Positions 1-29,024 of a DNA stretch of 29,024 bases are shown piece after piece. A program made the position numbers and the translations under genes. A model generated the notes under the pieces. It saw only the letters and a program-made list of their open reading frames with translations, had not been told where the DNA came from and ran no database searches. The stretch's first letter is position 1, and the number at the start of each line of letters is the position of its first letter. Source of the stretch: a virus; IMG/VR virus record IMGVR_UViG_3300012920_000183, positions 1 to 29,024 of that record; one strand, 5' to 3'.

Positions 1-207
1 ATGACCGACACAACTCTAATTGACAAGGTCTATGGCATAGCTAATGGCTATGACCCAGACATAGACGATTTAACTTCTTTTGAAGATATCGTCAAAACTC
101 TTGAGGTTATGAAGGACAAAGCGTTGAAGTTTGAATTAATTGAACATGCTTTTAGACCTGAACCAACTCTTCCTATTTTTGCTAATAGAAGACAAGGACA
201 GCTATGA
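1..207 (+). CDS. Hypothetical early protein, 68 aa
   Basis: I do not recognise this protein. It is a small acidic soluble polypeptide with no membrane segment. The start codon is the first base of the window, so an upstream extension or an earlier start cannot be excluded. It ends in an ATGA overlap with the next small gene, which suggests translational coupling. Its place at the left end, ahead of a regulator, integrase and RNA polymerase, is where T7-like phages carry short early host-takeover genes, but that role is only inferred from position. Confidence 0.6.
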   Translation: MTDTTLIDKVYGIANGYDPDIDDLTSFEDIVKTLEVMKDKALKFELIEHAFRPEPTLPIFANRRQGQL

Positions 208-368
208 AAACTAAGGACATAAACGTAGCTGACCTACTTACTTATGCAGACAGAGAAGCCATAGCCAAGGTTGTAGAGCAAAGAGTTCACAAAGAATACG
301 GCGACATGTACGAATTTAAATGGCAGATGAGCGTAGAAGGACACTTTGAAATACCGGAGACATTATGA
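204..368 (+). CDS. Hypothetical early protein, 54 aa
   Basis: An uninterrupted reading frame opens with ATG at 204, sharing ATGA with the stop of the preceding gene, and closes in a second ATGA with the next gene at 365. The product begins MKTKDINVADLLTYADREA and is mixed-charge and probably helical. I recognise no domain. The double ATGA junction and the absence of any intergenic space are the main evidence that it is a real gene. Function unknown. Confidence 0.6.
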   Translation: MKTKDINVADLLTYADREAIAKVVEQRVHKEYGDMYEFKWQMSVEGHFEIPETL

Positions 369-550
369 CAATTGACGTTAAACAAACACTGAACTATTCA
401 GCTGCTATACGCAAGGCTGAACCCGACTGGGATGACGACAAAGTACGCAGAGCTGCGGAGCATTGCGTTTTATACATGGACGTGAGAATCAAACCAGCGA
501 AGTTAAAGAAACATCTTGAACAATTTAAGGACTCAAATCATTACTTATGA
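365..550 (+). CDS. Hypothetical early protein, 61 aa
   Basis: This small, highly charged protein is rich in Asp and Lys. It starts at an ATGA overlap with the upstream gene and ends in another with the downstream one. The sequence looks alpha-helical (AEPDWDDDKVRRAAEHC followed by KPAKLKKHLEQF). There is no signal peptide or recognisable fold. It is probably part of the co-translated early gene cluster. Function unknown. Confidence 0.6.
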   Translation: MTIDVKQTLNYSAAIRKAEPDWDDDKVRRAAEHCVLYMDVRIKPAKLKKHLEQFKDSNHYL

Positions 551-675
551 CAATAACTATTCACCCATCAACAACTCAACAATCTTTGATGCAACAACTA
601 AATCAAGTTGTTTATCTATCCACTGAATGGTGGAAGCTCAAGGAATTAATTGAATCATTTAACACAACTAAATAA
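547..675 (+). CDS. Hypothetical early protein, 42 aa
   Basis: A short frame starts at ATG 547 within ATGA shared with the preceding stop and ends at TAA 673-675. The product is MTITIHPSTTQQSLMQQLNQ followed by a helix ending WWKLKELIESFNTTK. Its length and junction match the other small early genes. There is no recognised homologue. After it comes the first real gap in the cluster (676-751). Confidence 0.5.
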   Translation: MTITIHPSTTQQSLMQQLNQVVYLSTEWWKLKELIESFNTTK

Positions 676-751
676 CAGAGTGACTACGCCTGACAGTCAG
701 TAAACCCCTCGTAAGAGACAGGTATCTTTACACACTCATCGAGGCATCGTA
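676..751 (+). other. Short intergenic leader with palindrome and 14-nt repeat
   Basis: This 76-base gap separates two runs of coupled small genes. It contains the palindrome CTGACAGTCAG (690-700) and, near its 3' end, a 14-mer found again just upstream of the RNA polymerase gene. The bases CCTCG (706-710) and CGAGG (740-744) could pair and loop out the region between. It may hold a promoter or a translational leader. I could not match it to a known promoter consensus. Confidence 0.35.
727..740 (+). repeat. 14-nt direct repeat, copy 1 (TTTACACACTCATC)
   Basis: An exact copy is at 3005-3018. This copy ends 11 bases before the ATG at 752; the other ends 2 bases before the RNA polymerase ATG at 3021. 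A 12-nt part (ACACACTCATCA) also matches inside the primase-helicase gene near 6403. The start-proximal placement of both full copies suggests a promoter or leader element, but one or two chance 14-mers are expected in a window of this size. Confidence 0.35.
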
Positions 752-925
752 ATGAAGTATCAAGTTGAATACAGCAACAAACGCTGCTGGGAACACGATT
801 GGCGTTGGCACTTCATGGAAGGTGTTGACCACGAAGACATAGCATGGAAAGCCAAGGACTGGTGTGATACCAGGGGATTTGAGCTAATTGATGTAAAACC
901 TATTACAGGGAGTTACCCATTATGA
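752..925 (+). CDS. Hypothetical early protein, 57 aa
   Basis: The frame runs from ATG 752 to the TGA at 923-925 and overlaps the next gene's ATG as ATGA. The product is aromatic-rich: it begins MKYQVEYSNKRCWEHDWRWH and continues with an acidic, tryptophan-containing segment ending near FELIDVKP. The pattern resembles a small beta/alpha fold, but I recognise no family. It follows the leader at 676-751 and is probably the first gene of a second translationally coupled run. Confidence 0.6.
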   Translation: MKYQVEYSNKRCWEHDWRWHFMEGVDHEDIAWKAKDWCDTRGFELIDVKPITGSYPL

Positions 926-1251
926 AAAAGAAACCAAACAAAGGTCAAAGGTATTTTCCCAACAGCTGTGAAGCAATAAGGAACACACCTGATAAGTATT
1001 TCGCCTCTATGCCATATGAACAGTTTGAAGACTGGAAGATATATGGATATCAGATACCTGAATCAGTATTTGCGATTATTCGTATGAAAGATAAGGACGG
1101 GAAATACACAGAAAAGTATTACAACACTGAAAGAGGTGCAAGGAACTGCATAAATAAATGCATGAACGAAAACAAGGAAATATATATGTGCACCATGGAA
1201 GGCATGTATCACTTAAAACCCTCAGATATTCTGGATTTTAACAATGAATAG
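922..1251 (+). CDS. Hypothetical early protein, 109 aa
   Basis: This is the largest of the unnamed early proteins. It is basic at the N-terminus (MKKKPNKGQRYF) with many Tyr, Met and Cys residues and a region containing DKDGKYTEKYYNTERGA. There is no membrane segment or catalytic motif that I can identify. ATGA overlaps flank it at 922 and 1244, which places it in the coupled early cluster. Function unknown. Confidence 0.65.
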   Translation: MKKKPNKGQRYFPNSCEAIRNTPDKYFASMPYEQFEDWKIYGYQIPESVFAIIRMKDKDGKYTEKYYNTERGARNCINKCMNENKEIYMCTMEGMYHLKPSDILDFNNE

Positions 1252-1396
1252 AAAAACTTTATACAAGAGATACAACACACTGTTAAGAGATATCTCCATA
1301 CATCCACATAAGGACGAATTACTTAACCTTATGTATCAACAACTACAAGATGACATTGACGCATCATCTAATATGTATCCGTACAAACATTTTTAG
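1244..1396 (+). CDS. Hypothetical early protein, 50 aa
   Basis: The frame opens at ATG 1244 (overlapping the preceding TGA/TAG region as ATGA) and ends at TAG 1394-1396. The product begins MNRKTLYKRYNTLLRDISIH and ends NMYPYKHF. It is basic N-terminally and acidic in the middle (LQQLQDDIDA-like), and probably a helical hairpin. Its stop lies within the Shine-Dalgarno sequence of the following gene. Function unknown. Confidence 0.55.
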   Translation: MNRKTLYKRYNTLLRDISIHPHKDELLNLMYQQLQDDIDASSNMYPYKHF

Positions 1397-1404
1397 GAGC
1401 CTTT

Positions 1405-1611
1405 ATGCAGCTTTTATCAATTGGCTCTTTCTATTTAGGAATAGAGAAAGACAAATATTGTGACTTATCTCTCCACATAGGAAGATTATATGTAGAATAT
1501 AGTTGTCCATCCATTAACAAATCTAATGACGAATCCAGACCCATCAAGGGTGGTGACGGACTTTCAGATGCAAAAGCTTGCCCAAGCTGTAGAGCTATTC
1601 CGGACGCATGA
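1405..1611 (+). CDS. Hypothetical protein, 68 aa, overlaps the MarR-like gene
   Basis: The start is supported by a good Shine-Dalgarno (AGGAG at 1395-1399, 5 bases before ATG). The first 40 residues look protein-like (QLLSIGSFYLGIEKDKYCDL, then beta-strand-like GRLYVEYSCPS). The last third, from about residue 41, lies inside the start of the MarR-like gene in another frame. It ends with a CPSC motif that may be incidental. A true overlap of 86 bases is unusual, so either the C-terminal part arose by read-through into the neighbour, or the regulator starts at 1568. Function unknown. Confidence 0.5.
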   Translation: MQLLSIGSFYLGIEKDKYCDLSLHIGRLYVEYSCPSINKSNDESRPIKGGDGLSDAKACPSCRAIPDA

Positions 1612-1900
1612 CAAAGAAATCCCCGCCCAAGTTATTGCTACTTTTTTATATGTTGCTTCCCATGACGACTGCGCTAAGGTCGATCTGGAAAAGGCACTCG
1701 CTTTCTCAAGCGCAAGTGGTAGCCGTAATACTGATTGGCTTAGTGAGTTTCATAGATTAAATAAAGCTGGACTAGGACTTTTAATTAAGTATCGAGATCC
1801 GACTAACAGAAGGAAGCAGATATTGAAGTTAAGTCCTAAAGGTCGAATACTTGTAAACCAACTTAAACAAATTCTTTATGGTCAAAGCGACTTGGGGTAA
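1526..1900 (+). CDS. MarR-like winged-helix transcriptional regulator
   Basis: This 124-residue protein has a winged-helix layout. A helix-rich N-terminus (MQKLAQAVELFRTHDKEIPA) is followed by a helix-turn-helix region around residues 36-80 and a wing (YRDPTNRRKQILKLSPKGRI) near residues 90-108, the segment most typical of MarR proteins. A C-terminal helix completes it. MarR-like regulators at this place are known in P-SSP7-type cyanophages from memory. The target is unknown; candidates are host promoters or the adjacent integrase promoter. ATG 1568 (Met15) is an alternative start. It overlaps the integrase gene by 23 bases, suggesting a shared transcript. Confidence 0.72.
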   Translation: MTNPDPSRVVTDFQMQKLAQAVELFRTHDKEIPAQVIATFLYVASHDDCAKVDLEKALAFSSASGSRNTDWLSEFHRLNKAGLGLLIKYRDPTNRRKQILKLSPKGRILVNQLKQILYGQSDLG

Positions 1901-2750
1901 TTGCCTCAAACATACTATAAACACCCGTGATTCCTGGATTTATGGGACTGGCGCAAAGTCCGCCATTACCTATGCCAACTATTTCACAGAGTTTAGAGGA
2001 CTCGGTTTCCCTGTAGAAAAGATCACTATCCCATTGATAGATGAACTTAAACAGCATCTTAAAACTGATGGACGTGCAAACGCCACTATTAATAGATGTT
2101 TGTCTTCTATAAAAACAGTACTCAATCACTGTAAAGATCATGGATTAATTTTCTTTGAGATTCCTAAATGGAAAAAACTTAAAGAGAATAAATATCAACG
2201 TATCCATTTCACCAAGGATGAAGTCGAAGCCATTTGCACCGCAGCTGTGGAAGTACATGGACGACAAGACTTAGCTGATATTGTTAACTTCGCTGCCTAT
2301 ACAGGCATGAGACAAGGAGAAATCCTTAAGTTAACTGCATCACGCGTTGACTTCTTACAAAATTGCATACATGTAGGTGCAAGAAGAGAAGATACTACCA
2401 AGACTGGTACGTATCGAGCTGTTCCAATCCATTCATCGCTAAAGCATATGCTTCAAACTCGTACTCAAGATTTAGGTGCGAGAGATAAAGTATTTGGTTA
2501 CGACTGGAAGGACAAGGATCAATTACTACGTGCCTTTAAAAAGGTAATAAACAGATATCCAATTCACCTTGCCAGCGAGGACGGATACTGTTTCCACAGC
2601 CTACGCCATTCATTTGGTACATGGCATTTCGCAGCTGGTACAAAACCCAGAAATCTCATGGAGATGATGGGTCACGCAAACATAGCGACAACTCTAGGTT
2701 ATGGTCATGCTACCGATGAAGGAAAGCAGCATGATATCAACAATATCTAG
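1878..2750 (+). CDS. int: Tyrosine-family site-specific integrase
   Basis: This is a 290-residue tyrosine recombinase. The N-terminal SAM-like core-binding domain covers about residues 1-105. The catalytic domain shows Arg145 (TGMRQGEI), a likely Lys175 (TKTGTYRAVPI), His240-x-x-Arg243 (HSLRHSFGTW), His266 (MMGHANIATT) and the nucleophile Tyr275 (LGYGHAT), so the active site is complete. It would integrate phage DNA at a tRNA gene, and the probable attP lies about 90 bases downstream. Such integrases occur in several cyanopodoviruses with no proven lysogeny, from memory. It overlaps the MarR-like gene at its start. Confidence 0.93.
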   Translation: MVKATWGNCLKHTINTRDSWIYGTGAKSAITYANYFTEFRGLGFPVEKITIPLIDELKQHLKTDGRANATINRCLSSIKTVLNHCKDHGLIFFEIPKWKKLKENKYQRIHFTKDEVEAICTAAVEVHGRQDLADIVNFAAYTGMRQGEILKLTASRVDFLQNCIHVGARREDTTKTGTYRAVPIHSSLKHMLQTRTQDLGARDKVFGYDWKDKDQLLRAFKKVINRYPIHLASEDGYCFHSLRHSFGTWHFAAGTKPRNLMEMMGHANIATTLGYGHATDEGKQHDINNI

Positions 2751-2794
2751 CGTGTCCACTGCTGTCGTTAAACAAGTATTTTTATGACGGATTT

Positions 2795-2822
2795 TTGTTA
2801 TGTTAAGCGCGTTTGTTATAAT
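2795..2822 (+). promoter_or_regulatory. Near-consensus sigma-70 promoter upstream of the tRNA half-site
   Basis: TTGTTA at 2795-2800, a 16-bp spacer, then a perfect TATAAT at 2817-2822. Transcription would begin near 2829, about 13 bases before the tRNA-Leu sequence at 2842. The placement is exactly that of a tRNA promoter. Host RNA polymerase could use it, either for a tRNA rebuilt by integration or for early transcription toward the phage RNA polymerase gene. The intrinsic terminator at 2921-2955 would limit the latter. Confidence 0.65.
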
Positions 2823-2841
2823 CAATATGGTCAGATCCCTT

Positions 2842-2880
2842 GGGAGTGTGGCGGAATTGGTAGACGCGCCGGACTTAAAA
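2842..2880 (+). other. attP: Probable attP: 5' half of a tRNA-Leu(UAA) gene
   Basis: About 39 bases read as the 5' half of a bacterial tRNA-Leu. They comprise acceptor strand GGGAGTG, TG linker, D-arm with GGTAGAC loop, the 5' anticodon-stem strand CGGAC, and loop TTAAAA giving anticodon UAA. The tRNA sequence then stops; no 3' anticodon stem, long variable arm or T-arm follows. This is therefore not a functional tRNA but an identity segment for integration into a host tRNA-Leu gene. P-SSP7 is known (from memory) to carry a 42-bp match to the host tRNA-Leu next to int. Its exact ends can only be fixed against a host genome. Confidence 0.85.
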
Positions 2881-2920
2881 ACTAACCAAATTAAAGATAC
2901 ACTAGCGTACAGCACATATT

Positions 2921-2955
2921 AGCGATTGGTCAAAAGCCAGTCGCTTTCTTAATTT
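2921..2955 (+). terminator. Intrinsic terminator between the tRNA half-site and RNA polymerase
   Basis: A 9-bp stem, AGCGATTGG (2921-2929) against CCAGTCGCT (2937-2945) with one G-T wobble, has a 7-base loop TCAAAAG and is followed by the T-rich TTCTTAATTT. It would stop transcripts from the promoter at 2795-2822 or from int before they enter the RNA polymerase gene. The T-tract is interrupted, so termination may be partial. Confidence 0.6.
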
Positions 2956-3004
2956 ATAACCTATCCACATTCGTAGGATTATCCAACGTATATCTAGCGC
3001 ACAT

Positions 3005-3018
3005 TTTACACACTCATC
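3005..3018 (+). repeat. 14-nt direct repeat, copy 2, at the RNA polymerase start
   Basis: This is identical to bases 727-740 and ends 2 bases before the ATG of the RNA polymerase gene. There is no Shine-Dalgarno sequence here, so the element may instead be part of a promoter or an unconventional leader. Evidence is limited to the repeat and its position. Confidence 0.35.
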
Positions 3019-3020
3019 AT

Positions 3021-5354
3021 ATGCCTACAACTGCTGATTTAGAGATGCAAGAGAGGTTTGAACGGAAACAAATTAAGGGTGGTTTAGAGCGATTTAGGTC
3101 TAATACTAAAAAGTTAATAGACAAGGACTATGCTTCAGCCACGGTTTTCGGTTCGTCATCAATAGAAACCCTTTTGCCCTATTTAGTAAAATATATTGAT
3201 AAAAAGAAAGAAGAAAGACAGAAACTATTAGTAGGTAGACAACTACTTTTAATACCTTATTTAATTTCTCTCGATTCAGAATCGCAAGGAGCTATTACTG
3301 CAAAGATAACCTTCGATAAACTATTTTCTCCTCGAAAGGACAATAGCAAGGTGGCAAATGTAGTACAAGCTATAGGCTCTGCATTAGAGGCTGAATGCCA
3401 GATGAGATACTATGAAACCAGTGCACCAGGGCTTTTTGAGACATTAAAGAAAAATTATTGGCATCAAGCTAAAGGTACAGCTTACAAAGCTAAATCCATG
3501 ACAACCTTGATGAATAAACACGAAGACTTAGAACGATGGAAGCCATGGAACAGGATTGAGCGTATCAAGGTAGGAACTTGGTTTTTAGATTGCCTAATGG
3601 AATCTTCTCAATGGTTTGAAAGAGAACTTTCTATGCATCGAGGCAAGACACAACAATTCGTTGTACCTACAGATAAGTTCCATAAAAATAAAGAAGAAAT
3701 TATTAGATTAGCTGAATTATTTAGTCCATTAGCATGGCCGATGCTCATTGAACCAAGAGACTGGTCACCTATGCATAATGGTGGATATTATCTAAATGAT
3801 TTAACTAAGTGCCATGAAATGGTGCGAAGAGGTAAACCCCTACGTATACAGGGGGAAACTACCTATCAATTCCTTAATGAAATACAGAAGGTTAAATACT
3901 GTCTAAACCCATTCATAGTAATGGTTGCGGAAGACCTAGAGGAAAGAGAAATAGAGGTAGGAAAATTTCGTCCTGTTATAAATCATCCTGACCCTCCTAA
4001 ACCTCCCAATATGGAGGATGAAGAGACAAGGAAACAATGGAGAAAAGATAAAGCAATAGCACGTAATAAGAATGCTAATGAATGGAGGATTTCTTGTAGA
4101 ACTCGAATGACAATGAATTGCGTCAGAGAGTTTAAGGACAAGGAGTACTACATCCCTTGGTCTTTTGATTATCGTGGGAGAGCTTACCCTATACCTAGCT
4201 TCTTAACTCCTCAAGATACAGACTTTGGAAAAAGTTTAATTAGGTTTGCAGAAGAAGCACCTATAACTGAGGACGGGATGAAGTGGTTAGCTTTTCAAGT
4301 ATCTACTACTTATGGTCTTGATAAAGCGACTATGGAGGAGCGACTTGATTGGGTCGCTAAAGTAGAAAATATACAATTAATTATCAGAGTTGCTACAGAT
4401 CCAATTAATAATATTGGAGACTGGGAAGCAGCTGACGAACCTTGGCAATTCTTAGCTGCGTGTAAGGAATACTATGACGTAGTAATGACTGGTAAACCAA
4501 CTACTGGTCTACCAGTGGCAACTGATGCTACATGCTCAGGTCTACAGATACTGGCTGGTCTAGCAAGGGATAAGTCCACAGCATGTTTGGTCAATGTAAT
4601 GCCAAGCAATAAACCTCAAGATGCATATCAAGTTATAGCTGATGTAAGTCGTCCAAATATACCTGATCGTTTAAAACCTTATTGGGATAGAAAAAAAACC
4701 AAAAGGACTACGATGACAATACCCTACAATGCTAAACCCTTTAGCAATAGGCAGTATATAAGAGATGCATTTAATGATATTGATGTCGAGGTTGATAATG
4801 ACGAGCTAACTCAAGTAGTTAAAGCAGTACGAGATGCCATGGAGCTAGTCGTACCAGGCCCTATGAGGGTTATGCGATGGATAGAGTCAGAGGTTTCTAA
4901 TGCAATTAAGGAAGGAGCTGAAGAAATATCTTGGGTAACTCCCTCTGGTTTCAGAGTGAATCAACGCCTTATGAAATACGATCACAAAAACGTTGAATTA
5001 CATTTAATGGGTCGTTGTCGAATAAAAGTTATTGATGGAGAGAAAGGCGTAGACCTTAGACATCATAAGAATGCGACAGCTCCAAACTTAATCCACTCAT
5101 TGGATGCCAGCTTGTTACATCTAAGTGCTACTAAATTTAATGCACCAATAGCTTTAATACATGATTCAGTTCTATGTAGAGCTACAGATATGACCAACCT
5201 ATCCACATTAGTAAGAGATACATACATGCACCTATTTGCGGAGCATGATTTCTTAAAAGACTTTGCTAAAGCAATTAATGCAAAGACTGAACCACCGATT
5301 ATTGGCGATCTTGAGCCTGAGTCGGTTATAAAATCCACTTATTTTTTTTGTTAA
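3021..5354 (+). CDS. T7-like single-subunit DNA-dependent RNA polymerase
   Basis: This is a 777-residue homologue of T7 gp1 (883 aa), responsible for middle and late phage transcription. Palm motif A is ATDATCSGLQ with catalytic Asp502. The fingers motif B, KRTTMTIPY (Lys561, Arg562, Tyr569), aligns residue for residue with T7 K631-R632-Y639. Motif C is LIHDSV with catalytic Asp715. The DYRGRAYPIPSF segment and APNLIHSLDAS are also family hallmarks. The C-terminus ends STYFFC, comparable in place to the T7 C-terminal foot. The N-terminal promoter-recognition region is shorter than in T7. A terminator and the att region lie upstream. The stop overlaps the SSB start as TAATG. Confidence 0.97.
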   Translation: MPTTADLEMQERFERKQIKGGLERFRSNTKKLIDKDYASATVFGSSSIETLLPYLVKYIDKKKEERQKLLVGRQLLLIPYLISLDSESQGAITAKITFDKLFSPRKDNSKVANVVQAIGSALEAECQMRYYETSAPGLFETLKKNYWHQAKGTAYKAKSMTTLMNKHEDLERWKPWNRIERIKVGTWFLDCLMESSQWFERELSMHRGKTQQFVVPTDKFHKNKEEIIRLAELFSPLAWPMLIEPRDWSPMHNGGYYLNDLTKCHEMVRRGKPLRIQGETTYQFLNEIQKVKYCLNPFIVMVAEDLEEREIEVGKFRPVINHPDPPKPPNMEDEETRKQWRKDKAIARNKNANEWRISCRTRMTMNCVREFKDKEYYIPWSFDYRGRAYPIPSFLTPQDTDFGKSLIRFAEEAPITEDGMKWLAFQVSTTYGLDKATMEERLDWVAKVENIQLIIRVATDPINNIGDWEAADEPWQFLAACKEYYDVVMTGKPTTGLPVATDATCSGLQILAGLARDKSTACLVNVMPSNKPQDAYQVIADVSRPNIPDRLKPYWDRKKTKRTTMTIPYNAKPFSNRQYIRDAFNDIDVEVDNDELTQVVKAVRDAMELVVPGPMRVMRWIESEVSNAIKEGAEEISWVTPSGFRVNQRLMKYDHKNVELHLMGRCRIKVIDGEKGVDLRHHKNATAPNLIHSLDASLLHLSATKFNAPIALIHDSVLCRATDMTNLSTLVRDTYMHLFAEHDFLKDFAKAINAKTEPPIIGDLEPESVIKSTYFFC

Positions 5355-5926
5355 TGGCAAGAAACATCCACATAACACAAGAGCCTGTAACTTTATCTGG
5401 TTATCAGGCTGTACTGAAGCCAAGCAAGTTTGGCTATTCACTTAAGGCTGTTGTCGGGAGTGATTTAGTTGACAAGCTTGAGGAAGAAAGAGCTGACTGT
5501 CTTAAATGGGCAGAGTCAAAGCTGAAGAATCCAAAGAGAGCCACATTAAAACCTACTCCTTGGGAAGAGGTTGCTGATGGAGAATTTGTAGTTAAATTTT
5601 CTTGGGCTGAAGATAAGAAACCACCTGTTGTTGATTCAGAAGGAACGCCAATAACAAATCCAGATGTCCCAGTATATGAAGGTAGTAAGGTTAAAATTGG
5701 CTTTATTCAAAAGCCTTATATACTGCGTGATGGCGTTACCTATGGTACTAGTCTTAAGTTATCGGGCGTTCAAGTTATATCAGTTCAAACCGGAGCTGGT
5801 ATCGACACTGGTGACTTAGACGAGGATGGTGTAGCAGAACTATTTGGTAAGACACAAGGCTTTAAAGCTGACGAACCAAACGTTACACCAGCTGAAGAAG
5901 AAGTTGTCGTTGATGATGATTTCTAA
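5354..5926 (+). CDS. Single-stranded DNA-binding protein, T7 gp2.5-like
   Basis: This 190-residue protein starts at ATG 5354 in a TAATG overlap with the RNA polymerase stop. The start is set there because in-frame codons further upstream (TTG 5348) lie inside the polymerase. The N-terminal two thirds are beta-rich and fit an OB fold. The C-terminus is strongly acidic and ends VVVDDDF, matching the acidic tail with terminal Phe that T7 gp2.5 uses to contact polymerase and helicase. Identification rests on position between RNA polymerase and endonuclease I, length and tail. It binds ssDNA at the replication fork. Confidence 0.88.
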   Translation: MARNIHITQEPVTLSGYQAVLKPSKFGYSLKAVVGSDLVDKLEEERADCLKWAESKLKNPKRATLKPTPWEEVADGEFVVKFSWAEDKKPPVVDSEGTPITNPDVPVYEGSKVKIGFIQKPYILRDGVTYGTSLKLSGVQVISVQTGAGIDTGDLDEDGVAELFGKTQGFKADEPNVTPAEEEVVVDDDF

Positions 5927-6276
5927 TGTTCAAATCAGGATTAGAGGAAAAAGTCTCTGATCTTTTATGTGAGTTAGGTGTGGATTATGAATATGAAGGT
6001 ATTAGTTTTTCCTATACAATTCAACATCAATACACACCTGATTTTGTTTTACCATCGGGAGTATGCTTAGAAACTAAAGGTTTTTGGCGACCTGAAGATA
6101 GACGTAAGATCAAAAAGGTTATCGAAGATAATCCAGATATTGACTTAAGAATGGTCTTTCAAGACCCTTATAAAAAAATAAATAAAAAATCAAAGACAAC
6201 CTACGCAAAATGGTGTCAGAGATATGGAATTAAATGGTGTGCATTTCACGCCATACCAGTTGATTGGCTTACATGA
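5926..6276 (+). CDS. Endonuclease I (Holliday junction resolvase), T7 gp3-like
   Basis: This 116-residue protein belongs to the PD-(D/E)xK nuclease type. The motif YTPDFVLPSGVCLETKGF supplies the catalytic Asp, Glu and Lys, matching the T7 gp3 active site. It is shorter than T7 gp3 (149 aa), with a compact N-terminus. It resolves branched DNA during replication and packaging and helps degrade host DNA. It starts in a TAATG overlap with SSB and ends in an ATGA overlap with the primase-helicase. Confidence 0.92.
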   Translation: MFKSGLEEKVSDLLCELGVDYEYEGISFSYTIQHQYTPDFVLPSGVCLETKGFWRPEDRRKIKKVIEDNPDIDLRMVFQDPYKKINKKSKTTYAKWCQRYGIKWCAFHAIPVDWLT

Positions 6277-7844
6277 CAGAAAGCGAATTTTTACGACACG
6301 ATCCATGTCCAGACTGTGGTTCATCCGATGCATTAGCAGTATATTCGGATGGACATACCTTCTGTTTCAGTTGTCAAACAAGGAAGGCTGGAGATGGGCA
6401 ACAACACACTCATCACATGCAAAAAAATGTCACTTTTAAAGGATCAGCCCAAAGGCTGCAAAAACGAAACATCAGTGAAAGAACCTGCGAAAAATATAAA
6501 ATCTATCGAGATGAGACACACTTACGCTTCCCTTATTTCGATGGTTCTGGATGCCTTCAAGGATTCAAAACAAAAGATAAATTAAAAAACTTTAAATATG
6601 AAGGAATTTCCACTGACACCTTATTTGGTCAGCATTTATTCCCTAATAGTGGTAAACGTATTGTTATTACTGAAGGTGAACTAGACGCTGCAAGCTGCTA
6701 CGAGGCTATGGAAAATTGGCCGATGGTATCGTTACCCCATGGTGCAGCTTCAGCCAAAAAGGACATCCAAAAACAAATACCTTTTTTACAAGGTTATAAA
6801 GAAATCATCTTATTCTTTGATAAAGATGAAGCGGGACAAAGAGCTACGGAGCAAGTGGCTGCTGTTTTACCGCAAGGGACAGTTAAAATTGCTCATTTGT
6901 CGGATGATTATAAGGATGCCAGTGATGCTCTACAGGCTAATGATGCGGACGCTATACGCCGTGCTATATGGGATGCAAAACCTTATGAACCTGACGGTAT
7001 CGTTAGTGCGAAATCCTTATTAGAAGCAGTTACTACTCCCAGCCCACCATGTAATCACGAATATCCCTTTCCTGGACTGCAATCTATGACACATGGGATA
7101 AGATACGGTGAGCTAACAACTATTACCGCTGGAACGGGTCAGGGTAAATCTACTTTTTGTCGTCAACTAGCTACTGAGTTATTAAACAAAGGAGAAAAAG
7201 TTGGCTACATAGCATTAGAAGAATCTAACAGGCGAACAGCTTTAGGACTTATGTCTGTAGCTGTGGGTAAAGCCCTGCACCTTGGCGAACATGAATACTC
7301 CACCTTAAAAAATGCCTACGATTCCACTATCGATGGTTGGAACCTTTATTTATACGACCATTTTGGTAGTTTATCTTCGGATATTATCTACAGTCGCATT
7401 GAATATATGGCTCTGGGCTTAGATATTAAAGTAGTTTTTCTCGATCATTTGTCCATATTATTATCTGGACTAGATGGAAATATGGATGAGAGAAGAACGA
7501 TAGATAAAACCATGACTGACTTAAGGAGTCTGGTTGAACGTACAGGAATTAAATTATTTTTAGTTTCTCACTTAAGAAGAGCTCAAGGAGATAAAGCTAT
7601 TGAAGATGGTCAAAAAGTTTCCATTGGAATGCTAAGAGGATCAGCTTCAATTAGTCAGTTATCTGACACTGTTATAGCTTTAGAGCGCGATCAGCAGAAC
7701 CCAGATGATGTCTCGACTTTAAGAGTTTTAAAGAACAGATACTCAGGAGAGACAGGTGTGGCTGCTGAACTCAAATATGATAAAACCACCTGTAAATTTA
7801 ATGAAACTAAGGACACAATTTTCAGTCCCAGCACAGACTTCTGA
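6273..7844 (+). CDS. Primase-helicase, T7 gp4-like
   Basis: This 523-residue bifunctional replication protein is assigned ATG 6273, in an ATGA overlap with endonuclease I. That start gives an N-terminus (MTESEFLRHDPCPDCGSSDA) collinear with T7 gp4A. Four zinc ligands are visible (Cys12, Cys15, Cys31, Cys34). A TOPRIM segment with TEGELDA lies near residue 133. The helicase part has Walker A TAGTGQGKST at about 285-294, Walker B VVFLDHLSIL, then LVSHLRR and LRGSASISQLSDTVIALERD. The C-terminus ends STDF, like the T7 acidic tail that binds the polymerase. The zinc domain indicates full-length primase activity. Confidence 0.96.
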   Translation: MTESEFLRHDPCPDCGSSDALAVYSDGHTFCFSCQTRKAGDGQQHTHHMQKNVTFKGSAQRLQKRNISERTCEKYKIYRDETHLRFPYFDGSGCLQGFKTKDKLKNFKYEGISTDTLFGQHLFPNSGKRIVITEGELDAASCYEAMENWPMVSLPHGAASAKKDIQKQIPFLQGYKEIILFFDKDEAGQRATEQVAAVLPQGTVKIAHLSDDYKDASDALQANDADAIRRAIWDAKPYEPDGIVSAKSLLEAVTTPSPPCNHEYPFPGLQSMTHGIRYGELTTITAGTGQGKSTFCRQLATELLNKGEKVGYIALEESNRRTALGLMSVAVGKALHLGEHEYSTLKNAYDSTIDGWNLYLYDHFGSLSSDIIYSRIEYMALGLDIKVVFLDHLSILLSGLDGNMDERRTIDKTMTDLRSLVERTGIKLFLVSHLRRAQGDKAIEDGQKVSIGMLRGSASISQLSDTVIALERDQQNPDDVSTLRVLKNRYSGETGVAAELKYDKTTCKFNETKDTIFSPSTDF

Positions 7845-7944
7845 GGCTGAATTAAAAAAACCAAACCCACCCAGTAAACAAGCTAAAAAGAAAGCCAAGT
7901 TTAGGGATAAAACCTATGTTGGAAAGCCAAATGCTGGTGTTTGA
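7801..7944 (+). CDS. Small basic protein between gp4 and gp5 genes, 47 aa
   Basis: The frame opens with ATG 7801 inside the last codons of the primase-helicase and runs to TGA 7942-7944, slightly into the DNA polymerase exonuclease gene. The product begins MKLRTQFSVPAQTSEAELKK and continues with a very Lys-rich stretch (KQAKKKAKFRDK), suggesting nucleic-acid contact. T7 also carries small genes (4.3-4.7) in this gap. The overlap on both sides lowers certainty, but without it about 85 bases of coding-like sequence would be unexplained. Confidence 0.55.
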   Translation: MKLRTQFSVPAQTSEAELKKPNPPSKQAKKKAKFRDKTYVGKPNAGV

Positions 7945-8449
7945 TTGCGAGACTAACGGATTATTACATGACGTTTCTGAAATACACTGCATTGCCATTT
8001 ACGACTCCCAAAAAGAAAAAACCTTCGCATTTAATCATAACGGTGGTGACTGCTACCCGATCACAGAAGCTTTGCATTGGTTATCCAGTGCTGATGTCAT
8101 TGTTGGTCACAATATTATTGGCTACGATTTACCTGTTCTTCGGAAAATTTATCCTTGGTTTAAGTATAACGGCGATGTTATTGATACTCTTGTTTTATCT
8201 CGCAATTATCACCCAAATATGATGGAGATAGACAAGAAAAGAAATATAGCAAGAATGCCTTTACAACTATATGGAAGACATTCCTTAGAAGCTTATGGAT
8301 ATAGATTAGGTGAATATAAAGGTGAATTTGGTAAGACAAGTGACTGGCAAAAATGGTCACAAGAAATGCAAGATTATTGCGTACAAGACGTACAAGTAAC
8401 AACTAAATTATGCGAACACTTCCGCCCTTACCTGACTGGTGTTCGTTAG
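7931..8449 (+). CDS. DNA polymerase, 3'-5' exonuclease part (split T7 gp5)
   Basis: This 172-residue protein equals the proofreading domain of T7 gp5. Exo I is LVFDCETNG (Asp5 and Glu7 of this start), Exo II is GHNIIGYDLPVL, and DTLVLSRN is conserved. Exo III is DYCVQDVQVTTKL with the catalytic Asp. ATG 7931 was chosen because the resulting N-terminus matches the T7 gp5 start (M-I/L-V-x-D-x-E); ATG 7916 would add five residues. The frame ends at TAG just after EHFRPYLTGVR, where T7 gp5 continues into the polymerase domain. The rest lies in the -1 frame from 8410. Confidence 0.9.
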   Translation: MLVFDCETNGLLHDVSEIHCIAIYDSQKEKTFAFNHNGGDCYPITEALHWLSSADVIVGHNIIGYDLPVLRKIYPWFKYNGDVIDTLVLSRNYHPNMMEIDKKRNIARMPLQLYGRHSLEAYGYRLGEYKGEFGKTSDWQKWSQEMQDYCVQDVQVTTKLCEHFRPYLTGVR

Positions 8450-9678
8450 AGCATCAGGTCGCACAAATACTTACAGAGCAAGAAATACATGGATGGTACT
8501 TTGATGAACAAAAAGGTCAGCAACTTGAATCACATCTCAGAAGAGAGATGGAAAACACTGTTGCAGTACTTCAAGGACAATTCCCTTTCGTTGGAGGAAA
8601 GATGTTCACTCCTAAACGAAATAACAAGTCCACAGGCTACATCGAAGGAGCCGAATCACAAAGATTAATTGAATTTAACCCTACATCAAGAGATCACATA
8701 GCATGGATTCTGAAGAATCGTCTGAATATTACGTTGACCCAGACTACAACGACTGGGAAACCAATTATAGACGAGATTACCTTGAAGGAGATAGACAATC
8801 CCTTCTGCAAATTATGTGCGAAAGCTTTGGATCTGAAAAAGAAGCTAGGAATGATATCGCAAGGCGTGAACGCTTGGCTCAAGCTATCTACGACCTCTAG
8901 TCGAATACATCATCACTGTTCGGTATCTACAAACACATTTAGATGTGCACATCGTAAGCCGAACCTAGCTCAAGTTCCAGCTGAAGCACAATTTAGAGAA
9001 CTATTTACCGCATCCCCTGGTATGACTATGGTTGGAGCGGATTTAAGCGGAATAGAACTAAGAATGCTTGCTCATTACTTAGGACGATATGACGGAGGTC
9101 GATATGCCGACATATTATTAAACGATGATATTCATCAAGTTAACGCTGACAAAATAGGGATCACCCGCCGACAAGTAAAGACTGTAACGTATGCCTTTCT
9201 TTACGGGGCGGGAAACCTCAAATTAGGACTGAGTTATGATAACTCTTTAAAACCTAAAGAAGCCAGTCAAAAAGGATCCGAGATTAGAAAGGCTTACGTA
9301 TCTGCAATCGATGGACTCGCCGACTTATTGGCAGCGGTTGCAAATAAGGCTGCTAATGGTTACCTCATGGCATGTGACGGACGAAAAGTGTTGGTCGATT
9401 CACCACACAAAGGATTAAATTATCTCCTTCAATGTGGTGCTGGAATCGTAGCCAAACGATGGATGGTTATAGCTAATGATGCACTAAATTTTTATGCTCA
9501 CACTCATCAATTAGCGTTCGTACATGACGAACTTCAATACGAAACTACACCAGAAAATGCCGACAAATTAATGGCATGTTTGGAAGAATCAGCAGTAAAA
9601 GCTGGAGAATATTACAAATTGCGTTGTCCAATTGCAGCTGAATCAAAAGTTGGGCTGACATGGGCTGACGTTCATTAA
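8410..9678 (+). CDS. DNA polymerase, polymerase part (split T7 gp5, family A)
   Basis: This 422-residue protein carries the family A polymerase domain. Motif A is VGADLSGIELRMLAHYLGR, motif B is RRQVKTVTYAFLYGAG and motif C is AFVHDELQYET. FNPTSRDHIAWIL also matches T7 closely. The exonuclease part lies upstream in a different frame, overlapping by 40 bases. A TAA at 8404-8406 just before ATG 8410 rules out an earlier start in this frame. No Shine-Dalgarno or obvious slippery heptamer is visible. The segment before FNPTSRDHI is only about 20 residues beyond the FTPKR block, against roughly 70 in T7, so the thioredoxin-binding loop is largely missing. Confidence 0.93.
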   Translation: MRTLPPLPDWCSLEHQVAQILTEQEIHGWYFDEQKGQQLESHLRREMENTVAVLQGQFPFVGGKMFTPKRNNKSTGYIEGAESQRLIEFNPTSRDHIAWILKNRLNITLTQTTTTGKPIIDEITLKEIDNPFCKLCAKALDLKKKLGMISQGVNAWLKLSTTSSRIHHHCSVSTNTFRCAHRKPNLAQVPAEAQFRELFTASPGMTMVGADLSGIELRMLAHYLGRYDGGRYADILLNDDIHQVNADKIGITRRQVKTVTYAFLYGAGNLKLGLSYDNSLKPKEASQKGSEIRKAYVSAIDGLADLLAAVANKAANGYLMACDGRKVLVDSPHKGLNYLLQCGAGIVAKRWMVIANDALNFYAHTHQLAFVHDELQYETTPENADKLMACLEESAVKAGEYYKLRCPIAAESKVGLTWADVH

Positions 9679-9682
9679 ATAT

Positions 9683-10447
9683 ATGAAATTATTGATTGAT
9701 TGCGACTACATAGTATATAAATGCTGTGCAGCCGCCGAAACAGAACTAGATTTTGGTGACGATGTAATAGTAGTTACTTCACAATTTAGTGAAGCTTACA
9801 AATGTGTAGAAAGAGATTTAGACAAAATTAAAAAGGAATTTCCTTTTCATGATGAAATAATTCTTTTCTTTACAAGCCCTAATAATTTTAGGAAAAAAAT
9901 TTTACCGGAATACAAGGGTCATCGAAATAGAAAAAAGCCCTGTGGATTTAAAAGAGTTATAAATGAACTCAAGAAAAACTACAGAGTAATAGTTAAACCT
10001 ACCCTTGAAGCTGACGATAGTCTAGGTATCTATGCAACTAAGTATGAAGGCAACATTATTGTTAGTCCTGACAAAGACATGCGACAAATTGCTGGAAAAC
10101 TATATGACTTTAATGAAACAGTGGATATCACACCTGAAGAGGGTGCAAAATGGCATTTAATACAAACGCTTGCCGGTGATAACACTGATGGCTACAGCGG
10201 TGTGCCAGGAATTGGTGTAAAACGTGCACAAAAAATCTTTGAAGAAAAAGGATATACATGGCAAGCCGTGGTTGAAACCTTCGAAGAAAAAGGCATGACT
10301 GAAGATGACGCGTTGACTAATGCAAGACTTGCAAGAATTTTAACTGTTGATGATTATGACTCAGAAAAAAAAGAACCAATCCTTTGGACCGCCTCCTCCA
10401 ATTACAGAATTAACACTGGAGCAAGACTTGAAGCTACGCCAGCTTGA
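9683..10447 (+). CDS. 5'-3' exonuclease, T7 gp6-like
   Basis: This is a 254-residue FEN-type nuclease (T7 gp6 is about 300 aa). Acidic metal ligands are seen in LLIDCDYIVYKC (Asp6, Asp8), LEADDSLGIYA, VSPDKDMRQI and TLAGDNTDGYSGVPGIGVK; the last opens the helix-3-turn-helix DNA-binding element (GVPGIGVKRAQKIF). It removes RNA primers, degrades host DNA to nucleotides and is needed for concatemer processing in T7. It sits four bases after DNA polymerase and overlaps the next small gene by about 90 bases. Confidence 0.93.
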   Translation: MKLLIDCDYIVYKCCAAAETELDFGDDVIVVTSQFSEAYKCVERDLDKIKKEFPFHDEIILFFTSPNNFRKKILPEYKGHRNRKKPCGFKRVINELKKNYRVIVKPTLEADDSLGIYATKYEGNIIVSPDKDMRQIAGKLYDFNETVDITPEEGAKWHLIQTLAGDNTDGYSGVPGIGVKRAQKIFEEKGYTWQAVVETFEEKGMTEDDALTNARLARILTVDDYDSEKKEPILWTASSNYRINTGARLEATPA

Positions 10448-10667
10448 GCTGTTAATCGAAAAACCTGAGACAAAAAAGGAAGATATTGCAATAGTCATGT
10501 TGGCATTGCAAGAACAAGCCTTTGTCTTATCAAACTGTATAAAAAACCTTATAAAAAAATGGCCGAAACCACCAACGACCACGGACCCTCGTACTACAAA
10601 CGAGGTTCCATTAATGTTTGGGATTTTATTAGAGACCAAAGACTCGGATTCCACCTTGGAAACGTAA
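10356..10667 (+). CDS. Hypothetical cyanophage protein, 103 aa, overlapping both neighbours
   Basis: The frame starts at ATG 10356 (MTQKKKNQSFGPPPPITELT), with ATG 10350 as an alternative. It overlaps the end of the exonuclease gene and the first half of the DUF3310 gene. The central part reads like a real helical protein: LTLEQDLKLRQLELLIEK and IVMLALQEQAFVLSNCIKNL. I recall similar short proteins with a Pro-rich start and LRQLE/LQ-Q-FVL-N pattern in other cyanophages. The C-terminal 35 residues lie wholly within the next gene and look less protein-like. Without this gene, 10448-10558 would be a gap. Confidence 0.6.
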   Translation: MTQKKKNQSFGPPPPITELTLEQDLKLRQLELLIEKPETKKEDIAIVMLALQEQAFVLSNCIKNLIKKWPKPPTTTDPRTTNEVPLMFGILLETKDSDSTLET

Positions 10668-10804
10668 TTAAATATACATGCAGAGCGGGTCATAAAGACA
10701 ACGACATACAAGATTTACAAAAAGCAATCCACTACCTACAAAATGAGATCGAATTTAGAACAAGCCAAAGAGTTCAGGAAGAAATATCAAATACAAAATT
10801 CTGA
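10559..10804 (+). CDS. DUF3310-type small protein
   Basis: This 81-residue protein has the DUF3310 signature. A short N-terminus is followed by YYKRGSINVWDFIRDQ, then FHLGNVIKYTCRAGHKDNDI and DLQKAIHYLQNEIE. In T7 the related domain occurs in gp1.7, a nucleotide kinase, and the family is widespread in phages next to nucleotide-metabolism genes, as here beside a MazG-like enzyme and RNR. A role in dNTP metabolism is inferred, not shown. Its last 20 residues overlap the following gene by 62 bases in another frame. Confidence 0.82.
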   Translation: MAETTNDHGPSYYKRGSINVWDFIRDQRLGFHLGNVIKYTCRAGHKDNDIQDLQKAIHYLQNEIEFRTSQRVQEEISNTKF

Positions 10805-11117
10805 TAATAAAGCAACGAGAGATTATCAAGTCAGTTTAATTACTGAAGAGTATATGGAATTTATTGAAGCTGAAATGATGCTGTTTAGAAATACCGATAA
10901 GTACAAAGAGGAAGCTCTTAAAGAGTTAGCTGATCTTGTTTATGTCTGTTATCAGTATGCAGCAAACATGGGTTGGGATTTAGACAGAGCATTAAAGCTG
11001 GTACATAAAAGTAATCTATCGAAACTAGATGAAGATGGAAGACCAATTAGAAGAGAAGACGGAAAGATATTAAAAGGACCAAATTACAAAAAACCCAACT
11101 TACATTCACTCATATAA
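10743..11117 (+). CDS. MazG-like nucleotide pyrophosphohydrolase
   Basis: This 124-residue all-alpha NTP pyrophosphohydrolase carries the metal-binding helices as LITEEYMEFIEAE (residues about 32-44) and EALKELADLVYVCY (about 58-71), matching the EExxE ... ExxD pattern of MazG-like and phosphoribosyl-ATP pyrophosphohydrolase-like enzymes. It may hydrolyse dNTPs or (p)ppGpp-like nucleotides; phage MazG proteins are thought to tune the host nucleotide pool. ATG 10743 is needed to keep the N-terminal helix and causes the overlap with the DUF3310 gene. RNR alpha begins at the base right after its stop. Confidence 0.85.
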   Translation: MRSNLEQAKEFRKKYQIQNSDNKATRDYQVSLITEEYMEFIEAEMMLFRNTDKYKEEALKELADLVYVCYQYAANMGWDLDRALKLVHKSNLSKLDEDGRPIRREDGKILKGPNYKKPNLHSLI

Positions 11118-12509
11118 ATGGCTAACAAAATTGCTAGGACTGGTCGAGTCCAGTCATGGATTGATAATCCAACATCTCGTCTACCCGTATCATGCACTGT
11201 CTTCGTAGTTGAAGACTCAATGGAGGGACCAAATGGAATCGAAAGCAGCTGGAAATTTGTATCACACGCTCTCAGATATGGAGCGGGTGTCGCAGTCCAC
11301 TTGTCAAAACTACGACCAGCGGGAACAAAAACTAATAAAGGAACTGACACGCTTGTTGCAAGCGGTCCGGTGTCCTTCGCAAAAATTTACTCAACATTAA
11401 ATGAAATTCTTAGGAGGGGTGGCACGTACAGGAATGGGGCGTGTGTTATTCATCTCGATATTACACATTCCGATATTCTTGATTTCGTGCAGTGTCCGAG
11501 ACAAGAACTCCCATGGGTTAAACGATGTGTTGACCTTACCGAAGAACAATGGGCTAATACAGAATCTGGAACAAAAGAAGAAATCTTACGAGGAATTGCA
11601 AAGGGAGATATTTGGCTCAACAAAATAAAACATGACGAAAATGGAAAACGAATCTACTCCAACGTCTGTCTTGAGGTTTACTTGCCCTCACGCGGAACGT
11701 GCCTCTTACAGCACCTTAACCTGTCTGCCTGTCGTATCGGCGACTTACGATCAGGTTTCCGTGAAGGCATGTCCTCGTTGTGTGAGTTACATGGTAGGAC
11801 AGGGGTTGGAGAATCTGGAGAATATCTTACGCCAGATATCGACAGGCAAGTCGGCTTCGGACTCTTAGGTCTAGCCAACTTCCTATCAAATAATAATATT
11901 ACTTATGCTGAGTTTGGTAAGGCTCTTGAAGCAACTAATAATGCTGAATCTTACGAAGATAAAGCGGGATTAGCTGCTCGTGAACTCTATCTTGGCATAC
12001 AAGAAGCAGCTAACATAGCACGAGAGAACAACATGCAAAGAGCATTTGCCATTGCACCTACAGCTAGTTGTTCTTATAGAAGTAGAGACCTTAATGGTTT
12101 TACTGCTACACCAGAAATTGCACCACCAATCAGTCGAGTAGTTGACAGAGATTCAGGTGAATTTGGTGTGACACAAGTAGACTATGGCAACGTTGAGATC
12201 GCATCTGAAGTTGGATGGGAGAATTATAAAAAAGTAGCAGATCAAATAATGATCATGCTAAATAGAACTGGTTTGCTTCATGGCTATAGCTTCAATTCTT
12301 GGAGTGACATGGTGATTTACGATGAGGCATTTATCGAAGAGTGGCTGAAAAGTCCACAGACTTCTCTCTATTATTCTCTGCAAGTAATGGGAGACACTCA
12401 AGATAAGTCTGATGCTTATGCAGCATTAGATCAGTCAGAAGTTGAAGATTACTTGGCAGAAATAATGAGCAAAAATCCTGATGAAATTGCTTGTGACTGT
12501 CAACAATGA
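11118..12509 (+). CDS. nrdA: Ribonucleotide reductase, catalytic (alpha) subunit
   Basis: This 463-residue enzyme reduces ribonucleotides to deoxyribonucleotides. The thiyl-radical site is SNVCLEV (Asn182, Cys184, Glu186). The redox pair is probably Cys26 (LPVSCTVF) and Cys195 (RGTCLL). The phosphate-binding motif is APTASCSY. SLYYS (Tyr418-Tyr419) matches the Tyr-Tyr dyad of class I radical transfer. A C-terminal CDC (Cys459, Cys461) can recycle the disulfide. It lacks an N-terminal ATP cone and is far shorter than E. coli NrdA (761 aa). Such phage enzymes were long called class II; the Tyr dyad and adjacent beta gene support class I. ATGA overlap with the next gene. Confidence 0.92.
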   Translation: MANKIARTGRVQSWIDNPTSRLPVSCTVFVVEDSMEGPNGIESSWKFVSHALRYGAGVAVHLSKLRPAGTKTNKGTDTLVASGPVSFAKIYSTLNEILRRGGTYRNGACVIHLDITHSDILDFVQCPRQELPWVKRCVDLTEEQWANTESGTKEEILRGIAKGDIWLNKIKHDENGKRIYSNVCLEVYLPSRGTCLLQHLNLSACRIGDLRSGFREGMSSLCELHGRTGVGESGEYLTPDIDRQVGFGLLGLANFLSNNNITYAEFGKALEATNNAESYEDKAGLAARELYLGIQEAANIARENNMQRAFAIAPTASCSYRSRDLNGFTATPEIAPPISRVVDRDSGEFGVTQVDYGNVEIASEVGWENYKKVADQIMIMLNRTGLLHGYSFNSWSDMVIYDEAFIEEWLKSPQTSLYYSLQVMGDTQDKSDAYAALDQSEVEDYLAEIMSKNPDEIACDCQQ

Positions 12510-13219
12510 ACCCCTACGAAAAATTATTAACTAGAAAAAGAAAATGGACACCTGTCCAAACCACCAAAGGAGTACTTAAATATGGTGCAGAAGAAACGGT
12601 GTACCGTGCTCTCGCTATACGCTCAATGGAATGTCCAGTTGGCGCGTTTATATCTGATTCACTCTCTGAGATTCCTCAGAAAAGTAGAGAACTTTTGGAA
12701 TCAAACGTAAAAGACGAAGACAACCATGACTTAGCACTTGGATATATCGCTAACGCAATAGGCGTAGATGATAAAGCTGAAGCCGAGGCATTACGCCTAC
12801 GTGACGCATGGATAGCTCATCCAGATCACACAATATTAAAAGCCCTAGTAATTGAAAGAGCAATATTCTTTGTGATATTGCCTTTCTTTAGGTTTAATGG
12901 TGATGCTGGTTTGCGTACTGTAAGTGCTGACATATCTAGAGACGAACAAATACATGTTGCTACTAATAGTCTTGTTTGTGCAGAGCTTGGTTTAAAACCT
13001 AGCCAGTCATTAGACAAGTTAAGGAAGGCAACTATTAACTGGATAATGCAACCTTTAAATGAGATACATGACGATAAATATTTGAGCAAAAAATTTTGGC
13101 TCGATGCTAGTGATCGTCTTATGTATGAAGGTAAAGCTCCAGAATTTAATTCTACAAAAGCTGGAAGAATGCCAGCGTTTTTTGAACATGCCAACACAAA
13201 CCTCCCTCAATATGCTTGA
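12506..13219 (+). CDS. nrdB: Ribonucleotide reductase, small (beta) subunit, atypical
   Basis: This is a 237-residue ferritin-like helical protein. Candidate metal ligands by eye are Glu42 (RSMECP), Glu71 and His74 (KDEDNHDL), Glu117 (VIERAIFF), Glu147 and His150 (SRDEQIHV): two ExxH pairs plus two carboxylates, as in R2. The residue four after His74, where E. coli R2 has the radical Tyr122, is Leu78, so a normal tyrosyl radical is not expected. The C-terminal tail ends with a Tyr one residue before the end, usable for radical transfer. It is shorter than typical R2 (320-375 aa). It is coupled by ATGA to the alpha subunit gene. Confidence 0.85.
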   Translation: MNPYEKLLTRKRKWTPVQTTKGVLKYGAEETVYRALAIRSMECPVGAFISDSLSEIPQKSRELLESNVKDEDNHDLALGYIANAIGVDDKAEAEALRLRDAWIAHPDHTILKALVIERAIFFVILPFFRFNGDAGLRTVSADISRDEQIHVATNSLVCAELGLKPSQSLDKLRKATINWIMQPLNEIHDDKYLSKKFWLDASDRLMYEGKAPEFNSTKAGRMPAFFEHANTNLPQYA

Positions 13220-13382
13220 ACCTTTAATAGGTCCAACTGTTGAATCCCTCCTTGCTGAAATGGAGGAAACATTTCCACCAATTAATCCCCACCCAAAAGA
13301 AGAACTAGCTCCCATCATGTTTAGAGCTGGACAACGCTCAGTAATCGAGTGGTACACGAATAGATTAAAGGAAAGTAGATAA
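13212..13382 (+). CDS. Hypothetical protein, 56 aa
   Basis: This small gene starts at ATG 13212 (MLEPLIGPTVESLLAEMEET), overlapping the RNR beta stop by 8 bases, and ends in a TAATG overlap with the next gene. A start at ATG 13188 would add eight residues. The product is helical and acidic N-terminally, ending FRAGQRSVIEWYTNRLKESR. There is no membrane segment. It resembles the small unnamed genes that cyanopodoviruses carry just before the structural block; function unknown. Confidence 0.62.
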   Translation: MLEPLIGPTVESLLAEMEETFPPINPHPKEELAPIMFRAGQRSVIEWYTNRLKESR

Positions 13383-14608
13383 TGTCATTACAAAAATATT
13401 GGAATTATGCCACCTCCTACAATAAAAAGGGGCAACCAATTTATCATGGTCCAAAACATCAAGATACTGATGGTCACTTAGGTTACTCAGCTCACCATTA
13501 TGGAGTACTGTCTAGTGCTTGGGATGAAAAAGCTTACTTTAAAGCAAACTCAGGTTACGACCATATAAGTATGTATGACGCATCGCAAGATCGTACAGGC
13601 ACATATGAATATGGTAGTACTGTAAGTACTGATGAAATATCAAGAGATATTATTGGTTATAATCAGGAGTATGGTGCGGACGCTACTTTAAGTAGAGGTA
13701 ATCAATACTTTACTAAGTGGATAGGAGAAGACCAATACTCTGGTCAGGATACTACTGGTAGAACTCTTACGACTCAACGTGTTGAATCAGATAATAAAGC
13801 TGCACACACTTGGGAAGATATAGGTAGAGCTGTCGAAGTTATTAACTTTGATCAATACATGAATGATGTGGGTTACGCTAAAGCTGCTGAAGCTATGGGT
13901 ATTGACTCGTATGAAACTCTAGATCAAGTACATCAAGCTATGGGTTATATGCAGGGTACATGGTCTCCACCAGTTGTTGAAGAAGAAGCAACAGATCCAG
14001 TAAACGATTATGAGTTTGAAAAAATTGATGGAACTATTGGTGGAGGAAGTACACCGATAGAAGGTGATAATGATGGTGACGGTATTGTTGATGCTGTCGG
14101 TGGTGTTACTGATCAAGAACAACTTACTGGTGTACAAGAAGGTTACGCTACTGATTTAGCAAATGCATTAACATCACAACAAACTGAATTTGATTCATTA
14201 TTAGAACAAGCTTTAGCTGATCAAAATACTGATTATCAAACTCAACTAGCTAATGCTTTAACTAATGCAAGAGATAGCTACGCTACTGATCTAGCAAACG
14301 CTTTAGCAACACAACAGACTGGTTTTGATACTGCCTTTGCTAACCAACAGGCAGGGTTTGATATGCAATTGTCATCTATGAATGCAATGATGTCAAACTA
14401 TCAAAATCAAGTAAGGATGATGAATGAGGAGGCTTTACGTGCTCAAGAACAAATGAGAATACAGGCTGCATATGGAGATCCTGGAAGGGTTACTGGAGCA
14501 ACAGTTACTGGTGTATCAGAAGCTGATGATGAAGATGAATTAATAACTTTAGGAGCTACAGGTAGTTTTGGTAGAGACGGTTTAAGAATATCATCACTAA
14601 ACATATAA
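13382..14608 (+). CDS. Putative virion-associated repeat protein upstream of portal
   Basis: This 408-residue protein occupies the place of T7 gene 7.3 (tail assembly/host range), directly before the portal gene. The N-terminal half is Tyr/Gly/Asp-rich (YHGPKHQDTDGHLGYSAHHY). Residues near 225 contain DNDGDGIVD, an EF-hand-like calcium loop. Residues about 250-365 are low-complexity repeats built on YATDLANAL and QQTxFD units, with a 45-codon near-tandem duplication, probably forming a trimeric coiled coil. The end is acidic, then Gly-rich. A structural role is inferred from location and composition; I cannot show homology to gp7.3. Confidence 0.55.
   Translation: MSLQKYWNYATSYNKKGQPIYHGPKHQDTDGHLGYSAHHYGVLSSAWDEKAYFKANSGYDHISMYDASQDRTGTYEYGSTVSTDEISRDIIGYNQEYGADATLSRGNQYFTKWIGEDQYSGQDTTGRTLTTQRVESDNKAAHTWEDIGRAVEVINFDQYMNDVGYAKAAEAMGIDSYETLDQVHQAMGYMQGTWSPPVVEEEATDPVNDYEFEKIDGTIGGGSTPIEGDNDGDGIVDAVGGVTDQEQLTGVQEGYATDLANALTSQQTEFDSLLEQALADQNTDYQTQLANALTNARDSYATDLANALATQQTGFDTAFANQQAGFDMQLSSMNAMMSNYQNQVRMMNEEALRAQEQMRIQAAYGDPGRVTGATVTGVSEADDEDELITLGATGSFGRDGLRISSLNI
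14144..14329 (+). repeat. Internal coding repeat, 135-nt spacing
   Basis: The 12-mer TACGCTACTGAT at 14144-14155 recurs at 14279-14290. The following codons are also similar: YATDLANALTSQQTEFD in the first copy and YATDLANALATQQTGFD in the second. The spacing is 135 bases, or 45 codons. A weaker related segment (YQTQLANALTNARDS) lies between them. This points to duplication of a coiled-coil unit of about 15 residues. Confidence 0.7.
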
Positions 14609-14612
14609 GAAA

Positions 14613-16184
14613 ATGACAGCAAAATCTAGGTATGACTATTTGTCATCAGAACGTGCTCAATTTTTAGACGAAGCTAAACAAGCAGCTGATTTAACACTGC
14701 CTTATTTAATTCGTGGACATGAAGAATACTCTAAAGGAATGAGAAATCTACCTCAACCTTGGCAAAGTGTTGGAGCGAAAGGTGTAGTTACTCTGGCATC
14801 AAAATTGATGTTAGCTCTGCTACCCGTTCAAACCAGCTTCTTTAAATTACAGGTAGATGATACTCAGCTAGGAGAAAGTTTTGGTCCAGAAGTAAAGTCA
14901 GAATTAGATTTATCTTTTGCAAAAATAGAAAAAACAATCCTTGAAGCAATAGCTGCATCAAGTGATCGTGTTGTAGTTCATCAGGCTTTAAAGCATTTGG
15001 TGGTAGCTGGCAACGCTTTACTATTTATGGGTAAAGAAAATCTTAAGTTATATCCTCTTAATCGCTACGTCCTAGAACGAGACGGCAACGGCAATGTGAT
15101 TGAAATAGTTACAAAAGAATCAATTGCAAAAAAATTAATTTACGATGAGCTTCCTGAAGAAGTCCTTGTTAAGTACGCTAATGAGGAAGATCAAATGGAA
15201 GACACTGAAGAGTGTGATATTTATACACACATAACAAGAGACAACAACAGAGTTATCTGGCATCAAGAAGTTCATGATTATGTACTTCCTAAGTCACACG
15301 GTAAAGCTCCATTAGATGCTAATCCATGGATAGCACTGAGGTTCAATGCTGTTGATGGTGAAGATTATGGAAGAGGAAGAGTCGGTCAATTTATGGGTGA
15401 CTTGAAATCTCTAGATGCTTTATCACAAGCTCTTGTTGAAGGTAGTGCAGCTGCTGCAAAAGTAGTTTTTACAGTCAGCCCATCTTCCACAACAAAACCA
15501 TCGTCACTAGCTTCTGCTGGCAACGGTGCAATTATTCAAGGTAGACCAGACGATATTGGTGTAGTTCAAGTAGGTAAAACAGCCGACTTTGGTACTGCAT
15601 ATAACATGGCATTACAACTTGAAAAAAGATTAAACGAAGCATTTTTAATTCTTAACGTTAGACAGTCTGAACGTACTACTGCTGAAGAAGTACGTATGAC
15701 ACAGATGGAATTAGAACAGCAGCTTGGCGGGCTCTTCAGCTTGTTAACTGTGGACTTATTAATTCCATATTTAAATAGAAAATTAAATGTGTTTCAAAAA
15801 ACAGGACAGATCCCCAGATTACCAAAGGATGTTGTCAAACCAACTATAGTTGCGGGTATAAATGCACTAGGTAGAGGACAAGATAGAGAAAGCCTTGCTT
15901 CCTTCTTAGGAACTATTGCACAAACAATGGGTCCAGAAGCAATAATGCAACATATAAATCCAGAAGAAGTTATTAAGAGATTGGCGGCAGCTCAAGGTAT
16001 TGAGGTCTTGAATCTTGTAAGAACAATGCAAGAAATTCAACAAGAGAGACAGCAAGCAATGCAACGTGAGCAAGCCATGATGCAACAACAACAGCAGACG
16101 GAACGTATGAAAACACCAATGGCTGACCCATCTAAGAATCCACAACTAGCTAGACAACTCGATCCAACCCAACAAGCACAATGA
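14613..16184 (+). CDS. Head-tail connector (portal), T7 gp8-like
   Basis: This 523-residue protein is close in length to T7 gp8 (536 aa). Features of the podovirus portal family include ASKLMLALLPVQTSFFKL near the N-terminus, the LFMGKENLKLYPLNRYVLERD region, GRGRVGQFMGDLKSLDALSQ, and ERTTAEEVRMTQMELEQQLG in the stem/crown part. The C-terminal 60 residues are Gln/Met-rich and probably disordered. Twelve copies form the vertex through which DNA is packaged and to which the tail tube attaches. The scaffold gene follows with an ATGA overlap. Confidence 0.94.
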   Translation: MTAKSRYDYLSSERAQFLDEAKQAADLTLPYLIRGHEEYSKGMRNLPQPWQSVGAKGVVTLASKLMLALLPVQTSFFKLQVDDTQLGESFGPEVKSELDLSFAKIEKTILEAIAASSDRVVVHQALKHLVVAGNALLFMGKENLKLYPLNRYVLERDGNGNVIEIVTKESIAKKLIYDELPEEVLVKYANEEDQMEDTEECDIYTHITRDNNRVIWHQEVHDYVLPKSHGKAPLDANPWIALRFNAVDGEDYGRGRVGQFMGDLKSLDALSQALVEGSAAAAKVVFTVSPSSTTKPSSLASAGNGAIIQGRPDDIGVVQVGKTADFGTAYNMALQLEKRLNEAFLILNVRQSERTTAEEVRMTQMELEQQLGGLFSLLTVDLLIPYLNRKLNVFQKTGQIPRLPKDVVKPTIVAGINALGRGQDRESLASFLGTIAQTMGPEAIMQHINPEEVIKRLAAAQGIEVLNLVRTMQEIQQERQQAMQREQAMMQQQQQTERMKTPMADPSKNPQLARQLDPTQQAQ

Positions 16185-16954
16185 GCGAAACATTAACTAT
16201 GACACCAGAGGAAACTCCGGCTGGTGAACTAAGTCCACAAGAACAAGAATCTTTAGAAGTAGGTGAGAAACTTGTGGAAGCCCAAGACCAACGTCTTGCT
16301 GGCAAATATGAGAATGCTGAACAATTAGAAAAAGCATATATAGAATTAGAAAAAAAATTAGGCTCTAAAGAAAAAGCAGAAGATAAACCTGAAGCAAATA
16401 AAGAGGAACCTAAAGAGGAACAAAAAAAAGAAACTAATATTCTTGATCAACTTTGGGATGAAGCAAGTTCTGGTGAAAAATTTAAACCTGAAACTTTAAA
16501 ACAGTTAACTGAAATGAAGGCGACTGAACTTGCACAAATGCATTTGGCATATAGACAACAAGCTAATAAAGATAATGTTGGTCAAAGAGAATTAAGTCAA
16601 CAAGACATTACCGAATTAAAAGGTGTAGTAGGTGGTCCAGAAAATTACGACAACATGTTGAAATGGGCAACCCAAAATTTAAAACAAGGCGAGATACAGA
16701 TGTACGACAAAGTGATGGAGCTAGGGAATCCCTTGGCTGCATACTTTGCAGTACAAGCCTTAGCTTATCGGTATCAAGATGCATCTGGTAAAGATGGACA
16801 AATGATTACTGGTAAGGCTCCATCACCATCTGGGGATGTTTTCAAAAGCCAAGCACAAGTTGTACAGGCTATGGGTGATCCAAGATATGACAAAGATCCA
16901 GCCTATAGACAAGAAGTACAACAAAAACTTGAACGTTCAAATATCGAATTTTAA
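16181..16954 (+). CDS. Capsid assembly scaffolding protein, T7 gp9-like
   Basis: This 257-residue, very acidic and Glu/Lys-rich protein has long predicted helices (LEKAYIELEKKLGSKEKAED, then KPEANKEEPKEEQKKE), typical of scaffolds. It lies directly between portal and, after the inserted photosynthesis genes, major capsid protein. The C-terminal part (YRQEVQQKLERSNIEF) is basic and helical, as expected for the capsid-contacting end. It guides procapsid assembly and leaves before maturation. Identification is by position and composition. Confidence 0.88.
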   Translation: MSETLTMTPEETPAGELSPQEQESLEVGEKLVEAQDQRLAGKYENAEQLEKAYIELEKKLGSKEKAEDKPEANKEEPKEEQKKETNILDQLWDEASSGEKFKPETLKQLTEMKATELAQMHLAYRQQANKDNVGQRELSQQDITELKGVVGGPENYDNMLKWATQNLKQGEIQMYDKVMELGNPLAAYFAVQALAYRYQDASGKDGQMITGKAPSPSGDVFKSQAQVVQAMGDPRYDKDPAYRQEVQQKLERSNIEF

Positions 16955-16956
16955 TT

Positions 16957-17019
16957 ATGCCAAGAGGAAAAGGAACTTACGGAACCAAAAAAGGTAGACC
17001 ACCCAAAAAAGGAAAATGA
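16957..17019 (+). CDS. 20-residue basic peptide with GRPPKK motif
   Basis: A complete mini-gene lies two bases after the scaffold stop, and its TGA overlaps the hli ATG as ATGA. The product is MPRGKGTYGT followed by KKGRPPKKGK. It is half Lys/Arg/Gly, with an AT-hook-like GRP core and a net charge near +9. It fills exactly the gap between scaffold and hli. I recall short peptides of the same form (GKGTYG then GRPPKK) in other marine phages. It may bind DNA or RNA or serve in capsid DNA condensation; this is inference. Confidence 0.65.
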   Translation: MPRGKGTYGTKKGRPPKKGK

Positions 17020-17213
17020 AAACAAAAGATTTAAATAATCTTCTTAACTATTACCCATACGAACCACCAATCAGACTTATGACAAACCACAACCACGACA
17101 ATGATCAATGGCATATCGCCGAAGAAACAAATGGCAGACTTGCCATGATCGGTGTTATTGCTGCACTAGGTGCATACGCACTAACAGGACAAATTATCCC
17201 AGGAATTTTTTAA
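17016..17213 (+). CDS. hli: High-light-inducible protein (Hli/Hlip)
   Basis: This 65-residue single-helix chlorophyll-binding protein of the thylakoid membrane has the family motif ETNGRLAMIGVIAALGAY at about residues 37-54, in which Glu, Asn and Arg bind chlorophyll and stabilise the helix. The N-terminus (MKTKDLNNLLNYYPYEPPI) is polar. Met22 is a possible shorter start, but ATG 17016 forms an ATGA junction with the preceding peptide. It dissipates excess excitation and protects photosystem II during infection. psbA starts immediately after its stop, so the two are co-transcribed. Confidence 0.95.
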   Translation: MKTKDLNNLLNYYPYEPPIRLMTNHNHDNDQWHIAEETNGRLAMIGVIAALGAYALTGQIIPGIF

Positions 17214-18293
17214 ATGGCTGCTATCTCAGTACAAAGAGAAACAACCAATAACTGGCAGAAGTTTTGCGAGTGGGTTACTAGCACACAGAACCGCCTTTAC
17301 GTAGGTTGGTTCGGCGTGTTAATGATCCCTTGCTTACTAGCCGCTGCTACATGTTTCATACTCGCCTTTATCGCTGCGCCCCCAGTGGACATCGATGGCA
17401 TACGTGAGCCAGTTTCCGGCTCGTTACTATACGGAAACAATATTATTTCAGGAGCTGTCGTCCCCTCCTCTAACGCAATCGGACTACATTTTTATCCCAT
17501 TTGGGAAGCCGGAACTTTAGACGAATGGTTATACAACGGCGGCCCATATCAACTCGTTATCTTCCACTTCTTAATAGGAGTAGCTGCATACGCTGGAAGA
17601 CAATGGGAACTTTCATACAGACTAGGAATGAGACCATGGATATTTGTTGCATACACAGCCCCACTATCCGCAGCTCTTGCGGTGTTCCTTGTATATCCAT
17701 TTGGACAAGGGAGTTTTAGTGATGGTATGCCTCTTGGTATTTCTGGTACTTTTAACTTCATGTTTGTATTCCAAGCAGAACACAATATCCTTATGCACCC
17801 GTTCCACATGCTCGGTGTTGCTGGGGTATTCGGTGGATCTCTTTTCTCTGCTATGCACGGAAGTCTCGTTACTTCCTCGATTATTAAAGAGACAACAGAA
17901 GAGGTATCACAGAACTATGGCTATAAATTTGGTCAAGACGAAGAGACATATAACATCGTTGCAGCTCATGGCTATTTCGGTAGATTAATTTTTCAATATG
18001 CTTCTTTCAATAATTCTCGTTCTTTACATTTCTTTCTTGCTACTTGGCCCGTGGTTGGCATATGGCTCACCTCAATGGGAATCTGCACAATGGCTTTCAA
18101 CCTTAACGGTTTCAATTTTAACCAATCAATAGTTGATAGTAACGGAAAAGTTATTCCTACTTGGGCTGATATTGTAAACAGACAAAACCTTGGTTTTGAA
18201 GTAATGCACGAGCGTAACGCTCACAACTTCCCACTCGACTTAGCAAGTGCTGAATCAACACAAATTGCTCTTACAGCCCCAGAAATTGGTTGA
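17214..18293 (+). CDS. psbA: Photosystem II reaction-centre protein D1
   Basis: This is a full-length 359-residue D1. Tyr161 (VYPFG) and Asp170 are in place, as are the [12 protein letters not shown] chlorophyll/iron region and [19 protein letters not shown] of the QB pocket. The Mn-cluster C-terminus [13 protein letters not shown] carries His332, Glu333 and Asp342, with cleavage after Ala344 leaving a 15-residue extension. Residue 130 is Gln (GRQWELS), the D1:1-type form. It replaces damaged host D1 so photosynthetic electron flow continues during infection. There is no frameshift or intron. It follows hli with zero spacing. Acquired from a picocyanobacterial host by ancestral transfer. Confidence 0.98.
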
Positions 18294-18366
18294 AAAATTT
18301 TTAATCTATTTAACTTTATTAACTAATTTATTTATATGTTCTGGGGTAATCAGACATTGGAATAAC

Positions 18367-18501
18367 ATGCCACACCAAAATTCAACCATGAGAGCTGGAG
18401 CTTGTCCTTATGTTATTGAACCAGAAACAAAATCTGATAAAGAAACTAAGGAAAAGCTAGAAGCTCAATACAAAGAACCTGAAGGAGATCCTTCATATTA
18501 A
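18367..18501 (+). CDS. Hypothetical small protein after psbA, 44 aa
   Basis: The frame from ATG 18367 gives MPHQNSTMRAGACPYVIEPE followed by a highly charged tail (KSDKETKEKLEAQ). It has no recognised homologue. The same frame is open upstream into psbA, and a TTG at 18286 would add a hydrophobic N-terminus (FLIYLTLLTNLFICSG) resembling a membrane anchor. That stretch is very AT-rich and could be non-coding. No clear ribosome-binding site supports either start. It may be co-transcribed with hli-psbA. Confidence 0.5.
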   Translation: MPHQNSTMRAGACPYVIEPETKSDKETKEKLEAQYKEPEGDPSY

Positions 18502-18502
18502 T

Positions 18503-18664
18503 ATGACTGCAAACGTAAGACACTGGAAAGCTACAACAGGTAGAAACAATCCTGTTGAAGTAGAAGAAGAAATTAAACCAGTAGGAAAAAAGCGTGATAA
18601 CAAGGGACGCTATATAAAAAAGAAAGAGCCTCAATCATTAGAGGAAGCTCTTACAGAAAACTAG
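18503..18664 (+). CDS. Hypothetical small charged protein, 53 aa
   Basis: The frame opens one base after the preceding stop and ends at TAG 18662-18664, just before the riboswitch. The product begins MTANVRHWKATTGRNNPVEV. It then has an acidic EEE run, a basic block (GKKRDNKGRYIKKKEP) and an acidic end (SLEEALTEN). It is probably disordered with alternating charge. I do not recognise it. Its tight spacing places it in the post-psbA operon. Confidence 0.58.
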   Translation: MTANVRHWKATTGRNNPVEVEEEIKPVGKKRDNKGRYIKKKEPQSLEEALTEN

Positions 18665-18670
18665 CCACTA

Positions 18671-18734
18671 CGTCCGTTCATCCCTTACGGGACGCATGAC
18701 TCCAAAGCATGGAACGGGGCTTTGGTACTGAGGT
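18671..18734 (+). ncRNA. Glutamine-II riboswitch (Downstream-peptide motif)
   Basis: The sequence matches, from memory, the Downstream-peptide RNA motif of marine cyanobacteria and cyanophages, now known to bind glutamine. CGTTC (18675-18679) pairs with GAACG (18712-18716), which lies in the loop of a perfect 7-bp hairpin CCAAAGC (18702-18708) / GCTTTGG (18719-18725), giving a pseudoknot. A small hairpin TCCC (18681-18684) / GGGA (18689-18692) with TTAC loop sits between, followed by GCATGAC. The Shine-Dalgarno GAGGT (18730-18734) follows directly and serves the peptide at 18740. Ligand-dependent hiding of that site is the likely mechanism. Confidence 0.85.
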
Positions 18735-18739
18735 TAATT

Positions 18740-18838
18740 ATGTCTCCAGTAGAATTACAAGCTCGACTCAAAGAGCAGAAAGATTTTAAAAGAGAAACTT
18801 TACTTAAGTATCGTGGCATCACATACACAAAAAGATAA
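18740..18838 (+). CDS. Riboswitch-controlled 32-aa peptide with DUF4278-like YRGITY motif
   Basis: ATG 18740 lies 5 bases after the Shine-Dalgarno GAGGT at the end of the glutamine-II riboswitch, which fixes the start. The product reads MSPVELQARLKEQKDFKRET and ends LLKYRGITYTKR. The YRG-I-Y core resembles the short cyanobacterial DUF4278 motif. This is the small downstream ORF after which the RNA motif was named. Function unknown. Regulation by glutamine suggests a part in nitrogen metabolism or its manipulation during infection. Its stop codon is within the stem of the next RNA structure. Confidence 0.8.
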   Translation: MSPVELQARLKEQKDFKRETLLKYRGITYTKR

Positions 18839-18876
18839 TCGGTAAGCCGACTGGGAGGTGCAAGTCCTCCCTTATC
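18834..18876 (+). ncRNA. Compact three-way-junction RNA with tRNA-like T-arm
   Basis: All bases fall into nested perfect stems. GATAA (18834-18838) pairs with TTATC (18872-18876). TCGG/CCGA (18839-18842 / 18847-18850) has a TAAG loop. GGGAGG/CCTCCC (18853-18858 / 18866-18871) has the 7-base loop TGCAAGT, which has the U54-C56-A58 pattern of a tRNA T-loop. The closing stem includes the stop codon of the 32-aa peptide. I do not know a named family for it. It could be an mRNA processing or stability element, or a degenerate tRNA 3' part. Confidence 0.5.
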
Positions 18877-19017
18877 AATTTGGCTTTTGCCCTCTAAGGA
18901 GGATACCATCAGCCGTAATTACGGTGGGATAGACCACAAACATTAATGAGACGCATAAGTCTCGCAACTTTTCACGCGTGAAGACGATTATTTATACCTC
19001 TAATTTTTAACTGAAAA
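18877..19017 (+). other. Hairpin-rich leader of the capsid gene
   Basis: There is no convincing ORF. A chain of small perfect inverted repeats is visible: CCTC-TAAG-GAGG (18891-18902), CCGTAATTACGG (18913-18924), GTGG/CCAC (18924-18927 / 18934-18937), GAGAC-GCATAA-GTCTC (18948-18963) and TTCACGCGTGAA (18971-18982). An AT-rich run follows to the capsid ATG at 19018, without a Shine-Dalgarno sequence. This is where a late phage promoter or RNA processing sites would be expected. No consensus could be confirmed. Confidence 0.45.
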
Positions 19018-20142
19018 ATGGCTCAACAGTCTACAGGGATGCAATCCAGCGTTACTATGCCAGGTGCTAGTAATAGTGCTGGAGATAGACGCGCCCTTTA
19101 CTTAAAGCTGTTCTCAGGAGAGATGTTTAAAGGATTCCAGCACGAAACAATTGCTAGAGATCTTGTAATGAAGCGTACTCTAACCAACGGTCAGAGCATG
19201 CAGTTCATCTATACAGGTCGTACTGGCGCGGAATTCCATACTCCTGGAAATAGCATACTTGGAAACTCAGATGGAACACCTCCAGTAGCTGAGAAAACAA
19301 TCACTTGTGATGAACTACTAATCAGTTCAGCATTCGTTTACGAGCTGGATGAAACATTGGCTCACTATGATTTGAGATCAGAAATCTCAAGAAAGATTGG
19401 TTTCGCACTTGCTGAGAAATATGACAGACTTGTATTCCGTGCAATTACACGAGGAGCAAGAGCTGCCTCACCAATTACAAAAACTGGTTTTGTAGAGCCA
19501 GGCGGTACTCAGATCAGAGTTGGTTCAACAACTAATGATTCTGATGCTTATGCTTCTGCAAATCTCGTCAACGCTTTCTACGATGCAGCCGCTGCAATGG
19601 ATGAGAAAGGCGTTTCTGGTGACGGAAGAATTGGTGTTCTTAACCCAAGACAATATTACAGCTTAATTCAAGCTGTTGGATCTAATGGTCTAGTAAACCG
19701 TGACTCACAAGGTACTGCTTTACAAGGTGGTAACGGAGTTATTGAAATAGCTGGTATCAAGATCTACAAGTCAATGAATATTCCATTCCTTGGCAAATAT
19801 GGTGTTGCTTATGGTGGCACAACAGGAGAAACTGCTCCTTCAAACTTAGGTTCTTTTGTTGGACCTACTCCAGAAGATGCTTCTGGTGCAGAAACAGGAA
19901 TTAAAAACGACTACGGTACTAACTCAGAGTTAGGATCCAAATCATGTGGTTTGATATTCCAGAAAGAAGCTGCTGGTTGTGTTGAAGCAATCGGTCCTCA
20001 AGTACAAGTAACTTCAGGTGACGTATCCGTGATTTATCAGGGTGATGTTATCTTAGGTCGTCTTGCAATGGGTGCTGATTACTTAAACCCAGCTGCGGCT
20101 GTAGAATTATATGTTGGTGCTTCTGCTCCTTCAGGATTCTAA
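19018..20142 (+). CDS. Major capsid protein, T7 gp10-like
   Basis: This 374-residue HK97-fold podovirus capsid protein (T7 gp10A is 345 aa) shows family features: the N-terminal AGDRRALYLKLFSGEMFKGF-type opening, the GRTGAEFHTPGNSILGNSD loop, DYLNPAAAVELYV at the C-terminus, and the absence of a long delta domain because scaffolding is a separate gene. It builds the icosahedral shell with the portal and scaffold encoded upstream. The photosynthesis cargo separates it from the scaffold gene, unlike in T7. A strong terminator follows, as after T7 gene 10. Confidence 0.96.
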   Translation: MAQQSTGMQSSVTMPGASNSAGDRRALYLKLFSGEMFKGFQHETIARDLVMKRTLTNGQSMQFIYTGRTGAEFHTPGNSILGNSDGTPPVAEKTITCDELLISSAFVYELDETLAHYDLRSEISRKIGFALAEKYDRLVFRAITRGARAASPITKTGFVEPGGTQIRVGSTTNDSDAYASANLVNAFYDAAAAMDEKGVSGDGRIGVLNPRQYYSLIQAVGSNGLVNRDSQGTALQGGNGVIEIAGIKIYKSMNIPFLGKYGVAYGGTTGETAPSNLGSFVGPTPEDASGAETGIKNDYGTNSELGSKSCGLIFQKEAAGCVEAIGPQVQVTSGDVSVIYQGDVILGRLAMGADYLNPAAAVELYVGASAPSGF

Positions 20143-20154
20143 AAATTGTTCAAT

Positions 20155-20178
20155 GGGGTCTTCGGACCCCTTTTTTTT
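20155..20178 (+). terminator. Strong intrinsic terminator after the capsid gene
   Basis: A perfect 6-bp stem GGGGTC/GACCCC (20155-20160 / 20165-20170) is capped by the extra-stable TTCG tetraloop and followed by eight T residues. It corresponds in place to T7 T-phi downstream of gene 10 and would raise capsid mRNA over tail mRNA. Confidence 0.93.
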
Positions 20179-20190
20179 ATTTATATATTT

Positions 20191-20808
20191 ATGGCTTTTC
20201 CTACCACTAACGCAGTTACTGAACTGCCAGCAGTAAACCAAATATTAGCGTCTTGTGGTCAAGCTCCAGCGACCACTTTGGATCAAACCAACCCTGACGT
20301 TGCGATTGCATATAGTACTTTATTAGAAGTATCTAGAGAAATCCAATCTGAAGGCTGGAGTTTTAATAAGGAATACCACTACGAATTTACACCTGACACT
20401 AATAACGAAATACTAATACCAAACAATATCTTACAAATAGACTTAACAGAGAACTCTGCTAATGCAACTAAAGATGTTGTTAGAAGAAATGGAAAATTGT
20501 ATGACAAACAAAATCATACTTATAAATTTACAGATGGTAGCGTTGAGTGTGATGTTACTTGGTTTTTTGACTGGGTAGATTTACCACAACCTATAAAAGA
20601 TTACATAACAGCTAGAGCTGCTGGGATAACTTCAACCAGAATTATTGGAGATAGTACTCAATATAAGATGTTGCAACAAAAAGAGTCTTATATGAGAGCT
20701 ATGGCAGTGGAGTATGAATGCAATCAAGGTGACTATACATTCTTTGGTACTACAAGTAATAACAGCAAATATAACAGCTACAAACCTCACACAGCTTTAA
20801 TACGATAA
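20191..20808 (+). CDS. Tail tubular protein A (gatekeeper), T7 gp11-like
   Basis: This 205-residue protein starts at ATG 20191 just after the terminator; upstream in-frame codons lie inside the terminator and are rejected. The N-terminus (TNAVTELPAVNQILASCGQA) and the region EGWSFNKEYHYEF are typical of the T7 gp11 family (196 aa), followed by FDWVDLPQPIKDYITARAAG. It forms the dodecameric ring joining portal and nozzle. The following gene starts in a TAATG overlap. Confidence 0.92.
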   Translation: MAFPTTNAVTELPAVNQILASCGQAPATTLDQTNPDVAIAYSTLLEVSREIQSEGWSFNKEYHYEFTPDTNNEILIPNNILQIDLTENSANATKDVVRRNGKLYDKQNHTYKFTDGSVECDVTWFFDWVDLPQPIKDYITARAAGITSTRIIGDSTQYKMLQQKESYMRAMAVEYECNQGDYTFFGTTSNNSKYNSYKPHTALIR

Positions 20809-23483
20809 TGGCTTCAGTTACTCAACGAATTAACAATTTTCTAGGTGGCGTGTCCAGACAAACTGACGATAAAAAACTTCCTGGGCAAGTTCGTGAGTGT
20901 CTGAATGGGTTTCCTGATCCTACTTTTGGCTTAACTAAACGTCCAGGATTTAAATTTTTACAAACCTTACAAGATACAAGTGGCAATAATTTATCTCGAA
21001 CAACATTAGAAAATGCAAAATGGTTCTTTATTGCTAGAGATGAAGATGAAAAATATGTAGGATGCGTAACTAAAAAAGTAGGTAATACAAATGGAAGTAT
21101 TTATATTTGGAACGCAGCTGATGGAACCGCATGTACTGTAAGTTATACCAGTTATAGTGGGACATCTTGTCAAACATATTTAGACCAGCTTTTACCAATA
21201 AATAAATATAAACTTACAACAATTCAGGACACTACAATAGTCACTAACATAGCAAAGACTGTTGCTAAAAATCCTGATCCTACGTTTATTGCAAATACGA
21301 GAGCTACATTAATTCTTACAGATACTGCAATTTCTTCAACATATTCAGTAACGATGAATGCTGGAGGAGGTGCATCTGATCAAACTTTTAGTACAACTAC
21401 AAGTTCCTCAGAAACTTATGATGGCTTATTAACTACCCTTAAAAATGGTATTGATAGTTTTGGTATATCAGGTGTAGTCGTTACCAAATTTCTTGGTGGA
21501 CTACAGATTGAAAGAGAAGTAAGTGGTACAAGAACTCCTTTTACTATTACATGTAAAGGTGGTGCAGCTAATAACAAATTAGCAGTGTTTCAAGATCAAG
21601 TAGATAATGTTTCACAACTACCAGCACAGGCATTTCATAATCATGTAGTAAAAGTATTAAATACAAATTCTTCAGCTGATACGTATTTTGCAAAGTTTAT
21701 AGCTGACGATGGTATATCAGGTAGAGGACATTGGGAAGAAGGAAGAGATCCAAGTGGTTCATCAGGCTTAGATGCCTCAACAATGCCACATGAATTAATT
21801 AATAACGCTACAAATTCATTTGTTTTTAGAAGAGTTGATTATAAAGAAAGATTTGTAGGCGATGATTCGACTAATAGTCATCCTAGTTTTGTAGGTAAAG
21901 AAATACAAGATGCCTTTTTCTATAACAATAGACTTGGATTCTTAGCAACTGATAATGTTTCTATGAGTCAGGCTGGGGATTTTTTTAATTTTTACCATAC
22001 TTCTGCACAAATAATTACTCAAGCAGATCCTGTTGATTTAAGTTGTTCATCTATAAGACCAGCTGCATTGCATGCAGTTATACCTACGGCTGCTGGATTA
22101 TTCCTGTTTAGTGGTAAAGAACAGTTTCTAATGTTTTCTGATACTGGCGTGTTAACTCCAGGTTTAACGGTTATTAAGAGTATTAGTAACTACGAAATGG
22201 ACCCTGTTATAAACCCTGTCCAGACTGGAGATATTATAAATTTTCTTACTAAAACTCCTAGTTATACCAGAGTTTTTTCAATGGCTCCAAGAGGTGTTCA
22301 ACAACAACCTATGGTTATAGACGTTAGCAGAGTTGTTAAAGAATGGATACCAGCTAATATGACCAGTCTAAATACTAGTGTTCAAAATAAATTACTTACA
22401 TTAAGTGGTAATGAATCTAAATATATTTATTTCTTTAGAACATATACTGATGGTCAAGAAAATTTAATGGAGTCTTGGTTTAATTGGGAACTTCCAGGAA
22501 CTGTACAAACTTCTGCCATTGATGAAGATGATATGTATGCAGTTTGTTTTTTAAACAACAATGCTGTCTTACTTCAAGCTGCGTTAAGTCAAAGTCCAGA
22601 ACAAGCAATTATAGTTAATAACCAAGGTCAAAAAGTTAATCCATGTATAGATTTGTATGCGACTGCTAGTTCAGTTACATACGATTCTGCTGGAAAGTTT
22701 AGTAAATGTTATTTACCTTATAACCTTACACAATGGTCAGATTTAAATGACTTAACTCCAGTATTAGTTATTTCTGGTAGTACGGCTGCCGGTACATTTG
22801 TTCAATCAGGTTTCACTATGACACCTGAATATGTAATTGATGGTTTTCAAGCTTACTTTAAAGTTCCTAATCAAGATTTAACCAGTGTTGCAAGTAATGT
22901 AATTGTAGGTTTTAAATATGATTTTGATATTGTTTTACCTAGGATTTACATGCAATTAAATGAGGCTGGATCTAAAAGTGATTTTACTGCTTCATTAGTA
23001 ATATCAAGAATGAAGTTTGCTGTAGGCTTATCAGGTTTAATGGCATTTAAATTATTTTCAAAAGGTAGGTTAACTGGTTCTAGATCTTATACAGGAGATG
23101 GATCTACTACAGATTACAACTGGACTAAAGGGGATATAAATAATATTGATAGAGACGAAATAAAAATAAAAATAAATAATGTTGTTACTACATCTTTTAC
23201 TTTTTTAAGTGATACAGAAATTAGATTTACTACAGCTCCAGCTAGTGGAGATGTAATTGTTATCTATACAGATGAATGGTATAACTTAAACCCAATTCAA
23301 GAAGCTGACTTTTATTTAGCGGATGATGTACCGCTTGAAGATCAATCAATATTTACAATTCCAATACATCAAAGATCGAAGAATTTCCAACTAAGAATTT
23401 TTAATGACTCACCATACCCTGTCTCTTTAAATTCAATGATGTGGGAAGGACATTACACACCACGTTTTTATAGGAGGACATAA
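20808..23483 (+). CDS. Tail tubular protein B (nozzle), T7 gp12-like
   Basis: This 891-residue protein is somewhat longer than T7 gp12 (794 aa). The opening (VTQRINNFLGGVSRQTDDKK) and the segment RLGFLATDNVSMSQAGDFFNFY, followed by GLFLFSGKEQFLMFSD, are recognisable gp12-family signatures, as is the beta-rich, Asn/Thr/Ser-heavy composition. Six copies form the tail nozzle. The C-terminal part contains YTGDGSTTDYNWTKGDIN, which resembles the small beta domain common in fibre-attachment proteins of marine phages. It is directly coupled to the gp11-like gene. Confidence 0.94.
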   Translation: MASVTQRINNFLGGVSRQTDDKKLPGQVRECLNGFPDPTFGLTKRPGFKFLQTLQDTSGNNLSRTTLENAKWFFIARDEDEKYVGCVTKKVGNTNGSIYIWNAADGTACTVSYTSYSGTSCQTYLDQLLPINKYKLTTIQDTTIVTNIAKTVAKNPDPTFIANTRATLILTDTAISSTYSVTMNAGGGASDQTFSTTTSSSETYDGLLTTLKNGIDSFGISGVVVTKFLGGLQIEREVSGTRTPFTITCKGGAANNKLAVFQDQVDNVSQLPAQAFHNHVVKVLNTNSSADTYFAKFIADDGISGRGHWEEGRDPSGSSGLDASTMPHELINNATNSFVFRRVDYKERFVGDDSTNSHPSFVGKEIQDAFFYNNRLGFLATDNVSMSQAGDFFNFYHTSAQIITQADPVDLSCSSIRPAALHAVIPTAAGLFLFSGKEQFLMFSDTGVLTPGLTVIKSISNYEMDPVINPVQTGDIINFLTKTPSYTRVFSMAPRGVQQQPMVIDVSRVVKEWIPANMTSLNTSVQNKLLTLSGNESKYIYFFRTYTDGQENLMESWFNWELPGTVQTSAIDEDDMYAVCFLNNNAVLLQAALSQSPEQAIIVNNQGQKVNPCIDLYATASSVTYDSAGKFSKCYLPYNLTQWSDLNDLTPVLVISGSTAAGTFVQSGFTMTPEYVIDGFQAYFKVPNQDLTSVASNVIVGFKYDFDIVLPRIYMQLNEAGSKSDFTASLVISRMKFAVGLSGLMAFKLFSKGRLTGSRSYTGDGSTTDYNWTKGDINNIDRDEIKIKINNVVTTSFTFLSDTEIRFTTAPASGDVIVIYTDEWYNLNPIQEADFYLADDVPLEDQSIFTIPIHQRSKNFQLRIFNDSPYPVSLNSMMWEGHYTPRFYRRT

Positions 23484-23485
23484 AT

Positions 23486-24499
23486 ATGGGAATAAATGCA
23501 ATATTAGGATTTGGTGGTGCTCTACTAGGTTATTCTGGACAAAAATCAGCTGCAAGTGCTGCTGCTGCAAGGCACAACGAGATGATCGAAAAGCAATATG
23601 AGTACAATACCCAACTGTATGATATGCAGAAGGAGAAATCTCAAGCTGATTGGGATGAAGCTGTACGAAATATTACGAAGAAGCAAGCAGATGAGTTAAA
23701 ACTAGCTGCATATAAAGATGCTAATGCTTTGGATTCCTATAATTATGGAATGCAAATAAGGAATATGAAACAAGATTCTTTAAATAAGCAGTTTTTAAAA
23801 TCAAAGGAATTAAATAAAAAACAAAGAGCATTTAACACAATCGGTGCATCACTTGCAAAAAAAAGTCAACAAAGAGCATTAAGAGAAGCGACACAGAGAT
23901 TAATATTTCAAAACCAAGATGCCATATTGAAACAGATGGCAGCTAAAGGTGAAGCTATAGTAAAAGGTGGTAGCGGTAGAACTGCTGGAAAAGTGGTACA
24001 GGCTACCATAGCTGATTTAGGTAGAACACAATCTGCTTTAGCAGAATCATTAATGAGTGCTCAGACTAATACTAGAGCTGCAAATTTAAATATAGATTTG
24101 AAGAAAGCAATAGCAGATAAAAATGCTGATGCAAACTTAATGCTAGATCCTGGAACTCTACCAGTACCGCCTGTACCATATAAAACTTTAGTCACTGAAT
24201 ATGATTTACCTAGAGAATTAGAAGATTTTGATTTTGGTCCAGAACCAATTAAAGGAGCACAAATGACTTACACAGGATCATGGGCTAATTTAGGTGCTGG
24301 AATTTTAAATTCTTTAGCTAATTCAAGTCCTGGACCCGCTCAAAATAATGCTATAGGAGCTTTTAGTTCTAGCGATTTTATGAATCCAAGTACAAATTAT
24401 AATTTTACTGGAGGAATGGGAGATTTCTCTGGAGTTGATTGGACTAATAGCATAGGAGATTATTCAAGTTTAGCGGGCAGTATTTCAGTTCAATATTAA
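23486..24499 (+). CDS. Internal virion (core) protein, T7 gp14-like
   Basis: This 337-residue protein has a strong Shine-Dalgarno (AGGAGG at 23473-23478). The N-terminus has a glycine-rich hydrophobic stretch (MGINAILGFGGALLGY) followed by an alanine-rich, long helical region to about residue 210, typical of the ejected gp14 pore protein. The C-terminal 100 residues are Gly/Ser/Asn-rich and absent from T7 gp14 (196 aa). It is ejected into the host at infection and helps to form the trans-envelope channel. Position between gp12- and gp15-like genes supports the call. Confidence 0.85.
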   Translation: MGINAILGFGGALLGYSGQKSAASAAAARHNEMIEKQYEYNTQLYDMQKEKSQADWDEAVRNITKKQADELKLAAYKDANALDSYNYGMQIRNMKQDSLNKQFLKSKELNKKQRAFNTIGASLAKKSQQRALREATQRLIFQNQDAILKQMAAKGEAIVKGGSGRTAGKVVQATIADLGRTQSALAESLMSAQTNTRAANLNIDLKKAIADKNADANLMLDPGTLPVPPVPYKTLVTEYDLPRELEDFDFGPEPIKGAQMTYTGSWANLGAGILNSLANSSPGPAQNNAIGAFSSSDFMNPSTNYNFTGGMGDFSGVDWTNSIGDYSSLAGSISVQY

Positions 24500-24522
24500 A
24501 TAAATTTTAATTTTAAAAAACA

Positions 24523-26928
24523 ATGGCAAGTAGTTATCAAGGGTACGCTCGTCCTACTGGCTTTCAAGAACTCACAGCAACTAATGCTGAATTAGTAAGG
24601 CAGCAAGAGCAAGACAATAGAAAAATTCAAGCTTTAGAAAAACAAAAAGCTGAACTAGATAAACGAGCAGATAAGTCTGAACGTCAACTAGAAAGAAAAT
24701 TAACTAAAGAGGAAGAACAAAGACTTAAGAATTATAACTTTGTTGAAAACATTTCTTACGACAATAGAGTTCAGGCTATTAAAACCAATCAACAAATTGA
24801 AGAACAAAGCTATAGAACTCTTGCAGAGGAGGACCGCAAAAAGGCGCAAGACCTTATGCAATTTAGTCAGTCCCTTACAGATAGCTTAGGTAAATTCCAT
24901 GAAAAATGGAAAAACAATCAAATGCAAGCTGGATATAATGCAGCTGCAATGGAAGGGTTGCCTAGTGATTCTGTAGCTGATCAAGTAGAAGGTAGTAATA
25001 AACTTTATGAACAACACTTAGATATACAAGATATTGGAGAAGCTTTGTGGAAACAAGGTGCACCAGTTAATGTTGTCAATAATGTAAAAAGAAGTAGTGC
25101 TTGGTGGGAATATGGAGCTGCACAATACAGAGCTGAAGCAGCTGGTGATGCTTTTTCATTTTGGATAAAGAATTATGTAAGAGATTCTGGAGCTATACAA
25201 CCACATGAAGTACAAGAAGCCTTAGAAAAAGGCAGAGAGAAATTCTTAAAAATGAATAACCTATATGGTTATAGTTCAGATTTCTTAAATCCAACTTTAA
25301 AGAAGATGGGTGATGCTAGTAGGAGGTTATTAGCTAAAGCACAAGCAGGGAAAGATTACGTAGATAGTCAAGATATGGTTGCGGTTTTGCGTAATCAGTT
25401 TTATCAAAACAAAGATGTCGAAAGTATGAATAGATATTTTGCTGATGGCATGAAAAGTTTTGATAAAAATGGCGTTCGTTATAAAGGACTTTTTAAAGAA
25501 ATACTTAAAGAGGATTTATCTAACACAGATATATTTTCAGATGAAGTATTTGAATCTTTAATAAACTCTCCTACTACTGATCAACCAAGTAAAACATGGG
25601 CTGAAAGACATCCTATTTGGTATGACCAAATTGTAGAGGCAAGAAAAGAAGACGCACGTACCAGATTTGCAAAAAGAGAAGCAGAACACGAATTTGAAGG
25701 TCAACAGTGGCTTAAAAAACTAAAAGATGATGAAGATCTATTATTTGCCCAAGGTAAAAGATACAGTAGAGATCAACAAAAAGAGTTTATAAGACAGTGG
25801 AAAGATAATAAATGGGGTCCAATTCCTCCACATCTTACAAATATGGTTACGACTGAAGAGGTTTCTGATGAAGATATAAATGAAAGATTAGAGAGAAAAG
25901 ATAGAGGTGGTGAACCTATATATAAAGAAGATCTTTACGGTATTGATGATTACGAACTTTGGAAAGAATGGGCAGATATTGCTAAAGATTCACAGAATTA
26001 TTCATTACCCGCAGAATACAAAGAAGAGTTAACTTCAGCTATAAATGCTGCTGTTAAAGATTATGCAAAAGACCTACAGAAACAAGAAGATTACACCTTT
26101 ATTGATGCTAATACAACTAACATGAAAAGAGATTTCATTAGACTGTACAAGGAACATATTGTAGTAAGTGAAAGTCCAAGAAAAGCTTATAATGCTGCTT
26201 CTAATGAGATGAGAGAGAATCTAAAAAAAGGTGATTATAGCCGTTATGCAGAATCCTCTGATAATACAGTTTTTGTACAAAATAGAGAAATAGCAATGAC
26301 TGCTATTAAAGCTAATCCAGAAATATTTTATACAAGTGTAGTTCCTGGAACTGAAGAAGCTTTAAAAAAATATAGAGACACTAATGGCAGAGAAGTTCAT
26401 AAAATATTTGAGGATCTAGCCGTTGAACTTAATAGATCTAAAAAAATAAATGTAACTCCCACTCAACTTGCTGATTTTGGATTAGAAGTAATTGATGATA
26501 AACCAATTAAAACAGAAGCTGATCAAGAATTAGAAAAACTTCCTTTACGTATACAAAAATTATTATCAGTACATACTGACAAGGTAAGAGTAGAAAGAGC
26601 AAAAGTAGAATGGCTTAGAGATCAAAACGCTAACGTATCTTATAACGATCCAGGATTTTTAAGTGATGATTTGCAGAAGTTAATTGAAGAATCTAGAGAA
26701 AAAGTTCTTGATGATAAATTAAAAGAAGCGGGATATGTAACACCTCAATTAAATGAAGCACGTCCAAGAATAGGAGATTGGAAACGATTACCTAGAGGAA
26801 CATTTATTAAATGGGATGGTGATCAATGGATTGAAACTGGAGTCTTTTTTACAAATAGAAAAGAATATGAATTTCCAGCAAGAGAATACCTCGATAGAGA
26901 TCGGGTTAGAAGAAAACTACTAAGGTAA
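24523..26928 (+). CDS. Internal virion (core) protein, T7 gp15-like
   Basis: This 801-residue, highly charged, helix-rich protein compares with T7 gp15 (747 aa). It begins with a long coiled-coil (residues about 25-75, many Gln/Lys/Glu) followed by repeated helical segments with tryptophans (SSAWWEYGAAQYRAEA). I identify it by order, length and composition rather than by sequence motifs. It would form the periplasmic part of the DNA ejection tube with the gp14- and gp16-like proteins. It is four bases upstream of the last gene. Confidence 0.82.
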   Translation: MASSYQGYARPTGFQELTATNAELVRQQEQDNRKIQALEKQKAELDKRADKSERQLERKLTKEEEQRLKNYNFVENISYDNRVQAIKTNQQIEEQSYRTLAEEDRKKAQDLMQFSQSLTDSLGKFHEKWKNNQMQAGYNAAAMEGLPSDSVADQVEGSNKLYEQHLDIQDIGEALWKQGAPVNVVNNVKRSSAWWEYGAAQYRAEAAGDAFSFWIKNYVRDSGAIQPHEVQEALEKGREKFLKMNNLYGYSSDFLNPTLKKMGDASRRLLAKAQAGKDYVDSQDMVAVLRNQFYQNKDVESMNRYFADGMKSFDKNGVRYKGLFKEILKEDLSNTDIFSDEVFESLINSPTTDQPSKTWAERHPIWYDQIVEARKEDARTRFAKREAEHEFEGQQWLKKLKDDEDLLFAQGKRYSRDQQKEFIRQWKDNKWGPIPPHLTNMVTTEEVSDEDINERLERKDRGGEPIYKEDLYGIDDYELWKEWADIAKDSQNYSLPAEYKEELTSAINAAVKDYAKDLQKQEDYTFIDANTTNMKRDFIRLYKEHIVVSESPRKAYNAASNEMRENLKKGDYSRYAESSDNTVFVQNREIAMTAIKANPEIFYTSVVPGTEEALKKYRDTNGREVHKIFEDLAVELNRSKKINVTPTQLADFGLEVIDDKPIKTEADQELEKLPLRIQKLLSVHTDKVRVERAKVEWLRDQNANVSYNDPGFLSDDLQKLIEESREKVLDDKLKEAGYVTPQLNEARPRIGDWKRLPRGTFIKWDGDQWIETGVFFTNRKEYEFPAREYLDRDRVRRKLLR

Positions 26929-26932
26929 TAGA

Positions 26933-29024
26933 ATGTACTCAGGATATGATCCTAACTCTGTAGATAAAGAGGCATTACAAGAATCAATTGATCGAGATGC
27001 TCAGTACAGAGAATTAGAAAAAAAGAAAAGACAGATAGCTGCTGAACAGCAAGCTCAAGAGGAAGCGGAAGAGGTACAAGCTCAAGCTGAACTAAAAGAT
27101 GTTCGTAACAAAAAGAACTTAGGAGGCATTGTTGGAGTAGGTAAAGAAATAGGAGCTGCCGTTACCGGTGGATTACAAGATACAGTTTCCTCTGTTGTCA
27201 CTCTTCCAGAAAGAGCCATTGATATGTTCAGTGGTGAAATGGTTGAAGAAGGTAAAACTAAAGAAGGCTATAAAGCAGAATGGGATGATTGGTTTGTTAA
27301 AGATGAAAACCCCATAGAAACAAAAACATGGTGGGGATCAGCCTTACGAGGTCTGGTTCATTTCGGATCAATGGCAGCTGCAATAATACCCGCTGCAAAA
27401 GTATCTGGTATAGCAGCTGCAACAGCTGGTTGGAGTACAATAGTTCGTGGTGCTGCAATTGGTGCTGCTTCAGATTTAACATCTAAATACAGTCAAGAAG
27501 ACAATGGTCTCGCAGTTCTTAGAGATAGATTTAACTTTATAGATACTCCTATTTCTACAAGAGATACTGATCACCCAGCTATGAAGACATTGAAAAATGT
27601 TGTAGAAGGTATGGGAATTGGTGTGATATTTGATGGATTAAGTCTTGCTATTGGTAAAGGTGTAAAAAAAGTTAGAGGGATTGATCCTAAAACTAAGAAG
27701 CCAATTATCGAAGATGCTATTCCAGAAGAAGTAGAAAAAATAGCTTTACGAGCAGAAAGCCGTAGAGGACAAATTATAGAAAAAGCTCAAGATCAATTAG
27801 CTAGTCCAGAATTTGGTGCGTACAAAAACAAACCACTAGCTAACAAATGGCAAGCAGCCCCTACCTCTAATGGTTCTCCTTATGATGTCAGAAGACAGTT
27901 AAGAAGAACTAGAACAGAATGGGGAGCTGAACATGGATCTACAGATTCTTTATATACACCTGTTCAATTAGAACGTACAGCTATAACTAGTCGATTAGCA
28001 GAAGAGCAGCTTACAGGTATTATGCGTAACTTTATGAGTGATGCCAGAGTTCAAAAAGAAATAGCTGAGGCTAAGGCAAAACAAATACCTTTAAGTGAAA
28101 AATGGGAAGATGCTGTAATTACAGCTCAAAGAATATTTGAGGGTAGAAATACAAGCGATATAACACCACAAGAATTTTGGGCAGAATTAGATAAAGCACC
28201 TACAGTAAGAGATGCAAATACTCCAGATGAATTATGGGTTTGGAAAGAATCCAATCAAGCTGTTGCTGATTTAGTTATTGGATCATTATTAAAAGAAATA
28301 AGAGATCAAGGAATAGCAAACAGAGAGTTATATGACATAGCTGATTTAGCCGATATAGATGGTCCAGTTAAAGCAATGTATGACAAGATAATTGCTGGTT
28401 TAACTCAAATTAAATTGAGTAAAATGACTTTATCAGATATGTTTAGAGGTCAAGGTATAGGAAAAAGAAGAAATTTAATTTTTGATGCTGTTGACAAAGA
28501 AGTTGCAGAAATGGCTGAAGCTCATCAACTAGCATTAAAAATTGCTGGTGATGACGCTAATGATGATTTATTTAGAGCTATCCACGAAACAATATCAATG
28601 TCAGGTGAGATTCATAACTTAACTGACTACGATAATTACATTAGGAAAATAGTTAAAGGTGGTACGTTTAAAAAAGGCGGTAAACAAACCGGTCTAATAT
28701 TAAAAGGTTTACAAAGAGTATATAAAAATGGTGTTCTTAGTGGTCCTAAAACTCCAGTAAGAGCAATGATGGGTACTGGAACTGCTGCGTTTTTACGTCC
28801 ATTATCTACAGCATTAGGTGCTTCTATGAAAGGAGATGGTGCAACTATGCGAGCTTCGATGGCTGGTTTTAGTGCAATGGTTGAGGCTATACCAGAAGCT
28901 TTTACATTATTTAAAAAAAATCTAAATTCTTACTGGTCTGGAGATGTTGCAACAATTCAATCTAGATATAACGTCATAACAAAAGGTGATGAGCAATGGA
29001 ATTTATATACTAACTGGATAGAAA
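26933..29024 (+). CDS. Internal virion (core) protein, T7 gp16-like, 3' end outside window
   Basis: An open frame from ATG 26933 continues without a stop to the window end, so at least 697 residues are encoded. It begins MYSGYDPNSVDKEALQESID followed by an acidic coiled-coil, then glycine/alanine-rich hydrophobic segments at about residues 65-85 and 140-180 (HFGSMAAAIIPAAKVSGIAA). The gene order predicts the large gp16-like ejection protein (T7, 1318 aa). No transglycosylase motif is visible at the N-terminus, where T7 gp16 has one. The T7-type tail fibre gene would follow outside the window. Confidence 0.82.
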   Translation, partial: MYSGYDPNSVDKEALQESIDRDAQYRELEKKKRQIAAEQQAQEEAEEVQAQAELKDVRNKKNLGGIVGVGKEIGAAVTGGLQDTVSSVVTLPERAIDMFSGEMVEEGKTKEGYKAEWDDWFVKDENPIETKTWWGSALRGLVHFGSMAAAIIPAAKVSGIAAATAGWSTIVRGAAIGAASDLTSKYSQEDNGLAVLRDRFNFIDTPISTRDTDHPAMKTLKNVVEGMGIGVIFDGLSLAIGKGVKKVRGIDPKTKKPIIEDAIPEEVEKIALRAESRRGQIIEKAQDQLASPEFGAYKNKPLANKWQAAPTSNGSPYDVRRQLRRTRTEWGAEHGSTDSLYTPVQLERTAITSRLAEEQLTGIMRNFMSDARVQKEIAEAKAKQIPLSEKWEDAVITAQRIFEGRNTSDITPQEFWAELDKAPTVRDANTPDELWVWKESNQAVADLVIGSLLKEIRDQGIANRELYDIADLADIDGPVKAMYDKIIAGLTQIKLSKMTLSDMFRGQGIGKRRNLIFDAVDKEVAEMAEAHQLALKIAGDDANDDLFRAIHETISMSGEIHNLTDYDNYIRKIVKGGTFKKGGKQTGLILKGLQRVYKNGVLSGPKTPVRAMMGTGTAAFLRPLSTALGASMKGDGATMRASMAGFSAMVEAIPEAFTLFKKNLNSYWSGDVATIQSRYNVITKGDEQWNLYTNWIE

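Follow-up and report, generated by a model that had tools for sequence, protein, structure and literature searches.

Known glutamine riboswitches and their peptides

The Glutamine-II riboswitches (RF01704; Ames and Breaker), published in 2010 as the Downstream-peptide class with peptides of 17-100 aa, bind glutamine and are reported as ON switches that are proposed to act on translation. The crystal structure (6QN3, PMC6698751) revealed glutamine contacts at C1, G2, G18, C19, C39, G40 and G41. In picocyanobacteria these type-2 glutamine switches are linked to DUF4278 proteins (PF14105), relatives of the N-terminal part of IF17, a factor that inactivates glutamine synthetase (PMC6316151). Yfr6 of Prochlorococcus (PMC1242208, PMC2518516), a free-standing gene, gives a short RNA that has this 5′ element and encodes a conserved peptide of ~33 aa; nitrogen depletion lowers this RNA. 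Glutamine riboswitches were previously reported from T4-like cyanophages, where Glutamine-I (glnA, RF01739) has the same ligand and is likewise followed by YRG ORFs. Both hosts and T4-like cyanophages are already known to carry riboswitches of this class.

A Glutamine-II aptamer between psbA and the capsid gene

The stretch analyzed here (the window) is a virus record of 29,024 nt, with the gene order of a T7-like cyanophage: hli, psbA, major capsid, tail tube. The features of the riboswitch region and its flanking genes are as follows.

17214-18293, + strand: psbA (photosystem II D1), ORF, the upstream neighbor; P-SSP7 and others share this order
18672-18726, + strand: Glutamine-II riboswitch aptamer (RF01704), full length by cmscan
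18675-18679, + strand: pseudoknot strand CGUUC, pairing with GAACG at 18712-18716 and including ligand contacts C1 and G2
18682-18691, + strand: P1 stem-loop CCC-UUAC-GGG (arms 18682-18684 and 18689-18691), from alignment and sequence
18693-18695, + strand: linking strand C17-G18-C19 (triplex, long-range pair), from comparison of the sequence with the crystal structure
18702-18725, + strand: P2 stem CCAAAGC/GCUUUGG (arms 18702-18708 and 18719-18725), with the pseudoknot loop GAACG at 18712-18716
18730-18733, + strand: Shine-Dalgarno GAGG, 6 nt ahead of the ATG at 18740 and 3-4 nt past the aptamer end
18740-18838, + strand: 32-aa peptide ORF, MSPVELQARLKEQKDFKRETLLKYRGITYTKR, with a single C-terminal YRGxxY motif (YRGITY)
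19018-20142, + strand: major capsid protein gene, ORF; relatives are annotated as major capsid at the same position

An earlier note on this DNA had proposed a Glutamine-II riboswitch and called for a covariance search, which bore the class out: cmscan scored RF01704 at 52.4 bits (E 3.6e-10 over the window; gathering cut-off 33 bits), far above chance and the sole Rfam match within the 29 kb window. The aptamer was also over cut-off in a search of its own record, and none of 14 control genomes had a match. Glutamine-I (RF01739) was rejected as the class (17.9 bits, cut-off 35), and its three-way junction is unlike the window aptamer. Both strands of the pseudoknot that the note had drawn, CGTTC with GAACG in the loop of CCAAAGC/GCTTTGG, are present, and the equivalents of all contact bases are in place (C18675, G18676, G18694, C18695, C18715, G18716 and G18717). 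P2 covaries freely across related phages: of 39 distinct arm pairs, 33-39 form a standard pair at each position. In fold, pseudoknot, contact bases, start-codon distance and short downstream ORF the window agrees with the described Glutamine-II members, and its score, its P1, pseudoknot, P2 and contact bases, and its location in a 5′ UTR, near the start codon of a short conserved ORF, are those of an RF01704 member.

The module lies between psbA and the capsid gene, as the note had stated, whereas Yfr6 stands alone; it is not immediately 3′ of psbA, because two more small ORFs (18369-18501 and 18504-18665, both without family matches) intervene. Between 18280 and 19050 no promoter-like site was found, nor any sigma-70-like site ahead of the aptamer, so the region is probably a single transcript. 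A Shine-Dalgarno was not found ahead of the capsid ATG (19018). Elsewhere in the window, positions 1878-2750 hold an ORF that looks like a candidate tyrosine-type integrase.

The downstream peptide carries one YRG repeat

The short YRGITY peptide that the note had placed behind a Shine-Dalgarno is encoded there, its ATG 14 nt 3′ of the aptamer and the Shine-Dalgarno in between. Downstream of the aptamer, a YRGxxY ORF was found in 98 of 99 sampled T7-like cyanophage loci, the 99th reading YRSVTY. At the motif window, differences at codon positions 1, 2 and 3 numbered 8528, 9120 and 16696 and the median dN/dS was 0.35; the invariance of the motif in this codon analysis comes partly from row selection, which leaves the 98/99 association unaffected. 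These comparisons support a conserved coding sequence in which most changes at the motif are synonymous.

The phage peptides are 13-39 aa long, with one exception of 79 aa, and have a single YRG repeat in 95 of 96 loci, whereas the 18 host peptides read are of 33-62 aa and have two repeats (11 peptides) or three (7 peptides). The window thus departs from known Glutamine-II members in lying in a phage and in having one repeat instead of 2-3; even the 33-aa peptides of the host type found here, the length of the Yfr6 peptide, carry two. Host peptides matched Pfam DUF4278 at 35.1 and 29.1 bits (gathering cut-off 25.3 bits). Several phage peptides reached only the last DUF4278 repeat, at 14.7-21.4 bits and under the cut-off; they share the YRGxxY core and the upstream glutamine switch with DUF4278 proteins and the IF17 N-terminus (PMC6316151), but lack the glutamine synthetase-binding part. 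The window peptide gave no Pfam match at E up to 1 and, as a candidate Pfam or PHROG member, no convincing match; we describe it as resembling one DUF4278 repeat and not as a DUF4278 member.

Distribution in phages and hosts

The aptamer lies in the neighborhood of psbA or of the capsid gene in P-SSP7, P-SSP3, P-GSP1, S-TIP37, S-RIP2, NATL2A-133, NATL1A-7, S-TIP28, S-CBP1 and others, most of whose records have no annotation at the aptamer itself. RF01704 was detected in all 14 related phage loci scanned, 13 of them over cut-off and the other (L015) in a split form, and the aptamer lies upstream in 62 of 74 contigs that had been gathered through a different element, the capsid leader described below.

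Hosts also carry the family, over cut-off in 42 of 61 genomes with 1-7 copies each (controls 0/14), and the neighbors hli and psbA are host-derived, so the module could be host DNA that travels with psbA/hli and is useless to the phage. We regard this as very improbable: the module is kept across many T7-like cyanophage genera through large synonymous change, the one-repeat form is phage-specific, and T4-like cyanophages have their own version made of glutamine-I and a YRG ORF.

A predicted glutamine ON switch

The aptamer, its conservation, the coding sequence linked to it and the resemblance of the peptide to a host family are direct observations; that this RNA binds glutamine, that it switches ON, that the peptide is translated and what it targets, we infer. 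Taken together, we consider it likely that 18672-18838 is a host-derived translational class II ON switch whose peptide adjusts nitrogen assimilation via a host-protein partner. The phage would have acquired the riboswitch from its picocyanobacterial host. At high host glutamine, ligand binding would stabilize P2 and the pseudoknot helix, which would leave the Shine-Dalgarno open to the ribosome and allow synthesis of a short peptide amounting to little more than one YRGxxY repeat. Host copies of the switch drive small DUF4278 proteins with 2-3 repeats, kin of the IF17 N-terminus. Since the peptide looks like one YRG repeat of these host proteins, it most likely binds their partner, as competitor or mimic, and nitrogen assimilation (glutamine synthetase or its regulators) would thereby be adjusted during infection. 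An effect on glutamine synthetase itself is uncertain, because the DUF4278-like part of IF17 is dispensable for glutamine synthetase inhibition (PMC6316151).

Folding predictions for 57 phages, in which aptamer formation opened the Shine-Dalgarno more in 16, less in 3 and changed it little in the rest, are weakly compatible with an ON switch; a conserved expression platform, looked for by folding across the phages, was not found. A weak and unconserved predicted platform would also suit a glutamine switch of the opposite sign (OFF) or one acting at another level, transcription termination. This is quite unlikely, as no + strand terminator-like site occurs in the aptamer/peptide region, the class is reported as ON and proposed to be translational, and nitrogen depletion lowers the host Yfr6 RNA. 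The translational ON switch would represent phage-coded sensing of a host nitrogen signal, conserved in T7-like cyanophages, which infect the main photosynthesizers of the ocean, and its minimal one-repeat peptide offers a test of the role of host YRG/DUF4278 proteins in the cultured phage P-SSP7.

A conserved RNA element in the capsid leader

The note had singled out the riboswitch as the clearest candidate for an under-described regulatory system in the window. With the class in print since 2010, that description better fits the capsid-leader RNA downstream and the nested ORFs of relatives, neither of which the note mentions; the strongest new leads adjoin the riboswitch rather than lie within it. 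The 180 nt from the peptide to the capsid ATG are likewise conserved, and contain the following features.

18834-18876, + strand: tRNA-like mini-structure, abutting the capsid leader
18834-18838 and 18872-18876, + strand: its acceptor GAUAA/UUAUC, overlapping the peptide stop codon
18839-18850, + strand: its arm UCGG-UAAG-CCGA
18853-18871, + strand: its T-arm GGGAGG-UGCAAGU-CCUCCC
18880-18939, + strand: capsid-leader RNA element, 60 nt, covarying and absent from Rfam
18971-18982, + strand: self-complementary segment UUCACGCGUGAA, of variable sequence and palindromic in relatives

The leader element stands shortly ahead of the capsid gene in at least 120 IMG/VR contigs, and 18880-18939 matched no Rfam family at E values of up to 5. 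Our covariance model R1 scores 77.1 bits on the window leader, which was among the 28 sequences used to train it. Covariation was 0.352, compared with 0.119 for shuffled and at most 0.09 for slid alignments, and the helices of the 28 distinct sequences showed two-sided changes in 73 cells, compared with 28 shuffled and at most 15 slid; the phages are related, and these leader counts, like those of the palindrome below, do not represent independent events. The model was strong in 22 of 23 loci matched in one set and 59 of 60 in another, weak in S-TIP28 and S-CBP4, and without a match in any host-only locus tested. Matches to the leader pattern in genome contigs (32 found, ~30 expected by chance on our own estimate) were mostly rejected; the real ones, which contain the element in full, are Prochlorococcus SAG L148, L140, L149, L154, L163 and L164. 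Leader and glutamine switch are separate modules, because no switch lies within 1.5 kb of 12 of the 74 leaders. In many phages the two are 300-1370 nt apart, with other genes in between. The literature covered, which took in few subscription papers, holds no report of the element.

Between the element and the capsid ATG, 114 of 127 distinct leaders contain a perfect palindrome that is 8-16 nt long, with 53 different sequences among them, and centered 32-52 nt ahead of the ATG. Palindromes of at least 10 nt were observed in 78% of leaders and in ~11% of shuffles. A DNA-level dyad was rejected: G.U accounts for 80 of the 114 pairs at which the palindrome breaks (17% expected), and since the outer pairs run into G.U, an RNA-level role is favored. 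A plain hairpin was rejected as well, as it leaves the self-complementary innermost pairs unexplained; a dimer needs these pairs and a hairpin does not, which suggests from the sequences that the palindrome lets capsid-leader RNAs form dimers. No second copy of the window palindrome was found within 2 mismatches. The leader element itself contains a second palindrome, in the style of CCGT-AATT-ACGG in the window and with CTAG, CATG or TATA elsewhere. L014 (2640-2760) and L010 share a structured-looking stretch, GGAACGGTTTAAGGA...CGGAAAGCG, located between their YRG ORF and capsid gene.

A tRNA-like structure ahead of the leader

Among 61 relatives with the T-arm, a set that includes a few chance loci, 40 have a tRNA-like structure whose acceptor forms at least 5 Watson-Crick pairs, compared with 21% for mixed tails. 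Three contigs have a true tRNA-Gly(UCC) at the same place, its 3′ end within one base of the leader element:

L013, 3743-3813: tRNA-Gly(UCC)
L021, 1327-1399, - strand: tRNA-Gly(UCC)
L061, 5185-5257, - strand: tRNA-Gly(UCC)

As either the tRNA-like fold or a true tRNA-Gly abuts the element, tRNA punctuation is suggested, in which the transcript would be cut at the 3′ end of the tRNA-like fold and the capsid mRNA would begin with the element. In 63 of 132 upstream regions (for example L007, L008 and L010), a hairpin with the conserved loop CACCTCAGAGTCGG replaces the tRNA-like fold.

ORFs nested inside glutamine aptamers of relatives

The P1 of the window aptamer is plain. In about ten T7-like loci, the Glutamine-II 5′ strand CGTTC lies 186-213 nt ahead of the remaining aptamer, and P1 is occupied by an ORF of 54-60 aa (phrog_628). 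The nested ORF starts with an ATG 13-21 nt past CGTTC and ends within the ligand-binding strand, where the TGA/TAA of GACGCA-TGA/TAA serves as its stop codon. The cognate P1 arms of these split aptamers pair at -11.6 kcal/mol, compared with -7.0 for mixed arms. Six T4-like cyanophages (P-TIM40, metaG-MbCM1, P-RSM6, P-SSM7, P-RSM4 and S-TIM4) carry two glutamine-I-type aptamers in tandem, with a YRG ORF behind them. The second aptamer holds a different nested ORF, whose stop codon is directly ahead of (A)GGAACGG, and in P-RSM4 and S-TIM4 the first aptamer also holds an ORF. Rfam misses the split aptamers. The loci are as follows.

L015, 2331-2530 (S-SBP1 gp32); L051, L065, L076, L097, L117, L121, L133, L154 and L164: Glutamine-II aptamers with a nested ORF
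L219, 700-1115 (P-TIM40); L220-L224: tandem aptamers of T4-like cyanophages

No report of ORFs nested in riboswitch aptamers appeared in the literature, of which few subscription papers were covered. Such an arrangement could conceivably act as a toggle, in which glutamine would close the stem holding the nested start codon and free the downstream start codon.

These nested ORFs, the peptide stop codon inside the acceptor stem in the window, and the probable single transcript would also fit a role in cis, with glutamine-gated translation of the ORF controlling the folding or processing of the downstream RNA and the peptide itself being of little use. We judge this unlikely, because YRGxxY is conserved as amino acids while its codons change synonymously, and because the switch is often distant from the leader or missing from its surroundings.

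More tentatively, cyanophages may build multi-part leaders around glutamine aptamers: in the window a switch, the YRG peptide, a tRNA-like cleavage signal and a self-pairing capsid leader in succession, and in relatives a two-way protein toggle. If confirmed, a capsid-gene RNA element that Rfam lacks and the nesting of ORFs in a ligand-binding RNA would be of wider interest for RNA biology. The phrog_628 protein family also occurs free-standing, in 190 cyanophage records.
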